A stretch of DNA of 64,000 nt from Halosolutus halophilus (GCF_022869805.1 NZ_CP094974.1:2914001-2978000), one strand, 5' to 3'; counted from the stretch's first letter, positions 1 to 64,000 are shown. Program-made: numbers and translations. Notes: generated by a model from the sequence alone, not told the origin.

Positions 1-2667
1 GTCCTCGATCGCCTCGCGGGCGGCCTCGTTCGAGACGTGGCTCTCGTTGCCGGTCGCGACGGTCCGGCCGTCCTCGTCGAGCAGCCGCCAGCGCCACTCG
101 TCGTCCTCGTCCGCGACCAGTTCGAACGAGGCGACGTCGAAGTCGACGCGGCCGGCGATCGGCGCGAGATCGCGGACGGTCTCGATGTCGGACATGACCG
201 CCTCCTTGTTCGACGCCGTGCCGACGCCGCTCGCGATGACCTCGCGGTCCCGATCGACCAGGTCCCACGTCCAGCCCTCGCTGCTGTCGAGGCGGATCGC
301 GGCCTCTTCGATCGCGAAGATCGGGGCCTCGTCGGCGTGGGCCGTGAGTTCTTCCACGGCCGCGAGTGCGGCGTCGCGGTCGGCGTAGGAGCCGTCCGCG
401 TCGGCGATTTCCTCGCGGTCCCGATCGAGGAGCCGGAACCGCCACTCGTTGCTGCCGTAGAGCTGGACGGCGACGTCACCGACCGTGTAGGCCTGGGCGG
501 ACGCGGCCGCCTCGCGGATCGAGTCGATACTGTCGACCAGTTCGTCGCGAGTCGGATGCTCCTCGCCTTCGACGGCGACGGTCTCGCCCGACGGAAGGAC
601 GAACCGCCAGTGCCAATCGTCGTCCGCGTACGGCTGGAAGATGGCCCGATCCATCGTTCGAACGTTCGAGTCGAGGTGTTCGAGCAGCCGGTTCATCGCC
701 TCGCGTGCGTCATCGCGAGTCGGGTGGGTCGACGGATCCTCGGCGACGAGTTTGCCGCCCTCGTCGATCAGCCGCCAGCCCCACTCGTCGTCCTCGTTGA
801 CGAACAGTTCGAACGCCGCGGTCTCGATCTCGAGCAGTTCCGCGTCGGGAGCCTGCTCTTTCAGCGTCATCATCGCCTCCGCGGCCTCGCTCCGGGAGGT
901 GTGTTCCTCGCCGCTGTCGGCGAGCACGTTGCCGTCCTCGTCGATCAGCCGCCAGCGCCACTCGCCGTCGTCGGCCTCGTACACCTGGAACGCCGCGTTC
1001 TCGAACTCGATGAGGTCCGCCTCGTTGGCCTGTTCGCGGACCCGATCGATCGCGTCCTCCGCCGCCTCGGGACTGCCGCAAGGCTCCCTGCTCCCGGCGA
1101 TGATCTCGCGATCGCTGGTGACGAGTCGCCACTGCCACTCGGTCGTGTCCTCGCCGTCGGCCGCGGCCGTTCCGCCGTCGGTGACCACCGACTGGTCGTT
1201 CGCGCTCATCGACAGGTCGTCGTCCTCGTCGAACGTCAGCTTCTGGGCCGCGGGGAACACCTCGTACTCCGCAGTTTCGATCTCGGCGACGTCCGCGTCG
1301 CGGGCGTTCGTCTGGAGGGCCTCGGCGCGTCGCTCCGAGTCGTCGTGATCGGCCACCCCCTCGGGAGACTGGGCGACGACGTGTTCGTTCTCGTCGACCA
1401 GCCGCCAGTGCCACTCGTCGCGGGACTGGTAGTGCTCGTAGGTCGGTTCGCCGGCGACGGTGATCGCAGCCGATCCGAGTTCCGGGAGCAGCGCCTCGGC
1501 GGCCTCCTCCGCGCCGCGTCGCGAGCCGAACGCGTCGGTACAGGTCGCGACGACGTCGTCCGCGTCGTCGACGATCCGCCACGTCCAGTCGTCCCCTCGC
1601 TCGTGGAGTTCGACGCCGACGTGCTCGATGTCGAGCAGCCGCGCCTGATCGTACCGCTCGGCGAACGTCCGGGCGGCTTCTTCGGCGCGTTCCTGCGTGT
1701 GGTAGCCGTCCTCGCCCGCGGCCAGCGGGTTTCGCTCGTCGTCGACGAGTTTCCAGAACCACTGGTCGCGCTCCTCGGTGTAGGTGAAGGCAGCGTCGTC
1801 GATCTCGATGACGTCGGCCTTCGGGCCCCGGTCCTTCAGAAAGCTCACCGAGTTCTCGGCCGCGTCTCGCTGGTCGAACTCGCCTGCACAGGTGCCGACG
1901 ATGCTGCCGTCGTCGCGGGCGAGCGCCCACTGCCAGGTGCCGTCGCGGCCCTCGTAGAGGCGGAACGCCGAGGTCGTCAGCTCCATCAGACCGGCGGAAC
2001 TGATCTGGGACTTGACGCGTTCGATCCCCTCCCGCGCGTCGGGGCGGGTGACGGCGCTGCTCTCGGTTCCCGCGAGCGCCTCGAGGTGAAGGACGTTCCA
2101 CGTCCAGTCACCGTTCTCGTCCCGGAAGACCGCGAACTGGGCTCCTTCGAGCGCGTCGCCGGTCAGGATCGGCGGGTCTTCGGTCGTGCCTTCCTCTTCG
2201 ACGAACATCCCTTTCCGCCCCGTGAGGATCGGAACGAGTGCCGTCACGCCCGCGATGATCCCGATACCGATCGTGTATACCGTGATCACCTCGACGCTGT
2301 AGTCGGCCCCGAGTTCCCGCCAGTTGTACGGATAGGCGTATCCGAAGAAGACGACGCCTCCCAGGGCGACAGCCAGTCCCAGCGCCCCTGCCTGAATACC
2401 GCGTCGCCGGACCGGCAACATGAGTACGATCCCGAACAGACAGAACGCGAGTCCCGTCGCGGCCGTCACGCCGGATATCCTGATCAGAGTATAGGAGTCG
2501 GCGTTCCCCGCGTAGCCGAGGACGAACGTGAACACGCCCGCGGCACCGATGACGTAGCCGAGAATGAACAGCCAGTAGCCGTATACGTCCTTCTTTGAGT
2601 CGGGTTCGCCGACGTATCGTTCGTACAACCGAAACAGGTCTTGATGAAGGTCAGTCTTGAAGGACAT
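1..2667 (-). CDS. Multi-repeat YegP/DUF1508 membrane protein (C-terminus beyond window)
   Basis: The frame is open from the ATG at 2667 to the window edge (889 codons, no stop), so the C-terminus is missing. Four hydrophobic helices lie at about residues 32-52, 60-81, 88-108 and 122-144. From about residue 170 there are roughly twelve units of 65-80 residues, each with a W-x-W/F-R-L-x-D core, a hydrophobic strand, and a helix starting with R/S-D/E-x-A. This is the pattern of the YegP/DUF1508 fold, which normally occurs as one or two copies. Unit cores include WQWRLVTSDREIIA and WRWRLIDEDGNVLA. The repeats probably face the cytoplasm if the N-terminus is inside (inference). Function is unknown; the family is poorly characterised. 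The opposite strand also has a long open frame, but its translation is arginine/valine-rich and is a codon-bias shadow. Confidence 0.85.
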   Translation of the reverse strand, partial: MSFKTDLHQDLFRLYERYVGEPDSKKDVYGYWLFILGYVIGAAGVFTFVLGYAGNADSYTLIRISGVTAATGLAFCLFGIVLMLPVRRRGIQAGALGLAVALGGVVFFGYAYPYNWRELGADYSVEVITVYTIGIGIIAGVTALVPILTGRKGMFVEEEGTTEDPPILTGDALEGAQFAVFRDENGDWTWNVLHLEALAGTESSAVTRPDAREGIERVKSQISSAGLMELTTSAFRLYEGRDGTWQWALARDDGSIVGTCAGEFDQRDAAENSVSFLKDRGPKADVIEIDDAAFTYTEERDQWFWKLVDDERNPLAAGEDGYHTQERAEEAARTFAERYDQARLLDIEHVGVELHERGDDWTWRIVDDADDVVATCTDAFGSRRGAEEAAEALLPELGSAAITVAGEPTYEHYQSRDEWHWRLVDENEHVVAQSPEGVADHDDSERRAEALQTNARDADVAEIETAEYEVFPAAQKLTFDEDDDLSMSANDQSVVTDGGTAAADGEDTTEWQWRLVTSDREIIAGSREPCGSPEAAEDAIDRVREQANEADLIEFENAAFQVYEADDGEWRWRLIDEDGNVLADSGEEHTSRSEAAEAMMTLKEQAPDAELLEIETAAFELFVNEDDEWGWRLIDEGGKLVAEDPSTHPTRDDAREAMNRLLEHLDSNVRTMDRAIFQPYADDDWHWRFVLPSGETVAVEGEEHPTRDELVDSIDSIREAAASAQAYTVGDVAVQLYGSNEWRFRLLDRDREEIADADGSYADRDAALAAVEELTAHADEAPIFAIEEAAIRLDSSEGWTWDLVDRDREVIASGVGTASNKEAVMSDIETVRDLAPIAGRVDFDVASFELVADEDDEWRWRLLDEDGRTVATGNESHVSNEAAREAIED

Positions 2668-2697
2668 TTCCAAAGCTTGCCACGATAACTGGAACGG

Positions 2698-2707
2698 AAT
2701 ATAATAA
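2698..2707 (-). promoter_or_regulatory. TATA box of the YegP-repeat gene
   Basis: On the minus strand an AT-only stretch (TTTATTATATT) lies 31-43 bp upstream of the ATG at 2667, inside otherwise GC-rich DNA. The position fits an archaeal TATA box giving a very short leader. Confidence 0.5.
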
Positions 2708-2979
2708 AGTTTCGGCAATCGTTTCCATTCCTGTCATATAATTCATCTGGGAAACGACGCGAGGCTTCGATTCAGTGAATGTGACAGTCCAGCGTGAGCG
2801 ACGGTCGAAAGAACCGAAGTCTGCCGAGAAAAACCGAATTTCGAGCGGCGAAGACGACACCCGAGTGGTCCAGCGACCGACGGGTCATCGATCACAGACT
2901 GTCACGCGAGGTGTGACGACGCAGTCACAGTCGCGACGTGACGGGCCCATATTCAGTCTGATAGGAGAGGCGTATCTAC

Positions 2980-3813
2980 TCACTTGATGACAGCACCGGC
3001 GGGATGGGTCGCACAGACCGCCGGTTCGTAGCCGGCGTCGGACAGCCCCGTACCGAGTGCGAACACCGTCTCGCCGAGCATCGCCATCGACGCCTGGCCG
3101 TCGACCGCCGCGACGTCCCTGATCGATCCGACGACGTCCTCGGTGAGCAGGTCCGCTTCGCGGGCGAAGGTCCGGGACGCGTACATGAACGACAGGAGCG
3201 TCGGTTCCTCGACGACGCGGGAGAGCGCCTCCTTGCCGGCGGCCGTCAACTGGTCCGTGTCGCCGGAGAGCACCTCCGCCGTCGACAACTGGCCGAACGT
3301 AACGTATTCGACACGTGCGCGGGCGGGGATCGCGTCGAGTTTGTTGTCCTGCGGGCCGCCGGGTTCGAGCCGAATTGGTACGCCGCCGTGGGCCTGTGCG
3401 ACCACGTCGCCGAGACCGGTGCCGGCCTGGACCTCCGCGCCATGAGCGATCGTCACCAGTTCGTTTCGCGAGAGTTTCCGCTCGAAGACGTGGTTCGCTG
3501 CGAGTGCCGTCCCGAGCGCCATCGCCCCGGAGACGCCGAATCCAGCACCGATCGGCAGGTCCGACTCGGCTTCGACGTGGGCCGGTGCATCGAGGGCCTT
3601 GAGCACCGTCGTCACCGGTTCGACGTCGATCGGTTCGCCGTCCAGTACGACTGTCGGGTCCGATTCCGTGGCGGGTTCGACGGTGACCTCGACCCCGTCC
3701 GTGAGCGTCAGTCCCGCTCCACGGGAGCCAGCCTTCGTCGGATCCTCGGCCGGATGCGCACTGAAAAAGCCCGTGATGTGCCCCGGAACGAACGCCGTCG
3801 CCTCCTCGCGCAT
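2980..3813 (-). CDS. Pantoate kinase (GHMP family, archaeal CoA pathway)
   Basis: A 277-residue GHMP-superfamily kinase. It matches the archaeal pantoate kinase family (COG1829), which phosphorylates pantoate to 4-phosphopantoate, the archaeal replacement for the bacterial PanC/PanK order. The glycine-rich phosphate loop PIGAGFGVSGA is at residues 87-97, and the C-terminus carries a typical GHMP tail. I chose the ATG at 3813 (MREEATAF...) because the frame upstream of it is rich in R/S and unlike the rest. No other CoA gene is adjacent. The 4-phosphopantoate-beta-alanine ligase partner must lie elsewhere. Confidence in the family is high; substrate rests on the family. Confidence 0.85.
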   Translation of the reverse strand: MREEATAFVPGHITGFFSAHPAEDPTKAGSRGAGLTLTDGVEVTVEPATESDPTVVLDGEPIDVEPVTTVLKALDAPAHVEAESDLPIGAGFGVSGAMALGTALAANHVFERKLSRNELVTIAHGAEVQAGTGLGDVVAQAHGGVPIRLEPGGPQDNKLDAIPARARVEYVTFGQLSTAEVLSGDTDQLTAAGKEALSRVVEEPTLLSFMYASRTFAREADLLTEDVVGSIRDVAAVDGQASMAMLGETVFALGTGLSDAGYEPAVCATHPAGAVIK

Positions 3814-4033
3814 TAGCCTCCGTTTTCGTCTCGGCCGATATAATCCTATAGGTTCGCCGCTCCGGTCTCGCTCTGGCACACACAGGGTCGTTACTTTTCC
3901 CTCCTGAAATCCCAGTTGGAGTCGATGGACGGACAGGACACGTTTACGGTCGTGACCGCGTCGACACCGGCGATGCGAGACGAACGTCCGGGTCGATCGC
4001 CCGATCGATCGATCGCCGGCGGAGTCTGACAGG

Positions 4034-5440
4034 ATGGCGACCCGGTCCGAGAGCGGCGGCTTCGGCGCGTTCTTCAGGCGGTACACGAAGACCTGGATGC
4101 ACGCCGTCGCGACGGCCGGGCTCACCGCGTTCGGGACGCTCACCATCGTCCACCGGGGATTCGTCGTCCTGGCGATCGCCAGTTACGTCGTGCCGCCGAT
4201 CGTGCTCTATCTCTCGCGGACGCGCGGCCCCGAGGCCCCGACCGCGACGGGCGGTGACGAATCTCGATCGCCGACCGAGGCCGCACTGGCCGATCAGACC
4301 GATTTCGGGACGGATTCCGGCGCGAGCGAGCGAGTCGATCCTCCGGCGGCGACGCCCCCGGACGCCGCTTCCACCGACGGACGGGACCCCAAGCCGACGG
4401 CCGACGGTGAGGCGATCGACCGGGAGTCCGGGATCGAGGGCGTACCTGAAACGGACGACGGAGGGCCCGAACCTGACGAATTGGGACCCGAGACCGGTGA
4501 GGAGGAACTCGAAGTCGGCGGGCAGAAGCCCGGGATCGGCGAACAGGAGGACGAAAGCGAAGCGGACCTGCACTGGACGCCCGTCGACGTGCCGACGGAC
4601 GCGACACTCGCCGACGTCGCGATCGCTGACGGCGGCGCGGTCGCCGTCGGGGACGGTGGCGCGGTGCTCGTGGCCGCCGGCGACGACTGGGATCCCGCTC
4701 TCGAGGACGGCCCGGGTGCGCAGGGACAGGACCTTCGAGCGGTCGACGCGACGGCCGACGGCGACGTCGCCTGGGTCGCCGGCGACGGTGGCGCCGTTGG
4801 ACGAGTCGAGATTACGACGGGGCGACACGCGGACCACTCCGCCCCGGCCGATCGAACGGACAACCTGACCGGACTGGCCGTCGCGGGCGCGACCGGCGAC
4901 GAGACGATCCTCCTCGCGAACGGTTCGGGAGAAGTGATCCGGGGCCGCTACCGGGACGGCGACCTCGCGTGGGACGGCCCCAAGACGCCGGGGAGTGGCT
5001 CCAGCCTGAGCGGCGTCGATTTGCTCGACGACGCGATCGGCTACTGCTGCGACACGAACGACGGCGTCTTCCGGACCGACGACGGCGGGCAGACGTACGA
5101 CGCGATCGGGGTCGACGGGACCGACGGGACGCTCACCGACGTCGCGGCGGGCGAGGGAGGAGCGTGCCACGTCAGCACGGACGCGGGCGTCGTCCACCGG
5201 TACGACGGGAGTACGTGGACGCCCGATCGGATCACCGACGGTGCGCTGTCGGCGCTCGCCCGCCACGGCGATCGACTCGTCGCGACCGACGACGAGGGTG
5301 CAGTCTACGATCGGGCCGATCCGACCGCTGACTGGGAGCGGGTCTTCACGGGCGCGAGCGGGCCGCTCCACGGCGTCGCGATCGGCCCCGATCGATCGAT
5401 CGCCGTCGGTGCCGAGGGGACCGTGGTCGAGCGGCGGTGA
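4034..5440 (+). CDS. Membrane-anchored beta-propeller (BNR/Ycf48-like) protein
   Basis: A 468-residue protein in three parts. Two hydrophobic helices lie at about 13-33 and 38-57, then an acidic, proline-rich, disordered stretch at about 60-180. The rest is a propeller made of repeats such as VAVGDGGAVLVAAGD, WVAGDGGAVGRV and GVFRTDDGGQTYDAIG, typical of BNR/Ycf48/sortilin-type blades. With two membrane helices, the propeller would be on the same side as the N-terminus, probably the cytoplasm (inference). The ATG at 4034 comes directly before the first helix. It is transcribed divergently from pantoate kinase across about 220 bp. Function unknown; a scaffold or assembly role is only a guess. 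Confidence 0.75.
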   Translation: MATRSESGGFGAFFRRYTKTWMHAVATAGLTAFGTLTIVHRGFVVLAIASYVVPPIVLYLSRTRGPEAPTATGGDESRSPTEAALADQTDFGTDSGASERVDPPAATPPDAASTDGRDPKPTADGEAIDRESGIEGVPETDDGGPEPDELGPETGEEELEVGGQKPGIGEQEDESEADLHWTPVDVPTDATLADVAIADGGAVAVGDGGAVLVAAGDDWDPALEDGPGAQGQDLRAVDATADGDVAWVAGDGGAVGRVEITTGRHADHSAPADRTDNLTGLAVAGATGDETILLANGSGEVIRGRYRDGDLAWDGPKTPGSGSSLSGVDLLDDAIGYCCDTNDGVFRTDDGGQTYDAIGVDGTDGTLTDVAAGEGGACHVSTDAGVVHRYDGSTWTPDRITDGALSALARHGDRLVATDDEGAVYDRADPTADWERVFTGASGPLHGVAIGPDRSIAVGAEGTVVERR

Positions 5441-5478
5441 GCGGCGGACCGGCGTCGGCGCGATCCGCCGACTGCCGG

Positions 5479-6264
5479 TTACCGGTACGATCCCCGTCCG
5501 GCCTCGAGTTCACCGTTCGCAGTGATCCAGTCCGCTTGCGGGCCGACGAGGTTCGCGTCGACCTCGTCTGCGTACCAGTTTCCGCTCCAGCCGCCGACCC
5601 ACCAAGAGTTCTCGCCGCCGTGGGAGACTCGTATCGAGACCTCGGTGGCCGGATCGGCGTCGTACTCGGCGTAAACGAGTCCCGCGTACTCGTAGCAGCG
5701 TTCCGCCCCGTCGGGACACGTCGTCTCGGTGACGTCGACGCGCGGCTCGAGCATCGGCTCCGTACCGACGGGATCGCGAGTCTCGATCGAGTCGTCGCTC
5801 TCGATCCGGAGCGTCAGTTCGTAGGACTGGCGGTCCCGCACGAACGTGTCGGGATCGTCCGGGTCGTACTCGTCGGCCGCGATCCGTTCCGTCCGACCCA
5901 CGTCGCCGTCTTCGACGACCCGGTAGTATTCGGGCTCGACGACGAACTCGTCGACGCTGATCTCGAGCATCGGTCCGCGATCGGTCTCGACGATCCGGGT
6001 CGAGAACGCCTCCGGGTGTGCGTAGTAGTCGCCGTCGTCGATCGCGCCACTGACGGTCACCCCGCCGTCCTGAACCGGTACCGGGACGAGGACCGTCGCG
6101 TTCGAAAGCGTCCCGTTCGTCTCCATCCGGACGTCGTAGTTGTACTCGCTCGAATAACTGTCCTCGTAAAACATCTCGCCGAGTACGAAGAGCCCGCCGG
6201 CCAGGAGCGCGACGACGAGCGCCACGGTCAGGAGTGCGATTCCGAGTGTGCGTCGGTGTGTCAT
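5479..6264 (-). CDS. Secreted or membrane-anchored hypothetical protein
   Basis: A 261-residue protein with one N-terminal hydrophobic helix at about residues 8-30 after MTHRRT. A long polar, acidic domain follows, rich in D, E and Y, consistent with a salt-adapted extracytoplasmic domain. Two cysteines (TTCPDGAERCYEY) sit six residues apart and could pair. A W-rich segment (ENSWWVGGWSGNWY) lies near the C-terminus. I do not recognise a family. It is convergent with the propeller gene upstream, with under 40 bp between the two stops. Confidence 0.7.
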   Translation of the reverse strand: MTHRRTLGIALLTVALVVALLAGGLFVLGEMFYEDSYSSEYNYDVRMETNGTLSNATVLVPVPVQDGGVTVSGAIDDGDYYAHPEAFSTRIVETDRGPMLEISVDEFVVEPEYYRVVEDGDVGRTERIAADEYDPDDPDTFVRDRQSYELTLRIESDDSIETRDPVGTEPMLEPRVDVTETTCPDGAERCYEYAGLVYAEYDADPATEVSIRVSHGGENSWWVGGWSGNWYADEVDANLVGPQADWITANGELEAGRGSYR

Positions 6265-6382
6265 GCGTGCCTCGAGCCGCGTCTCGCCGGGAGTCGACGA
6301 CGGGACCGACGGCCGGTATCGACTACGGCCGGAGAACGTGTCTCCTCGTCCGATCGGAATCTACGCCCCGTGAGCGGACCGG

Positions 6383-7687
6383 TTACGGGCTCAGCCGCTG
6401 CCGGTCTCGCGGGAAGAGAACGGCCTCGCGGATGTTCTCCAGGCCGAGGATCGTCATGATGAGCCGTTCGCCGCCGAGGCCGAAGCCGGCGTGGGGCGGC
6501 ATCCCGTACTTGAACATCTTCGTGTAGTACTCGAACTGGTCGGGATCGAGGCCCTGCTGTTCGAAGCCCTCGATCAGGTGCTCGTGGCGGTGTTCGCGCT
6601 GGCCGCCCGAGACCAGTTCCATGCGCGGGTGCATCAGGTCGAAGCCGGTCGAGAGCTGCTCGTCGTCGTCGTGATCCTTGATGTAGAACGGCTTGATCTC
6701 GCTGGGCCAGTCGGTGATGAAGTAGTGGCCGCCGACGTCCTGCCCGAGCGCCTTCTCGGCTTCCGTCGAGAGGTCGTCGCCCCAGACGAGTTGCTCGTCG
6801 AGTTCGCCCGTCGCGTTGATGCGCTCGATCGCCTCCTCGTAGCTGATGCGGGGGAAGTCACCCTCGGGAACCGCGAACTCGTCTTCGAGGCCGAGCGCCT
6901 CGAGTTCCTCGCTGCAGTTCTCGGTCACCGCCTCGTAGGCGGCTTTGACGATTCCCTCGGCGACGTCCATCGCGTCGCCGGCGTCACAGAACGCCCCCTC
7001 GAAGTCGATCGAGGTCGCCTCGTTCAGGTGCCGGGGCGTGTTGTGCTCTTCCGCGCGGAAGATCGGACCGATCTCGAAGACGCGCTCGATGTTCGACCCC
7101 GCGATGAGCTGCTTGAACAGCTGCGGCGACTGGTTCATGAAGGCCTCCTCGCCGAAGTACGTGATCGGGAATAGCTCGGTGCCGCCCTCGGTCCCCGTGG
7201 CGACGATCTTGGGCGTGTTGATCTCCGTACAGCGGAACTCGCGGAACTGCTCGCGGACCGCACGCAGGATCTCAGATCGGACCTCGAAGACCGCCTGCAC
7301 GTCGTCCTTGCGCAGGTCGAGCGTCCGGTTGTCGAGTCGCGTCGAGAGGTCGGCGTCGACTTTCCCCGAGGGATCGAGCGGCAGTTCGGGGTCCGCGGGC
7401 GCGACGACCTCGACGGCGTCGGGCGTGATCTCGACGCCCGTCGGCGCGCGGGGCTCCTCCTCGACCACACCGGAGACCTTCACGACGCTCTCGCGAGAGA
7501 CGTCCAGCCCGGTCTCGACGAGGGCGTCGTCCATCTCGTCTTTCTCGAACTTGATCTGGATCTTGCCCGTGGTGTCCCGGAGGATCAGGAAGGCGATCCC
7601 GCCGAGGTCTCGAATCTCGTGGACCCAGCCGGCGACCGTCACGTCGTCGCCCGGCTCGGCGTCGGCAGTATACGTTCTGTCCTGCAT
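6383..7687 (-). CDS. aspS: Aspartyl-tRNA synthetase, archaeal type, probably non-discriminating
   Basis: A 434-residue class IIb synthetase, full length for the archaeal form. An N-terminal OB fold ([21 protein letters not shown]) binds the anticodon. The catalytic domain carries motif 2 ([21 protein letters not shown] region) and motif 3 ([15 protein letters not shown]). The OB fold has His in [10 protein letters not shown] where the discriminating Thermococcus enzyme has Trp. His at this site goes with relaxed recognition of both tRNA-Asp and tRNA-Asn. This fits the known tRNA-dependent asparagine synthesis in Haloferax (established for that genus). Discrimination here is therefore inference from one residue and the lineage. 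The start has a TATA box about 27 bp upstream. Confidence 0.95.
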
Positions 7688-7711
7688 ACCACTCGATTTC
7701 CGTCGCCGGAA

Positions 7712-7718
7712 CTTAAGC
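7712..7718 (-). promoter_or_regulatory. TATA box of aspS
   Basis: The element CTTAAGTT on the minus strand lies 25-31 bp upstream of the aspS ATG, the spacing expected for a leaderless or near-leaderless archaeal mRNA. Confidence 0.5.
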
Positions 7719-7719
7719 G

Positions 7720-8070
7720 CAATCGTTCGCGTCCGAAAAGGGAACGGTGGGAATGGGAGTTCCGACGTCGTCGGCGGCTGGCAGGACGAAGCGCTCGAGC
7801 GAATCGACCACCCGGAAGTGGCGGTGAAGATTCTTCCGGCGGAAGGGCGCGAACGCGCACGTGGGTGCGGGGAATCTGAGTATCATGAACCAGATGGTCT
7901 TCGACTGGTTCGACGACGTACTATAGCGACGGTGCCGACGGTCTCACCAACGACGCTCACACGAATGGTGCGAACGAAGGAAGTCACCGCGACGATTCAC
8001 ACACCGGGCCTGGTCTCGATACTACTTTCGAATCATCGACTACACTGCCGTTATTTGCACAACAGGACGA
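7720..8070. other. Intergenic stretch with coding-like remnants
   Basis: No intact gene is visible in these 350 bases. A plus-strand stretch at about 7755-7860 reads like coding DNA ([20 protein letters not shown]) with GC-rich third positions but no start. The codon pattern then shifts into another frame that reads MNQMVFDWFDDVL and stops at 7926. A frame switch of this kind suggests a decayed gene. I cannot name it. The aspS promoter occupies the left end. Confidence 0.3.
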
Positions 8071-8712
8071 TCAGAACAACTCGTCCAGCGTCCGATCGCC
8101 GTCTCCGTCCTCGTTCAGCACGGCCGGATCGGCAGGGGCAGCGTCAGCGTAGAACGTCTCCTCGCGGAGTTCCGCGATCGACGTTTCTACCGGCGGGTCG
8201 TCTCGGTCCGGTTCGTCGTACTCGAGCGCCTCGCCGACCGCTTCCGGAAGGGGTGGACGCGGGGCGTCTTCGTGGCGCTGGACCGTCTCCGTCTTGTGGG
8301 TCGCGTCGTGGGCCGCGCGCATAATCGGCTGGCCCCGCAGGTAGTTGTACTCCTCGAGCAGTTCGACGCCGAACGCCGTGAGGCTCCAGAAGTCGGCGGG
8401 GACGTCCCGCCGGTCGGCGTTGGGTTCGTGGCGGTATTTCGCGACGATTTCGTGGTCGGCCAGGTCGGCCAGTTGTTCGCTGATCGTCGATCGACTCTTC
8501 GGGACGTAGTAGTCGAACTCGGTGACCGAGACGAGGTGTCGCGGGTGGCCGAGGATCACCTGCAGGAGGTTGTGCCGCGTCTCCTGGGAGAGATACCGCT
8601 GGACGGTCCGCTGGGTCTCGTACGGCGCCCCGTCCTCTACGTCGAAGACGCGATCGATGGAGGGACCCCGTCCGGACGTCGCCCGATCGCCGGGGGCGTG
8701 CGGATAGCTCAT
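8071..8712 (-). CDS. Winged-helix transcriptional regulator
   Basis: A 213-residue haloarchaeal winged-helix protein. Residues about 35-110 hold the DNA-binding domain. A helix (RYLSQETRHNLLQVILGHP) is followed by the recognition region YYVPKSRSTISEQLADL and a wing (HEIVAKYRHEPN), with FWSLTAFGVELLEEY completing the fold. The acidic tail from about residue 140 is low-complexity. The layout resembles MarR/ArsR-type repressors, but the target is unknown. It is divergent from the hypothetical gene at 8834, so the shared 120-bp region is a candidate operator. Confidence 0.8.
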   Translation of the reverse strand: MSYPHAPGDRATSGRGPSIDRVFDVEDGAPYETQRTVQRYLSQETRHNLLQVILGHPRHLVSVTEFDYYVPKSRSTISEQLADLADHEIVAKYRHEPNADRRDVPADFWSLTAFGVELLEEYNYLRGQPIMRAAHDATHKTETVQRHEDAPRPPLPEAVGEALEYDEPDRDDPPVETSIAELREETFYADAAPADPAVLNEDGDGDRTLDELF

Positions 8713-8833
8713 CTCGCTCGAAACTACCGCAGCCAGCCCGGTAAGTGTTTCGGGGGAACCGTGACGGTTATTCTCGAAATAGCCGACGTATTGGAAACGT
8801 TCATTAGGTGACGACGGCTGGAAAATAATAGAG

Positions 8834-9649
8834 ATGTCCCCTGGCGACGATCGGCGGTGCGTACACGCTGCGCTCCAGCGAGCGCTCGCGGACGTACAGC
8901 TTCCCAGTGAGGATTATACGGCCATTCGGACGTGGGTGAACGAGGAACTCCCACAGCTGCAGGCCGCCGGCTACACGGCCTACGTCGTCTTCGGAAGCTA
9001 TCGCGGGAGCTACCACCGGTCCCTGCGGATCTCCCAGTACGAACTCGCCAAACCGACGACCGCCACCGCCGTCGTTCTCGGGGACACCCCGCCGCTCGGG
9101 CTCACCATCGGTCGCGGCCGGACCGATCCGCTCGAGTTCGAGATCAAGTTCCACCTGTTGACCGAGTTCGCCGATCGGAACGTCGCGATCTACGAGAAGG
9201 ATTCCGGCGGCGAAGCCGTCGAACTCGGCTTGCTCCGTCACGACCACTGTTTCAGACGGACCGTGGTCCTGCCGCGGGATTACTACGGGCTCGGGCGCCG
9301 GCGCTTCGAGACGAAAGACGACGTATTCGAGATCGCTCGCCACGTCGCGTTCGCGGACGACCTCGACGACGGCCAGCGGAAAGCGGAGCTCCGGGGCCTG
9401 ATCGCCACCGCGCGGGACGACGGCATCGACGTGACCGAACACGAACTGACGGCGTTTCTCGAGGACGAACTCGCGTCCAGAGACGATGAACCGTCCTACA
9501 GCTGGGTCCACCTCGCACTGTTTCGCCGGTTCGAGGAAGACGGTCGCTGTCGCACCTGGCACACCGAACCGGATCTCCGGGCGGCAGTCGACGACGTCGC
9601 TCTCGGGGCGTCGCCCCGGTGGGAACTCGAGGCCGACGACCTCGACTAG
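8834..9649 (+). CDS. Haloarchaeal hypothetical protein
   Basis: A 271-residue soluble protein I do not recognise with certainty. The first 140 residues look like an alpha/beta domain (YTAYVVFGSYRGSYHRSL, then TTATAVVLGDTPPLGL, then FHLLTEFADRNVAIYEKDSG), ending in a histidine/cysteine segment RHDHCFRRT. A helical C-terminal half follows. It is divergent from the winged-helix regulator, which may control it (inference). Its stop codon overlaps that of the convergent P450 gene in the palindrome CTAG at 9646-9649. Confidence 0.7.
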   Translation: MSPGDDRRCVHAALQRALADVQLPSEDYTAIRTWVNEELPQLQAAGYTAYVVFGSYRGSYHRSLRISQYELAKPTTATAVVLGDTPPLGLTIGRGRTDPLEFEIKFHLLTEFADRNVAIYEKDSGGEAVELGLLRHDHCFRRTVVLPRDYYGLGRRRFETKDDVFEIARHVAFADDLDDGQRKAELRGLIATARDDGIDVTEHELTAFLEDELASRDDEPSYSWVHLALFRRFEEDGRCRTWHTEPDLRAAVDDVALGASPRWELEADDLD

Positions 9650-10992
9650 CGTTCCTGCACCGTCATCGGGATCTCGTCTTTCGGCCGGGCAGTAATGGTC
9701 GCCATCAGGTCGAGATCCGTCCCGGGGACGAGTTCGAGGTGGTACTGCTGGTAGATCGTCGCGAGGATGAGCCGTGCCTCGAGCATCGCGAAGCGATCGC
9801 CGATGCACCGTCGCGGTCCCGCCCCGAACGGGAAATACGCCAGCTTCGGGAGGTCGGACTCCATCTCGTCGGTCCACCGCTCCGGGCGGAAGGCCAGCGG
9901 ATCGTCGTACCACCGGGGATCGCGGTGGACGACCCACTGGTGCATCCGGATGGTCGCACCCGCCGGGATCTCGTAGCCGCCGATGATATCGGGTTTGACC
10001 GGTTCGCGGACGATCCCCGGAACCGGCGGGTAGAGGCGCATCGACTCTTTGACTACCTGCTCCGTGTACGAGAGATCGGAGAGGTCCGCCATCGTCGGCG
10101 TCTCGCCCCCTAGCTCCGTCTCGAGTTCGTCGACGAGTCGCCGCTCGACGGCGGGGTTCGTCGCGAGGAGATACGCCGTAAACGTCAGCGAGAGCGCCGT
10201 CGTCTCGTGGCCGGCGAGCAACAGGGTCACGACCTCGTCGCGGATCTGCTCGTCCGAAAGGCGGTTCCCGTTCTCGTCGGTCACCTCGAGGAGTTTCGAG
10301 ATGACGTCCCGGTCGGTCGGGTCCGCTTTCCGCTCCTCGATCAGCCGGTAGACGATGGCGTCGAGGTCTTTTCGCGCACGCTGGATACGCCGTCGGGAGG
10401 GCGTGGGAACGTTCGGGGGAAGGACCAGATGCGAGAGGCTCTCGGACGCCAGCATGAACTCCTCGAGGGCCGAGCCCACGGTGTCGACGGAATCGTCGAT
10501 GTCGACGCCGAACAGCGCCCGGGCGACGATCTTCAGCGTCACCTCCATCATGTCCTCGTGGAACAGCCGGGTCTGGCCGTCCGCCCAGCCCTCGAGGGCC
10601 TCCTCGATGAACTCGGTCATCATCGAGGCGTACTCCTCGATCCGGCCGGGATTGAACGCGGGCTGGATGAGGTGACGGTTGCGCCGCCAGACCGCCCCCT
10701 CGCTGTTCAGGATGCCGTCGCCGGTGACGGGGCCGAGGACGTTCTGGAACCGGGCCCCCTTGACGTAGTTCTGGTTGTTCTGGACGAGTACCTGCTCGAT
10801 GTAGTCGGGATGGTTGAGCTGGAACACCGGCCCACCGGGGTCCTCCCAGTGGGCGATGTCACCGTACTCGCGGGCCGTTCGCGTCATGAAGCCGTACGGG
10901 TCACGGAGGAAGGCGAGTTGATTGCCGAAGAACGGCAGTCCGTCGGGACCCGGCGGTCGATCGTCGGCGATAGCGGGGGTATCGCTGCTCAT
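9646..10992 (-). CDS. Cytochrome P450 (CYP174-like)
   Basis: A 448-residue P450 with every hallmark. The C-helix is WRRNRHLIQPAF. The I-helix oxygen-binding motif AGHETT is near residue 260. The K-helix ExxR is KESMR near 315. The heme loop FGAGPRRCIG carries the cysteine ligand near 395. The start codon at 10992 (MSSDTPAI) fits the family better than a GTG 30 bases upstream. Haloarchaeal P450s of this kind are placed in CYP174; substrate is unknown. It is divergent from a Bat-type HTH-10 regulator across 150 bp that contains the palindromic AT box TTCTTAAGTA at 11051-11060. No ferredoxin or reductase is adjacent. Confidence 0.93.
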   Translation of the reverse strand: MSSDTPAIADDRPPGPDGLPFFGNQLAFLRDPYGFMTRTAREYGDIAHWEDPGGPVFQLNHPDYIEQVLVQNNQNYVKGARFQNVLGPVTGDGILNSEGAVWRRNRHLIQPAFNPGRIEEYASMMTEFIEEALEGWADGQTRLFHEDMMEVTLKIVARALFGVDIDDSVDTVGSALEEFMLASESLSHLVLPPNVPTPSRRRIQRARKDLDAIVYRLIEERKADPTDRDVISKLLEVTDENGNRLSDEQIRDEVVTLLLAGHETTALSLTFTAYLLATNPAVERRLVDELETELGGETPTMADLSDLSYTEQVVKESMRLYPPVPGIVREPVKPDIIGGYEIPAGATIRMHQWVVHRDPRWYDDPLAFRPERWTDEMESDLPKLAYFPFGAGPRRCIGDRFAMLEARLILATIYQQYHLELVPGTDLDLMATITARPKDEIPMTVQER

Positions 10993-11050
10993 TTTGCAGT
11001 CGACCCGAGGGGCGCGAGACACCTATGCCTGAAGCCGAGCACGCTCGGGG

Positions 11051-11060
11051 TTCTTAAGTA
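11051..11060. promoter_or_regulatory. Shared TATA-like box between P450 and HTH-10 genes
   Basis: The near-palindrome TTCTTAAGTA is the only AT-rich element in the 150-bp divergent region. It reads as a TATA-like box on both strands, about 60 bp from the P450 start and 85 bp from the regulator start. Confidence 0.35.
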
Positions 11061-11142
11061 TCGGTCGACACGGTCTCCGTATGGACGCGCACAGACCGAT
11101 TGCACGCGGTGGGGCCCGCCGTTTGACCCGCGGAGGGCCGCG

Positions 11143-11811
11143 ATGAGGGCCGCGACGGTCACACTGTCGTGGGACGACGACCGCGGCAACCCGATCGCCG
11201 ACATCTTCGGTGGGAGCGACGCGGTGACGATCGACGCGATCCGGTACGTACATCCCGTCCACGGGGAGCGCTACGTCGAACTACTCGAACTCCGCGGCGA
11301 CCTCGAACGCGCGCGAACGCTGCTCGAAGCGTCCTCGGAGACCATCGAACACGACGTCGCCGGCGAGGACGATCGGGGCGTCGCCTACGTGCAGTGTCGC
11401 ACCGTCGGACTCGTCGGCGATTTCCTGTCGATCCTCTGGCGACGCGAGATAGTCGTCGACTGGCCCCTGAAGTACGTCGAGGGCGGGAGTAACCGCGGGC
11501 TCGAACTCACGGTCATCGGCTCGAGTCGAGCGATCCAGCGTGCGGTCGCGGACCTCCCCGAGGGGGTCGACCTCGACCTCCGGCGACTCGGCAGCTACGA
11601 TCCGGACGTCGACCGGACCACGCCCGACCTGACCGAGCGCCAGCGGGAACTCTTCGAGGTGGCCATCCGCGAGGGGTACTACGAGGTGCCGCGGGAGACG
11701 ACCCAGCGCGAACTCGCCGAGACGCTCGATCTCGCGACGGGGACCGTCGGCGAACACCTGCGGCGAATCGAAGCGAGACTGGCCACGGCGTACGCCACGT
11801 CACTGGAGTAG
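11143..11811 (+). CDS. HTH-10 (Bat-type) transcriptional regulator
   Basis: A 222-residue regulator with the haloarchaeal Bat architecture. An N-terminal sensor-like alpha/beta region of about 150 residues precedes a C-terminal HTH-10 domain that starts at LTERQRELFEVAIREGYYEVPRETT. The helix-turn-helix continues with QRELAETLDLATGTVGEHLRR. The ATG at 11143 starts the acidic, well-biased frame; the upstream open frame is arginine-poor shadow. It is divergent from the P450, which it may control (inference). No ligand pocket or cofactor motif is evident. Confidence 0.85.
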   Translation: MRAATVTLSWDDDRGNPIADIFGGSDAVTIDAIRYVHPVHGERYVELLELRGDLERARTLLEASSETIEHDVAGEDDRGVAYVQCRTVGLVGDFLSILWRREIVVDWPLKYVEGGSNRGLELTVIGSSRAIQRAVADLPEGVDLDLRRLGSYDPDVDRTTPDLTERQRELFEVAIREGYYEVPRETTQRELAETLDLATGTVGEHLRRIEARLATAYATSLE

Positions 11812-11890
11812 TCGAACAGCGGCGACGCCGCGCCGCGGCTATCGGACGGTGTCATCCGGGCTTTTCACCGAGCAGCCACAATCGACTCGC

Positions 11891-12682
11891 ATGGACGACC
11901 TCGAGCGACTCGCCGACGCGATCGGCAACGGAGCGACCGCGGTCGCTCTCACCGGAGCCGGCATCTCCGCCCCCTCAGGCGTCCCGACGTTCCGCGGCGA
12001 CGACGGCGTCTGGGAGCGCTTCGACGAGGGGCAGTTCACCTACGGTCGGTTCCGGTCCGACCCCGCGGGCTTCTGGGCCGATCGACTCGACCTGCAGCGA
12101 GAACTGTTCGGCGACGAATTCGCACCCAACGCGGCCCACGAGGCCCTCGCGGCACTGGGGCGGGACGGCCACCTCGACGCGATCCTCACGCAGAACACGG
12201 ACGGCCTCCACGGGGACGCGGCCGCGTCCGTCGCCGACCGCTCCGCAGACGAGTCCGGCGGCGACGACCTGCCGCTCCTCGAACTCCACGGCAACGCCCG
12301 ACGCGTTCGCTGTGCCGACTGCGGAACCCGGACCGCCGCGGAGCCGATCTTCGATCGCGCCGCGGACGGCGAACTCCCGCCGACGTGCGACTGCGGCGGG
12401 ATCTACAGGCCCGACGTCGTGCTCTTCGGCGAGCAACTCCCCGGCGCAGTTATCCAGCGCGCCCGATCGCTCGCCCGCGAAAGCGACGTCTTCCTCGCGA
12501 TCGGCTCGTCGCTCGTCGTCGAACCCGCCGCGTCGCTCCCACGACTGGCCGCCGCGTCCGGTGCGACCGTCGGGATCGTCACCCTCGATCGGACGCCGTG
12601 CGACGGCGTCGCCGACGTGATCTGTCGGGACGACGTCGTCGAGGTACTGCCGGATATCCGAGCGCTCGTCGAGGGACCGTAA
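11891..12682 (+). CDS. Sir2-family NAD-dependent deacylase
   Basis: A 263-residue sirtuin. NAD-binding motif GAGISAPSGVPTFRG is near the N-terminus, TQNTDGLH lies mid-protein, and the catalytic histidine is in LELHGNARRV. A structural zinc site is formed by C-x2-C (CADC, near 140) and C-x-C (CDC, near 166). GSSLVVEPAASLP closes the Rossmann fold. The 20-residue acidic stretch between the catalytic loop and the histidine is a haloarchaeal expansion. ATG at 11891 is preferred over a GTG at 11849 because the first residues then match the family N-terminus. Likely roles are protein or histone-like deacylation; the substrate is not indicated by neighbours. Confidence 0.92.
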   Translation: MDDLERLADAIGNGATAVALTGAGISAPSGVPTFRGDDGVWERFDEGQFTYGRFRSDPAGFWADRLDLQRELFGDEFAPNAAHEALAALGRDGHLDAILTQNTDGLHGDAAASVADRSADESGGDDLPLLELHGNARRVRCADCGTRTAAEPIFDRAADGELPPTCDCGGIYRPDVVLFGEQLPGAVIQRARSLARESDVFLAIGSSLVVEPAASLPRLAAASGATVGIVTLDRTPCDGVADVICRDDVVEVLPDIRALVEGP

Positions 12683-12766
12683 CGCTCGTCACGGAACAGT
12701 AGCCGTTCGACGACGGTTCGCGGACCGGGACGACGAGACGAACGCGCGAACGCCGGATCGGCCGTC

Positions 12767-12973
12767 TCAGTTCTTCCGATCGGGCGACGGGAGGAGTTCG
12801 CGGAGGAGGAGTTCCTCACAGATCGCCGGCGGCATCGGTCTGCCGACCGACTCGCTCGAGTCGATCGAGTGGCCCGTCTCGACGAAGTGCTCGAGCGCCA
12901 GTTTCGATCGCTCCCGTTCCGTCGTGCCCTCCTCGACAGCCGCGAACCAGTCGCAGTCGTGGCAGAATTTCAT
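12767..12973 (-). CDS. Small CxxC zinc-finger-like protein
   Basis: A 68-residue protein beginning MKFCHDCDWF, with one CxxC pair plus His residues (HFVETGH) that could complete a mononuclear zinc site. Such mini zinc-finger proteins are common in haloarchaea and mostly uncharacterised. Its ATG overlaps the stop of the gene at 12970 (ATGA), so translation is probably coupled. Function unknown. Confidence 0.65.
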   Translation of the reverse strand: MKFCHDCDWFAAVEEGTTERERSKLALEHFVETGHSIDSSESVGRPMPPAICEELLLRELLPSPDRKN

Positions 12974-13248
12974 TGGGTGTCCGTCCGCTGGTGGGCCGGG
13001 CCGATCGTTCCGTCGCCGTCGCCGTCGACGCTGCCCCGGGTCGGGTCGTCGGTTGCGATCCCGCGATCAGGATGGTTGCCAGCGGTGATCGGTCCGAAGG
13101 AATCATCCAGCGCCGTCGGATCGGGACTGTGCTCCAGCGGTGGCACCTTCGTCGGATCGACGCCGTCTCTGGCCGCACCCTCGCGGGCAATTCCGGACGA
13201 TCCCGGTTCACCGCGTTCAGGTCGTGCGGGTGACTGCGTTGCCATCAT
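12970..13248 (-). CDS. Small disordered hypothetical protein
   Basis: A 92-residue open frame, Pro/Gly/Asp-rich and without hydrophobic core, ending in the four-base overlap ATGA with the zinc-finger-like gene. Codon use is haloarchaeal and the overlap is typical of operons, which supports expression. The sequence is low-complexity and has no motif I recognise, so it may be a disordered tail-like protein or a chance frame. Confidence 0.4.
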   Translation of the reverse strand: MMATQSPARPERGEPGSSGIAREGAARDGVDPTKVPPLEHSPDPTALDDSFGPITAGNHPDRGIATDDPTRGSVDGDGDGTIGPAHQRTDTQ

Positions 13249-13391
13249 CCGTCCGAAGTCACCGCACTGAATAAGAATGACGAACCGAGTTCGGACGGGC
13301 CCACCAGCGGTAGCAACCCACGGCCAGGGACGCGGCGATCGTCCCGATCTCGTCGCCTCTCTGCTCTCGTCGCCCCCATATCCGATCAGGG

Positions 13392-14051
13392 TCAGTCCGA
13401 GACGACGTGCTCCTCGATCAGTCGGGCCTGTCCGCGACGCAGTCGCTCACTGACGGCCTGGTCCGAAATCCCGAGGGCGTCGGCGATTGCCGACAGTTCA
13501 GTCTCGCGTGGGACCTCGAAGAAGCCGTGCTCGTGGGCGATCCGGAGCGCTTCCCGCTGGGAGTCCGTCAGCGTCGCCCGTTCGTCACCGTCGTGACGAT
13601 CGGGGCGCGGGCCGTCGGCGAGACGGCGGAGTTCGACGGTCACGCCTTCGGCTTTCAGAAACGCGTGGTAGCTGCTGAAGGTGTCCCGATCGGGAAACCG
13701 CATCTCGATCTCCCACCGGCCGTTCCTGGCGCGACCGGCGAGCAGTTCGCCGCCGGCGGCGACCCACTGTCGGTACGCGTCGACGACGCCCGAGTCGCTG
13801 CGGCGGATCCGGTAGAGGAACCACTCGTCCCCCTCGTCGATCCGTTCGAACTCGTCGATCGTTCCGTCACCGTCCAGCGTCGGATCGAGGCGCTCGGGGT
13901 CGTCGCAGCGAAACCAGCAGACCGCGAGCGGCCGGTCGGGATCGAGGGCGTACTGGTCCTCGAGTTCTACCTCGAGCGACGGTATCGCCGACAGCGTGGG
14001 TCCGAGAACGAAGTCGGGAGCGACCGCCTCGAACTCCGCGAGGAGACTCAT
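13392..14051 (-). CDS. HTH-10 (Bat-type) transcriptional regulator
   Basis: A 219-residue Bat-like regulator. The N-terminal 150 residues form the bacterio-opsin-activator sensor-type domain (WFLYRIRRSDSGVVDAYRQW; GRWEIEMRFPDRDTFSSYHA). The C-terminal HTH-10 domain starts at LTDSQREALRIAHEHGFFEV and carries the helix pair ELSAIADALGISDQAVSERLRR. This is the second HTH-10 gene within 3 kb, but the two share only the common architecture. It lies upstream of the GGGP synthase gene's stop, in the same orientation but not obviously in one operon. Target unknown. Confidence 0.85.
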   Translation of the reverse strand: MSLLAEFEAVAPDFVLGPTLSAIPSLEVELEDQYALDPDRPLAVCWFRCDDPERLDPTLDGDGTIDEFERIDEGDEWFLYRIRRSDSGVVDAYRQWVAAGGELLAGRARNGRWEIEMRFPDRDTFSSYHAFLKAEGVTVELRRLADGPRPDRHDGDERATLTDSQREALRIAHEHGFFEVPRETELSAIADALGISDQAVSERLRRGQARLIEEHVVSD

Positions 14052-14125
14052 ACGACAGTAATTAGCGATGGAGACGCAAAACAGTTTAGGCCGTTGATAT
14101 TTTTGAGATCGAGAACGGAGTGAGA

Positions 14126-14833
14126 CTAACGGGAGGCGTCGTTGGCAGCCTCGACCGTCCGGCGGACGGCCTCGACGCCCTCGTCGTGGGCGAGGTCACC
14201 GACGACGACGACGTCGGCGTGCTCGGCCATCGCGTACGACGAGTCGTAATCGTGGACGCCGCCGCCGTAGAACAGCGTCGCGTCGTCGACGGCCTCGCCC
14301 GCCGCCGCGACCACGTCCACGTCACCGTACATCCCCGAGTACTCGACGTAGACGATCTCCTGGCCGAACATCCGTTCGGCGACCGTCGCGTAGGCCGCGA
14401 CGTCGTCCGCCGCGAGGTCGCAGTTTGCTTCCGTCAGTTCCGCGACGTCGGCCTCGGGGTTCATGACGATGTAGGCCTCGAGCGTCGTCCGCTCCCAGTC
14501 GAGGTCGTCGTCGAGACGGACCCACTCCTTGTGCGCCTCGGTGATCCAGAACGGGGAGCCGGCGTTGAACACCGTCGGAACGAGGTACCCCTCGAGGGCG
14601 TCGTTGTCGACGACGACGCTCGGGTTCGAGGGTTCCTGGTACAGCGGGACGTCGTGTTCCGCGCAGGCCTCGATGACGGCGGTCATGTTCTCCTCGGTCA
14701 TCCCCATCGTACCGCCGACCTCGATCGCGTCGGTCCCGGTCGCACAGAGGTCGCCGTAGGTGATTCCCTCGGGGAGTTCCTTGTCCGGATCGAGTTTGAG
14801 AACGTGGTTCCAGTCGTCCCAGGGAGCAGTCAT
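14126..14833 (-). CDS. Geranylgeranylglyceryl phosphate synthase
   Basis: A 235-residue TIM-barrel prenyltransferase of the PcrB/GGGPS family, joining sn-glycerol-1-phosphate and geranylgeranyl diphosphate in the first ether bond of archaeal lipids. Family motifs visible are [15 protein letters not shown] (substrate-binding loop), [10 protein letters not shown] and [13 protein letters not shown] with the phosphate-binding glycines, then ADVVVVGD. The ATG at 14833 (MTAPWDDW) matches the family start better than one nine codons upstream. It stands alone among unrelated genes, as often seen for this essential enzyme. Confidence 0.92.
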
Positions 14834-14966
14834 ACCCCCCGATTTCCCGGTAACGCTCAAAAACGCTACGAAAACGCCCCCGATCGCCGGGCATGCCGAA
14901 GCGGGGCGCTAGCGATCGACGACACCCGTACCGACACGAGCGCAGGACCTGCGTCCCGACAGGGGG

Positions 14967-15156
14967 TCAGTTGCCACGCTCCTGCACCGCTTCGGTGCGG
15001 TCGAGCAACTCGCGTGCCGCAGCGAGTCCAGCCTCGATCGCGCCGACTGACAGTTCCGGGTCGCCCTCGCTGTCGATCGGCGAAACGACGTGGCGGACGA
15101 CGATCGATACGTGTTCAGCAAACGCCCAGGAGAAATACTTGGTTGTGGTGGGTGAC
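14967..15156 (-). pseudogene. Possible gene remnant next to the M3 peptidase
   Basis: Directly downstream of the peptidase stop, in a different frame, the minus strand reads like real protein for about 55 codons (SWAFAEHVSIVVRHV, then ELSVGAIEAGLAAARELLDR) and ends in TGA at 14967. There is no start codon in the coding-like part. Third positions are GC-rich but less so than in neighbours. It looks like the 3' end of a lost gene. I cannot name it. Confidence 0.3.
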
Positions 15157-16938
15157 CTATACCCGCTCGAGATACTCGTCGAACGCAGTGGCCGCCCGTT
15201 CGTACGGCTCGGGAGTCGCCACCGGCGCGCCCAGACGGTCGAACAGGTCGATCGGTGGCTCCCGCCCCGTGTTCCGGAGGAACGCGTGATACGTCCCGGG
15301 GTCGAGCGTCCCGTCGCGAAGTCGATCGCGGACGACGAGCGCGCCGGTCGCACCGAGGACGTACTGGTAGCTACTGTACGGCTCGCGAAGCCCCGTTCCG
15401 AGCCAGTTTCGCCCGGCCCGGTCCCCGTAGTCGACGATCGGTCGGAACTCCGCGAGCAGTGTCGCGTACGCCTCCCGAATTCGGGCTGCGGTGAGGGCTT
15501 CCCCGGACTCGATCGCGGTTACGAGCCGGTGAGCGAACGCGGAGTGCATCGTCCCGTCGAAGAGGTTGCCGCCGATGCACTCGAGGAACCGGTTCCGAGC
15601 GTGTGCCGCGAGCGGTCCGCCGACCTCGAGACAGTGATCCACGAGCAGGAGTTCGTGGAGGATCGACGGCACCTCCGAGACCGGGGTCGGACACGTCGCG
15701 TACGGCGTCGCTCCCTCGCGGTGGAACGAGACGTTGAGGGCGTGGCCGAGTTCGTGACAGAGGAAGAACATCGTACGGACGTCCCCGCGATAGTTCGCGA
15801 GCACGAACGCGCCGTCGGCCGCCGAGGACGGACAGTACGCGGGGATGTCCGTCCGTTTGTCCTGCGTGGGGAACACGTCGATTCGGCGCTGTTCGAAGAA
15901 CGATCGCGCCCGATCGACGTACTCCTCGCCGAGTGGGGCGAGCGCCGCGAGGATGTGGTCTCGCGCGTCCTCGTACGGAATCTCCGGGGCAGGCGGGTCG
16001 GCGATCGACACGTCGAGGTCCCACGGCCGAAGCGAGTCGACGTCGAGCCGATCCCGACGGCGTCGCTGTGCGCGATGGAACGGGTCGAGGGTCGATCGAA
16101 TCGCCTCGAGGAGCGTTTCGTGAACCGTGCCGGGAATCGCCGGCTCGAGCCCCGACTCGGGGTAGGTCCCGCGGAGGTCGCGATCGCGAACGGACGCGTA
16201 GTTCCGAACCGCCGCGTCGGTGGCTGCGGCGGACAGTTTTTCCGCGTACGATCGGGCGTACGTCCCCTCGAAGCGATCGAACTCGGCCCAGTACGCGTCG
16301 TAGACGCGGCGGCGATAGTCCCGATCGGGATGGGACAGTTCCGACCGTCGATTCCCCGGTCGAACGGCGACGGTCTCTCCGTCCGGTCGCTCGACAGTGG
16401 GCGGGTCGAAATCGTCCGTCTTGATCGCTCGCAGGATCCGCGTCGGCGCGGAGCGTACCTCGCCGTGGTCGGCGATCACGCGTTCGACCGCGGGCTCCCG
16501 GACGTGGGCAGCCTGCTGGCGGAGGGACTCCGCGTATCGACGGTACCCCTCGAGCGAGTCGACGAGGTCGTCGAGCCGTCGATCGTCCGTCTCCCCGAGT
16601 CGACGGCGGACGGCTGCGACGGTCGGTTCGAACGCGGATTCGAGGTCGCGGACACGACGCTGCCGCGTCGCTGCGGCGTCGGATTCGGTGTCGACGTTCG
16701 CACTGAGCATCGCGTACAGTTCGAGTCGCTGTTTTCGTCGGTGGCACTCCGCCGTCAGTTCGAGCAGCCCGCGGAGGTCGTCGACCGAGCGGAGTTCCTC
16801 GGCCGATCGGGACTCCAGCGCGGCGAGTCGCTCTCGCAGCGTCGCTTCGGCGTCGTCCCACTCGGCAGGCGTCGCGAAGATGTGCGTCAGGTCGAATCGG
16901 TACTGTTCGTCGATGTCGTCTCGTGACGGTAGACTCAT
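15157..16938 (-). CDS. M3-family oligoendopeptidase (PepF-like)
   Basis: A 593-residue zinc metallopeptidase, near the usual length of the oligoendopeptidase F family. The catalytic HExxH is HELGH (FFLCHELGHALNVSFH) near residue 395, with the third ligand expected in VSEVPSILHE about 25 residues on. The N-terminal half is helical, as in other M3 enzymes. A GPXD-like C-terminal segment (YSSYQYVLGATGALVV) lines the cleft. It should cleave short cytoplasmic peptides. No signal peptide. The ATG at 16938 gives MSLPSRDDIDEQYRFDL, matching the family start. Confidence 0.92.
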   Translation of the reverse strand: MSLPSRDDIDEQYRFDLTHIFATPAEWDDAEATLRERLAALESRSAEELRSVDDLRGLLELTAECHRRKQRLELYAMLSANVDTESDAAATRQRRVRDLESAFEPTVAAVRRRLGETDDRRLDDLVDSLEGYRRYAESLRQQAAHVREPAVERVIADHGEVRSAPTRILRAIKTDDFDPPTVERPDGETVAVRPGNRRSELSHPDRDYRRRVYDAYWAEFDRFEGTYARSYAEKLSAAATDAAVRNYASVRDRDLRGTYPESGLEPAIPGTVHETLLEAIRSTLDPFHRAQRRRRDRLDVDSLRPWDLDVSIADPPAPEIPYEDARDHILAALAPLGEEYVDRARSFFEQRRIDVFPTQDKRTDIPAYCPSSAADGAFVLANYRGDVRTMFFLCHELGHALNVSFHREGATPYATCPTPVSEVPSILHELLLVDHCLEVGGPLAAHARNRFLECIGGNLFDGTMHSAFAHRLVTAIESGEALTAARIREAYATLLAEFRPIVDYGDRAGRNWLGTGLREPYSSYQYVLGATGALVVRDRLRDGTLDPGTYHAFLRNTGREPPIDLFDRLGAPVATPEPYERAATAFDEYLERV

Positions 16939-17089
16939 ACGTTGCTGGTCGCTGTCGGCGTGTCGGTCGAACGCGATACGGCAGCCTGACTGGTCGAAAC
17001 GCGCGCCAGTCGGGAGAGAAATTAGTTGGTCATCGGACGCCTACCGTAGACCAGCTATCGCGCGTCCGTTACAAAAATGCATCGGTCGG

Positions 17090-17383
17090 CTAACGTGTTC
17101 GACGGGGACGAACCCGCACCGCCGAAGTAGCGCTCGAGCGGGAGTCCATTCCCATCCACCGACTGCAGGGCCGAGTCGGCCCTGCGATCGGTTCGACCAC
17201 GCAGATCAGGCTCGGGTGGACACGACTCACCACGCTCGATGCACTTTCTCCACTAGTCGCGGTATCGTACTCCGCAGGACTGATACCACGTAGCGCGAAC
17301 GCGGTAACGGCGTCGACGATCGCTTCCGGACGCTCGAACAGCAGCCGCAACGATTCCCGACGATTTGACGCGCAGAAGGTCAC
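17090..17383 (-). CDS. Possible small open frame coupled to the coiled-coil gene
   Basis: A 97-codon frame whose GTG start overlaps the stop of the coiled-coil gene (GTGA at 17380-17383). The first half is plausible protein (SLRLLFERPEAIVDAVTAFA); the last 40 residues are Ser/Arg-rich and look non-coding. It may be a real small gene, a remnant, or chance. The rest of the 440-base gap on either side of it (16939-17379) holds a 21-base palindrome and nothing else I recognise. Confidence 0.3.
   Translation of the reverse strand: MTFCASNRRESLRLLFERPEAIVDAVTAFALRGISPAEYDTATSGESASSVVSRVHPSLICVVEPIAGPTRPCSRWMGMDSRSSATSAVRVRPRRTR
17165..17185. repeat. Perfect 21-base palindrome
   Basis: The arms GCAGGGCCGA and TCGGCCCTGC flank a single central base, a perfect inverted repeat. 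The central base leaves no room for a full-length hairpin loop, so it could form a shorter stem of 8-9 bp or serve as a protein-binding site. It lies inside the doubtful small frame. Confidence 0.5.
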
Positions 17384-18312
17384 TGGGGCTCGTCTTCCCG
17401 GCCATCTCCCGGGTCCCCGGTCGACCCCTCTATCGAGTTACGCCACAGGGTCATGTCCGCCGCGTGCGCCTCGAGAGCATCGACGTCCTCCTCCAGGGAT
17501 TCGATCGATGAGCGTAACCCGTCGTCGAGATTTTCGAGGTCCGACTGGACGGCCGACAGTTCCGATTTCGTTTCCTTTCGGAGCAGCGTGATCGCCTCCT
17601 CCATCGTGGAATTGACCTCACCGATTCCGGTTTCGAGGGCGGCCGTTCGTTCGTCGATTCGGTCCTCGAGGGTATCGATACGAGCCTCCAACGTTTCGAT
17701 ATCCTGTATCCGGGACGCCAGGGCGGTGGTTCGCGTGTCCAGATTCTTCTCGATGTGCTGGACCCGTCGGGCGACGTCGTCATCGACTCGTTCCGCCGAG
17801 ACCTCGGCCGGTTCCCCGCTCCCGGCGACGTCGTCGGAGGAGTCGCGGGCCGCGGAGCGTTCCGAACGTCCGCTGCGTGTCGACTCCTCGACGCTCGCGA
17901 GGCGATCGGCGAACGCAGCGATCGCGGCTTCGAGGTCGTCGATTCGGGATTCGAGGGTCGCATCCGTCGACTCGTCGGAGTCGACCGCCGTTCGGAGCGT
18001 CGCCAGTTCGTCGCGGGTCGAGTCGAGCTCGGATCGAAGATCCTCGAGGGCTGCCCCGATGTCGCCTTCCGATTCCGCATCGACGTCGGTCGATAATTGC
18101 TCCACCTTCGACTCGAGGTCCGCGATCCGCTCGCGTTCCACACTCCGGGTGCCGGACTCCTGTTCGAGTGCCCGTTTGAGAGCTTCCGTTCGCGCCCCGC
18201 CCTGGTCCGATCTGAGGGCGTCGAGTAGCTCGTCGAGGACGTCGTCTACCGACCGGTCGAACGGTTCCTCGGAGGAGCTCGATGACCGTCTGCGACTGTC
18301 GTGTTTCTCCAT
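17380..18312 (-). CDS. Acidic coiled-coil protein
   Basis: A 310-residue protein dominated by heptad-like coiled coil. Segments about 55-135 (IADLESKVEQLSTDVDAESE; SELDSTRDELATLRTAV) and about 175-290 (IEKNLDTRTTALASRIQDIE; LEDRIDERTAALETGIGEVN) are separated by a disordered Ser/Glu linker. No membrane segment or enzyme motif is seen. The ATG at 18312 follows the small gene at 18320 by 7 bp, so the two form an operon. Haloarchaea carry coiled-coil proteins of this type next to a short partner; a structural or scaffolding role is inference. Confidence 0.75.
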   Translation of the reverse strand: MEKHDSRRRSSSSSEEPFDRSVDDVLDELLDALRSDQGGARTEALKRALEQESGTRSVERERIADLESKVEQLSTDVDAESEGDIGAALEDLRSELDSTRDELATLRTAVDSDESTDATLESRIDDLEAAIAAFADRLASVEESTRSGRSERSAARDSSDDVAGSGEPAEVSAERVDDDVARRVQHIEKNLDTRTTALASRIQDIETLEARIDTLEDRIDERTAALETGIGEVNSTMEEAITLLRKETKSELSAVQSDLENLDDGLRSSIESLEEDVDALEAHAADMTLWRNSIEGSTGDPGDGREDEPQ

Positions 18313-18319
18313 GCCACTG

Positions 18320-18547
18320 TTAGCGACGGGACGCTTCCTCGAACGAACGGTCGGCATCGTCCCGGAGAGCCGCCGTACCGACGCGAGAGACGCCGGCCCC
18401 CTCGTACAGCGGGTCGGGATCGAGCGGATCACCACCTCTCGCTTGAGTACCCTCAGCGACGATTTTTGTGGCAGGTTCGTCCCAGCACTCCGCTTCGTCG
18501 TTCGTTCTGTAGGTGTCGGTTTGCACGGGTAATTCGACACGAGACAT
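18320..18547 (-). CDS. Small conserved-looking haloarchaeal protein
   Basis: A 75-residue protein starting MSRVELPVQTDTYRTNDE at the ATG at 18547, with one cysteine-tryptophan element (AECWDEPATKIVAEGTQARG) and an acidic tail. It has no membrane segment. Only 7 bp separate it from the coiled-coil gene, which suggests co-transcription and joint function. I do not recognise the family. The AT-rich block TTTAATTTC near 18578-18586 upstream may hold its TATA box. Confidence 0.65.
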   Translation of the reverse strand: MSRVELPVQTDTYRTNDEAECWDEPATKIVAEGTQARGGDPLDPDPLYEGAGVSRVGTAALRDDADRSFEEASRR

Positions 18548-18680
18548 ACCCGTTAAACGGTGGCGTCCGTTCATCACCGTTTAATTTCTGGCCAGTCGTA
18601 AGAGCTGTGAAATCACCCACCAGATCGGTTGTCTGGCGGCATCAGACGCCATAAATTATGTATTCAGAACAATCATTTGG

Positions 18681-18690
18681 TTTTAAATAA
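18681..18690 (+). promoter_or_regulatory. TATA box of the 31-residue microprotein
   Basis: TTTTAAATAA stands out in GC-rich DNA 22-31 bp upstream of the ATG at 18712, ideal for a leaderless transcript. An AGGAGGTG sequence (18691-18698) follows it, which would match the 16S 3' end but sits somewhat far (14 bp) from the start. Confidence 0.6.
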
Positions 18691-18711
18691 AGGAGGTGGG
18701 AATTGCTACCG

Positions 18712-18807
18712 ATGTCCGAATCAGATCAGTCCCAGGACGAACAGGAATCAGATGCAACGATCGAGGGACTGGTCGCCCGGATCAACCGGCTGGTCACTCG
18801 AAGTTGA
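18712..18807 (+). CDS. 31-residue acidic microprotein
   Basis: ATG to TGA encodes 31 residues: an acidic N-terminal half (MSESDQSQDEQESDATI) and a short amphipathic helix (IEGLVARINRLVTRS). A near-perfect TATA box lies 22-31 bp upstream. Codons are haloarchaeal. The combination of promoter, composition and a clean helix argues for a real small protein. Function unknown; the helix could bind a partner. The flanking 18808-19011 holds nothing I recognise. Confidence 0.6.
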   Translation: MSESDQSQDEQESDATIEGLVARINRLVTRS

Positions 18808-19011
18808 CCGCGGGCGGACCGAAACGAAACAACGGATTTTGACCGACCGGAATCCGAGATACCACACCAACGGGAAATTTCGCCGCGGTCGAACCTGCTG
18901 ATGGCCGATCCCGGACGAATTACGGACTGGCGTGGGACCTCGGTCGCCCGTACTCACCATCGGCCCGTAATCGAAACGAGAGGACGAGAACGATTCTCTG
19001 ACGCCCCGACG

Positions 19012-20205
19012 CTAGACACCCTGGCTCATCAGGTGACTCCGCAGGACGTCGGCCTCCTTGTTTCCGGTGCCAGTGTTGAGTACGACGATCGTCTCGTCAC
19101 CGTCGAACGCGCCGCGATCGGCGAGTTCTCGGGCTCCGCTGACCGCCGCGGCACAGGTCGGGGCCATCTCCAGTCCCTCCTGCTGGGCGACCTGGACCGC
19201 GGCCTCGAGGATGTCCGGGTCGTCCGTCGCCACCGCACCACCGTCGCTCTCGCGAAGCGCCTCGAGGATCCACGGGCTCGCGCCGGGGTCCGGAATCTCG
19301 ATCCCGCCGCAGATGGTGTCCGGGTTCTCCACGGGGACGTGTTCGTCGCGATCGGTCTCGAAGGCCTCGACGATCGGCGCACAGCCGGCGGCCTGGGTCG
19401 CGTAGAAGGCGGGGAACGCGTCGGTCAGCCCGAGATCGCGGAACTCCCGGGCGGCCTTGTACATCCCCACGAGGCCGACGCCGCCGCCGGTGGGATAACA
19501 GATCGCGTCGGGCACCTCCCAGTCGAGTTGCTCGACGATTTCGTAGTACATCGTCTTCTTGCCCTCGTGGCGGTAGGGCGTGACGAACGTCTGGAGCGGG
19601 TACCAGTCGTCGTGCTCCTCGAGGGCCTCCTCGAACGCCGCGGCGGCGTCGCCGATCCGCCCGCCGACGACGGTCATGTCGCCGCCGTGGACGTTGACCA
19701 TCGCCTTGTTCGTAAAGCCCGATCGGGCCGGCAGGTAGACGTGCGAGTCGAGGCCGGCCCGGCCGGCGTAGGCCGCGGCCGCCTGCCCCGCGTTCCCCGC
19801 GGAGGCGAGTGCGACGTCGGACGCACCGTGTTGCCGGGCGGCCGTCACGGCCACCGTCTGGCCGCGGTCCTTGAACGTGCCCGTCGGGTTCCGGCCCTCG
19901 TCTTTGAGCAGGACCTGACCGACGCCGAGTTCCTCGGCCAGTTTCGGACAGTCGACCAGCGGCGTCGCCCCCTCGTCCATCGTCACCGCCGATTCGCGGG
20001 TGAACGGCAGCAACTCGGCGTAGCGCCACAGCGAGTCGAACGGCCGCGACGCGAGCGTCTCTCGATCGAGGTCGATCGCGTCGTAGTCGTAGGCCGGATC
20101 GAGGATGCCGTCACAGTCCGGACACCGGTGTGCGGTCTCGGCGGCGTCGAACGCACGCCCGCAGTCACGACACTCGAGGCCGGTGAAGGCGGCTGTCGTC
20201 TCCAT
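19012..20205 (-). CDS. thrC: Threonine synthase
   Basis: A 397-residue PLP fold-type II enzyme converting O-phosphohomoserine to threonine. An N-terminal zinc-ribbon-like part (CRDCGRAF ... CPDCDG) precedes the catalytic domain, as in many archaeal threonine synthases. The PLP lysine is K112 in PTGTFKDRG. The phosphate-binding loop is SAGNAGQAAAAYAG, and TGGGVGLVGMY is a further cofactor contact. Related cystathionine synthases lack the ribbon, so threonine synthase is the best call. It is a single gene. Confidence 0.93.
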   Translation of the reverse strand: METTAAFTGLECRDCGRAFDAAETAHRCPDCDGILDPAYDYDAIDLDRETLASRPFDSLWRYAELLPFTRESAVTMDEGATPLVDCPKLAEELGVGQVLLKDEGRNPTGTFKDRGQTVAVTAARQHGASDVALASAGNAGQAAAAYAGRAGLDSHVYLPARSGFTNKAMVNVHGGDMTVVGGRIGDAAAAFEEALEEHDDWYPLQTFVTPYRHEGKKTMYYEIVEQLDWEVPDAICYPTGGGVGLVGMYKAAREFRDLGLTDAFPAFYATQAAGCAPIVEAFETDRDEHVPVENPDTICGGIEIPDPGASPWILEALRESDGGAVATDDPDILEAAVQVAQQEGLEMAPTCAAAVSGARELADRGAFDGDETIVVLNTGTGNKEADVLRSHLMSQGV

Positions 20206-20258
20206 ACGCGAGTGTTCGCGGCCCGAGACTAATGGCTGTCCATCGCGGATTCGGCAGC

Positions 20259-20310
20259 GAAGTCGCGGCCAGTACGGGCGTCAATGGTGAAGTCGCAGCC
20301 AGTACGGGTG
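20259..20310. repeat. Two 22-base direct repeats, 30-base period
   Basis: GAAGTCGCGGCCAGTACGGG starts at 20259 and recurs with two mismatches (A for G, T for C) at 20289. The copies lie in the 190-base gap between the starts/stops of thrC and rpl37e, which otherwise shows no gene. Confidence 0.6.
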
Positions 20311-20395
20311 CCGATCGACGTCCGGCCAGCGAACGACGGGCCGCAGTCGCGCCGCTCGGGAGTCGACGGCAGTGAGAGAAGATGGGGTCGATCGC

Positions 20396-20572
20396 TCAGT
20401 TGTCGCCGGCCTTCGACTGCCACTCGTAGTCGCGGCGTTTGGCGGACTTGCCGAAGCCACACGACGAGCAGACCTTCTTCTTGGTGTGGTAGGATTTCTC
20501 TCCGCAGCGACGACACTTGGTGTGGGTCGTCTTGTTCTTCTTTCCTTGGCTCGGGGTTCCTGCACCAGTCAT
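20396..20572 (-). CDS. rpl37e: 50S ribosomal protein L37e
   Basis: A 58-residue basic zinc-ribbon ribosomal protein starting [20 protein letters not shown]. The zinc site is C-x2-C (CRRC) and C-x2-C (CSSC), with the family tail YEWQSK. Its ATG overlaps the lsm stop by ATGA (20569-20572), the same arrangement known in Haloferax, where lsm and rpl37e are co-transcribed. The frame is too short to be noticed by a simple length cut, and the longer frame around it is a shadow. Confidence 0.95.
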
Positions 20573-20793
20573 GGAGTGATCGAGACGACGTTATCGCCGC
20601 GTATAATCGTTGTGTCTTCGACCGGCGCTTCCTCCACACCGCCCTCGATCGGAATCGTCACGTCTTCCAGTACGAGGTTCATGTGCTGGTCGTAGCCGGC
20701 CAGATCGCCGACGTACTCGTCGCCACTCTTGAGACGTACCGAGACGCGTTCGCCGAGCGACGCCTCGAGGACGTCCAGCGGTCGTCCACTCAT
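20569..20793 (-). CDS. lsm: Sm-like archaeal protein (Lsm)
   Basis: A 74-residue Sm-fold RNA chaperone. Sm1 is [26 protein letters not shown] and Sm2 is [10 protein letters not shown], both canonical. A haloarchaeal insertion (GVEEAPVED) replaces most of the loop between them. It forms a ring that binds U-rich RNA and small RNAs. It is the first gene of the lsm-rpl37e operon, with a TATA box just upstream. Confidence 0.96.
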
Positions 20794-20814
20794 ACGAAAG
20801 ACCGCAGTTGATGG

Positions 20815-20823
20815 ACACTTAAT
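20815..20823 (-). promoter_or_regulatory. TATA box of the lsm-rpl37e operon
   Basis: GATTAAGTG on the minus strand, 22-30 bp upstream of the lsm ATG, fits a leaderless promoter. Confidence 0.5.
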
Positions 20824-20871
20824 CGTACCGGTCCAGCGGTCGGATTGCAGTCATCTACAGCCAACCAAACG

Positions 20872-20880
20872 GCTAAGTAT
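20872..20880 (+). promoter_or_regulatory. TATA box of the gene at 20902
   Basis: GCTAAGTAT lies 22-30 bp upstream of the ATG at 20902, back to back with the lsm promoter. Confidence 0.45.
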
Positions 20881-20901
20881 GCACTCGTTGACTCCCCGGA
20901 T

Positions 20902-21213
20902 ATGGGCGACAGGAAATTCACGTTCATCGAGTTGCATCTAGACGGCGACACCCAATTCGGCCCAAAGGCCATCGACAGCGCACTGCCGATCGGCGGGACC
21001 GAGACGGACGAGGAACTCGAATCGGAGACGGAGACCGACGAGGACGAGGCCGCCGCGGCCGACGACGAATCCGGAGGCAGGGGCGCTATCGGTGCGGTTA
21101 TCGCGCTCGTCGTCCTGATCGGGATCGGCGTCGCCGCCAAGAAGTTTGCCGGCGACGACGAGGACGAGCACGAGTACGAACGCGAGGAAGAACCGGACGT
21201 GATCGTCAACTAA
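20902..21213 (+). CDS. Acidic single-span membrane protein
   Basis: A 103-residue protein. The N-terminal part (MGDRKFTFIELHLDG) is followed by a very acidic linker, one hydrophobic helix (IGAVIALVVLIGIGVAAKKF) and a charged tail ending EPDVIVN. ATG at 20902 is preferred because its TATA box is correctly spaced; an upstream GTG-like start would lie inside the promoter. Haloarchaea carry many uncharacterised proteins of this type. Divergent from lsm. Confidence 0.7.
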   Translation: MGDRKFTFIELHLDGDTQFGPKAIDSALPIGGTETDEELESETETDEDEAAAADDESGGRGAIGAVIALVVLIGIGVAAKKFAGDDEDEHEYEREEEPDVIVN

Positions 21214-21214
21214 T

Positions 21215-21244
21215 ACTGCCGATCGAACGTTTTTGTCCGGCAGT
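21215..21244 (+). terminator. Stem-loop with internal T-run after the membrane gene
   Basis: ACTGCCG and CGGCAGT form a 7-bp stem around a 16-base loop containing TTTTT, starting 2 bases after the stop at 21213. It could end the transcript, since archaeal termination depends mainly on the T-run. Confidence 0.35.
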
Positions 21245-21291
21245 GTAAACCGAGCCGAACGCTTTTGCGTCCGCCTCCCGTACCCGTATTC

Positions 21292-22248
21292 GTGAATCTC
21301 TATCGCAGCGCCCGGGCCGTTGCCGGGGCGTCCGGCGACGACGCGATCGACTGGCGGTCGGCCGCCGACGCGGCCAAGGCGGCGACGGAACCCGGCTCGC
21401 TCGACCTCGAGTCGGGCGAGCGCGAGGCCTACGGTCGCGACGTCCGTGACGCCCGCGCCGCGGTCCGATCGATCGCCGGCGTCGACTTCGACGTCCCCGA
21501 CACCGTCGAGATCCAGAACCGCCACCACTGGATCGACGCCAACGTCGCGACGTTCGAGCGCGTGATGGGGACGCTCGAGACCCACACCGAGACGTTCCCC
21601 GGCGTCGCACGGACGATCAACACCGGGACGATGACCGTCCTGCTCTCCTTTCTCGGGCGGAACGTCCTCGGCCAGTACGATCCGCTCTTGCTCGCCGAGT
21701 CGCCGACCAACGAGCACGCCCTCTACTTCGTCCGACCGAACATCCTCAAGGTCGCCGACATGCTGGAGGTCGACTACGATCGGTTCCGGCGCTGGATCGC
21801 CTTCCACGAGGTGACCCACGCCGCCGAGTTCGGGGCCGCCCCGTGGCTCTCGACGCACCTCGAAAACCGGATGGAGGACGGGATCTCGGCGCTGTCGGAC
21901 GGCTCGTTCGACAGGGAGGCGTTTCGGGACCTCGACACGGCGATGACCGTCGTCGAGGGCTACGCGGAACTCCTGATGGACCACGCCTTCGACGACGAGT
22001 ACGAGGACCTGCGCCGGAAACTCGACGCGCGCCGGCAGGGCCGCGGGCCGCTCCAGAAACTGTTCCGGCGGCTGCTCGGCCTCGGCCTCAAACAGCGCCA
22101 GTACGAACGCGGGAAGAACTTCTTCGAACACGTCGTCGCGGTCCGCGACCTCGAGACGGCGAGTCTGGTCTGGGAGCACCCGGACAACCTCCCGACGCAC
22201 GACGAACTCGACACGCCGGGGCTGTGGCTCCAGCGCGTCGAACGGTGA
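21292..22248 (+). CDS. Zincin_2-family metalloprotease-like protein (DUF2342)
   Basis: A 318-residue protein of the zinc-dependent metalloprotease-like family once labelled F420-biosynthesis-associated. The HExxH motif is HEVTHAAEF (FHEVTHAAEFG) near residue 180, with glutamate-rich helices around it (VVEGYAELLMDHAF). The start is the GTG at 21292 (VNLYRSARAVAG), which aligns with the family; an ATG-like upstream start adds only a few unconserved residues. Proteolysis has not been shown for most members. No F420 gene is adjacent. Confidence 0.85.
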   Translation: MNLYRSARAVAGASGDDAIDWRSAADAAKAATEPGSLDLESGEREAYGRDVRDARAAVRSIAGVDFDVPDTVEIQNRHHWIDANVATFERVMGTLETHTETFPGVARTINTGTMTVLLSFLGRNVLGQYDPLLLAESPTNEHALYFVRPNILKVADMLEVDYDRFRRWIAFHEVTHAAEFGAAPWLSTHLENRMEDGISALSDGSFDREAFRDLDTAMTVVEGYAELLMDHAFDDEYEDLRRKLDARRQGRGPLQKLFRRLLGLGLKQRQYERGKNFFEHVVAVRDLETASLVWEHPDNLPTHDELDTPGLWLQRVER

Positions 22249-22299
22249 GCCTCGCGTGCCGAGCGGCGGTCGCCCGTCTCGCGACCGTCGCGTCCGCAG

Positions 22300-22515
22300 T
22301 CACGAGACGATCCGGTACAGATACCACGTCAACGCACTGCCGACGAGGAGCCCACCCAGCACGGCGCCCGCGACGACCACGAGCGACGCACCACCCTGTA
22401 ACGCGATCGTTCCGCCCGAGAGTCCGACGAGCAGGACGAACCCGATCGCGAGTCGCGTCGACGCCGACGTCAGCGCGGTCGGTGTCGAGGGGTCACGACC
22501 CGGACTGCGCCTCAT
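22300..22515 (-). CDS. Small two-helix membrane protein
   Basis: A 71-residue protein with a basic N-terminus and two hydrophobic helices (LAIGFVLLVGLSGGTIAL; ASLVVVAGAVLGGLLVGSAL). Its ATG overlaps the stop of the NTF2-like gene (ATGA at 22512-22515), so the two are translationally coupled. Function unknown. Confidence 0.65.
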   Translation of the reverse strand: MRRSPGRDPSTPTALTSASTRLAIGFVLLVGLSGGTIALQGGASLVVVAGAVLGGLLVGSALTWYLYRIVS

Positions 22516-22985
22516 AGTTCGTGCGGGGCACTGACGTGCATCGAGGCGAACAGCCAGTCGGGGCGATCGTGCTCGTGGTCGCGATCGGCGTCCCCGGTGG
22601 CTGCAGTCGCCGTGCTCGACTCGCCGGTATCGACCGGGTTCCTTCCGCGCTCTCCGTTCTGCCCGACCAGCGTCCCGCTCCAGCGCGTCTCGAAGCGGTA
22701 GTCCTCGTCGCTCGCCGTATCGGTCCAGGCCATCGTGACCTCGTCGGCGAACGTGGCGTACCCGCCGCGGTTCTCGACGACGAGATTCGAACTCTCGACG
22801 GTCCAGCCGTCGGTCGTCTCGGTCTGTGCGTGGAGGGCCTCGCGGACCTCGTCGAACCCGAACAGGGCCTCGCTGATGCCGAACTTGACCGTCGACTCGT
22901 GCTCGAGAAAGTACGGTGATAGCGGGTCACCCCGACGGAGCGCCGCGTAGTAGTCTCGGACGACGGCTTCGGCAGTGTCACTCAT
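22512..22985 (-). CDS. NTF2-like (SnoaL/DUF4440-type) protein
   Basis: A 157-residue protein with an NTF2-like cone fold. A first helix (AVVRDYYAALRRGDPLSPYF) is followed by ESTVKFGISEALFGFDEVRE, then beta-strands (SSNLVVENRGGYATFADEVT; YRFETRWSGTLV). An acidic insert of about 30 residues interrupts the last strand pair before DWLFASMHVS. The start is the ATG at 22985 (MSDTAEAVV). Such proteins bind small ligands or act as enzymes; no catalytic residues can be assigned. In operon with the membrane gene downstream. Confidence 0.7.
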   Translation of the reverse strand: MSDTAEAVVRDYYAALRRGDPLSPYFLEHESTVKFGISEALFGFDEVREALHAQTETTDGWTVESSNLVVENRGGYATFADEVTMAWTDTASDEDYRFETRWSGTLVGQNGERGRNPVDTGESSTATAATGDADRDHEHDRPDWLFASMHVSAPHEL

Positions 22986-23064
22986 CTCTATCGTTGGTGT
23001 CGGAGTCCGCTCCCAAAGGCCCACCGGAGGCAAACGCAGGGCGATCGTCCCCCTGCGAGCGCCC

Positions 23065-23616
23065 TCACATGAAACCCCGATCGACCTCGTCGGTCTCGAT
23101 GAGATCCTCGAGTTCCGCATCGAGTAGTTCGTCGGCCTCCTCGAACCGATCGGCGAGGTCGTCGAGTTCGCCCGGGCGATCGTACTGGTCGTACTCCATC
23201 GGGCCGAACGCCGGACTCTCGAGGGCCTCCATCACGTCGTCGAAGAGGTCCTGCGGTCGGGTGGGCGCGTCCGAGTGCGTCTCGAGAACCGTCTCGAGTC
23301 GCTTCGAGACGGTCTCGGCGTGGCTCTCGTCCTCGGGGGGCGACTGGACGGCGAACCGCCCGCCAGAATCCTCCCGGGGCATGAACGACCCGATCTCGTC
23401 GTCGAGTTTCCGGGCGACTTGCGTGCCAACGCCACGAACCTCGAAGGGGTTCTTCGCGTAGGTCTTCAGGAAGAAGACGCCAGCGCGGGGGTGCGCGAGG
23501 TACATGTCTTCGCCGACGCCTCCGGCCCGGTCACCGGCGACTGCCCGCCAGTCGTCGGGGTCGGCATCCCGCTCGGTGACGTCTTCGAGGATGTCCTGCC
23601 ACTCGCGAATCCGCAT
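23065..23616 (-). CDS. Haloarchaeal hypothetical protein
   Basis: A 183-residue acidic protein starting MRIREWQDILEDVTERDADP. A compact region near residues 30-70 (GGVGEDMYLAHPRAGVFFLK; NPFEVRGVGTQVARKLDDEI) looks folded; the C-terminal half is helical and acidic. The frame upstream of ATG 23616 is non-coding-like. I know no function. It stands alone. Confidence 0.65.
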   Translation of the reverse strand: MRIREWQDILEDVTERDADPDDWRAVAGDRAGGVGEDMYLAHPRAGVFFLKTYAKNPFEVRGVGTQVARKLDDEIGSFMPREDSGGRFAVQSPPEDESHAETVSKRLETVLETHSDAPTRPQDLFDDVMEALESPAFGPMEYDQYDRPGELDDLADRFEEADELLDAELEDLIETDEVDRGFM

Positions 23617-23755
23617 AGGTGACCGTTGTGACGCGGACGGAAAGAACGTATCGGTTGGAACGAATTCGAACACGCCGAACGTGGTCACCGGACCCACGCC
23701 GAACCAAAAGGAATACGGTGGTGCTCTCGACAGACCGTGTAACCGACACTTGACT

Positions 23756-24007
23756 ATGTCAACACGTCGTATTTCCTCGATCGTCTCACTGTTTCGCGCC
23801 GATCCGGCGACGAGTTCTCTGCTCCTGTTCGCTCCGCTGACGCTGGCCGCCGGGCAACTCCTCAACAGCTACGTCAACGGCGTTTCGCCGGTCGTCTCGC
23901 TCGCCTTCGCCGTCACGATGGTGGCGTTTGCCGTCGCCGCGACGGGGCATCACGCCGCCGAACAGCACCTTCGGACCCTCGAGTCGGAGTTCGGATCCGC
24001 CAACTGA
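23756..24007 (+). CDS. Small two-helix membrane protein
   Basis: An 83-residue protein, MSTRRISSIVSLFRADP then two hydrophobic helices (SSLLLFAPLTLAAGQLLN; VVSLAFAVTMVAFAVAATG) and a short acidic tail with histidines (GHHAAEQHL). ATG 23756 gives a compact protein; upstream sequence in frame is unbiased. Function unknown. Confidence 0.6.
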   Translation: MSTRRISSIVSLFRADPATSSLLLFAPLTLAAGQLLNSYVNGVSPVVSLAFAVTMVAFAVAATGHHAAEQHLRTLESEFGSAN

Positions 24008-24022
24008 CCGGCCGCGATCGGC

Positions 24023-24568
24023 TCAGGGCGGCTCTGCCTCGGGTTCGGTTGCGACCGCTCTGGCCTCACGCGCGTCGTAGGCGTTGTAGCCGGCCAGTCC
24101 CGCGATGAGCAGCCCGGTGACGAGCGTGCTCCAGAACGGACCCGTGGTCATCCCGAACAGTGCAGGTGCGACGATCAGCCAGATCCCCAGCAGTGCGACC
24201 AGCACGGCGATACCGACGCTGAGCGGCACGTCGTTGTTGAGACGGTAGTAATTGTAACCGGCGGCGAGGAAGACGACGGCACCGACGAGGACGTTGTTCC
24301 ACAGCGTCGCCGCCGCGACGTCGTAGACGAGTACCGACAGGGCGACCCACGCGCCGAGGACGGCGACGATCAGGCTGACCATCGACGTCTTGCGCCGTCG
24401 CTCTTCGTTCGCGATCTGCGTCGACTCGTCACGGTGATCGCGTCCCGGATCGTCACGATCGCCGACGCCAGTGCCCGAGTCGACGTCGGTCCCCGTTTTC
24501 TTCTCCCGGTCGTCCGTCACGTCGGGAGGCGAATCCGTCCGTCGATCGTCGCGATTCGAGTCACTCAT
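24023..24568 (-). CDS. SPW-repeat membrane protein
   Basis: A 181-residue protein. The first 60 residues are charged and disordered. Four hydrophobic helices follow (MVSLIVAVLGAWVALSVLV; LWNNVLVGAVVFLAAGYNYY; VGIAVLVALLGIWLIVAPALF; FWSTLVTGLLIAGLAGYNAY). The two W-x2-x-L-V-x-G blocks give the paired-repeat look of the SPW family. Function of this widespread haloarchaeal family is unknown. Convergent with the small membrane gene at 23756. Confidence 0.75.
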   Translation of the reverse strand: MSDSNRDDRRTDSPPDVTDDREKKTGTDVDSGTGVGDRDDPGRDHRDESTQIANEERRRKTSMVSLIVAVLGAWVALSVLVYDVAAATLWNNVLVGAVVFLAAGYNYYRLNNDVPLSVGIAVLVALLGIWLIVAPALFGMTTGPFWSTLVTGLLIAGLAGYNAYDAREARAVATEPEAEPP

Positions 24569-24731
24569 GCACCGGCGCTACGCCGCGTGCTCTCAAAAGC
24601 CGTATCGACCGTTGCAGCGCTGGATACCGAACCGTGATCCGTAATCATGGGTTACTCCGAATCGATCGTCGGGAGCCGCGTCCCACCGACGACCGATAGC
24701 GTTTTTGACTGCTCGCCCGTGACGAATAGCC

Positions 24732-27503
24732 GTGTACGTACGCGGAACCGTCGCCGGCGAAGTCGAGGTTCGATCGGTGTCGACGCAGTACGGCGAGAGC
24801 GAACTCGCCGAGGTCCCGCTGCTCGTCGACGCGGACGACGCCACGACGACCGATCGAGCGGCGACGCGGGGCCCACCCGACGACGGGCACGACGCCACGA
24901 CGGTCACCCTCTGGAACAAGTGGACCGAATCCGCCGAGTTGCTCGAACCGGGGATGGAACTGCTGGTGACCGACGCCAAAGAAGAGGTGTACAGGGGCGA
25001 GACCCAGTACGCGACGACGGGGGACTCATACGTCGTCGTCGAGCCGAGTTTCCTCGTCAACGTCACGGCGATCCGCAACTGGGTCGAGTGTCCCCGCCTC
25101 TACTATCTGAACAAGCTGTCGGGAGTTCCGCTGAACTACCCCGTCGTGAAAGGGACGATCGTCCACGAGGTGTTCGGCGATCTGCTCCGGGGGCGCGATC
25201 TCGAGGAGTCGATCGACGCGCGGGTCGCTGAACACGGACTCGATCTCGGACTGCTCGGCGAGTCGTCCGAGGCCGTCGCCGAGGAGGTCAGGGAGAACGC
25301 CGCCGCGATCGAGGGCTGGCTCGAACAGGGGCGGCTCACGGAGGAGGACGACTGGCGCTCGGAACAGTTGCTCATCAGCGAAACGTTCGGCATCCGCGGC
25401 CGGGCCGACGCCGTCCGGCGGGGTGCGCCGGTCGAACTCAAGACGGGCAAGAATCTGAAGAAAGATCCCCGGTTCAAGGACAAGGTGCAGGCGGCCTGCT
25501 ACGCGCTCTTGCTCGAGGAGAACGGCGGCGACGTCGACACCGGGACGCTGCTCTACACGAAGAACTCGGCGCTCGATCGCAACGAGGAGACCGGCGACCT
25601 CACGCCGGCCAAGGAGTTCTCGATGGGCGACGGCCTCCTGAAGTTCGTCGTTCGCCTGCGCAACGAACTCGCGGCGATGGAGGTCAAAGGCGACGTTCCG
25701 ACCGGCTACGAGGGCGACGCGAAGTGCGAGTACTGTTTCGAACAGGACACCTGCATGGTCGTCTCTGGTCGGCTCGACCAGGAGTCGAAGGCCGGCCAGA
25801 TCGGCCAGCCGTTGCCCGCGGAGGAGCGCGAGTACTTCCAGCGGTTCTATCGCGCGATCGAGGAGGAGCGCCGCGAGGTCCACCACGAGTACGCCAAACT
25901 GTGGGAGCAGGACGCCCAGGAGCGGGCCGACGACGATCGCGCGCTGATCGACCTCGCGTTCGTCGAGAAACGCGAACTCGAGGGCGGGCGGTGGGAACTC
26001 CGGGCCCGCCGGGAGGGCGGTGCGACCTCGAAGCTCCGCGAGGGCGACCTCGTGCTGGCGAGCGACGGCCACCCGGTGCGCGGCCAGTCGGAACTGGCGC
26101 GCATCGAACGTTTAGACGAGGGGGAGGTCGTCCTGAGTGCCGACGAGGCCGTCGAGGTCACGCGCCTCGACGTCTACCCCTCCGAACTGACCACGGACCG
26201 GTTGCTCGTCGCGCTCCACGACTGCCTCCTGAAGGGCGACGAACGGCGCAAGGACGTCCTGTTCGGGCGGGCCGACCCCGAGTTCGAGGCGTGCGTTGCG
26301 TCGGAGACGCAACGAAACGAAGCCGGTGAAACCGGCGACGTCAACGAGACGTTCATCGACAACAACGACGCGCAGAACGAGGCCGTGACGAAGGCGGTGG
26401 GCGCGCGCGACTGCGCGCTGATCCACGGCCCGCCGGGCACCGGGAAGACGTACACGATCGCTCGCGCCATCCGCGCGATGGTCGAGCGCGGGGAGCGCGT
26501 CCTGCTGTCGGCCTTTACGAACCGCGCGGTCGACAACGCGCTCGAGGCGCTGCTCGAGCAGTCGGGAGACGTGATCGATCGGGACCGGATCGTCCGCGTC
26601 GGCTCCGAGAGCGGCGTTCGCGACGACATGGAGCCCTACCGACTCGAGCAGGCGGGCGATCCCGAGAAACGAGTGGCCAGACTCCGGGACGCCCAGGTCG
26701 TCGCGGCGACGACCGCGACCTGTGGATCGCGCGTGATGAAAGAGCAGGCCTTCGACGTCGCGCTGGTCGACGAGGCCGGACAACTTACCGAACCCGGGAC
26801 GTACGCCGCGATCAACCTCGCCGATCGGTTCGTACTCGTCGGCGACCACGAACAGTTACCGCCCGTCGTGCGGGCCGAGAACGATCTGACCGAATCGCTG
26901 TTCGAACGCCTCGTCGACCTGCATCCCGACGCCGGCGTGATGCTCGATCGCCAGTACCGGATGAACCAGCGCATCCAGGCGTTCGCGTCGACGGAGTTCT
27001 ACGACGGGGACCTCCGCCCGGCCGAACCCGAAGTGGCCGGTCGCACGCTCGACGACCTCGAAGGCGTCTCCCGCGACGCGCTCCCCGAGCGCCTGCGGGA
27101 CCCCGTCGCGTTCGTCGACGTCGAGGGTGATCGTAGCCGGTACACCGACAGCGAGGAAGCCGCCCGCATCGCCGAGGTGATCGAGAACTACGAGGCCGCC
27201 GGCCTCGATCGATCGTCGATCGGCGTCATCGCCCCCTTCCGGGCGCAGGTCTCGGAAATCTCGAGTCAGGTGCCCGCGGACGTCGCGGTCGACACCGTCG
27301 ATCGGTTCCAGGGGTCGAGCGAGGAGGTGATCGTCGTCTCCTTTACCGCGACCGGATCGCTCGAGGGGCCGATCTTCGAGGACTACCGTCGGATCAACGT
27401 CGCGCTAACCCGCCCCAAGCGCGCGCTGGTCCTCGTCGGAGATTCGCGGGCGCTCGCGTCCGATCCCGTCTACGAGCGGATGCTCGAGTGGGCCGGGCGG
27501 TGA
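24732..27503 (+). CDS. dna2: Dna2-like nuclease-helicase (Cas4/RecB-type nuclease + SF1 helicase)
   Basis: A 923-residue fusion. Residues about 110-350 are a RecB/Cas4-type nuclease: ECPRLYY (C120), GTIVHEVFGDLL, GRADAVRRG with VELKTGK, and the cluster cysteines C-x2-C-x5-C (CEYCFEQDTC) for an Fe-S cluster. Residues about 560-920 are an Upf1/Dna2-type SF1 helicase: Walker A GPPGTGKTYTI (about 566), DEAGQL (about 680), GDHEQLPP, and motif V/VI (DTVDRFQGSSEEV; NVALTRPKRALVLVGD). It should process flaps and ends in replication and repair. Start is GTG at 24732. A palindromic insert encodes residues about 521-538 in the linker. Confidence 0.9.
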   Translation: MYVRGTVAGEVEVRSVSTQYGESELAEVPLLVDADDATTTDRAATRGPPDDGHDATTVTLWNKWTESAELLEPGMELLVTDAKEEVYRGETQYATTGDSYVVVEPSFLVNVTAIRNWVECPRLYYLNKLSGVPLNYPVVKGTIVHEVFGDLLRGRDLEESIDARVAEHGLDLGLLGESSEAVAEEVRENAAAIEGWLEQGRLTEEDDWRSEQLLISETFGIRGRADAVRRGAPVELKTGKNLKKDPRFKDKVQAACYALLLEENGGDVDTGTLLYTKNSALDRNEETGDLTPAKEFSMGDGLLKFVVRLRNELAAMEVKGDVPTGYEGDAKCEYCFEQDTCMVVSGRLDQESKAGQIGQPLPAEEREYFQRFYRAIEEERREVHHEYAKLWEQDAQERADDDRALIDLAFVEKRELEGGRWELRARREGGATSKLREGDLVLASDGHPVRGQSELARIERLDEGEVVLSADEAVEVTRLDVYPSELTTDRLLVALHDCLLKGDERRKDVLFGRADPEFEACVASETQRNEAGETGDVNETFIDNNDAQNEAVTKAVGARDCALIHGPPGTGKTYTIARAIRAMVERGERVLLSAFTNRAVDNALEALLEQSGDVIDRDRIVRVGSESGVRDDMEPYRLEQAGDPEKRVARLRDAQVVAATTATCGSRVMKEQAFDVALVDEAGQLTEPGTYAAINLADRFVLVGDHEQLPPVVRAENDLTESLFERLVDLHPDAGVMLDRQYRMNQRIQAFASTEFYDGDLRPAEPEVAGRTLDDLEGVSRDALPERLRDPVAFVDVEGDRSRYTDSEEAARIAEVIENYEAAGLDRSSIGVIAPFRAQVSEISSQVPADVAVDTVDRFQGSSEEVIVVSFTATGSLEGPIFEDYRRINVALTRPKRALVLVGDSRALASDPVYERMLEWAGR
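26294..26336. repeat. In-frame double-hairpin palindromic insert in dna2
   Basis: Hairpin 1 has 9-bp arms CGTTGCGTC (26294-26302) and GACGCAACG (26306-26314) around GGA. Seven bases later, hairpin 2 has 6-bp arms GCCGGT (26322-26327) and ACCGGC (26331-26336) around GAA. It encodes ASETQRNEAGETGD in the linker between nuclease and helicase. The same architecture occurs in larA. Confidence 0.65.
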
Positions 27504-27630
27504 TCGATCGGGTCGGGCAGGCAACGATCGACGGGGAGCGTCTCCGACGCGAGCGCAGGACGAAGCCGATCGGCCGGAATCGGCGATCGACCGATACGTT
27601 TTCCTTCCGGACGTGGCATTCCCGGTCGTA

Positions 27631-28485
27631 ATGCGATTCGAGGAGGAGAGCGCCGCGATCCGGGAGGCGTTTCCCGAGGCGTACGTCGACCTCGCCGTCG
27701 TCGTCACGGAGTTCGGCGGCGCGGCGGTCCTGATGATCGTCCTCGCCGTACTGTACTGGCTCACGCGCCGCCGCGAGACGGCGCTCGTCGTCAGCTACGC
27801 GGTGGCCGGCGTCGGCTTCATCCTCGTCCTCAAGACGCTCATCGGGCTCCCGCGACCGCCCGAAGACGTCTACCTGATCGCCTACGACGGCGACCCGTAC
27901 GGCTTTCCCAGCGGCCACGCGTTCGCCGCCGCCCTCGTCTACGGAGGCTTGCTGCTCGCCTTCGATCGGTCCCGGGACCCCGTCGCGGTCGCCGCCGCGG
28001 GCGTCGTGATCGCGCTCGTCTCGCTCTCGCGGGTCGTCCTCGGCGTTCACTACCTCGGTGACGTGATCGTCGGTGCGCTGGTCGGCCTCGGCTTTCTGCT
28101 CGCCGTCCACGGGTTCGTCGACGGTGATCCTCGCCGGGGGTTCGCGCTCGGCGCGCTCCTCGGGATTCCGGCCGTCCTCATCACCAACGGCGACCCCGAC
28201 GCCCTGGTCGCGCTCGGCGGGAGTCTCGGCGGCGTGGTCGCGTCGACGCGCCTCGAGTCCCTGCCCGCCCTTCGATCGCGCCTGGAAGGCGGCGTCCTCG
28301 TCACCGTCGGCGGCGCGGCAATCGGCGTCGGCGTCGCCATCGAGTCGATCGTCGGGACGCTCTTCTCGACCGTGGTCGCCCCCGCAGCGATCGTGGCCGT
28401 CAACGCCGTGCTCTTCGTCGCCATCCTCCTGGTGCCCGCCGCGGTCGGCCGCCTCGCGATCGGCTCCCTCGCCTCCTCGCGCTGA
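27631..28485 (+). CDS. PAP2-superfamily membrane phosphatase
   Basis: A 284-residue multi-span protein. The PAP2 signature is complete: KTLIGLPRPP (motif 1), PSGHA (motif 2, in GFPSGHAFAAALVYGG) and SRVVLGVHYLGDVIVG (motif 3, catalytic His). It has about eight hydrophobic helices; the last four extend beyond the usual six-helix core. It probably removes phosphate from a lipid or isoprenoid phosphate at the membrane. Start is ATG 27631 (MRFEEESAAI). Follows dna2 by about 130 bp; not clearly linked in function. Confidence 0.88.
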   Translation: MRFEEESAAIREAFPEAYVDLAVVVTEFGGAAVLMIVLAVLYWLTRRRETALVVSYAVAGVGFILVLKTLIGLPRPPEDVYLIAYDGDPYGFPSGHAFAAALVYGGLLLAFDRSRDPVAVAAAGVVIALVSLSRVVLGVHYLGDVIVGALVGLGFLLAVHGFVDGDPRRGFALGALLGIPAVLITNGDPDALVALGGSLGGVVASTRLESLPALRSRLEGGVLVTVGGAAIGVGVAIESIVGTLFSTVVAPAAIVAVNAVLFVAILLVPAAVGRLAIGSLASSR

Positions 28486-28553
28486 CCGATCGGCGTACGG
28501 CGTGGCGTCCCCGATCCGCTTCGACCCGGCCGGTCGATCGCCGAGGGCGGTGC

Positions 28554-28560
28554 TTTTTTT
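28554..28560 (+). terminator. T-run terminator after the PAP2 gene
   Basis: Seven consecutive T, the longest T-run noted nearby, lie 69 bp after the PAP2 stop and 22 bp before larA. Such U-tracts are sufficient for intrinsic termination in archaea. Confidence 0.5.
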
Positions 28561-28581
28561 CGTGGCCGGCGAATCTCGCCC

Positions 28582-29859
28582 ATGGAACTCCCCCTTGGGG
28601 ACGGGACGATCGATCCCCGACTGGATCGCTGTGACGTGACGATCGCCCGACCGGCGGGCGGCGAGACCGTCGACGTCCGGGCGGCAGCCGAACGGGCACT
28701 TGACGACCCGCTCGGCCCGCCGCTCGCCGATCGCGTCGATCCGGACGACGAGATCGCGATCGTCGTCACCGACGTCACGCGCAAAGCCCCGGACGACGTG
28801 TTACTGGACGTCTTGCTCGATCGACTGGCGGAGATCGGCGTCGCCCGCGAGCAGGTCAGGGTCGTGATCGGCCTGGGACTCCACCGGCCGATGACCGACG
28901 CGGAGATCGAGGCGATGCTCGGACCCCACGCCGATCTGGCGGTAAACCACGACCCCGAGTCGGTGGTCGAGGTTGGAACCGTCAGCGAGGCGCCACGCGC
29001 CTCGGAAGTGGCGAGCGGCGAAGCCGCGAGCGACGCCGACGTCCCCGTCGAGATCGGCGAATCGGTCGCGAACGCGGATTCGGTGCTCTCGACCGGGGTC
29101 GTCGAACCCCACCAGTACGCCGGCTTCAGCGGCGGCGCGAAGACCGTCGTCATCGGCGCGGGCAGCGAATCGCTGATCCGGTACACGCACGGCCCCGAGA
29201 TGCTGGCCCGCGACGGCGTTCGCCTCGGGCGTGTGGAGGGCAACCCGTTCCGGGAGACGGTCGACGAGGCGGGCGACCTCGCCGGCGTCGACCTCTCGCT
29301 CAACCTCACCCACGGCCCCGCGGGCGTGCTCGGCGTCCGCGCCGGCGACGGGCGACGGGTCGTGTCTGAACTCGCGTCGATCGCCCGCGACGCGCTGTCG
29401 GTCCCGATCGATCGCGAGTTCGACGCCGTCGTCTGCGGCGTCGGCGCGCCCAAGGACGCGAACCTCTACCAGGCGACGCGGGGCGCGACCTACGTCGCGC
29501 TGGGCGATCGGAACCCGCTCCGCGACGGCGGGCGACTGGTCGTTCCGGCCGCGCTTCCCGAAGGGGCCGGCGACGGGACGGGAGAGCGGCGGTTCGCCCG
29601 GCGACTGCGCGAGGCCGACGACGCCGAATCGCTGTACGAGACGATGCGGGAGGGGTACGAACCCGGCGCGCAACGAGCGTTCGTCGTGGCCCGCGTGCTC
29701 CGCGACCACGACCTCTACGTGACCAACAGCGACGCACCGGCGATCGTCGAGGCGTGTCTCATGCACGCCGCCGACGACGTGTCGGACGCGATCGAACCGG
29801 GCAGCGAGGTGCTCGTCGTGCCGGACGCGCTGAACACGCTGCTCGTCGACGCGAACTGA
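28582..29859 (+). CDS. larA: LarA-type nickel-pincer racemase/epimerase
   Basis: A 425-residue LarA (DUF2088) protein. The ligands that hold the nickel-pincer cofactor and act in catalysis in Lactobacillus LarA correspond to H101 (GLGLHRPMT), H177 (EPHQYAGFSGG), K187 (GGAKTVV) and H203 (YTHGPEM). Spacing H-to-K (10) and H-to-H (26) is exactly as in the reference. The first interval is 76 instead of 66, and the palindromic insert at residues about 134-151 falls in it. Substrate may be lactate or another 2-hydroxy acid. No LarB/C/E cofactor genes are adjacent. Confidence 0.88.
   Translation: MELPLGDGTIDPRLDRCDVTIARPAGGETVDVRAAAERALDDPLGPPLADRVDPDDEIAIVVTDVTRKAPDDVLLDVLLDRLAEIGVAREQVRVVIGLGLHRPMTDAEIEAMLGPHADLAVNHDPESVVEVGTVSEAPRASEVASGEAASDADVPVEIGESVANADSVLSTGVVEPHQYAGFSGGAKTVVIGAGSESLIRYTHGPEMLARDGVRLGRVEGNPFRETVDEAGDLAGVDLSLNLTHGPAGVLGVRAGDGRRVVSELASIARDALSVPIDREFDAVVCGVGAPKDANLYQATRGATYVALGDRNPLRDGGRLVVPAALPEGAGDGTGERRFARRLREADDAESLYETMREGYEPGAQRAFVVARVLRDHDLYVTNSDAPAIVEACLMHAADDVSDAIEPGSEVLVVPDALNTLLVDAN
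28986..29027. repeat. In-frame double-hairpin palindromic insert in larA
   Basis: Hairpin 1 has 8-bp arms CGAGGCGC (28986-28993) and GCGCCTCG (28997-29004) around CAC. Ten bases later, hairpin 2 has 5-bp arms GCGGC and GCCGC around GAA (29015-29027). It encodes SEAPRASEVASGEAASD, similar in pattern to the dna2 insert (S-E-x-x-R ... G-E). Confidence 0.65.
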
Positions 29860-29868
29860 CGGACGTCA

Positions 29869-30066
29869 TTACGCCGAGGAGTAGTCCACCTTACCCTCGT
29901 CCTCGCTCATCCGCACCCAGTAGACCCGGGTGTACGGCAGGTGGATGAAGCTCTCGTCCTCGAGTTTGATCCGGAGTCCCTGTACCTTTCCGGAGTCGGT
30001 AATGTTCTCGGCGTCGACCGTCTTCTCGGCCGTTCCGTCCGGCCTCTCGTATGCGATCGTCGCCAT
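29869..30066 (-). CDS. Small conserved-looking haloarchaeal protein
   Basis: A 65-residue protein, MATIAYERPDGTAEKTVDAE followed by a beta-rich core (QGLRIKLEDESFIHLPYTRV) and YWVRMSEDEGK. Fully acidic and compact, with no membrane segment or cysteine. Convergent with larA, 9 bp between the stops. Function unknown, but composition and codon use strongly support a real gene. Confidence 0.75.
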   Translation of the reverse strand: MATIAYERPDGTAEKTVDAENITDSGKVQGLRIKLEDESFIHLPYTRVYWVRMSEDEGKVDYSSA

Positions 30067-30220
30067 ACCGCTAGCGATCCTCCCACGTCAATAAGTGGCA
30101 GGCACGCGCATTCGGGCACCGTAGTCCGTTTTCGTCGTGAGAGGAGACGAGCGACCGGCGTCGGTGGATCGTCCCGATCGCGGCCGAGGCTATATCCGAC
30201 GGGCGACGGTGACTGGGCGT

Positions 30221-31036
30221 ATGGTCACCTACGATCGAGACGGGCCAGTCGCGGTGATTTCCATCGATCGGCCCGGGGCGAAACACGCGATCGATCGCGA
30301 GACGGCAGTCGAACTCGGCGACGCCTGGCGGCGGTTCGACGACGACGAGGACGCCCTCGTCGGCGTGTTGACCGGGGACGAGGGGACGTTCTCGGCCGGG
30401 GCCGACCTGAAGCAGATGGACCTCGAGGACGGGGACGACGGCTGGCTCGGCTTCACCCGGTTACGAGTCGGAAAACCGACGATCGCCGCCGTCGAGGGCC
30501 ACTGCGTCGCCGGCGGCCTCGAGATGGCGCTGTGGTGTGACCTCCGGGTCGCCGGCGAGGGGGCGACGTTCGGCTGTTTCGAGCGGCGGTTCGGCGTCCC
30601 GCTGGTCGACGGCGGGACGCAGCGACTGCCGCGGATCGTCGGCCAGGGACGGGCCCTCGAGATGATCCTCACCGGCCGGCCCGTCGACGCGGGCGAGGCG
30701 CGGGAGTGGGGCCTGGTCAACCGGGTCGTCGACGACGGCGCGGCCCTCGAGACGGCGATCGAACTGGGGAAGACGATCGCGGAGTTCCCCCAGACGACCG
30801 TGCGAACGGACCGGGCGGCGCTGTACGAGGGACTCGGTGAACCGATCGAGAAGGGGTTACAGATCGAAGCCTGGCACGGCCGCCGCGCGCTGGAAACGGC
30901 GTTCGAGGGTGCCGATCGGTTCGCCGCCGGCGAGGGACGACACGGCGAGGGGATCGACGACCCCGCCGATCGGCAGGGCAAACGGAGTGACGACCCCGCC
31001 GATCCTGTCGATCGGCGGGGAGGGGACGACGGGTAG
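30221..31036 (+). CDS. Enoyl-CoA hydratase/isomerase (crotonase family)
   Basis: A 271-residue crotonase. The oxyanion-hole segment is TFSAGADLKQM; GGLEMALWCDL and GCFERRFGVP place the two catalytic glutamates at E101 and E121, with exactly the 20-residue spacing of the hydratase pair. GGTQRLPRIVG follows as in the family. So hydration or dehydration of an enoyl-CoA is likely; the substrate is unknown. The last 25 residues are an Asp/Arg-rich tail containing an 11-bp hairpin in the DNA. Start ATG 30221 (MVTYDRDGPVAV). Confidence 0.88.
   Translation: MVTYDRDGPVAVISIDRPGAKHAIDRETAVELGDAWRRFDDDEDALVGVLTGDEGTFSAGADLKQMDLEDGDDGWLGFTRLRVGKPTIAAVEGHCVAGGLEMALWCDLRVAGEGATFGCFERRFGVPLVDGGTQRLPRIVGQGRALEMILTGRPVDAGEAREWGLVNRVVDDGAALETAIELGKTIAEFPQTTVRTDRAALYEGLGEPIEKGLQIEAWHGRRALETAFEGADRFAAGEGRHGEGIDDPADRQGKRSDDPADPVDRRGGDDG
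30994..31020. repeat. Perfect 11-bp hairpin in the crotonase tail
   Basis: CCCCGCCGATC (30994-31004) pairs with GATCGGCGGGG (31010-31020) around CTGTC. It lies in the coding tail 13 bases before the stop. A copy of the left arm also starts about 35 bases upstream. It may help end transcription or reflect an insertion that created the tail. Confidence 0.6.
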
Positions 31037-31089
31037 CTCACGGCATCGGCCCGGCGGGGATTTACCGCCGCCGGCGTGGTGGGATCTGT

Positions 31090-32226
31090 ATGCTCGACCG
31101 CGTTCGACGACACGGGGGCCCCGTCGCCGTCTGGATCGTCGTCGCCATCGCACTCGTCTCGATCGCGACCGGCATCCTCTCGATCCCGACCGAACCGGCC
31201 GTCGCTGCGACCGGCGCGCTCGGAACGATTCAGGCCGCCGCCGAGTTCAGCGGGACCGTCCTCGGGTTCACGCTGTTGGTCGCCGCCTGGGGAATGCGCC
31301 GCGGCTTCCGACTCGCCTACGTCGCAGCGACGATACTCGTCGCGCTCGCGGCCGCACACGGCGTCGCCCAGTTCCGGCCGCTGTCGATCCCGCTCGTCGT
31401 CACTGCGATCGCCGGTCTCGTCGTTCTCCTGGTCACGAGCGATCGGTTCACCCGATCGAGTTCGCTGACGCCGACGCAACTCGGGAGTTTGGTCTCGATC
31501 GTCGGCGTCTTCTGTTACGGCACGGTCGGCGCGTACGTGCTGCGCGGCGAGTTCGACGGTCTCCACACCGTCGCCGACGCCGTCTACTTCACCCTCGTGA
31601 CCGCAACCACGGTCGGCTACGGCGACGTTCACGCGGCGAGCGAGGGGGCTCGCCTGTTCGCCACCTCGCTGGTCCTGCTCGGACCGGCGACGGTCGCGGT
31701 CGCAGCCGGTAGCCTGTTCGGGCCGATGCTCGATCGCCGCCTCTCGCGGACCGGGAGACGGGTGGAGACCGCCGCCGATCCGGATCGGCTCAGAATAGTC
31801 GTCCTCGGCTACGACGAGCGGACGGCCCCCATCGTCGACGAACTCGCGACCGGGGCCGCGTCGATCCGGGTCGTGACGACCGACGGCGAATCGGTCGCGA
31901 CGCTCGAGGAACAGGCCGTCGACGTGATCGTCGGCGATCCGACCGACGGGGCCACGCTCGATCGCGCGGGAATCGACGACGCCGACGTCGTCCTCGCCGC
32001 GACGAGCGACGCGGCCAGCAACAGCTACGCCGTGCTGACCGCGCGGGACGTCACGGACGCCCGGATCGTCGCGTTCGCGGATCGCGGGACGACCGACGCG
32101 ATCGAGCGCGCCGGGGCAGACGTCGCCATCGCGCCGGAACAGGTCCTCGCGAGTGCGACGATCGAGGCGGCACTCGGGACGTCCACTCGTCAGTCGGCCG
32201 CGTCCGCCGCCGCCCACAGCGGATAG
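31090..32226 (+). CDS. Potassium-channel-like protein with TrkA-N domain
   Basis: A 378-residue protein. The N-terminal half has about six hydrophobic helices. The selectivity filter TVGYGD is near residue 175, inside a pore loop (VYFTLVTATTVGYGDVHA). After the last helix, a cytoplasmic TrkA-N (RCK) Rossmann domain follows (LRIVVLGYDERTAPIVDEL; LDRAGIDDADVVLAATSDAA). The classic GxGxxG is degenerate (GYDERT), so NAD binding is uncertain. It should gate K+ flow, important in high salt. Its last 37 bases overlap the convergent gene. Confidence 0.85.
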   Translation: MLDRVRRHGGPVAVWIVVAIALVSIATGILSIPTEPAVAATGALGTIQAAAEFSGTVLGFTLLVAAWGMRRGFRLAYVAATILVALAAAHGVAQFRPLSIPLVVTAIAGLVVLLVTSDRFTRSSSLTPTQLGSLVSIVGVFCYGTVGAYVLRGEFDGLHTVADAVYFTLVTATTVGYGDVHAASEGARLFATSLVLLGPATVAVAAGSLFGPMLDRRLSRTGRRVETAADPDRLRIVVLGYDERTAPIVDELATGAASIRVVTTDGESVATLEEQAVDVIVGDPTDGATLDRAGIDDADVVLAATSDAASNSYAVLTARDVTDARIVAFADRGTTDAIERAGADVAIAPEQVLASATIEAALGTSTRQSAASAAAHSG

Positions 32227-33179
32227 AGGTCGTCTTCGACCGGGCCGACGATCGATTCCCCGTCGAGGACGAGTTCCGGATCTCCCGCCCGGACGGTGCC
32301 GATCTCGGCGGCCTCGATTCCGGCGTCCGCGAGTGCGTCGATCGCCTCCGCGATCGAGTCGTGCGGAACGGCCGCGAGCAACCCGCCGGAGCCGAAGATA
32401 CGGAGCGGGTCGACCTCGGCAGCCTCGCAGAGCCGTTCCGTTTCCGCCCTGATCGGCACGGCTTCCCGGTCCACCTCGAGGCGAACCTCCGAGGCGCGCG
32501 CGAGTTCCAGCAGGCCGGCCGCGACGCCGCCCTCCGTGGGATCGTGCATGGCCGTCGCGTACTCGCGGACGACGCGAGCGTCCGGGACGACGCTGATCTC
32601 CTCGAGGAACGCTTCGGCCCGTTCGCGGGTCGCCGCGTCCACGTCGAGGTCGTCGCCGAAGTCGGCCGCGAGGATCGCAGTCCCCTCGATACCGGCGGCC
32701 GTAGTCAGGAGGACCCGATCGCCGGGTTCGGCGCCGCCGGTCGGCACGAACGCGTCGGTCGCACCCATCGCGGTCAGCGAGAGCAGCGGCCGATCGAGTT
32801 GATCGACGTACTCCGTGTGCCCGCCGACGATCGAGGCTCCGACGTCGCTGGCGGCCGCGTCCAGATCGTCGGTGATCGTCTCGAGTGGCGCGTCCGCGTC
32901 CGGGAGCAGGATGACGACCGTGAGCCAGCGGGGATCGGCACCCGACGCGGCGACGTCGTTGCAGGCGACGGCGACGCCGAGCGTGCCGACCCCCTCCGCC
33001 GCGAGCGAGATCGGGTCGGAACTGACGACGAGCGTGTTCGACCCGTCGCCGGGCCAGTCGATCGCGGCGGCGTCTTCCCCGTACGCTGGCCCCAGTCGAA
33101 CCGTCTCGTCGTCCGCGGCGCTCCCCGTCCGATCGAACACGTGCGCGAGCAAGTCGTCCGGGCCGACCTTCCCAGGCAT
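32190..33179 (-). CDS. AIR synthase/HypE-related protein
   Basis: A 329-residue protein of the PurM/HypE/ThiL superfamily. N-terminal GEDAAAID and the ATP-site loop GGHTEYVD, and the C-terminal glycine-rich region (MHDPTEGGVAAGLLELA; FGSGGLLAAVP), match the archaeal HypE-related branch (COG1973). No Hyp or thiamine gene is adjacent, so the substrate is unknown. The 3' end overlaps the convergent K+ channel gene by 37 bases, with both stops intact. Confidence 0.8.
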   Translation of the reverse strand: MPGKVGPDDLLAHVFDRTGSAADDETVRLGPAYGEDAAAIDWPGDGSNTLVVSSDPISLAAEGVGTLGVAVACNDVAASGADPRWLTVVILLPDADAPLETITDDLDAAASDVGASIVGGHTEYVDQLDRPLLSLTAMGATDAFVPTGGAEPGDRVLLTTAAGIEGTAILAADFGDDLDVDAATRERAEAFLEEISVVPDARVVREYATAMHDPTEGGVAAGLLELARASEVRLEVDREAVPIRAETERLCEAAEVDPLRIFGSGGLLAAVPHDSIAEAIDALADAGIEAAEIGTVRAGDPELVLDGESIVGPVEDDLYPLWAAADAAD

Positions 33180-33254
33180 ACGACGAACTGGGACGATCTG
33201 CGGTTTGTAGCTGTCGGAGGCGTCCGTAGAAGAGTGGTCGTCGGGAAACCGGCG

Positions 33255-34259
33255 TCAGGACGCGTCCGGAGCCAGCGCGTTCATCGTCGCGTCGATCTCG
33301 TCTTCGTCGGCACCGCGCGGGAAACTGACGGCGATCGCGTCGATTCCGTCGACGGCCGCGTACCGTTCGAGTCCCTCGCGAGCGGTCTCGGGGTCGCCCG
33401 CGGCACAGAGGTCGTCGAGCAGGTCGTCGCCGAGCAACGCGAGTGCGCGCTCGCGCTCGCCCTCCTGCCAGGCGTCGTGGATCTCTTCGGCGACGTCGTA
33501 TCCCTGCCGGACGAGTGCGTCGCGGTAGAACGTTCCCATCCCGCCGACGTAGAAGGCGACGTGCTGGCGCGCGAGGTCCCGAGCCCGATCGGCGTCGTCG
33601 AGCGCACAGCAGGTGACGCCGGCGGTGACGGTCACGTCGTCGGGATCGCGATCGGCGAGTTCGGCGCCGCGTTCGACGTCGTCGAGTCGCTCCGCGACGC
33701 CGTCGGGGGTGAGCATGATCCCGTGCCAGCCGTCGGCGAATCGACCGGCGAGTTCGACGGCCTTGGGACCCATCCCCGTGACCTCGATCGGCGGCGCGGG
33801 GTCGGGCGGGTCACAGCGGAGGCGGAACCCGGAGAGGTCGAAGTCGTCGCCGTCGTACTCGACGCGGCTACCCGAGAGCACCTGCCGGACGATCTCGACG
33901 GTCTCGCGGGTTCGCCTGAGCGGGTTGCCGTACGCCATCCCGTGCCAGTTCTCGACGACGACCGGACCGCTCGGGCCGAGACCGAGGCGGAATCGCCCGT
34001 CCGAGGCCTCCTGTAACGTCGCGGCCGTCTGGCCGAGCAGCGCCGGCGACCGGGAGTACGTGTTGAGGATGCTGGACCCGATCTCGATCGAGTCGGTCCG
34101 TTCGGCCATCGCCGTCAGGACGGTGACGGCGTCCCGACCCCACGTCTCGGGGAGCCACGCGCAGTCGTAGCCGCCCGCTTCGGCGCGCCGGGCGTAGTCG
34201 ACGAGCGAGTCGACCGTCGGCTGGGCCGCGACCGGGAGGTGGACGTCTCGATCGGTCAT
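33255..34259 (-). CDS. LLM-class (F420-type) oxidoreductase
   Basis: A 334-residue luciferase-like TIM-barrel protein. Family marks are an N-terminal barrel strand pair (AGGYDCAWLPETWGRDAVTV), GSSILNTYSRSPALLGQTAA and RFRLGLGPSGPVVVENWHG. This matches the haloarchaeal F420-dependent group (NP1902A type), so F420 is the likely cofactor by family. ATG 34259 overlaps the SDR stop by four bases (ATGA), so SDR and LLM proteins are made together, probably acting on the same or consecutive intermediates. Confidence 0.85.
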   Translation of the reverse strand: MTDRDVHLPVAAQPTVDSLVDYARRAEAGGYDCAWLPETWGRDAVTVLTAMAERTDSIEIGSSILNTYSRSPALLGQTAATLQEASDGRFRLGLGPSGPVVVENWHGMAYGNPLRRTRETVEIVRQVLSGSRVEYDGDDFDLSGFRLRCDPPDPAPPIEVTGMGPKAVELAGRFADGWHGIMLTPDGVAERLDDVERGAELADRDPDDVTVTAGVTCCALDDADRARDLARQHVAFYVGGMGTFYRDALVRQGYDVAEEIHDAWQEGERERALALLGDDLLDDLCAAGDPETAREGLERYAAVDGIDAIAVSFPRGADEDEIDATMNALAPDAS

Positions 34260-35032
34260 ACCTCCGGGGACTCCTCGATCCGGGGCACGCCCTGTGCAGT
34301 GATCGTCTCGCCGACGATGTACGAGGAGGCCGGACTCGCGAGGAACTGCGCCAGGTCGGCGATCTCCTCGACGGTGCCCATCCGGCGCTCGACCTCGGCC
34401 CGCTCGACCTCGTCGGCCGAGATGCCCATCTGGCTCTCGACGCCCTCGGTGGCGACGAACCCGGGCGCGATGCAGTTGACGCGGACGCCATCCGAGGCCC
34501 ACTCGTAGGAGAGCGTCGTCGTGAGGTTGACGATGGCCGCCTTGGCCGCCCCGTAGTGGCTCATGTACGGCGAGCCCTGCGTGCCGGCGACGCTCGCGAA
34601 GTTGATCACGATGCCGCCGTCCGCTTTGAGGTGGTCCGCGGCGGCCTGGGTACAGTTGTACGTGCCGTGGAGGTTGATGTCGACGATCGTCTTCCAGCCG
34701 TTCTCCGAGATGTCGTCGAAGTTGGCCATGAACGAGGCGCCGGCGTTGTTCACCAGCACGTCGAGGCCGCCGAACTCCTCGACGGTCGCCTCGACGAGCG
34801 CGTCGACCGCCTCGCGATCGGTCACGTCGCACTCGATCGCGAGCGCCTCCCCGGGACGGTCGCTCTCGGTGATCCGATCGGCGACGGGATCGACGTTCTC
34901 CTGTTCGCGCGAGCAGATGACGACGTCGACGCCGTCCGCGGCGAATCCCTCGGCGATCCCTTCTCCGATGCCGCTCGATGCGCCGGTCACGATGGCGACG
35001 TCGCCGTCGACGCCGAACTGGGCCGTACTCAC
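34256..35032 (-). CDS. SDR-family oxidoreductase
   Basis: A 258-residue short-chain dehydrogenase. Cofactor loop TGASSGIGEGIA, NNAG (LVNNAGASF), catalytic Ser in FASVAGTQGS, then Y-x3-K (YGAAK), all canonical. Loop SREQ after the second strand fits NADP(H) preference (inference). Start is GTG at 35032. It is upstream of and overlaps the LLM gene. A shared promoter element (AGCTAACAATGGTAAC) lies 31-46 bp upstream. In the Pseudomonas lva pathway an SDR also accompanies the kinase-dehydrogenase pair. Confidence 0.9.
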   Translation of the reverse strand: MSTAQFGVDGDVAIVTGASSGIGEGIAEGFAADGVDVVICSREQENVDPVADRITESDRPGEALAIECDVTDREAVDALVEATVEEFGGLDVLVNNAGASFMANFDDISENGWKTIVDINLHGTYNCTQAAADHLKADGGIVINFASVAGTQGSPYMSHYGAAKAAIVNLTTTLSYEWASDGVRVNCIAPGFVATEGVESQMGISADEVERAEVERRMGTVEEIADLAQFLASPASSYIVGETITAQGVPRIEESPEV

Positions 35033-35062
35033 GCGCGATCACCCGAAACTGCGGCAGATGCT

Positions 35063-35078
35063 GTTACCATTGTTAGCT
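35063..35078 (-). promoter_or_regulatory. Island element, copy 1 (upstream of SDR)
   Basis: On the minus strand the element reads AGCTAACAATGGTAAC, 31-46 bp upstream of the SDR start. Near-identical elements lie before the genes at 40310 and 45386 in the same orientation. Also, TGTTA occurs at 35071, 35101 and 35131, spaced exactly 30 bases apart, across the divergent region. Confidence 0.6.
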
Positions 35079-35235
35079 CCAACGGACAATATGCAGACAC
35101 TGTTAATAAAGATGGGTATGGATGCCGTATTGTTAAGTGCGTAGCTGACCAGGGTCAGCGATACGCACACGTAGGCGGCGGCCGAACGGGTCGTCCACGA
35201 GGACCGCAACCGAACGGCCGACTACGAGCAAACCC

Positions 35236-36420
35236 ATGACAGCAGACAATCCCGAGTACGGACCGGACAGACAGGCGGAGGTGTATCGTCGCGGCATGCT
35301 CGAGGGCGAGTCCCCCGAGTTCCCCGTCTCCTACGAGGATCTCGAGGAGCGCGCCCGCGAGGAACTCGACGAGGAAGCGTTCGCGTACGTCGCGGGCGGT
35401 GCGGGCTCAGAGTCGACCGTCGAGGCCAACGACAGGGCCTTCGACGAGTGGCAGATCGTCCCCCGGATACTGCGGGACGTCTCCGAGCGCGACCTGGGGA
35501 TCGAACTCTTCGGTCAGGAAGTCCCAGCGCCAGTCCTGCTCGCCCCGATCGGCGTCCAGTCGATCCTCCACGACGAGGCGGAACTGGCCGTCGCGCGCGC
35601 TGCCAGCGACCTCGACGTACCGATGATCTGTAGCTCCGTCTCGTCCTACACGTTGGAGGAGGTCGCGGACGAACTCGGCGACGGGCCCGACTGGTTCCAG
35701 CTCTACTGGAGCGCCGATCGGGACGTCGCCGCGAGCTTCCTCGAACGCGCGGAGGAGGCCGGCTACGACGCGATCGTCGTCACCCTCGACACGCCGAAGA
35801 TGGGGTGGCGCGAGCGCGACATCGAACTCGCTTACCTCCCCTTCCTCGCGGGCGAAGGCATCAGGAACTACTTCGAGGACGAGGCCTTCCGCGATCGGCT
35901 CGAGACCGACGATCCGTGGGCCGACCCCGAGGCCTCGCTGGAGTCGTTCATCGACTGCTTCGGCGACGCCTCGCTCACCTGGGACGACCTCGAATTCCTC
36001 CGCGAGCACACGGACCTGTCGATCGTCCTCAAGGGCGTGCTCCACCCCGAAGACGCCCGGAAGGCGGTCGAGCACGGGATGGACGGCGTCGTCGTCTCGA
36101 ACCACGGCGGGCGGCAGGTCGACGGCGCGATCCCGGCGCTCGAAGCGCTGCCGGAGGTCGTCGACGAGATCGGCGACGACGCCACCGTGCTGTTCGACAG
36201 CGGCATCCGCCGCGGGAGCGACGTCTTCCGCGCGGTCGCGCTCGGTGCGGATGCCGTGTTGCTCGGCCGGCCGTACGCGTACGGACTCGGCATCGGCGGC
36301 GAAGACGGCGTCCGGGCGGTCCTCGAGAACCTGCTCGCCGATCTCGACCTCACCGTCGGCCTCGCGGGCCGTGCGAGCGTCGACGAGGTCGATCGATCGA
36401 CGATCCGGAGGGGGGACTGA
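35236..36420 (+). CDS. FMN-dependent alpha-hydroxyacid oxidase/dehydrogenase
   Basis: A 394-residue FMN barrel of the L-lactate oxidase/glycolate oxidase family. FMN loop APIGVQSILHDEAEL, catalytic His-Gly-Gly-Arg in SNHGGRQVDG, and the phosphate site DSGIRRGSDVFRA with LLGRPYAYG. It oxidises a 2-hydroxy acid to a 2-oxo acid; the substrate may be lactate or a longer hydroxyacid. The gene is divergent from the SDR and shares its stop with the start of the HAD gene (TGATG), so those two form an operon. Confidence 0.9.
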   Translation: MTADNPEYGPDRQAEVYRRGMLEGESPEFPVSYEDLEERAREELDEEAFAYVAGGAGSESTVEANDRAFDEWQIVPRILRDVSERDLGIELFGQEVPAPVLLAPIGVQSILHDEAELAVARAASDLDVPMICSSVSSYTLEEVADELGDGPDWFQLYWSADRDVAASFLERAEEAGYDAIVVTLDTPKMGWRERDIELAYLPFLAGEGIRNYFEDEAFRDRLETDDPWADPEASLESFIDCFGDASLTWDDLEFLREHTDLSIVLKGVLHPEDARKAVEHGMDGVVVSNHGGRQVDGAIPALEALPEVVDEIGDDATVLFDSGIRRGSDVFRAVALGADAVLLGRPYAYGLGIGGEDGVRAVLENLLADLDLTVGLAGRASVDEVDRSTIRRGD

Positions 36421-37172
36421 TGGCCGACGGCGGGGTCGATAGCCGGGTTCGGCCGCCGGACCCGCCGGAGCGTCCCGACGACTGGGAGGCCGTCTTCTGG
36501 GACATCGGCGGCGTCATCCTCGAACTCGAATCCGTCCAGGCCGCACACGTCGACTTCGTCGCCGACCTGCTCGAACGCCACGACGTCGGCCGGACCGTCG
36601 AGGACGCGATCGAGACGTGGCGCACGACCGTCGGCGAGTACTTCCGCGAGCGCGACGGGACCGAGTTCCGGCCCGCCCGCGAGGGCTACCACCGGGGAAT
36701 CGAGGCCATCGTCGGCGAGGAAGTGCCGATGGACGAGTGGAAACCGCGCTTCCGGGAGGCCGTTCTGGCGTCGATCGATCCCGTTCCCGGCGCACCGGAG
36801 ACGATCGAGCGCCTCGCGGACCGGGACCTCCACGTCGGGGTCATCAGCGACGTCGACGAGGCGGAGGGCACGGAGATGCTCGGCCACTTCGGCGTCCGTC
36901 AGCACTTCGACTCGATCACCACCTCCGAGGCGGTCGGCCGCACCAAACCCCACCCCGCGATGTTCGAGACCGCCCTCGAGACGGCCGGCGTCGCGCCCGA
37001 GCGATCCCTGATGATTGGCGACCGGTACGACCACGACGTGCGAGGGGCGGCCGAGATGGGCATGCACGGCGTCGCGTTCGGGGCCGAGGACGGTCCCGCC
37101 GTCTCCTACCGGATCGAGTCTCCAGAGGAAGTACTCGCGATCGTCGACGGGGAGCGCGATCGAGCGGAGTAA
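36420..37172 (+). CDS. HAD-superfamily hydrolase
   Basis: A 250-residue HAD phosphatase-like protein. Motif 1 is FWDIGGVIL: the nucleophile Asp is present but the usual second Asp is Gly, as in several subfamily IA members. Motif 2 is VISDVD, motif 3 is GRTKPHP (Lys), and motif 4 is MIGDRYDHDV. Start overlaps the oxidase stop (TGATG). A phosphatase acting on a phosphoester made in this island, e.g. phosphoglycolate-like, is possible, but loss of the second Asp leaves catalysis unclear. Confidence 0.8.
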   Translation: MADGGVDSRVRPPDPPERPDDWEAVFWDIGGVILELESVQAAHVDFVADLLERHDVGRTVEDAIETWRTTVGEYFRERDGTEFRPAREGYHRGIEAIVGEEVPMDEWKPRFREAVLASIDPVPGAPETIERLADRDLHVGVISDVDEAEGTEMLGHFGVRQHFDSITTSEAVGRTKPHPAMFETALETAGVAPERSLMIGDRYDHDVRGAAEMGMHGVAFGAEDGPAVSYRIESPEEVLAIVDGERDRAE

Positions 37173-37250
37173 CCGCGACCGCGGTTTCCGCCGGGTCGCG
37201 GATAGCTTTCGGGGACGACCGACACTGCGCCCGTCACGGGTTCGCGACGA

Positions 37251-37415
37251 CTACAGCGAAATCGTCGCGACGTCCCCCGATCCGCAGGCCGGACAGGAGG
37301 CGTGATCGTCCGACAGGGTTTTGCCGCAACGTCGACACTCGTAGTGAACGGCCGATCGGCTGGTATCCGCGAGATATTGCCTGATCGAGTCCGGCAACAC
37401 GGTACTGATTTTCAT
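37251..37415 (-). CDS. 54-residue zinc-ribbon protein
   Basis: ATG at 37415 to TAG encodes 54 residues, MKISTVLPDSIRQYLADTS then a rubredoxin-like zinc site: C-x2-C (YECRRCGKTL) and C-x2-C (SCPACGSGDV). The two CxxC pairs, 14 residues apart, are the classic zinc ribbon. Codon use is haloarchaeal. It may be a small DNA- or protein-binding adaptor; function unknown. The gene is too short for a usual length cut, and the longer frame over it is a shadow. Confidence 0.75.
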   Translation of the reverse strand: MKISTVLPDSIRQYLADTSRSAVHYECRRCGKTLSDDHASCPACGSGDVATISL

Positions 37416-37670
37416 TCGTGAACGTCAGTCGAAAGCGAACGCTTCTCCGGTAAATGTTTTGTGACCACATGTGTCCTGCTAGATTAATTTCTAGACATAT
37501 GACTAGTATACATCCAATTTTATGCTTATTTGTAGATTTGCTGTGCCCCATACAGTCGATTCGTTCCACTGCCCCTGTCTAGAGTCGGCGGTCGAGACGT
37601 CACTCCGCGTTTCCGGCGGTCGAGACGTCACCCCGCGTTCCCGGTGTCGATCGCGACGGAGAGACGAGAG
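37416..37670. other. AT-rich gap with phased CTAG sites
   Basis: This 255-base gap has no gene. At 37454-37547 the DNA is markedly AT-rich. CTAG, normally rare in haloarchaea, occurs at 37479, 37491 and 37503, exactly 12 bases apart. The zinc-ribbon promoter must also lie here. A 21-base region GGCGGTCGAGACGTCA-like is repeated at about 37586 and 37616 next to the dehydrogenase stop. Confidence 0.4.
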
Positions 37671-38885
37671 CTAGCCGCGGAACCGCGTCACGGGGTCGAG
37701 TTCGCTCTCGTCGACGTCCTCGAAGGCGTTGCGGGCGATCACGCGCTTGTGGACCTCGTCGGCCCCGTCGACGATCCGGAACGCGCGGACGTTCTCGTAG
37801 AAGTCGGCCAGCGGCAGGTCTTTGCCGATCCCGTTGCCGCCACAGCACTGGATCGAACGATCGATCGCGTCCTGGACGACGTTCGCGGTGAACACCTTCG
37901 CCATCGAGACCGGGACGCGCGCCTCGTTCCCCCCCGTGATCTCGCGGGCCGCGTGGCGAACCATCGTCCGGGCGGCGTGCAACTGGGTCTCCGCCTCCGC
38001 GACGTCGTAGCGCAGGCTCTGCTTCTCGGAGAGCGCGCTTCCGAAGCCTTCCCGCTCGTTCATGTAGGCCTTCGCGACCTCGAGCGATCGCTTCGCCATC
38101 CCGGAGAAACGCATACAGTGGGTGAGCCGTGCGGGACCGAGGCGCTTCTGTGCGATCGCGAAGCCGGCGTTCTCGGCGCCGAGCAGGTTCTCCTCGGGGA
38201 CGCGGACGTCGTCGTAGATGATCTCGGCGTGACTCGCGCCACGGAACGCCCCGCCGACGTGGGGAATGTCGCGCTCGAATTCGACGCCGTCGGCGTCGCT
38301 CGGGACGAGGAAGATCGAACACCCCTGGTACGGGTGGGCGTCACGGTCCGTGCGGGCCATCACGAGCAACACGTCCGCCTCGCTGCCCTGCGTCGTCCAC
38401 CACTTGTGGCCGTCGATGACCCACTCGTCGCCGTCCTTCTCGGCGGTGGTCTCGATCATCTTCGGGTCCGAACCACCGCCCTGCATCGGCTCGGTCATCG
38501 AGAACCCCGAATGGATCTCCGCCTCGACCAGCGGATCGAGCCACCGTTCTTTCTGCTCCTCGGTGCCGGCCATCTCGAGGGTGTGCATGTTCCCCTCGTC
38601 GGGCGCGTCGACGCGCAAGGCCAGCGGGCCGAGCAGACTCCGGCCGGCCTCCTCGAACGCCGGCAGGACGTCGCGGAACTCGAGGCCGAGTCCCCCGTGT
38701 TCCGCCGGGATCTGGGGCGCGTAGAGGTCCCGCTCGCGTGCCTTCTCGCGCAGGTCCTCGATCACGTCGTCCGGGACGGGGCCGTCACCGAGCCACTCCC
38801 GTTCGACCGGGATCACCTCGTCGTCGACGAACTCGCGGACGTCGTCGGCTAGCTCGCGGGCTCGATCGCTGTCGTGGTACTCCAT
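37671..38885 (-). CDS. Acyl-CoA dehydrogenase, ACAD10/11 (LvaC)-like
   Basis: A 404-residue acyl-CoA dehydrogenase. FAD motifs FSMTEP (substrate/FAD loop) and WWTTQGSEAD are present. The C-terminal region IQCCGGNGIG ... VDGADEVHKR carries Asp in the ADGPDEVH-like motif of ACAD10/11 instead of the usual catalytic Glu of YEGT. ACAD11 and LvaC use a phosphorylated 4-hydroxyacyl-CoA and eliminate the phosphate. The gene is divergent from the kinase at 39049, which has the matching N-terminal half of ACAD11. Start ATG 38885. The proposed role follows from this pairing. Confidence 0.9.
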   Translation of the reverse strand: MEYHDSDRARELADDVREFVDDEVIPVEREWLGDGPVPDDVIEDLREKARERDLYAPQIPAEHGGLGLEFRDVLPAFEEAGRSLLGPLALRVDAPDEGNMHTLEMAGTEEQKERWLDPLVEAEIHSGFSMTEPMQGGGSDPKMIETTAEKDGDEWVIDGHKWWTTQGSEADVLLVMARTDRDAHPYQGCSIFLVPSDADGVEFERDIPHVGGAFRGASHAEIIYDDVRVPEENLLGAENAGFAIAQKRLGPARLTHCMRFSGMAKRSLEVAKAYMNEREGFGSALSEKQSLRYDVAEAETQLHAARTMVRHAAREITGGNEARVPVSMAKVFTANVVQDAIDRSIQCCGGNGIGKDLPLADFYENVRAFRIVDGADEVHKRVIARNAFEDVDESELDPVTRFRG

Positions 38886-39048
38886 ACCGCCCTCTAGATA
38901 AACATTGTAAAATAAAGATTCCGGCGTAACTATTTTCGTTAATCAGGGAGGGGATAGTACCGTACACCACCATGTCGATCGCGAACCGTAACCCGACGGA
39001 TACGGCCGTACTGACCGACTATTCCGGCAAAATACGTACGCGCGCACC

Positions 39049-40149
39049 ATGAGCGAGGACTACTACGAGCGACTCGTCGACGAGGACGCACTGGCAGCCT
39101 ACCTCGAAGCGCACCTCGGCGACGTCGACCACTACGAGGTCGAACGCCACGAGGCAGGTCACTCGAACGAGACGCTGTACGTCACGTGGGGCGATCGGGA
39201 CCTGGTCATCCGGCGACCGCCGCCGGGCGAGACCGCCGACACCGCCCACGACGTCCTCCGGGAGTACCGGGTGACGAACGCGCTCGTCGACACCGACGTT
39301 CCCGTCCCCGAGCCGTTACTGGCCTGCGAGAACCACGATATCATCGGCAGCGACTTCTACGTGATGGAACGGCTCGAAGGCGACGTCCTCCGGCTGGAAG
39401 AACCCGATCGGTTCGCGGAGCCAGCGTCCCGCGAACGGATCGGCGACGAACTCGTCGACACGCTGGCGTCGATCCACGACCTCGACTACGAGGCCGTCGG
39501 TCTCGGCGAGTTCGGGTATCCCGAGGGGTACACCGAACGACAGGTCGAACGCTGGGGACAACAGCTCATGTGGGCCTTCGACGTGACCGTCGAGGAGCGC
39601 GAGGTACCGGACCTCTACGAGGTCGGCTCGTGGCTCCAGGAGAACTGTCCCGAGGAACACCCGCACACGCTCGTCCACGGCGATTACAAGCTGGACAACG
39701 TGATGTACGCCACGGGATCCGACGGCTCCCGGGACGATCGATCGGGCGACGCCCGCGAGTCGCCGGAATTGATCGGCGTCTTCGACTGGGAGATGGCCAC
39801 CCTCGGGGATCCCCGCGCCGACCTCGGCTGGATGCTGTCCTACTGGCGCGATGCGAAAGACCCCGAGCCGTCGGTGCCGGAACTCACCGCGACGTTCATG
39901 GAGCGGGAGGGATACCCGACCCGCCGCGAACTGGTCGATCGCTGGGAGGCTGGGACGGGCTACGAGTTCGAACACGAGCGGTTCTACCGGGCGCTCGCGG
40001 TCTACAAGCTCGCGGCGCTCGGGGAGATGTTCTTCCGGCGCTACCTCGAGGGCAACAGCGACGATCCGATGTATCCGAAGATGGAGGATCGGGTCCCCGC
40101 GCTCGCGGAACGAGCGCGACGGATCGTCGAGGGCGACGAACCGCTGTAG
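39049..40149 (+). CDS. APH-type phosphotransferase, ACAD10/11 kinase-like
   Basis: A 366-residue aminoglycoside-phosphotransferase-fold kinase. The catalytic loop is VHGDYKLDNVM near residue 208. The metal-binding FDWEMATLGDPRADLGW is near 245; both match the kinase half of ACAD10/11 rather than drug-resistance kinases. A disordered acidic insert (about 225-240) separates them. In ACAD11 and LvaA this domain phosphorylates the 4-hydroxyl of an acyl-CoA. The gene is divergent from the ACAD11-like dehydrogenase and upstream of the beta-oxidation fusion. Start ATG 39049. Confidence 0.9.
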   Translation: MSEDYYERLVDEDALAAYLEAHLGDVDHYEVERHEAGHSNETLYVTWGDRDLVIRRPPPGETADTAHDVLREYRVTNALVDTDVPVPEPLLACENHDIIGSDFYVMERLEGDVLRLEEPDRFAEPASRERIGDELVDTLASIHDLDYEAVGLGEFGYPEGYTERQVERWGQQLMWAFDVTVEEREVPDLYEVGSWLQENCPEEHPHTLVHGDYKLDNVMYATGSDGSRDDRSGDARESPELIGVFDWEMATLGDPRADLGWMLSYWRDAKDPEPSVPELTATFMEREGYPTRRELVDRWEAGTGYEFEHERFYRALAVYKLAALGEMFFRRYLEGNSDDPMYPKMEDRVPALAERARRIVEGDEPL

Positions 40150-40248
40150 CGTCGCACCGATCGGGAATCCCCGGACGGTCGACACCCGAGTTACCGACGT
40201 TCACTGCACACTCATTTCGAGCTACGGCATACGCTAACTTCGCTAGAG

Positions 40249-40264
40249 AGCTTAACAATGGTAA
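40249..40264 (+). promoter_or_regulatory. Island element, copy 2
   Basis: AGCTTAACAATGGTAA lies 46-61 bp upstream of the ATG at 40310. It differs from copy 1 by one extra T. It sits just upstream of the likely BRE/TATA (TATTAAG at 40279-40285), a typical activator position. Confidence 0.6.
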
Positions 40265-40278
40265 TGATCGTCCGGTGG

Positions 40279-40285
40279 TATTAAG
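40279..40285 (+). promoter_or_regulatory. TATA box of the beta-oxidation fusion gene
   Basis: TATTAAG lies 25-31 bp upstream of ATG 40310, fitting leaderless transcription. Confidence 0.5.
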
Positions 40286-40309
40286 ACGATACCGGACGAC
40301 GTGTCGACC

Positions 40310-42268
40310 ATGTCATACGAAACCATCGATCGCGTCGCGGTGCTGGGCGCGGGGAACATGGGGCACGGCATCACCGAAGTGGCCGCGATGGCCGGCTACG
40401 ACGTCACGATGCGGGACATCGAGGACGAGTTGATCGAAGAGGGCTACGAGGGGATCGCCTGGAGCCTCGAGAAACTCGAGGAGAAGGACCGACTCGACGA
40501 ACCGGCCGAGGAGATCCTCGATCGGATCGACACGACGACCGACCTGGAGACGGCCGTCGAAGGCGCGGACCTCGTCGTCGAGGCCGCGCCCGAGAACCTG
40601 GACCTGAAACACGACATCTTCTCGGACCTCGAGAAGTTCACGGACGAAGACACGCTCCTCGCGACCAACACCTCGAGCCTGCCGATCACGGACATCGCGG
40701 AGGCCGTCGACACCCCCGAGCGCGTACTCGGCCTGCACTTCTTCAACCCGCCGGTGAAGATGGACCTCGTCGAGGTCATCTACGGCGAGGAGACCGCGGA
40801 CGAGGTCGCAGAAGCCGGCTACGACTGGGTCGAGTCGATCGACAAGACGCCGATCTACGTCCGCAAGGACGTCCGCGGCTTCGTCGTGAACACGATCGTC
40901 GGCCCGTTCGGCGGCGAACCCGCCTGGATGGTCTCGGAGGGCGAGGCCACGATCCGACAGGCCGACGCCGCGATGGTCCACCAGCGTGGCTACCCGATGG
41001 GACCGTTCGAACTCGCCGATATGACCGGGATCGACATCGGCTACCACGTCCGCAAGGAGGCCGGCGACGACGTCCCGCCGATCGTCGAGGAGAAAGTCGA
41101 GAACGAGGAACTGGGTCGGAAGACCGGGACGGGGTACTACGTGTACGAGGATGGTGACGGTCCCGACTACGAACCCGGCGACGGAGAGGGCTTCGACACG
41201 CTCCAGGTCGAGGCGCGGATGGTCAACCGCGCCGCGTATCTGGTCGGCGAGGGCGTCGCCACCCCCGACGCCGTCGACACCGGCGTCCAGTTGGGCCTCG
41301 GATTTCCCGAAGGAATCTGCCGTCGCGGGGACAAGATCGGCCTCGACACCGTCCTCGAGAAACTCGAATCCCTCCACGAAGAGACCGGCCACGATCGGTT
41401 CGAACCCCATCCCTACCTCGAGGAACTCGTTGCGGAGGGCGAGACCGGCGAGGACGCCGGCGAGGGGTTCTACGAGTACGACGACGGCGACGGCGGCCTC
41501 GACGGCTACCACCACCTGAACGCCGCGATCGAGGACCGCGTGCTCCGGGTCGAACTCGATCGGCCTTCCCGGATGAACGCGCTTTCGGCCGACCTGCTCT
41601 CGGAGATCGACGACCTGTTCTCGTCGGTCGACACCGACGAGATCCGCTGTGCGACGATCGAGGGGGCCGGCGATCGCGCGTTCAGCGCCGGCGCGGACAT
41701 CACCGGCTTCGGTTCGCTGGACCCGACGGACGCGATGCGCGTCACGCCCGCGTTCGAGACGGTCCACGACTTCCCGCGGCCGGTCGTGGCGAAGATCGAC
41801 GGCTACTGCCTCGGTGCCGGCCTCGAACTTGCGCTATCCTGTGATCTGCGGCTCGCGACCGAACGCTCCTCGTTCGGATCCCCCGAGATCGGCCTCGGGC
41901 TGATCCCCGGCGGCGGCGGCACCCAGCGCCTGATGCGCGTGCTCGGGGAGACCCGCGCCAAAGAACTGGTCTTCCGCGGCAACCACATCGACGCCGATCG
42001 AGCCGAGAACTGGGGGCTGATCAACCGGGCGGTCGATCGCGACGACTTCGACGAAGTCGTCGACGAGTTCGTGGACGACCTGCGCAACGGCCCGCCGATC
42101 GGGCTCGAGGTCGCGAAGAAGGTGATGAACGAGGGCGAGGACGCCAGCCTCGAGGCGGCGCTGGCGCTGGAGAGCCAGGGCTTCGGCCTCCTGATCGGCA
42201 CCGACGACGTGATGGAGGGGACCGCCGCGTTCGCCGAGGATCGCGAACCGGAGTTCGAGGGGAACTGA
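40310..42268 (+). CDS. 3-hydroxyacyl-CoA dehydrogenase/enoyl-CoA hydratase fusion
   Basis: A 652-residue bifunctional beta-oxidation enzyme. Residues about 1-390 are the NAD-dependent dehydrogenase: GAGNMGHGITEVA (NAD loop), HFFNPPVKMDLVEV (catalytic His region) and two C-terminal helical repeats. From about residue 400 a crotonase domain follows: RAFSAGADITGF, GAGLELALSCDLRL and SFGSPEIGLGLIPGGGGTQRL, with both catalytic Glu. The order (dehydrogenase first) differs from mitochondrial trifunctional alpha-subunit (hydratase first) and is common in haloarchaea. Start ATG 40310; a GTG nine bases upstream is possible. Followed by maoC after 1 base. Confidence 0.95.
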   Translation: MSYETIDRVAVLGAGNMGHGITEVAAMAGYDVTMRDIEDELIEEGYEGIAWSLEKLEEKDRLDEPAEEILDRIDTTTDLETAVEGADLVVEAAPENLDLKHDIFSDLEKFTDEDTLLATNTSSLPITDIAEAVDTPERVLGLHFFNPPVKMDLVEVIYGEETADEVAEAGYDWVESIDKTPIYVRKDVRGFVVNTIVGPFGGEPAWMVSEGEATIRQADAAMVHQRGYPMGPFELADMTGIDIGYHVRKEAGDDVPPIVEEKVENEELGRKTGTGYYVYEDGDGPDYEPGDGEGFDTLQVEARMVNRAAYLVGEGVATPDAVDTGVQLGLGFPEGICRRGDKIGLDTVLEKLESLHEETGHDRFEPHPYLEELVAEGETGEDAGEGFYEYDDGDGGLDGYHHLNAAIEDRVLRVELDRPSRMNALSADLLSEIDDLFSSVDTDEIRCATIEGAGDRAFSAGADITGFGSLDPTDAMRVTPAFETVHDFPRPVVAKIDGYCLGAGLELALSCDLRLATERSSFGSPEIGLGLIPGGGGTQRLMRVLGETRAKELVFRGNHIDADRAENWGLINRAVDRDDFDEVVDEFVDDLRNGPPIGLEVAKKVMNEGEDASLEAALALESQGFGLLIGTDDVMEGTAAFAEDREPEFEGN

Positions 42269-42269
42269 G

Positions 42270-42719
42270 ATGGGCGACGAGACGCTGTCGTTCGACGACC
42301 TCGAGATCGGTCGCGAGGTCGTCACCCATTCGCGTACGATCACGGAGGCCGACGTGCGCAACTACGCGGGCGTTAGCGGCGACTTCAATCCCCTGCACCT
42401 GAGCGAGCGGTTCACCGCCGAACAGACGCCGTTCGGCGAACCGGTCGCACACGGGGCCCTGCTGTTCGGGATCACCAGCGGCCTGCTGTGGCAGCATCGC
42501 CACGAGCGGCCGGATACGATCGCGTTCTACGGCGTGGATAACCTGCGGTTCACGAACCCCGTCACGATGGGAACGACGGTGCATGCGGAGTCCGAGTTGA
42601 TCGACAAGGAGCCGCGCGACCATCCCGTGGCGAACGGCGTCGCCCGGTACGAGACGCGCCTCGTGACCGACGACGGCGAGGTCGCGCTCTCCTGTGAGCT
42701 GTTGACGCTGGTCCGCTAG
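42270..42719 (+). CDS. MaoC-family enoyl-CoA hydratase
   Basis: A 149-residue hot-dog-fold dehydratase. The catalytic Asp-His pair is in SGDFNPLH, followed by HGALLFGITSGLL (the long helix and the oxyanion loop). Such proteins hydrate trans-2-enoyl-CoA to (R)-3-hydroxyacyl-CoA. It lies 1 base after the fusion gene, clearly one operon, so both hydratase stereochemistries may be available. No membrane part. Confidence 0.92.
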   Translation: MGDETLSFDDLEIGREVVTHSRTITEADVRNYAGVSGDFNPLHLSERFTAEQTPFGEPVAHGALLFGITSGLLWQHRHERPDTIAFYGVDNLRFTNPVTMGTTVHAESELIDKEPRDHPVANGVARYETRLVTDDGEVALSCELLTLVR

Positions 42720-42743
42720 AAGGGCGATCCGCGTTCCGGCGAT

Positions 42744-42789
42744 TCACCGGGCGCGGAGCCGCCGAAATCACCGGGCACGGAACCGCCGA
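42744..42789. repeat. Two 22-base direct repeats, 24-base period
   Basis: TCACCGGGCGCGGAGCCGCC at 42744 recurs with two mismatches (G to A) at 42768. The pair sits in the 74-bp gap between the convergent stops of maoC and the Lrp gene. Confidence 0.6.
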
Positions 42790-42793
42790 CGGC

Positions 42794-43321
42794 CTACTGT
42801 TCGCGTCCGTCTTCGGCCAGATCCTCGTAGATCCGGGGATCGGTCCGGAACTTGAGCACGTTGTGGACGGCCGAGTTCCGGATGTTCGCGATGACGTCGC
42901 CGTACTCCTTGTAGCAGTTGTGGATCCACTTCGAGACCTGCTGGCGGTCCCGGAACATCATCACCGTCTTCCACTGGTACTCGCCGTCCGAGAGGAAGAA
43001 AAAGAGGGTATGCTTGTCCTCGCGGATGTGTTCCATGGCATCGTACCAGCTCTCGGCGAAGTGCTCCGTATTGAATTTGAACTCGAACAGCGCGAAGATG
43101 TAGTACTCCTCGTTGGGGATGATCGCCTCCCGGAAGACGCCCTCGTCGCGCATTCGGCGGATCGATTCGCTGACCGTGACGTGCGAGACGTCGATGTCGT
43201 ACTCGGACTTCAGAACGCTCGTCAGTTCCCGGGACGACAGCTGTGGATCCTCCGCGAGTTCACAGAGGATCGCGATGTCGCGTTCCTTGAAGTCCCAGTT
43301 GGGGGGCTCGTCGTCGCTCAT
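42794..43321 (-). CDS. Lrp/AsnC-like winged-helix regulator
   Basis: A 175-residue protein. The N-terminal winged helix is KERDIAILCELAEDPQLSSRE with recognition helix SHVTVSESIRRMRDEG. A C-terminal region (EYYIFALFEFKFNTEHF; KHTLFFFLSDGEYQWKTVMM) may sense a ligand. Its site inside the catabolic island makes it a candidate for binding the shared promoter element (inference). Convergent with maoC and 30 bp from the hydrolase stop. No known target. Confidence 0.8.
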   Translation of the reverse strand: MSDDEPPNWDFKERDIAILCELAEDPQLSSRELTSVLKSEYDIDVSHVTVSESIRRMRDEGVFREAIIPNEEYYIFALFEFKFNTEHFAESWYDAMEHIREDKHTLFFFLSDGEYQWKTVMMFRDRQQVSKWIHNCYKEYGDVIANIRNSAVHNVLKFRTDPRIYEDLAEDGREQ

Positions 43322-43350
43322 CGTATCGTGAGTATCGTCGTTTCCATAAT

Positions 43351-44250
43351 TTACGTGTTCGGTTCGGACAGGAGCGACCGGAGCCGATCGGCGTACGCGG
43401 CCGATCGATCCTCGGGCACCCAGTGGTAGGCCTCCGACAGCGGTTCGATCCGGCTCTCCCGGATATCGTCGGCCAGCCGCTCGGCGTACGCGATCGGTTG
43501 CATCACGTCGTCTTCACCCCATAGCAACAGCGTCTCGGCCGCGATCGATCCGTAGTCGATCTCGGTCGTGTGATTCGTGTTCGTCGCGACGGCGTTCCGG
43601 ACGAGCGAGCGGTGCCCCTCGTCGGACAGCCACGGGGCTTTCATTCCCTCGACGAAGTCGGGGTCGGCCTCGCCGTAGGCACCCTCGACGAACGCCGAGT
43701 CGAGTCGCGATTCGAGTTCCGATCGGTCCAGTTCGACTGTGTCGGGCAGCCCCAGATTCGAGACGAACTCGACGGGCCAAGAGTCGTAACAGACGGCGTT
43801 CGAGAGGACCAGGTGCTCGACCCTGTCGGGGTGGTGCGCCGCGAAACGGAGCGCGACCCCGCCGCCGATGTCGTGTGCGACCAGCGACACCGTCTCGACG
43901 TCGAGCGTCGCGAGGAGATCCTCGAGCATCACCTCCTGGGCGCGGATCGATCGATCGAAGCCGTCGTGCATCGACGAGTTGCCGTAGCCGATCAGGTCGG
44001 GTGCGATCGTCCGGCGGTTCTCCGCGATCGTCGGCACGACGTCCCGCCAGAGGAACGACCACGTCGGGATACCGTGGAGGAAGACGACGGGCGGTTCGTC
44101 GCCGCCAGCGTCCGCCTCGGTTCCACCGTCCGATTCGTTCCCGGCGTCCGCGTCCGGCCCGTCCTCGTGGTAGGCGATCTCCAGATCGTGTCCGTCGACC
44201 GTCACGCCCGCCGTCTTCTGCCGTTCGCTCCAGGTTTCGTGGTCCGTCAT
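43351..44250 (-). CDS. Alpha/beta hydrolase, dehalogenase/epoxide-hydrolase-like with Asp nucleophile
   Basis: A 299-residue alpha/beta hydrolase. The oxyanion loop is HGIPTWSFLW, the nucleophile elbow VAHDIGGGVAL has Asp instead of Ser, the acid is in LLWGEDDVM, and the base is His in EAYHWVPEDRS. Asp nucleophiles are typical of haloalkane/haloacetate dehalogenases and epoxide hydrolases. The halide-binding Trp next to the Asp in haloalkane dehalogenases is Ile here, so dehalogenation is uncertain. ATG 44250 overlaps the acyl-CoA dehydrogenase stop (ATGA). An acidic insert (about 30-50) is present. Confidence 0.85.
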   Translation of the reverse strand: MTDHETWSERQKTAGVTVDGHDLEIAYHEDGPDADAGNESDGGTEADAGGDEPPVVFLHGIPTWSFLWRDVVPTIAENRRTIAPDLIGYGNSSMHDGFDRSIRAQEVMLEDLLATLDVETVSLVAHDIGGGVALRFAAHHPDRVEHLVLSNAVCYDSWPVEFVSNLGLPDTVELDRSELESRLDSAFVEGAYGEADPDFVEGMKAPWLSDEGHRSLVRNAVATNTNHTTEIDYGSIAAETLLLWGEDDVMQPIAYAERLADDIRESRIEPLSEAYHWVPEDRSAAYADRLRSLLSEPNT

Positions 44251-45386
44251 AGGAGCTGATCCGCGATGATGTTCTTCTGAATTTCGCTCGTGCCCTCGTA
44301 GATTTTCGTGATGCGGGCGTCGCGGTAGTAGCGCTCGACGGGGTGGTCGGAGACGTACCCCGCACCGCCGTGGACCTGGATCGCCTCGTCGGCGACGTCG
44401 ACCGCGTGCTCGCTGGCGAACAGCTTCGCCATACTGGCGAACTTCGCGGCCAGCTGGTCGTCGCCCTCCATCGCGACGGTCGCAGCGCGATAGGTCAGCG
44501 ATCGGGCGGCCTCGACGTTGGTCGCCATCTCGGCCAGTTTGTGCTGGATCGCCTGGAACTCCGCGATCGGCTGGTCGAACTGCTCGCGCTCCTCGGCGTA
44601 CGCGAGCGCCTCGTCGAGGGCCGCCTGTGCGGTGCCGATCGCCTGTGCGGCCACGCTGACGCGGCCGGCGGCGAAGAAGTCCATCAGCTGGTAGAAGCCC
44701 GCGTTCTCGGTACCGATGACGTTCTCCGCAGGGACGCGGACGTCGTCGAGGATCAGTTCCGCGAGGTCCGACGCCCGGATGCCGAGTTTGTTGTCGATCT
44801 TCTCGGCGCTGAAGCCGTCGAGATCCGTCGGCACGAGGAAGGCGGTGATCCCCTCGTGGCCCGCGCCCGGGTCCGTCTTGGCCATCACGACGGCGACGTC
44901 GGCGATCGTTCCGTTCGTGATCCACATCTTGTTCCCGTTGAGGACGTACTCGTCACCATCCTGCTCTGCGCGGGTTTCCATCCCGGCGACGTTCGATCCG
45001 TGAGCGGGTTCGCTGATCGCGCTCGCACACGCCGCCTCACCGTCGGCGATCTTCGGGAGCCACTCTTCTTTCATCCACTCGTCGCCGAACCGCTCGATCA
45101 TCGTCGAGCCGAAGCCGCGGCTGCTGATCGCGCTCCCGATCCCGGGATCGGCGCGCCACAGTTCCTCCGTGACGACGACGCTCGACAGGAGGTCCATCCC
45201 CGCGCCGCCGTACTCGACGGGGATGCCGGTCGCGACCAGGTCCATCTCGGCCGCCTGCTGGACGAGATCGTGGGGATACTCGCGGTTCTCGTCGTGCTCG
45301 CGCGCGACCGGCTCGATCTCGTTCTCGCCGAACTCCCTGACGGTTCGGCGGATCGCCCGCTGTTCTTCCGATAACTGAAACGACAT
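44247..45386 (-). CDS. Acyl-CoA dehydrogenase (short/medium-chain type)
   Basis: A 379-residue acyl-CoA dehydrogenase. Motifs are CASAISEPAHGSN, KMWITNGTIAD and IQVHGGAGYVSDHPVERYYR. The catalytic base is the Glu of KIYEGTSEIQK, the usual short-chain arrangement and unlike the ACAD11-like gene at 37671. It does the first step of beta-oxidation on an acyl-CoA; electron acceptor (ETF) genes are not in view. Its stop overlaps the hydrolase start. An island element lies 45-59 bp upstream. Confidence 0.94.
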   Translation of the reverse strand: MSFQLSEEQRAIRRTVREFGENEIEPVAREHDENREYPHDLVQQAAEMDLVATGIPVEYGGAGMDLLSSVVVTEELWRADPGIGSAISSRGFGSTMIERFGDEWMKEEWLPKIADGEAACASAISEPAHGSNVAGMETRAEQDGDEYVLNGNKMWITNGTIADVAVVMAKTDPGAGHEGITAFLVPTDLDGFSAEKIDNKLGIRASDLAELILDDVRVPAENVIGTENAGFYQLMDFFAAGRVSVAAQAIGTAQAALDEALAYAEEREQFDQPIAEFQAIQHKLAEMATNVEAARSLTYRAATVAMEGDDQLAAKFASMAKLFASEHAVDVADEAIQVHGGAGYVSDHPVERYYRDARITKIYEGTSEIQKNIIADQLL

Positions 45387-45430
45387 ACTCCCACTGCAAT
45401 TTCCAAGATGAAGTAATTTTGGGGAATTTC

Positions 45431-45445
45431 TACCACTGTTAGCCT
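45431..45445 (-). promoter_or_regulatory. Island element, copy 3
   Basis: On the minus strand it reads AGGCTAACAGTGGTA, 45-59 bp upstream of ATG 45386, in the same orientation as copies 1 and 2. An AT-rich CAAAATTACTTC lies between it and the start as TATA candidate. Confidence 0.55.
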
Positions 45446-45488
45446 TTACACAATCAGTTGGTATTTCTGGAAGAGGCGTTAGTAGTAA

Positions 45489-45767
45489 TCCACTACACAG
45501 TCATCGCGATGGACTGTATCGTTCGATCGCTCTCCTGTAGTAACAAGTGACTTTGAGTGGCAGCTATACACTGTCGAGAATCCCGTCGATGGCTACTCTC
45601 TCTTCGACTCCGAAATTCCACCCGAGTAGAATACGGTCATAGGGAACGCCATTAACAAGGCCGCTGACGCGGCGGGAGCTGCCATTCCGGCGGTTGTCGT
45701 CGCTGCACTCGCTTACTACCTAGCTGTCACAACGCTCGCATCACCCGTCGGGGAGCTTGGAATCTAA
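45489..45767 (+). pseudogene. Decayed gene with in-frame amber stop
   Basis: A single frame reads as coding for 92 codons from 45489 to TAA at 45765-45767, except for TAG at 45627-45629 and no start codon. The first part reads FEWQLYTVENPVDGYSLFDS; after TAG comes a hydrophobic helix (AAIPAVVVAALAYYLAVTTL). Codon use is less GC-biased than in neighbours, suggesting foreign or decaying DNA. I cannot name it. A TAG read as an amino acid is unlikely because no pyrrolysine machinery is visible. Confidence 0.45.
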
Positions 45768-45782
45768 GACGATTTGAACCGA

Positions 45783-46544
45783 ATGAGGACTATGAACGAG
45801 GCGGCGACCGATATCGATCCCACGCACGCCCTGGTCCTCGGTGACCTCGAGGACTCAACTCGAGACGAACTCGAGTGCGTGAACGCGGCCCTCAGGGCGG
45901 CGCTCCAGCACGGGACGACCGTCGAGATCGCACTCGACGCCGAGCAATTCGCCGAGGACTACCCTGCCCGGGTCGCCGACGTGGACACGGAATTCGAGCG
46001 GGTCGACGAGGGGATCTACCGCGGTTCTCTCCCCCAGTGTACGGACGCGCTCGAGGGTCTTCTCACGGTCGGGACCTGGCATCGCTTCGTCGCGCTCGAG
46101 TCCGTCGCCGTCCGACGGGATGGGGAGGTTTTCCTGTGGTACGTCCCCGATCATCGGACGTTCGAACTCGACGCGAACCTCGCGGCGGAAGCCCTCGACG
46201 ACGTTCGCGAGGTCTTCGAGGGGCGACCTGCCGCACTCGTCTCGACGGACGCGGCCGCCCAGTGGAACGACGGCGACCACTACTACTCGCTGGAGCCTCC
46301 TTCCCTGTGCGTCGACGACCGTTGTTTCGGTCTCTCGCGGCTCGCAGGCGTCGACGTCGACCCGCAGAACCGGCGGCTCTCGCTCTCGTGGCAGTCCGAC
46401 TCTTCGGGGGTCGTCAGCCGGTTCGTGACACGGATTACGCCGTCACCGCCGACGACGCTGTCGATTCCCGACGATGAGACGTTCGAGCGGGTCGCCGGAA
46501 CGCTCGAGCAATTGACAGCCGACCGCAGGTCGACCGAGGACTAG
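45783..46544 (+). CDS. Haloarchaeal hypothetical protein
   Basis: A 253-residue acidic protein of unknown function. It begins MRTMNEAATDIDPTHALVLG. The pattern of beta-strands with charged loops (RFVALESVAVRRDGEVFLWY; RRLSLSWQSDSSGVVSRFV) suggests a compact alpha/beta or beta-rich domain. One C-x5-C pair is present (LCVDDRCFGL). ATG 45783 or 45792 are both possible; a TTG further upstream is less likely. It is alone between the island and lhr. No family recognised. Confidence 0.6.
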   Translation: MRTMNEAATDIDPTHALVLGDLEDSTRDELECVNAALRAALQHGTTVEIALDAEQFAEDYPARVADVDTEFERVDEGIYRGSLPQCTDALEGLLTVGTWHRFVALESVAVRRDGEVFLWYVPDHRTFELDANLAAEALDDVREVFEGRPAALVSTDAAAQWNDGDHYYSLEPPSLCVDDRCFGLSRLAGVDVDPQNRRLSLSWQSDSSGVVSRFVTRITPSPPTTLSIPDDETFERVAGTLEQLTADRRSTED

Positions 46545-46724
46545 TGGCGTCCCACGCCGGAACTGCAGGGTCGAACCGAACGGGGGTCGCCGGTTCGGTC
46601 CTGTAGTCGACGCTCGGGAGGGTACTAGATACGAGCCCGACCGATCTTGCATAGCCACTTCACGGGTGGCTTTCGACGAGTTGTCCAGTATTGGTTTCGG
46701 CAACAGTATCAGACTACCTACTCG

Positions 46725-49553
46725 TCACTCGTCAGACGCGAGCCCCGCTAGCGACTCCTCGCCGATCTCCTCGAGGACGTGTTCGTGAAACGCCTGCAGG
46801 GCTGCGCTCTCGTCCTCGGCGAGCACGACGTCGCTAGCCGAGAGCGTCGCCAGCCCGAACGCCCGCGGCGTCGGCGAGTCGAGCAACTGCCGCTGGACGG
46901 TGATCTCGCCCGAATCGATCGCCGCGACGATCGCTTCGATCTCGTCGACGTTGAGTTTATCCTCCAGGATCTCGCGGTAGGTCTCCTCGATCACGGCGAA
47001 CTCCGCTAAGTCCTCGGCGAACCCGAGCAGCATCTCGCTCGAGACCTGCTGTTCGCTGGCGGACTTCTCGTAGCCCTTGTACCGCTTGAGGATCATCAGC
47101 GATCGGGTCGCGTTGATCCGGAAGTACCGCTGGAGCAGGTCGGTGTCGGCGATGGCCGCACGGAGGTCCGAACGCACCTGCTCGGGGTCGAGATCGTCGA
47201 CGATGCCCTCGATGTCGACCTTCCGGTTCAGCGGCATCGAGAGGACGAAGCCGTTGTCCGCGACGGCGACCCGGACGTTCGCGGTCGCCTCCTGGGCACA
47301 GCGATACGCGAGGAGGCGGGAGAGGCCGTCGTTGAACTTGCGACCGTACGCCGAGTGGACGTAGTAGTGGCGTTCGTACTCGTCGCGATCGCGCTCGACC
47401 TCGATCGCGAGCCGATCGGGCGTGCTCACGCTGTCGGCCCCCGCGAAGCGCACCTGGTGGTCGAACAGCCGGGCGATCGCGCGCACGCTGTCGTCGTCGA
47501 GCGGGAACTCCCGCAGCCACGCGCGGACCCGCGGCGGACCGCCCGCGTCGTAGTGATCCAGCAGGTCCGCCTGGAAGGCGAGGATCTCGCGGCCCAGATC
47601 GTAGGACAGTGGGAGCCGCTCGGAGTACCACGACGGAACCGTGGGACGGGCGCTGGTCCGATCGACGTACACCTTCGATCCGCGCCGGTAGCGGTACTCG
47701 AAGTGATCGCCGCCGAGGACGAAGACGTCGCCCTTCTCCAGGGTGTCGAGGTAGTTCTCGTCGAGCTGGCCGACCCACTCGTCGCTCGCGCGGGTGTGGA
47801 CGTCGCAGGTAAAGGAGTCGGGGATCGTCCCGATGTTGGTCATGTAGATCACCCGCGCCAGCCGACCGCGCTTGCCGATCAGCGGTTCGCCGACGGGGTA
47901 CTCCTCGTGGTGGTGCTGGCCGTCGGGCGGGTCGTTCTCGTCGCGCCAGATCTTCGCGTAGACGTTTCGATCTTCGAGACCGGCGTACTCCGCGGTCAGG
48001 TACCGCATCAACTGCTCGTACTCCTCGTCCGAAAAGTTCCGGTAGGGGTAGGCCCGGCGGAGGATCGCTTTCACCTCGGACTCGGGCCTGATTTCGGCGA
48101 TCGCCATCCCGTAGACGTGCTGTGCGGCGACGTCCTGGGCGTTCTCCGGGATCGAGACCGAGTCGACGAACCCCTCGGCGGCCTTCTTCAGCATGACCGC
48201 ACACTCGAGCAGTTCGTCCCGGTCGAGCGCGATCACCCGGCCGGTGACGGTCTGGCCGACACGGTGGCCCGCCCGCCCGATCCGCTGGAGCAGGGCCGCA
48301 ACGGACTTCGGAGAGCCGACCTGCACGACGAGATCGACGTGGGGCATGTCGATCCCCAGTTCGAGCGAGGTCGAGGACGTCACGACGTCGAGGTCGCCGT
48401 CCTTCAGCCTCCCCTCGACGTCCTGACGGACGTCCTTCGAGAGGCTGCCGTGGTGACAGCCGGAGTTGTCCTCGTCGTAGACGTCGAACCGTTCGCGGAG
48501 GTTGTGCAGGACGCGCTCCGCACCCGATCGGGTGTTGGTGAACACGAGCGTGTTGGTATGGTCCTGCACGTGTTCGTGGAGCATCCGGTAGAACCGCTCC
48601 TGAACGACCTCGCGGGACGTGTTGATCAGATCGTCGGTCGGACACTCGAGTTCGATGTCGAACTCGCGGGCGAAGCGGGCGTCGACGATCTCGTACGGTC
48701 GCGGCTCGCGGGCCTCCGCCCCGCTCGCACCGTCCGCGGCGCGTAGCCCCTCGCTCGGCTCCCCGCCGGGTTCCTCACAGCCGACCAGAAATTCGGCAAC
48801 CTGCGACAGCGGCTCGATCGTCGCCGAACAGCCGATCCGCGTGATCTCGCCCTCGGCCATCGCCTCCAGTCGTTCGAGACTCACCGACAGGTGGGTCCCT
48901 CGTTTGCCGTCCGCCAGCGAGTGGATCTCGTCGACGATGACGTACTCCACGGTACGAAGCTTCTCGCGGAACTTCGGCGAGTTGAGCAATATCGCGAGGG
49001 TTTCGGGCGTCGTGTTGAGGACGTGGGGCGTCTCCTCGAGCATCTTCTGGCGATCGCTCGAGTCCGTGTCGCCGTGGCGGATGGCGTGGCGGATCTCGCC
49101 CATCTCCTCGTCGCCGTCGCGGTCGGCGACGATCGATTCGATCCCCTCGAGCGGCACCTCGAGGTTCCGGTGGATGTCGTTCGCGAGCGATTTGAGCGGC
49201 GAGACGTAGAGGCAGTAGACGGAGTTCTCGAGGCCGTCTTCCGACTCGCGGTCGCGTCTGTAGAGTTCGTTAATGATCGCACAGAACGACGATAGCGTCT
49301 TTCCCGAACCGGTCGGCGCACAGATCAGCGTGTTCGTCCCGTCGTGAATCTTCGGGATCGCCCCCTGCTGCGGCGGCGTGAAGAACCCGTCGTTCTCGGG
49401 GACGAACTCGCCGAATTCCTCGAGCCACCACCGCTGAACTGCGGGCTCGAGCAGGTCGAAGACGTCCCGGTCCTCGATCGTGACCGCCGCGGGATCGAAC
49501 GGGAGGGCGTCGTCGGCGATCGGTAACTCGAGGGACTCGGACTCAGCCATCAT
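46725..49553 (-). CDS. lhr: Lhr-type DEAD/H helicase
   Basis: A 942-residue SF2 helicase. RecA1 has Walker A in ICAPTGSGKTLSSF, DEIH in VIVDEIHSLAD and SAT in GCSATIEP. RecA2 has STSLELGIDMPHVD and the arginine finger QRIGRAGHR. The C-terminal half holds the winged helix and the Lhr-core beta-barrel regions (YLDTLEKGDVFVLGGDHFEY; DQLVRFAGADS-like). Lhr unwinds DNA or RNA-DNA forks in repair. An acidic loop (about residues 255-285, EGLRAADGASGAEAREP) is inserted after the SAT region. The ATG at 49553 gives a normal N-terminus (MMAESESLEL). Single gene. Confidence 0.93.
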   Translation of the reverse strand: MMAESESLELPIADDALPFDPAAVTIEDRDVFDLLEPAVQRWWLEEFGEFVPENDGFFTPPQQGAIPKIHDGTNTLICAPTGSGKTLSSFCAIINELYRRDRESEDGLENSVYCLYVSPLKSLANDIHRNLEVPLEGIESIVADRDGDEEMGEIRHAIRHGDTDSSDRQKMLEETPHVLNTTPETLAILLNSPKFREKLRTVEYVIVDEIHSLADGKRGTHLSVSLERLEAMAEGEITRIGCSATIEPLSQVAEFLVGCEEPGGEPSEGLRAADGASGAEAREPRPYEIVDARFAREFDIELECPTDDLINTSREVVQERFYRMLHEHVQDHTNTLVFTNTRSGAERVLHNLRERFDVYDEDNSGCHHGSLSKDVRQDVEGRLKDGDLDVVTSSTSLELGIDMPHVDLVVQVGSPKSVAALLQRIGRAGHRVGQTVTGRVIALDRDELLECAVMLKKAAEGFVDSVSIPENAQDVAAQHVYGMAIAEIRPESEVKAILRRAYPYRNFSDEEYEQLMRYLTAEYAGLEDRNVYAKIWRDENDPPDGQHHHEEYPVGEPLIGKRGRLARVIYMTNIGTIPDSFTCDVHTRASDEWVGQLDENYLDTLEKGDVFVLGGDHFEYRYRRGSKVYVDRTSARPTVPSWYSERLPLSYDLGREILAFQADLLDHYDAGGPPRVRAWLREFPLDDDSVRAIARLFDHQVRFAGADSVSTPDRLAIEVERDRDEYERHYYVHSAYGRKFNDGLSRLLAYRCAQEATANVRVAVADNGFVLSMPLNRKVDIEGIVDDLDPEQVRSDLRAAIADTDLLQRYFRINATRSLMILKRYKGYEKSASEQQVSSEMLLGFAEDLAEFAVIEETYREILEDKLNVDEIEAIVAAIDSGEITVQRQLLDSPTPRAFGLATLSASDVVLAEDESAALQAFHEHVLEEIGEESLAGLASDE

Positions 49554-49609
49554 CGTCGTCTGCGGGAGCGGTATGTAAGAGGGTTTGGCTACCGGAGCGA
49601 AAGTGAATT

Positions 49610-50671
49610 TTAGAACTCGGTGACGACTTCCACGCCACGCGTCTCGTACTCGGTCATCGCCGCGAGCCGATCGGATACGTCCTCGAGCGCGACTTCGCGC
49701 GTGACGAGCCGATCGGGTTCGAGTCGGCCCGCCTCGATCATGCGCAGGAGTTCGTCGTACCGGGAGGGTGGCATCCCTCGCGAGCCGACGACCGTGACGT
49801 CCCACCGGGTGATCTCGTCGATCGGGAGCGGGACCTCACCGCGCTCGGCGTCGGTCGTCAGGCCGAGCTGGACGTGTGTCCCCCGGATCCCGAGACAGTC
49901 GAGGCTGTTCCGGCACGTCTCGGCGCGACCGAGCGCGTCGACGGAGACGTGGGCCCCGCCGTCCGTGATCGCTTCGATTTCGGCGGGGACGTCCTCGCGT
50001 TCGGACGCGTCGATCGTCGCCTCGGCACCCAGATCGGTCGCCATCGCGAGCGGCTCCTCGCGCACGTCGACCGCGACGACGGTCCCGCCGAGGGCCGTCG
50101 CGATCTGGACCGCGGCCAATCCGAGTCCGCCACAGCCGTGGACGGCGACCCAGTCGCCGCCAGCGAGGTCGACCCGGTGAGCGAGCGCGTGAAACGCGGT
50201 CACGTACCGACAGCCGAGTCCGGCGGCCTCCGTCGGCGAGACGACGTCCGGGAGTCGAGTCAGGTTGAACGCCGCGTGGGGGACGTGGACCTGTTCGGCG
50301 AACGCGCCGGGGACGCTGGATTCGAACCCGAGCGCGTAGCCGTCCTTACAGACGTTCCCGTGGCCAGTCCGACACTGGGGACAGCCACCCTCGCCGAGGT
50401 TGAACGGGATCACCACCCGATCGCCCGCCGCGAGTCGATCCACCTGGGCACCGACGCGAGCCACTCGGCCCGCGGGTTCGTGTCCGAGGATCTGCCCGAT
50501 CGGCACCTGATCGTCGGCCCACTCGCCGTGGCCCTGCCAAGCGTGCCAGTCGCTCCGGCAGATGCCACAGGCCTCGACGTCGACGACGACCCCGTGGGGA
50601 GCGGGATCGGGTGGATCGACGTCCTCGATCGCGAGCGGTTCCCCGTACGCCTCGAGAGTTGCAGCGCGCAT
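49610..50671 (-). CDS. Zinc-dependent MDR alcohol dehydrogenase
   Basis: A 353-residue medium-chain dehydrogenase. The catalytic zinc site includes ACGICRSDWHAWQGHGEW and GHEPAGRV. The structural zinc loop is GCPQCRTGHGNVCKDG. The NAD(P) loop is HGCGGLGLAAVQIA with DVREEPLAMA (acidic end favours NAD). It oxidises a secondary or primary alcohol or aldehyde; the substrate is unknown. Convergent with lhr's start side and divergent from the MBL gene. No operon partner. Confidence 0.9.
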   Translation of the reverse strand: MRAATLEAYGEPLAIEDVDPPDPAPHGVVVDVEACGICRSDWHAWQGHGEWADDQVPIGQILGHEPAGRVARVGAQVDRLAAGDRVVIPFNLGEGGCPQCRTGHGNVCKDGYALGFESSVPGAFAEQVHVPHAAFNLTRLPDVVSPTEAAGLGCRYVTAFHALAHRVDLAGGDWVAVHGCGGLGLAAVQIATALGGTVVAVDVREEPLAMATDLGAEATIDASEREDVPAEIEAITDGGAHVSVDALGRAETCRNSLDCLGIRGTHVQLGLTTDAERGEVPLPIDEITRWDVTVVGSRGMPPSRYDELLRMIEAGRLEPDRLVTREVALEDVSDRLAAMTEYETRGVEVVTEF

Positions 50672-50781
50672 AGCGTTGCTATCGATCGCCGCCGAGTTAA
50701 CGGGTCCGACCGCGAATTCCGCACACGAGGCCGCGGGGCCGAGCAGCCAATCTTATCGGACAGGCCGTCCGAGAGGTCCGT

Positions 50782-51516
50782 ATGCGCGTCACCTTTCTCG
50801 GAACTGGCAGTGCGATGCCCACCGGCGAACGGTTCCAGACCGGCATCCTCGTCCAGGCGGACGGCCGATCGCTCCTGATCGACTGCGGGTCGGGCGCGTT
50901 ACACCGCCTCCAGCAGTCCGGCGTCGGCTACGAGAACGTCTCGACGGTCCTCTTGACCCACCACCACCTCGATCACGTCGCCGACCTGCTCCCGTTGATG
51001 AAAGCCCGCTGGCTGGCCGGCGAGGAACACCTCGAGGTCGTCGGTCCGCAGGGGACCAAGACCCTGCTCGACGACCTCCTCTCGGTCCACGAGTACATGC
51101 AGGGCAAACTCGACCTGCAGGTGCGCGAGGTCGTCCCCGGCGAGTTTTCGGTGGCCGGATTCGACGTCTCGGCCTACGAGACGCGCCACTCGCTCCCCTG
51201 TCTCGCGTACCGTTTCGGCGACCTGTTCACGTTCAGCGGCGACAGCGAGGCGTTCGCCGGTCTGGCCAACTTCGCCGAGGGATCCGCGATCCTCGCCCAC
51301 GACTGTTCGTTCCCCGACGACGTCGACGTCTCGAACCATCCCACGCCCGAGACGCTCGGCCGGGCACTCTCCGGGCGGGAGATCGGCCGGGTCTACCTGA
51401 CCCACCTCTATCCCCACACCGACGATCGACACGAGGAGATGCTGGCCTCGATCGGGGCTCACTACGACGGCGACGTCCGGTTCGCGGAGGATCTCAAGAC
51501 GGTCTCGATCGAGTAA
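50782..51516 (+). CDS. MBL-fold metallohydrolase (RNase Z-like branch)
   Basis: A 244-residue metallo-beta-lactamase-fold protein. The metal-binding motif is THHHLDHV; further ligands are expected in LPCLAYRFGD, SGDSEAF, AHDCSF and YLTHLYPH. The sequence FLGTGSAMP at the N-terminus is typical of the RNase Z/ElaC-like group, but the tRNA exosite arm is not evident. So it is a hydrolase of unknown substrate rather than confirmed tRNase Z. Start ATG 50782. Confidence 0.85.
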   Translation: MRVTFLGTGSAMPTGERFQTGILVQADGRSLLIDCGSGALHRLQQSGVGYENVSTVLLTHHHLDHVADLLPLMKARWLAGEEHLEVVGPQGTKTLLDDLLSVHEYMQGKLDLQVREVVPGEFSVAGFDVSAYETRHSLPCLAYRFGDLFTFSGDSEAFAGLANFAEGSAILAHDCSFPDDVDVSNHPTPETLGRALSGREIGRVYLTHLYPHTDDRHEEMLASIGAHYDGDVRFAEDLKTVSIE

Positions 51517-51682
51517 CTGCGTCAGGCTCCGGTCGGCGGGAGTAACGACGTCTGCGCGTCGAACGATCCACCCAGGCCTGTTAGTAGTCGGGTAACAACA
51601 GATATATCCCCGTCCGTTTCGGAAGGGGCTACCAAGGAATGAATTCGACGATCGCACCGAGGGGTCACTACGGTGATCGACG

Positions 51683-54600
51683 GTGAGCCTTCCCGATCGC
51701 ATCGCGAATCTGGTCACGACGCACTCGGCGATCGTCCTCGCCGCACTTCTGCTGACGACGGCGCTGGTCGGCGCGGGAGCGCCGATGGTCGACGACGAGT
51801 CGTCGCTGGACCAGTACGAGAGCGACTCACCCGAAGGTGAGGCCCTCGAGTACGCGGAGGAGAACTTCTCGACCGACGATCAGGAGAACACGACGACGGT
51901 ACAGGTGATCGTCAGGGGCGACGACGTCCTCACGAAGGAATCACTGCTCTCGTCGCTCGAATTCCAGCAGGAACTCCGGGGCGACGAGTCGATCAATTCG
52001 ACGCTGGTCGAAGACGAAGCGATCGTCGGCGTCGAGAACCTCGTGGCGACGACCGCGATCCGCGAGGACCAGGCCGAAAACCTCTCCGAAAGCGGCGCGG
52101 AACTCGAGGCTCGCAGTGCGAAACTCGAGAATCGGAGCGCGGAACTCAACGGGACGGCCGAGGAACTCGAGCAGCGCTCGGCCGAACTCAACGAGACTGC
52201 CGACGACCTCGAGGCGGCGCTGAACGAGACCGTCGCGATCGAGACGGAGTACGCGGAACTGAACGCCTCCTACGAGGCCGGCGACATCTCCGACGAGGAG
52301 TACGAGCAGCGATCGGCCGAACTCGAGGGCCGGCTCGACGACGTCTACGAGGACGCGACGGCCGACCTCGACGAGGAGCAGTCGGCGCAGTTCGCCACGG
52401 CCATGTCGAACGCGCGAGAGATTCAGTCGTCCCTCGTCGAACTCGAGCGGGCGAACGAGGCCGGCGAACTCTCCGACGAGGAGTACGAGGAACGCTCGAC
52501 TGAACTCGAGGGGCAACTCGAGGACGTCTACGTTCAGGGCACGCGAGGCGTACTCGAGGACGAGTACGCCCAGCTCGAGGAAGACAGCGATCAGCTCGAG
52601 GCGGATTTCGAGGAACTGGAAGAAGACAGCGAACAGCTCCAGGAAGACTTCGAGGAACTCGAGGAAGACCGCGAGGAACTCGAGGAAGCCGGCCAGCCGC
52701 CCCTCGACGACCAGATCGAGAAGCTCGAATCGATGAACGAGTCGGAGTACGAGGAGACGCTCACGAGCGTCCTCTCGGACGATGGCGACCAGGGCGGCGA
52801 CCTGGCGCTGCGCCTGATGCCGACGTCCTACGAACCGGGTTCGACGGACGCGGACGCACGAATGCTGTTCGTGACGCAGTCGACCGAGAGCGGTGAGTTC
52901 CAGGGGCCGGGATCGGTCGACGATCGGACCACCGAGAGCCAACTCGAGCTTCGCGAGCTCGCGGACGACCGCGACCAGGAGATGCTCGTCTTCGGGTCCG
53001 GCATTATCACCGACGAGATCGACCGATCGATGAGCGACAGTCTGGCGATCGTCTCGCCGCTCGCGCTGCTGTTCGTCGTCGTCGCGCTGTTGATCGCCTA
53101 CCGCGATCCGCTCGACATCGTCCTCGGGATCGCGGGCATCGTGGCGGTGCTGATCTGGACGTTCGGCTTCATGGGCTGGGCGGACATCGCGTTCAACCAG
53201 ATGTTCGTCGCCATTCCCGTACTCCTGATCGGGCTCTCGATCGACTACGCGATCCACGTCTTCATGCGCCATCGGGAGCAACGCGAGACGCCACGCATCT
53301 CGGATACGGGAACGGGAAGCGAAGCGGCCCGTGAGCAACGCGACGGGGAGAGTCCCTCACAGGACGACGGAGAGCCGACGGACGTTCGGGGGTCGATGTC
53401 CGTCGCACTCGCGGGCGTCGGCGTCGCACTCGTCTGGGTGACGGCGACGACGGTCATCGGGTTCCTCTCGAACCTCGTCAGCCCGATCGGTCCGATCCGC
53501 GAGTTCGGCGTCGTGAGCGCGTTCGGCATCCTCGCCGCCATGATCGTCTTCGGCGCGATGATCCCCGCGGCGAAAGTCGAGATCGACGCCCGACTCGAGG
53601 CTCGTGGAATCGATCGGCACAGACGGGCGTTCGGCACCGGCGGCGGTCGACTCGCCGACGCGCTCTCGGTGGGCGCGGTCATCGCCAGGAAAGCTCCGCT
53701 GGCGGTCCTTCTCGTCACCCTGGTGGTGACCGCGGGCGGCGTCTACGGCGCGACCCAGGTGGACACCAGCTTCGATCAGGAGGACTTCCTCGCCGACAGT
53801 CCGCCCGCCTGGACCGAGGACCTGCCGGAACCGTTCCAGCCCGGCGAGTACAGCGCGAAGTCCGACCTCGAGTACGTCAACGAGAACTTCCAGCGACAGG
53901 ACTCGCAGGCGCAACTGCTCATCAGGGGTGAGGTGACCGACGACGAGACGCTCGAACGCGTGGCGGACGCCCAGGACGACGCCGCCGACAGCGACGTGGC
54001 GTACGTGCTGGCGAGCGGCGAGGCCGACGTCCGCAGCCCGCTGTCGGTGATGGAGAACGTCGCAGCCGAGAACGAGTCGTTCAACGAGTCGTTCCAGGCG
54101 GCGGACACCGACGGCGACGGCGTCCCCGACGAGGACGTCGAGGCGCTGTACGACGACCTCTACGAGATCGACTCCGAGGCCGCAAGCGACGTACTCTACC
54201 GCACCGACGGCGAGTACGAGTCCGCCCGGATGGTCGTCTCGATCCAGGGGGACGCCTCGTCCGGCGAGACGACCGATGGGATGCGCGCCATCGCCGCGGA
54301 CTTCGACGACGGCGACCGGTGGTCCGTGGTGGCGACCGGCGATCCGATCGTCAACTACGTCGTCGAGCAGGACCTGCTGGACACGGTTCTCCAGAGCCTG
54401 CTGATCACGCTCGTGGCCGTGTTCGTCTTCCTCACGGTCGCCTACTGGCTGACGGGCAACAGCGCGACGCTCGGCGCCGTGACCCTGCTCCCGGTCGCGC
54501 TCGCGGTCAGCTGGATCCTCGGGACGATGTACCTGATCGGGATGCCCTTCAACGTCCTGACGGGGATGATCACCAGCCTGACGATCGGGCTCGGCGTCGC

Positions 54601-54961
54601 CTACAGCATCCACGTCAGCGCCCGGTACACGCTCGAACTCGAGCGCCAGGGCTCGGTCTGGGACGCGATGCACACGACGGTGACGGGAACCGGCGGCGCC
54701 CTGCTCGGCAGCGCGGCGACCACTGTCGGCGGGTTCGGCGTCCTCGCGTTCGCCATCCTCCCCGTGCTCGAACAGTTCGGGATCATCACCGCGCTGACGA
54801 TCGTCTACGCGTTCTTCGCGAGCGTGCTCGTCCTGCCGACCCTGCTCGTCCTCTGGACGCGGTACTTCGGCCCCGACGTCTCGTTCGAGGCGCCCTCGCC
54901 CGCGAGCGCTCGCGCCGCGAGCGACGGCGGCCGCCCCGAAGATGGAGGTGACGACCAGTGA
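51683..54961 (+). CDS. RND/MMPL-family membrane transporter with coiled-coil loop
   Basis: A 1092-residue RND-superfamily protein with two MMPL/sterol-sensing domain halves. Half 1 has helices after about residue 450 (SLAIVSPLALLFVVVALLIA; FNQMFVAIPVLLIGLSIDYA); half 2 has them after about 900. The first extracytoplasmic loop is exceptional: residues about 131-349 are nearly continuous heptad coiled coil (ELEARSAKLENRSAELNGTA; EEDSDQLEADFEELEEDSEQ). Start is GTG 51683 (VSLPDRIANLV). It probably exports or moves lipid-like molecules. The last four bases overlap the TrmB start. Confidence 0.9.
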   Translation: MSLPDRIANLVTTHSAIVLAALLLTTALVGAGAPMVDDESSLDQYESDSPEGEALEYAEENFSTDDQENTTTVQVIVRGDDVLTKESLLSSLEFQQELRGDESINSTLVEDEAIVGVENLVATTAIREDQAENLSESGAELEARSAKLENRSAELNGTAEELEQRSAELNETADDLEAALNETVAIETEYAELNASYEAGDISDEEYEQRSAELEGRLDDVYEDATADLDEEQSAQFATAMSNAREIQSSLVELERANEAGELSDEEYEERSTELEGQLEDVYVQGTRGVLEDEYAQLEEDSDQLEADFEELEEDSEQLQEDFEELEEDREELEEAGQPPLDDQIEKLESMNESEYEETLTSVLSDDGDQGGDLALRLMPTSYEPGSTDADARMLFVTQSTESGEFQGPGSVDDRTTESQLELRELADDRDQEMLVFGSGIITDEIDRSMSDSLAIVSPLALLFVVVALLIAYRDPLDIVLGIAGIVAVLIWTFGFMGWADIAFNQMFVAIPVLLIGLSIDYAIHVFMRHREQRETPRISDTGTGSEAAREQRDGESPSQDDGEPTDVRGSMSVALAGVGVALVWVTATTVIGFLSNLVSPIGPIREFGVVSAFGILAAMIVFGAMIPAAKVEIDARLEARGIDRHRRAFGTGGGRLADALSVGAVIARKAPLAVLLVTLVVTAGGVYGATQVDTSFDQEDFLADSPPAWTEDLPEPFQPGEYSAKSDLEYVNENFQRQDSQAQLLIRGEVTDDETLERVADAQDDAADSDVAYVLASGEADVRSPLSVMENVAAENESFNESFQAADTDGDGVPDEDVEALYDDLYEIDSEAASDVLYRTDGEYESARMVVSIQGDASSGETTDGMRAIAADFDDGDRWSVVATGDPIVNYVVEQDLLDTVLQSLLITLVAVFVFLTVAYWLTGNSATLGAVTLLPVALAVSWILGTMYLIGMPFNVLTGMITSLTIGLGVAYSIHVSARYTLELERQGSVWDAMHTTVTGTGGALLGSAATTVGGFGVLAFAILPVLEQFGIITALTIVYAFFASVLVLPTLLVLWTRYFGPDVSFEAPSPASARAASDGGRPEDGGDDQ

Positions 54962-55719
54962 GCGGCGACGAGACCGGTGCCCTGGAGGCCTTCGAACGGC
55001 TCGGCCTCACGAGCTACGAGGCGAAGGTCTTCATCGGTCTGCACCGCATCGGCTCCGGGACTGCCCGGGACGTCGCCCGGGCCGTCGACGTCCCGCGGTC
55101 GCAGGTGTACGGCGTCGCCGAAACCCTCGAGGAACGGGGACTGCTCGAGGTCCAGCAATCGAACCCCATTCGCTACCGGCCGGTGAGCGTCGACGAGGCC
55201 CGCGAGATCCTGCGCGATCGGTTCGAGACCGAACAGGAGCGAGCCTTCGAGTACGTCGAGGACGTCCGCACGGAGCCAAACGGCCAAGAGGAACAGGAGG
55301 ACATCTGGACGGTCCGGGGGAGCGATCGAGTCGACGATCGCGTCGTCGACCTCCTCTCCGATGCCGACCGACGAATCGTCTTCGGGACGCGTCTGCCGGA
55401 ACTGCTCACCGACGACATCGAGGCGGCGCTCGACGAGCGCGCCGCCGCGGGCGTCGACGTCGTCGGCGTCAGCGCAACCGAGGCGGTCCGCGAACGGCTC
55501 TCCCGACTGGAGGGCGTCGACGTCTTCACGCCGCCCGCCCACCGCCAGGGCGACGACCGATCGGGGCGGATCGTCATCGTCGATGACGACGCCGTCCTGC
55601 TCTCGGTCATCGACGACGACGGAAGCGAGACCGCGATCTGGAGCTCCGGATCGCTGTTCGCGTCCGTGTTGGTCCAGCTGATCCAGGTGGACGAGCAGAC
55701 GCTGCTGGAGTCGCGTTGA
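54958..55719 (+). CDS. TrmB-family transcriptional regulator
   Basis: A 253-residue regulator. The N-terminal winged helix is GLTSYEAKVFIGLHRIGSGT, ARDVARAVDVPRSQVYGVAE, typical of TrmB. The C-terminal half (VDLLSDADRRIVFGTRLPEL; VVGVSATEAVRERLSRLEGV) is the PLD-like sensor, with no sugar-binding tail as in the canonical TrmB. Start GTG overlaps the transporter stop (GTGA), so the regulator probably controls its own transporter, a common layout. Effector unknown. Confidence 0.88.
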   Translation: MSGDETGALEAFERLGLTSYEAKVFIGLHRIGSGTARDVARAVDVPRSQVYGVAETLEERGLLEVQQSNPIRYRPVSVDEAREILRDRFETEQERAFEYVEDVRTEPNGQEEQEDIWTVRGSDRVDDRVVDLLSDADRRIVFGTRLPELLTDDIEAALDERAAAGVDVVGVSATEAVRERLSRLEGVDVFTPPAHRQGDDRSGRIVIVDDDAVLLSVIDDDGSETAIWSSGSLFASVLVQLIQVDEQTLLESR

Positions 55720-55768
55720 CCGGGATCGGCGCTTGCCGATCGAGTCGACCGATCCGAAACCCCGTCTC

Positions 55769-56836
55769 TCAGTCGAGCCGGTATCGCAACAGCGCCGCGA
55801 TTCCCCCGAGGTTCGAGAGCTGCTGACCCGGCGGGAACTCGCTCGAGAAGACCGTCACCTCGCCGCCTTTCTGTTCTGTCGTGCGGACGATGTCGTCGAC
55901 GTCGACGTCCCACTCGCCGTCGGGCCCCCGTTCCTTGCGTAGCCGATCGTCGAGGATCAGCAGCCGCTCGATCGCGCCGAACTCGGCGGCCTGCTCGACC
56001 TCTTCGGGCCCGTAGGCCGCCTTCGCGCCCTGGGCGATGCGCGCGGTGAGTTCGTCGATGTACTCGGCCTCGCGCTCGATGCGGGTCTCCTGCTGGACGT
56101 CCGCGACCGCGCCGCGTTTGAGGACCTCGTGGACGCCCCGGTCGCCGACGGCCGCCGTGTCGACCATCGTGACGTCTTCCGCGACTCCGGGCTCGTTGTC
56201 TTCGAGGTACTTGTAGGCGTCCCGTTTCGTGAAGCCGGGCCCGGCGAGGATGATCGCGTCCGCGTCCTGTCGTTTCAGGACGTCGCCGAGTTCCGAGAAC
56301 AGTTCCGATCGATCGCGGGCGTACTCGCCTTTCCCGGTGGGGCCGGTGATGGTCGCCCGCTCCTCGGTTCCGTACTGGGCGACCGTGTGGACGTGGGCCT
56401 GTCCCTCCTCGACGGTCGCGATGGCGACGTCCGGGTTCTCGGTCGCCTCCTCGGCCTCCTCGAGACGGGCCTCCTGGTCCGGCTTGAAGTACTTCTCGAT
56501 CGATATCTCGTCGCGCCCCTCGACGTTCAGCGTGTGGTGAAACCCGAGCTGGTCCTCGCGGGAACAGGCGACGATCTCGCCGCCGACGCGCAGCCGGTTG
56601 GCGAACTTGTGGAACTCGACGTCCTCGACCGCGATCGCGACCCACATGTGTTCGCGCTCCCCGCCGGTGTCGCGCATCTGGTCGTCGTTGCGCTGGATCC
56701 GCCGGGTGGTGTCGCCCGCGACGCGATCGCCGGGTTCGAGGACGTACTGGAGGTGCCAGAGGTCGTCGACGCTCTCGGGGACGACGGTGACCCGTTCGCG
56801 CCCGCCCTCGACCTGTTCCCGGTCTTTGATCTGCAT
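55769..56836 (-). CDS. pelA: mRNA surveillance protein pelota
   Basis: A 355-residue Dom34/pelota with its three domains. The N-terminal Sm-like domain starts [20 protein letters not shown] and includes [15 protein letters not shown]. The central domain has [17 protein letters not shown]-like and [13 protein letters not shown]. The C-terminal domain ends [12 protein letters not shown] and contains the eRF1-like fold. It splits stalled ribosomes together with ABCE1. RqcH, the quality-control factor that acts on the freed large subunit, lies 770 bp away. Start ATG 56836 gives the family N-terminus. Confidence 0.95.
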
Positions 56837-56968
56837 GCGCGTGGGTTCTCGGGGTGCGGGTAAGTGGGCTGCGATCCCCTCGCGATCGGTCCGGGCGGTC
56901 CGGCGACTCCGTTCCGGGGTCCACCGTACCGCCGGCGATCGGCTCGCACCGTCCTGCCTGCTAACATG

Positions 56969-56984
56969 GGTGGGAATATCCACC
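56969..56984. repeat. Inverted repeat upstream of the 57030 gene
   Basis: GGTGG (56969-56973) and CCACC (56980-56984) flank GAATAT, in the divergent region between pelota and the four-helix membrane gene. The centre is AT-rich, so it may be an operator or hold a TATA box. Confidence 0.4.
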
Positions 56985-57029
56985 ATAGTAAGGGTCCAGT
57001 GGTATCCCCGTGGCGAACCTACCTCCTGT

Positions 57030-57566
57030 ATGAAGCTCGCACACGTGACGCTCCTCGAAGACTTCGGAAACCGATCGCTCGCAGTTCACGGCATCATGGT
57101 CCTCGCCTTCGCTAACGCGATCCTGGCGGGACTGTTCGTCGCGGGTCAACTGGGACTCGTCTCGTTCGTCGCCCTGCTCAACTTCACCGCAGGACTGTGG
57201 GTCGCACACTCGGTCCACTCCCTCGGGAACGGCGTCACCGGCGACGACGATTACGCCGGCGTCCTGAACGAACTGTTCGATACCGAGACCGAGGACGGAG
57301 ACGAGGGGCTCGACACCGGCCGCTTCGGTCGCCTGCTCGCGCTGATCGCGGCCGTGACGGCAGTGTCGCTGTTGACCTCGGCACAGGTCCTGGCGGGAAC
57401 CGTCCTGTCGATCGCCGTCGTCGCCGTCGGAGCCATCGCGGTCGTGACCGCCATCGTCGGGTTCCTGATCGCGCTCGGCGCGTCCTACGACGAGAGCCAG
57501 CAGCGGTGGGTCGACAGACAGGAGGAGAACGTGGACGCCGACGTGGACGCTGATCCGGTCGACTGA
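57030..57566 (+). CDS. Four-helix membrane protein between pelA and rqcH
   Basis: A 178-residue protein. It begins [17 protein letters not shown] and has four hydrophobic helices ([79 protein letters not shown]), with an acidic loop between the second and third. No family recognised. It lies between two ribosome-rescue genes but in the opposite orientation, so a functional tie is doubtful. Confidence 0.7.
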
Positions 57567-57603
57567 GAACGCGCGAGGGTCGTGAATACGGACTCCTGCG
57601 GGC

Positions 57604-59751
57604 TCACTCCTCGGAGATCCGGCTCCCGCCCGGCGGCATGAAGTGCTGGATTCGGTCCGGGCTGGCGATCTTGCGGACGAACGACTTGTCTTCGAACCGC
57701 TCGCGGAAGCGCCGGTAGAGCCGCTTGGCAGCGTCCCCCTGGGCGTACCGGCCCGGTTCGATCTCGATCGTCGTCTCGGCCTGGCCCTCGATCGCCGACG
57801 GTGGACCGCCGATCACGCGCGTCCACGGCTCACACTGGATGCCGACGGCGACGCCGACCGGCGTGTCGTCGTAGTAGGTCCGATCGCCGCGCACCGCGAA
57901 TCCGCCTTTCTCGAGGTACTCCCCGCTCTCGGGCGTCTTCGAGACCTGATCCGAATCGACGGCGTACACGTCGCCCGCGTAGCGGCCGTCCTTCCAGACC
58001 GACGAGTAGGAGACGGCGAACTGGGCGGCCTCCTCGATGCTCGTCTCCGGAATCTCGATGTCGCCCGAGGAGGCCTCGCTCGGGTCCGTCGCCTTGAGCA
58101 CGGTGACGGGACCGCCGTGGGCCTGCGTGTGGAGGACCTTGTCCCCGCGCTCGAGATACTTCTTCACCAGTTCCTCGTTCTGGTCGGCGTTGCGCCCGCC
58201 GATGACGAGGAAGTCGTCGCTCGTGTGGAACCACCGGAACCGATCGTACCACGGCTCGTTCTCCCGGATCGGGACGGACGAGAGGGAGAGCCAGTCCCGG
58301 TCCTCGTCCTCCTCGTCGTCCTCGCCGTCGCCGGGCGCGCCGTCCTCGGCTTCCCACCGTTCCTTCCTTCGCTTGACCGCCTCCAGGTCCTCGCGGGTGT
58401 CCTCGATCGCCGCCAGTGCGCCCTCCTTCTTCTCCTCGATGCGCTTCGCTTCGGTGTAGAGCCGATCGGCGTTCTGCTCGACGCCGTCGTGGGCGACGAG
58501 ATCGATCCGCTCGCCGTCGATCTCGACCGTCACCATCCCCTCGCTGCCGTCGACGTCGACGACCGCCTCGGCGGCCTCGATGCCGCGCTCGGCCCCCTCC
58601 GCGAACCGCTCCTCGATCTCGGCCCACGATCGGTCCTGGTTGCGGGCCTCCTGGATCGTCGAGAGGATGTCGTCGACGAGGCCGTAGTTTGCGTAGAGCA
58701 ACTCGGCGTTCTCCCGCTGGGCCTCGGCCTGCTGTTCGAACCCCTCGATCGCGCCCTCCTGCTGGTCGATGATCCGCCGGTGTTTGGCGATCTCGGCCTC
58801 GAAGTCGGGCTTCTGGTCGGTCGGGTCCGGTTCCTCCTCGTCCTCGAGCGTGAGTTCGAAGAAGTAGTCGTCAAGCGCCGCGAGGAAACTGTCGGCCGGA
58901 TCGGCCGCGAGTTCGGCGTGTTCCTCGAGCGGGAACGGCGTGACGTCGACGACGGGGCCGTCGGCCGCGTCGCTCTCTCCGTCCCCCTCGTCGTCCTCGC
59001 CCTCCTCGCGGTAAATCCGGGGGTCGAAGTTCCCGTTGCGGATGTCGAGCGCGAGGCGTTCGATCGCCTCGTACACCCGCCGGTAGTCGTCCTCGGTCGC
59101 GTCGTCGATGTCGAGGGCCTTCTCGACGCCGGCGCGGGTACAGAGTTCCTCGGCGTAGAGGCCGCCGAAGTTCAACTGGGTCGCGAGCGTCCGGACGACG
59201 TCCGTGTCGGAGTCGTCCATCTCGCGATCGAACGCCTCCCGGGAGACCGTCAGCGGGTTCGTCCGCGTGTCGGGGAACTCGTAGCGAGAACCGGGGACGA
59301 CGGTCCGGGACTTGAGACGAACGGTCTCGAGGCAGTCGATCACCTCGTACTCGCCGTCGGTGACCGCGACATTGCCCTGGCCGAACAGTTCGACGATGAT
59401 GCGGGTCGTCCCGTCCTCGCGCTCGAAGACGAACTCGAGGATGCGATCGAACTCGTACTGTTCGACCCCCGCGAAGTCCGCCCCCGAGAGGCGATTCCGG
59501 AGCATCATCGCAAACTGGGGTGGCCGGCCGGGGGCGTCCGGCACGCGCTCGGGCGCGACGGTGTGGGCGCGCTTGACCTCGCCCACCTCGAGTACCAGTT
59601 CCACCCGGCCCCGATCGAAGTCCCGCATCTTGAGCCGGACGAGGTCATCGCCGTAGAGATAGGCCTTGTCGACCTTCGCGCCCTCGTAGGTGCCCAGTTC
59701 CTGGACGAGGGCGGCGAGGTCGACGCTCGTGAGTTCCCGCTTGGGATCCAT
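57604..59751 (-). CDS. rqcH: NFACT-family ribosome quality-control factor RqcH
   Basis: A 715-residue NFACT protein. The N-terminal domain (MDPKRELTSVDLAALVQELG) contains the Asp-Arg pair of EFDRIL that corresponds to the residues needed for C-terminal alanine tailing. Long coiled-coil arms follow (IAKHRRIIDQQEGAIEGFEQ; ENAELLYANYGLVDDILSTI). The NFACT-R domain is WFHTSDDFLVIGGRNADQNE. It binds the obstructed large ribosomal subunit and tags stalled peptides. It lies 770 bp from pelota. The ATG at 59751 replaces a non-conserved earlier ATG. Confidence 0.93.
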   Translation of the reverse strand: MDPKRELTSVDLAALVQELGTYEGAKVDKAYLYGDDLVRLKMRDFDRGRVELVLEVGEVKRAHTVAPERVPDAPGRPPQFAMMLRNRLSGADFAGVEQYEFDRILEFVFEREDGTTRIIVELFGQGNVAVTDGEYEVIDCLETVRLKSRTVVPGSRYEFPDTRTNPLTVSREAFDREMDDSDTDVVRTLATQLNFGGLYAEELCTRAGVEKALDIDDATEDDYRRVYEAIERLALDIRNGNFDPRIYREEGEDDEGDGESDAADGPVVDVTPFPLEEHAELAADPADSFLAALDDYFFELTLEDEEEPDPTDQKPDFEAEIAKHRRIIDQQEGAIEGFEQQAEAQRENAELLYANYGLVDDILSTIQEARNQDRSWAEIEERFAEGAERGIEAAEAVVDVDGSEGMVTVEIDGERIDLVAHDGVEQNADRLYTEAKRIEEKKEGALAAIEDTREDLEAVKRRKERWEAEDGAPGDGEDDEEDEDRDWLSLSSVPIRENEPWYDRFRWFHTSDDFLVIGGRNADQNEELVKKYLERGDKVLHTQAHGGPVTVLKATDPSEASSGDIEIPETSIEEAAQFAVSYSSVWKDGRYAGDVYAVDSDQVSKTPESGEYLEKGGFAVRGDRTYYDDTPVGVAVGIQCEPWTRVIGGPPSAIEGQAETTIEIEPGRYAQGDAAKRLYRRFRERFEDKSFVRKIASPDRIQHFMPPGGSRISEE

Positions 59752-59955
59752 ACCGCACACTCCCCGGCGCGGTCAAAAAGACGTGTCGCTCCGGCACAGG
59801 CGTCGATCGTCGATCGCAGGCGAACGCGGCAGTTCGCCGAAAGGATACGGATCCCTACTGTCCGAGAACGCCTCGCATTCCGCGGCCGGCGGGACAGTCG
59901 CTCGTACCTCCGTATCCACAGATATACAACCTCGCACCTCACCAACAGGGGCTAT

Positions 59956-61713
59956 ATGGCGGACGAAATCGACCTCGGCGGGCGCGACGAGCCGTTACGG
60001 GGTGAAGACGATCACGCCGAACTCCTGTCCGAACTCGACTCGCACGACCTCGCGGTCGCAACCGATCCCGATCCAGACACCGACACTGGCCGGTTCGAGT
60101 ACGACCCCGACGCGGATCCGGACGCGGTGTTTCCCCAGTCGGTGGCCAGCGGCGGGCCGACCCCGACCGGGGTAATCCTCTGGACGCGGATCGCCCCCGC
60201 CGTATTCGATGCAACCGACCCGTTGGCCGTGCGCGTAGCCCGCGACCCTGACTTCGACGACGTCGTCTACGAGGGCGTGGTCACCGACGCCGAGCAAATC
60301 CGGGCCCACGACTACACGGTCAAAGTCGATCTCGACGGGCATCTCGACCCGGACCGCGAGTACCGCTACCGGTTCTATTACCGTGATACGGCCTCGCGGA
60401 TCGGGCGGTGCCGGACGCTCCCCGCGCCCGACGCGTCCCCCGAATCCGTGCGGTTCGCGGTGCTCGCCTGTCAGAACTATCTCAACGGGTACTATCCCGC
60501 GTATCACCACGTCGCCCGCGAGGACGTCGACTTCGTCGTCCACGTCGGCGACTTCATCTACGAGTCCGACGACGGCCACTTCAAGGGCCTCGGATCGTAC
60601 GACTACCCCGGGCGCGAGAAGGACTTGCCCAGCGGGAACAGTCGCGTGTGGGGCCTCGACGATTACCGGTACCTGTATCGCACGTATCGAAGCGATCGAT
60701 TCCTTCAGGAAGCGTTAGAAGCGCACACGCTGATCGCGGGGTGGGACGATCACGAACTGGTCAACGATCTGTACTGGGACAAACGAACGGATGCACCCGC
60801 GGGTGACCATCCCCGGGGCGACGACCCCGCGTTCATGACCGACCTCGTCGCCGACGCGATGCACGCGTGGTGGGAGTACATGCCTGCTCGCGTCCACTAT
60901 AATCCGCGTGGCGACAACCTCCAGGACCGGTTCCAGCTCTGGCGCGAGTTCGAGTTCGGGGACCTCGTGACGCTCGCGATGACCGACGAACGCCTGTTCC
61001 GCGATCCGCCTCGGCAGGCGATCCCGACGCCCGACAACGTCGGCCCGCACCGCGAACCGCCCGGACGGACGATGCTCGGCGAGGACCAACGCGAGTGGCT
61101 CATCGACACGATCACCGGATCGGACGCGACGTGGACGGTGTGGGCCGACGAGGTCCTGACCGTCCCGCTCCGCGTCGGCTCCGGCCCGCTCTCGCTCTAC
61201 CCCGTCCAGGGCGGATGGGACGGCTATACGAGAGAACGGATGCAAATCACCGAGACGATCGCGGAGGCCGACGTCGACAACTTCGTGACCCTGACCGGAG
61301 ACATGCACTGCTATATCGCCGCCTACTCGCAGTCGTCGTATCCCGGGCGAGTTACGGGCGGGGAGGGCGTCGCGCAAGGCGACCGGATCGGCGTCGAGTT
61401 CATGACGCCCGCCGTGACCTCGCTCAACGTCGCGGAGGCCTTGCATCTGACTCGGGGCTGGCGGCGGACGCTCACCGAACCGCTGTTGTCGTGGCTGGTG
61501 CCGGCGATGAATCCGCATATCGAGTTCTTCGACAGCCATCACTGGGGGTATTCGGTGGTCGAATTCGCGCGAGATGCGTGCACGTATATCGGGTACGCCG
61601 TCGACAAGACGACGAACACGCCGGATGCCGATCGATCCGTCGTGGCCGCGTATCGCGTTCCGGAGGGCGAGGTCGCGCTAGAGGACGTGACCGAGCAGTA
61701 TCGGGCGCAGTAG
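59956..61713 (+). CDS. phoD: PhoD-family alkaline phosphatase
   Basis: A 585-residue PhoD-like phosphodiesterase/phosphatase. The N-terminal PhoD_N domain (residues about 50-160) contains FPQSVASGGPTPTGVILWTR. The metallophosphatase core has VHVGDFIYESDDG (metal-binding Asp), GWDDHELVND, and GDMHCYIAAY. No Tat signal (RR motif) is seen at the start, though PhoD proteins are usually exported. The start at 59956 (MADEIDLGGRDEP) therefore suggests a cytoplasmic or differently exported form. It is probably phosphate-responsive. Confidence 0.9.
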   Translation: MADEIDLGGRDEPLRGEDDHAELLSELDSHDLAVATDPDPDTDTGRFEYDPDADPDAVFPQSVASGGPTPTGVILWTRIAPAVFDATDPLAVRVARDPDFDDVVYEGVVTDAEQIRAHDYTVKVDLDGHLDPDREYRYRFYYRDTASRIGRCRTLPAPDASPESVRFAVLACQNYLNGYYPAYHHVAREDVDFVVHVGDFIYESDDGHFKGLGSYDYPGREKDLPSGNSRVWGLDDYRYLYRTYRSDRFLQEALEAHTLIAGWDDHELVNDLYWDKRTDAPAGDHPRGDDPAFMTDLVADAMHAWWEYMPARVHYNPRGDNLQDRFQLWREFEFGDLVTLAMTDERLFRDPPRQAIPTPDNVGPHREPPGRTMLGEDQREWLIDTITGSDATWTVWADEVLTVPLRVGSGPLSLYPVQGGWDGYTRERMQITETIAEADVDNFVTLTGDMHCYIAAYSQSSYPGRVTGGEGVAQGDRIGVEFMTPAVTSLNVAEALHLTRGWRRTLTEPLLSWLVPAMNPHIEFFDSHHWGYSVVEFARDACTYIGYAVDKTTNTPDADRSVVAAYRVPEGEVALEDVTEQYRAQ

Positions 61714-62021
61714 GGCGGCGCGGACGGACCGTCATTGCCAGTTGGATTCGATACGGCCTCGAACCGATCGGCACTCGTCGCCGAGAGACGGGACGATTGA
61801 AACTGCGTACCGGGGCTCAACAGGCACAGCAGCGCCTCGACTATCCGTGAGCGACCTTCGTCGGACAGTCGGCGAGTATCCCCAGTCCTATCCGACAGTA
61901 TAATCCGAAGCCACCCACTTTGAACGCGTATGAACGACGGCAGTGCCGCTCGACCGCTCGATCGGGTCCGATCGACGCGGTGTGCGCGGACCGGACCGCA
62001 CCACGGCGGTGGTCGATACCC
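61714..62021. other. Gap without a gene
   Basis: No gene is supported in these 308 bases. An AT-rich AGTATAATCC at about 61898-61907 could be a TATA box for the gene at 62022, though it is far (115 bp) from the start. Nothing else recognisable. Confidence 0.4.
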
Positions 62022-62678
62022 ATGAGCCAGGCACCCGATCGCCGCTGGGAGGACGTCTTCCAGCTTCCCTCGTTCTTCGATCGCCTCGCGGACGAGGGCG
62101 GCATCTCCGTCGTGGATCTGATCGACGAACTGAACGCGAGCGGGCAGGTCGACGTCGACGCTGCAGGCGTCGTCTACCACGACCGGGGAATCCGGGCACC
62201 GGGCTACGACGCGACGTTCGTCCACGAGCCAACCGGTTCGCGAGGCCGACCGGCGTTCAGCGTCGAGGTCGATACGATCGGCCCGCGAAACACCTGGGAA
62301 AAGTTCGACGACACCCTGTCGTGGGACGTCTACCTCGTCCGAACGGACGATCTGGCGGCGATCGCGTGGCTCAGCGACGAGGAGTACAAAGTCGAGGACG
62401 CGGATCGCTTCCAGTCCAAACAGGAGGCGGTCGCCGCCGGACGGTTCTCGTTCGGCGTCTTCCTCTACGACGAGGCGGCGTGGAGCCAGCGGGTCGAACG
62501 ACTGCAGGCGACGAACGCGCCCGCGTTCCTCCTGCAGGAGGACGGACAGCCGGTCTTTCCGGAGTCGCAGGGGGAATTCTACGACATCGTCGACTCGACG
62601 GTCACCGAGTTCCGGACGACCGGCGGAAACGCGCCCTCCTACCTCGGCGTGCTCGAACTCGAGGTTACGATCGACTGA
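62022..62678 (+). CDS. Haloarchaeal hypothetical protein
   Basis: A 218-residue acidic soluble protein. After MSQAPDRRWEDVFQLPSFFD, it has alpha/beta-like segments (GRPAFSVEVDTIGPRNTWEK; SWDVYLVRTDDLAAIAWLSD; RFSFGVFLYDEAAWSQRVER). No cysteines or metal motifs. ATG 62022 is the first Met in the well-biased frame. Convergent with tenA, whose function it does not clearly share. No family recognised. Confidence 0.65.
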   Translation: MSQAPDRRWEDVFQLPSFFDRLADEGGISVVDLIDELNASGQVDVDAAGVVYHDRGIRAPGYDATFVHEPTGSRGRPAFSVEVDTIGPRNTWEKFDDTLSWDVYLVRTDDLAAIAWLSDEEYKVEDADRFQSKQEAVAAGRFSFGVFLYDEAAWSQRVERLQATNAPAFLLQEDGQPVFPESQGEFYDIVDSTVTEFRTTGGNAPSYLGVLELEVTID

Positions 62679-62721
62679 TCCCTCGAGTCCACTCCGACGA
62701 TCGACGGCCCGTGGCGCTCTA

Positions 62722-63381
62722 TCAGACGTCCCAGCCCTCCAGCGTGTAGGCCATCTCCCAGAACCGATACTCCAGCCTGGCGCTCGTGAGAAACGCCTCC
62801 CGCATCGCGTCGTGCTCGCCGGGGTAGCGCTCGCCACAGCGATCGACGAACGCGCGACACCAGTCGGTCGCCTCGCGGAACTCCTCGCTCGTGTACATCT
62901 CGATGAACGGGGTGTACCGGTGATCCCCGTCGGCGAGGTCGGCCATGTGCTCGGCGACGTCGAGGTAGCCCTGCATACACGGGTACAGCGCAGCCGCGAT
63001 CTCCGCGATCGAGCCCTCGTAGGCGGTCCTGAGGAGGAAGTTCGTGTACGCCACGCACGTCGGGGCTTTCTCGACGGCTTCCAGTTCCTCGGGCGTGATG
63101 CCGTACTCGGCGGCGAACTCGCGGTGGAGGTCCATCTCGTGATCGAGCACCTGGTGGGCGACCCCGAGCAGGTGGGTCATCGACTCCTCATCGTGCGCTT
63201 TCACCCCGGCGATCGCGAACAGTCGCGCGTAATCCAGCAGATACCGGTAGTCCTGTTTCAGCCAGTGCTCGAACGCCGCCTCGTCGAGCGTCCCGGCGGC
63301 GAGTTCGCGGACGAACGGATGGTTCTTCTGTGCCTCCCAGATGTCTATTCCGGCCTCGAGAAGCGTATCGCTGAACGCCAT
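62722..63381 (-). CDS. tenA: TenA-family thiaminase II
   Basis: A 219-residue TenA. Active-site residues of the Bacillus enzyme fall at the same positions: D44 (LKQDYRY), Y112 (AYTNFL), C135 and Y139 (YPCMQGYLDV), with the C-terminal Glu at 204 (ARLEYRF). It hydrolyses amino-HMP in thiamine salvage. No TPP riboswitch is recognisable upstream; haloarchaeal thiamine genes are instead controlled by a DNA-binding regulator. ATG at 63381; a GTG one codon upstream is unnecessary. Confidence 0.93.
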   Translation of the reverse strand: MAFSDTLLEAGIDIWEAQKNHPFVRELAAGTLDEAAFEHWLKQDYRYLLDYARLFAIAGVKAHDEESMTHLLGVAHQVLDHEMDLHREFAAEYGITPEELEAVEKAPTCVAYTNFLLRTAYEGSIAEIAAALYPCMQGYLDVAEHMADLADGDHRYTPFIEMYTSEEFREATDWCRAFVDRCGERYPGEHDAMREAFLTSARLEYRFWEMAYTLEGWDV

Positions 63382-63406
63382 CACGTCACACTGACGCGCT
63401 GGGAGG

Positions 63407-63416
63407 AAATATATAT
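63407..63416 (-). promoter_or_regulatory. TATA box of tenA
   Basis: The all-AT block ATATATATTT (minus strand) lies 26-35 bp upstream of the tenA ATG, a strong leaderless-type TATA box. Confidence 0.65.
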
Positions 63417-63588
63417 GGGTGATACAACCGACTGATTTCCCGGAACGACGAACCTGGTGAGCGTCTTTCCGATCGGCCCCTGGAATGGGCGAGCGGCGAT
63501 CGAATTCGAATTCGTCGCGCGTTCGGAACGTGAGGGCCCGGATCGATCGGAGCGATCGCGGACGCGACGCCGTGCCAGCGACGTCCGG

Positions 63589-64000
63589 TTAGATACGCTT
63601 GCTCACGTAGGGGCCGTCCTGGTGGTAGCCGAGTTTGTTCCGGTAGTACTCCCGGGCACCGATCCCCGAGATAACGCTCAGTTTGTCGTAGCCGGCGTCG
63701 GCGGCGATCTCCTCGGCGCGGGCCATCAGTTGCTGTCCGTACCCCTGGTGCTGGTGTTGATCGGTCTCGCCCTCGTCTCCCATCGCAACCTCGCTGCCGT
63801 ACACGTGGAGTTCGCGGACGAGCGCCGCGTTCTCGAGTTCCGATCGGACCGGGTCTCCCGGGAACCGCAGTCGGCAGAAGCCGATCAGGAGGTCCCGCTC
63901 GAAGTCCTCGACGGAGATGAAGTGTTCCGTACCGCCGCAGGCCTCGTAGGTCGTGACGTCGAGGTCGACGTCCCCGGGGTCCTCGTCGTTCATCCCGACC
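63589..64000 (-). CDS. elp3: Elp3 tRNA-modifying enzyme, C-terminal part (N-terminus beyond window)
   Basis: Only the last 137 codons are in the window; the frame continues past the right edge. The visible part is the Gcn5-like acetyltransferase domain: ISVEDFERDLLIGFCRLRFP, AALVRELHVYGS and HQGYGQQLMARAEEIA (acetyl-CoA loop), then SGIGAREYYRNKLGY-DGPYVSKRI. These match the C-terminus of archaeal Elp3, which has a radical-SAM domain upstream and makes cm5U at the wobble base of tRNA. The internal ATG at 63993 is not the start. A His/Gln-rich stretch (ETDQHQHQGYG) is normal for the family. Confidence 0.92.
   Translation of the reverse strand, partial: VGMNDEDPGDVDLDVTTYEACGGTEHFISVEDFERDLLIGFCRLRFPGDPVRSELENAALVRELHVYGSEVAMGDEGETDQHQHQGYGQQLMARAEEIAADAGYDKLSVISGIGAREYYRNKLGYHQDGPYVSKRI

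Follow-up and report, generated by a model that had tools for sequence, protein, structure and literature searches.

Catabolism of 4-hydroxy acids by phosphorylation and elimination is known from bacteria and mammals, in which the 4-hydroxyl group of the acyl-CoA is phosphorylated with ATP and the phosphate is then eliminated in an FAD-dependent, acceptor-independent reaction to give 2-enoyl-CoA (PMC12440821, PMC11342911). The human and mouse proteins ACAD10 and ACAD11 fuse the kinase and the acyl-CoA dehydrogenase (ACAD) in a single chain, and ACAD10 additionally contains a HAD domain that retains only the first Asp of its motif and, with negligible activity as a phosphatase, acts to restrain the kinase domain (PMC11342911). 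In the Pseudomonas lva operon, the kinase (LvaA), ACAD (LvaC), SDR (LvaD) and ligase (LvaE) are separate proteins, and lvaABCD homologues occur in Alpha-, Beta- and Gammaproteobacteria according to Rand et al., as summarized where PMC6692424 cites them. Hallmarks of the mouse ACAD11/LvaC type are a catalytic Asp (D753) that replaces Glu and the residues R626, H634 and R637 (HCMR), which hold the 4-phosphate; R631 is a general residue (Rashan et al. 2025, PMC12440821). A literature search with partial coverage returned no archaeal description of a kinase/ACAD hydroxyacyl-CoA pathway, and to that extent agrees with the original note, whose author knew of none for haloarchaea.

A kinase and acyl-CoA dehydrogenase pair in Halosolutus halophilus

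The window, by which we mean the whole 64,000-nucleotide stretch of Halosolutus halophilus DNA that was analysed (NZ_CP094974.1:2914001-2978000), contains an ACAD gene (37671-38885, minus strand, 404 aa) and an APH-type kinase gene (39049-40149, plus strand, 366 aa) lying back to back, with starts separated by a shared intergenic region of 163 bp (38886-39048). Pfam assigned three acyl-CoA dehydrogenase domains to the former (E = 5e-37, 3e-23 and 1e-18) and an APH domain to the latter (E = 7e-45). The translations contain VHGDYKLDN and FDWEMATLGDP in the kinase and DGADEVH in the ACAD, and both these motifs and the divergent arrangement had been noted from the DNA alone. The 163-bp gap presumably holds the promoters of both genes; within it, a rough TATA search gave no clear match and a sigma-70 promoter scan, based on a model unsuited to archaea, gave none.

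Directly downstream of the kinase lies a 3-hydroxyacyl-CoA dehydrogenase/enoyl-CoA hydratase (3HCDH-ECH) fusion (40301-42268, plus strand), followed by a MaoC-type enoyl-CoA hydratase (42270-42719, plus strand) and a winged-helix regulator (42794-43321, minus strand) with equivalents in the same place in the Haloferax mediterranei and Haladaptatus clusters; an alpha/beta hydrolase and then an ordinary ACAD on the minus strand follow within the window. On the ACAD side are genes for a HAD-family protein (36420-37172, plus strand, 250 aa), an FMN-dependent alpha-hydroxyacid oxidase (35236-36420, plus strand) whose last base overlaps the HAD start, an SDR oxidoreductase (34256-35032, minus strand) that is a candidate 4-oxoacyl-CoA reductase, and an LLM-class flavin oxidoreductase (33255-34241, minus strand). 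Pfam hits and ORF positions thus confirm the SDR, beta-oxidation fusion, MaoC and oxidase genes named earlier as neighbours, a list from which the HAD gene between the oxidase and the ACAD was absent.

The ACAD carries the complete set of residues expected of the ACAD11/LvaC type. It reads KRLGPARLTHCMR and VDGADEVH in PDB-derived alignments, and alignment to ACAD11 gives R248, R253, H256-C-M-R259 and D373 as the equivalent positions, with D373 on the catalytic D753, as anticipated from the DGADEVH variant in place of the usual Glu motif. In a wider alignment, the seven diagnostic sites read RRHCMRD in 12/12 haloarchaeal pair ACADs examined and in 86/89 bacterial LvaC-like ACADs (two others have HAMR or HSMR, and one is without the Asp column), and the full signature was found in 0/25 ordinary ACADs, of which 13 came from the window's genome and 11 from bacteria, with human MCAD as the last. 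By both sequence and fold, the best PDB matches were 4hr3 and ACAD11 (8v3u, 2wbi), the fold search using an AF2 model with a pLDDT of 85.

Phylogeny placed the haloarchaeal, LvaC-like and ACAD11 proteins together and apart from ordinary acyl-CoA dehydrogenases, the opposite of the grouping named beforehand as a refutation, with support of 100/100 (SH-aLRT/UFBoot) in an IQ-TREE analysis of 30 sequences and 0.999 in a FastTree analysis of 72; a maximum-likelihood tree without support values had the same topology. Within this group the haloarchaeal ACADs form their own deep sister clade and are not nested among LvaC-like/ACAD11 proteins, being 69–87% identical to one another, about 36–43% to bacterial LvaC-like members and ~34–38% to ACAD10/11. 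Because the window ACAD is about as similar to ordinary ACADs of its own genome (36–38%) as to the LvaC-like clade, the argument is carried by motif and tree rather than by percent identity. In these comparisons, bacterial kinase–ACAD clusters and identities from the literature stood in for the LvaA and LvaC sequences of P. putida KT2440. We propose that the window ACAD is a candidate 4-phosphoacyl-CoA phosphate-eliminating flavoenzyme of the ACAD11/LvaC type.

For the kinase, the nearest PDB sequences were 9o56, 3dxp and the ACAD11 kinase (E = 1e-58 to 1e-41), with far weaker matches to 25-hydroxysteroid kinase (9fsg) and Rv3168 (3ats) at E = 1e-7. Its catalytic residues are D212, N217, R164, R71-E72 and D246, the first four of which align with the catalytic or CoA-contacting D220, N225, R176 and alpha-C Arg-Glu of ACAD11 and are conserved in haloarchaeal and bacterial kinases; the published label R86 falls one or two residues away in the numbering used here, so the match to it is limited to the Arg next to the alpha-C Glu. 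An AF2 model (pLDDT 87.5) matched the fold of 3dxp best, followed by 25-hydroxysteroid kinase (9fsg/9ft5) at ranks 2–3. In a kinase tree, which did not include LvaA and has weakly supported deep nodes, the haloarchaeal kinases form a single clade of the wider family, beside the ACAD11 sub-branch. With respect to the refuting condition named beforehand, a kinase outside the ACAD10/11 branch, the outcome is mixed: the closest sequences are ACAD11-type, and the weakly resolved tree shows a clade of its own rather than nesting. We propose the enzyme as a candidate 4-hydroxyacyl-CoA kinase.

Distribution and neighbourhoods of the pair

Across 242 haloarchaeal genomes of the class, strong kinase matches (E ≤ 1e-80) and strong ACAD matches (E ≤ 1e-100) were found in exactly the same 124, and no genome had either gene alone. 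The corresponding Fisher value of 3e-72 ignores relatedness and is thus read descriptively. By comparison, the ACAD encoded at 44247-45386 in the window, taken as a control, was present in 213 of the 242. Ten genera mix pair-positive and pair-negative species, indicating that joint gain or loss happened repeatedly, and the pairing is not due to chance. Sixty divergent pairs less than 1 kb apart were identified in 57 of the 124 genomes, with a median gap of 177 bp, and in another 14 pairs the two genes converge, in most cases from either side of the fusion gene. In 35 genomes, the fusion gene shares the strand of the kinase and lies no more than 1.5 kb downstream of it. The H. halophilus genome has a second divergent pair (C1:1299955-1302543, gap of 316 bp) whose kinase and ACAD are 64% and 70% identical to those of the window. 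Another SDR lies beside it, 88% identical to one found beside a kinase and a CoA ligase on a Haloterrigena alkaliphila plasmid.

Annotated clusters around the pair contain acyl-CoA ligase, SDR, thiolase, MaoC and 3HCDH genes. On Haloferax mediterranei pHME132 and in Haladaptatus salinisoli, the gene order is close to that of the window: ACAD, kinase, fusion and/or MaoC, then a regulator and a second ACAD. In strain DL31, a ligase and ACAD are divergent from the kinase, which is followed by an SDR; a Natrinema cluster comprises ligase, thiolase, iron alcohol dehydrogenase, ACAD, CaiB, kinase and fusion, and a Haloterrigena cluster comprises kinase, ligase and SDR. A ligase is thus adjacent in DL31 and Haloterrigena and near the pair in Natrinema, whereas no CoA ligase gene was found beside the window copy. 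Haloferax mediterranei and Halococcus encode, close to their pairs, SDRs with 73% identity to the window SDR, and an LLM-class flavin oxidoreductase also occurs near the pair in Natrinema, Halococcus and Halocatena.

The bacterial clusters (Burkholderia, Massilia, Ruegeria, Sphingobium, Streptomyces and Deinococcus) likewise place an ACAD with HCMR and Asp beside an APH-type kinase, often with an SDR, MaoC or 3HCDH gene, but those examined are collinear (Massilia, Ruegeria, Streptomyces and Sphingobium, some with an SDR or 3HCDH gene; in Deinococcus, SDRs lie between the two), and the haloarchaeal proteins fall outside their branches, the ACADs as a sister clade and the kinases as a clade of their own. 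Pseudomonas loci matched by the LvaC-like alignment showed no recognizable lva operon. Separately, no kinase lay within ~7 kb of the ACAD in 49 of the retrieved bacterial LvaC-like loci, more than half (L061, L063, L092-L098 and others); the kinase gene of these genomes may lie at another site, which is what the searched Pseudomonas genomes showed.

Relative to the Pseudomonas lva operon, the window shares separate kinase and ACAD genes and a nearby SDR but differs in that its genes are divergent rather than in an operon, its regulator is of another type and no LvaB-like protein was recognized at the locus; the lva cluster of P. citronellolis is also without LvaB (PMC6692424). LvaABCDE are accordingly not gathered in one cluster here: the LvaA- and LvaC-like genes diverge, the SDR is not assignable and no ligase stands beside them. 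The haloarchaeal version thus stands apart as a deep branch whose kinase and ACAD are split between divergent genes and whose HAD partner is found in no genome without the pair.

The HAD-family partner

HAD homologues (E ≤ 1e-30) were present in 87 genomes, and all 87 belong to the 124 that bear the pair. Among the 70 HAD genomes with a listed kinase on the same contig, the HAD gene immediately precedes the kinase, in the same orientation and within 1 kb, in at least 31, and lies within 10 kb in 63. Motif I reads VFWDIGGVI in 24/24 intact copies at hand, so that Gly (DxG) occupies the position of the second Asp, which in HAD enzymes is usually the general acid/base; motifs II–IV look intact. 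A HAD without the second Asp is shared with ACAD10, whose three parts (HAD, kinase and ACAD) correspond to three linked genes in haloarchaea, but the haloarchaeal HAD comes from another HAD-IA subfamily. It scored 35.7 bits against TIGR02247 (cut-off 125.4), the model that we take to cover the ACAD10 HAD domain (sEH-N/ACAD10-like subfamily), and its best NCBIfam model, TIGR02253, also remained below cut-off at 94.6 bits. On these scores, orthology to the ACAD10 HAD domain was rejected.

We propose that the HAD protein acts on the kinase step as a regulator or repair phosphatase, probably restraining the kinase or clearing stray phosphorylated intermediates. We also put forward, tentatively, the possibility that the three-part design of ACAD10 arose independently in haloarchaea in the form of linked genes: a kinase-controlling DxG HAD, a 4-hydroxyacyl-CoA kinase and a phosphate-eliminating ACAD. 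If so, HAD proteins whose active site is degenerate would form a recurring element of the pathway's regulation, and haloarchaea, actinobacteria and animals would have drawn them from different HAD subfamilies. Because a HAD protein accompanies the kinase in haloarchaea, the HAD domain of human ACAD10, which is so far unexplained, becomes testable in a simple organism.

A rather unlikely, though not far-fetched, alternative is that the HAD protein is a true phosphatase acting on 4-phosphoacyl-CoA or free 4-phosphoacids, giving a kinase/phosphatase cycle rather than elimination only. Its restriction to pair-bearing genomes, its frequent position directly upstream of the kinase and its intact-looking motifs II–IV would all suit such a role, as would the bacterial loci in which the kinase has a histidine phosphatase gene as its immediate neighbour (5/39 kinase loci: L055:5238-5948, L062:8933-9631, L070, L099 and L113); the P. 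citronellolis lva cluster also contains one (PMC6692424). With HADs and histidine phosphatases both found beside these genes, a phosphatase-fold partner recurs with the kinase. However, loss of the usual general acid/base in every intact copy argues against catalysis, as does the restraining, nearly inactive HAD domain of ACAD10 as an analogue. As a separate observation, an LvaC-like ACAD gene in each of three actinobacterial genomes is accompanied, at ~600 bp or less and in the opposite orientation, by a TIGR02247-like DxG HAD gene (L106:6189-6860, L100:6286-7029 and L111:369-1082), whose product is possibly a free-standing counterpart of the ACAD10 HAD domain.

Proposed pathway and substrate

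With gene anatomy, diagnostic residues, phylogeny and exact co-occurrence as observed in haloarchaea, we consider it likely that the pair is a split counterpart of ACAD10/11 (LvaA plus LvaC) that would convert 4-hydroxyacyl-CoA to 2-enoyl-CoA by phosphorylation and then elimination. The ACAD residues and tree, the kinase residues and the co-occurrence thereby lend sequence-level support to the predicted catabolic route. The chemistry itself has been shown only for bacterial and mammalian relatives, from which we infer activity, substrate range and the roles of the HAD protein and SDR at this locus. The kinase would phosphorylate the 4-hydroxyl group of 4-hydroxyacyl-CoA with ATP, and the flavoenzyme would remove the phosphate without net oxidation: D373 would take the alpha proton, FAD would transiently accept and return a hydride, and R248, H256 and R259 would hold the leaving phosphate. 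Two products had been predicted, and of these 2-enoyl-CoA, but not 3-enoyl-CoA, is what the characterized enzymes form (PMC12440821, PMC11342911). The ECH domain of the fusion, MaoC and 3-hydroxyacyl-CoA dehydrogenase would then carry the 2-enoyl-CoA through beta-oxidation.

A probable role of the SDR is to reduce 4-oxoacyl-CoA, derived for instance from levulinate, and so to provide the 4-hydroxyacyl-CoA. The earlier equation of the SDR with LvaD did not stand: at only 33–35% identity to SDRs of the bacterial clusters, it is not assignable from sequence, and it was rejected as an LvaD orthologue. Levulinate is a reasonable substrate given the nearby SDR and the reported growth of Haloferax mediterranei, which carries the cluster, on levulinic acid (0.097 per hour; PMC12455835), although the link between growth and the pair genes is correlative and concerns this one species. 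If the proposed pathway is correct, phosphorylation–elimination catabolism of 4-hydroxy acids would extend from bacteria and animals to archaea, and likely genes would be identified through which haloarchaea use levulinate and acids of the gamma-lactone type, compounds that matter for PHBV bioplastic production in Haloferax mediterranei. The haloarchaeal pair also adds an outgroup to ACAD10/11.

It is improbable, in our assessment, that the same phosphorylate-then-eliminate chemistry serves another hydroxyacyl-CoA (5-hydroxy, branched, or sterol- or isoprenoid-side-chain acids) in place of simple 4-hydroxy acids. As a deep, separate branch at ~36–43% identity to the characterized-type clade, the ACAD could have a changed substrate, and neighbourhoods are variable, some copies having genes of the acetone-carboxylase type or for CaiB, P450 or amidase close by. 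The kinase family also includes 25-hydroxysteroid kinase, likewise an APH-type enzyme that activates a hydroxyl group and a high-ranking fold match, but that protein is distant in sequence, far more so than the ACAD11-type kinases, and is paired with other chemistry; moreover, the haloarchaeal ACAD retains all of the residues that bind the 4-phosphate. Finally, annotation as 'acyl-CoA dehydrogenase' and 'phosphotransferase family protein', together with the similar identity to ordinary ACADs of the same genome, would fit an ordinary dehydrogenase in incidental proximity to an unrelated (aminoglycoside-type) phosphotransferase, but this highly improbable reading is already contradicted by exact co-occurrence in 124 genomes even where the genes are unlinked, by the 100/100 split in the ACAD tree and by the catalytic Asp and HCMR motif of the ACAD, where ordinary enzymes have Glu and hydrophobic residues.

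Two further observations concern neighbouring or related genes. A LarA-type lactate racemase homologue (28582-29859) shares the window with the alpha-hydroxyacid oxidase (35236-36420), a 2-hydroxyacid theme that the 4-hydroxy pathway does not explain. A more distant haloarchaeal kinase type occurs on a Halorussus vallis plasmid (L067:4068-7074) and at a further locus (L068); the Halorussus vallis copy is transcribed divergently from the gene for a 594-aa ACAD that has the Glu motif of ordinary enzymes (IWEGPSN), and this is a different system.
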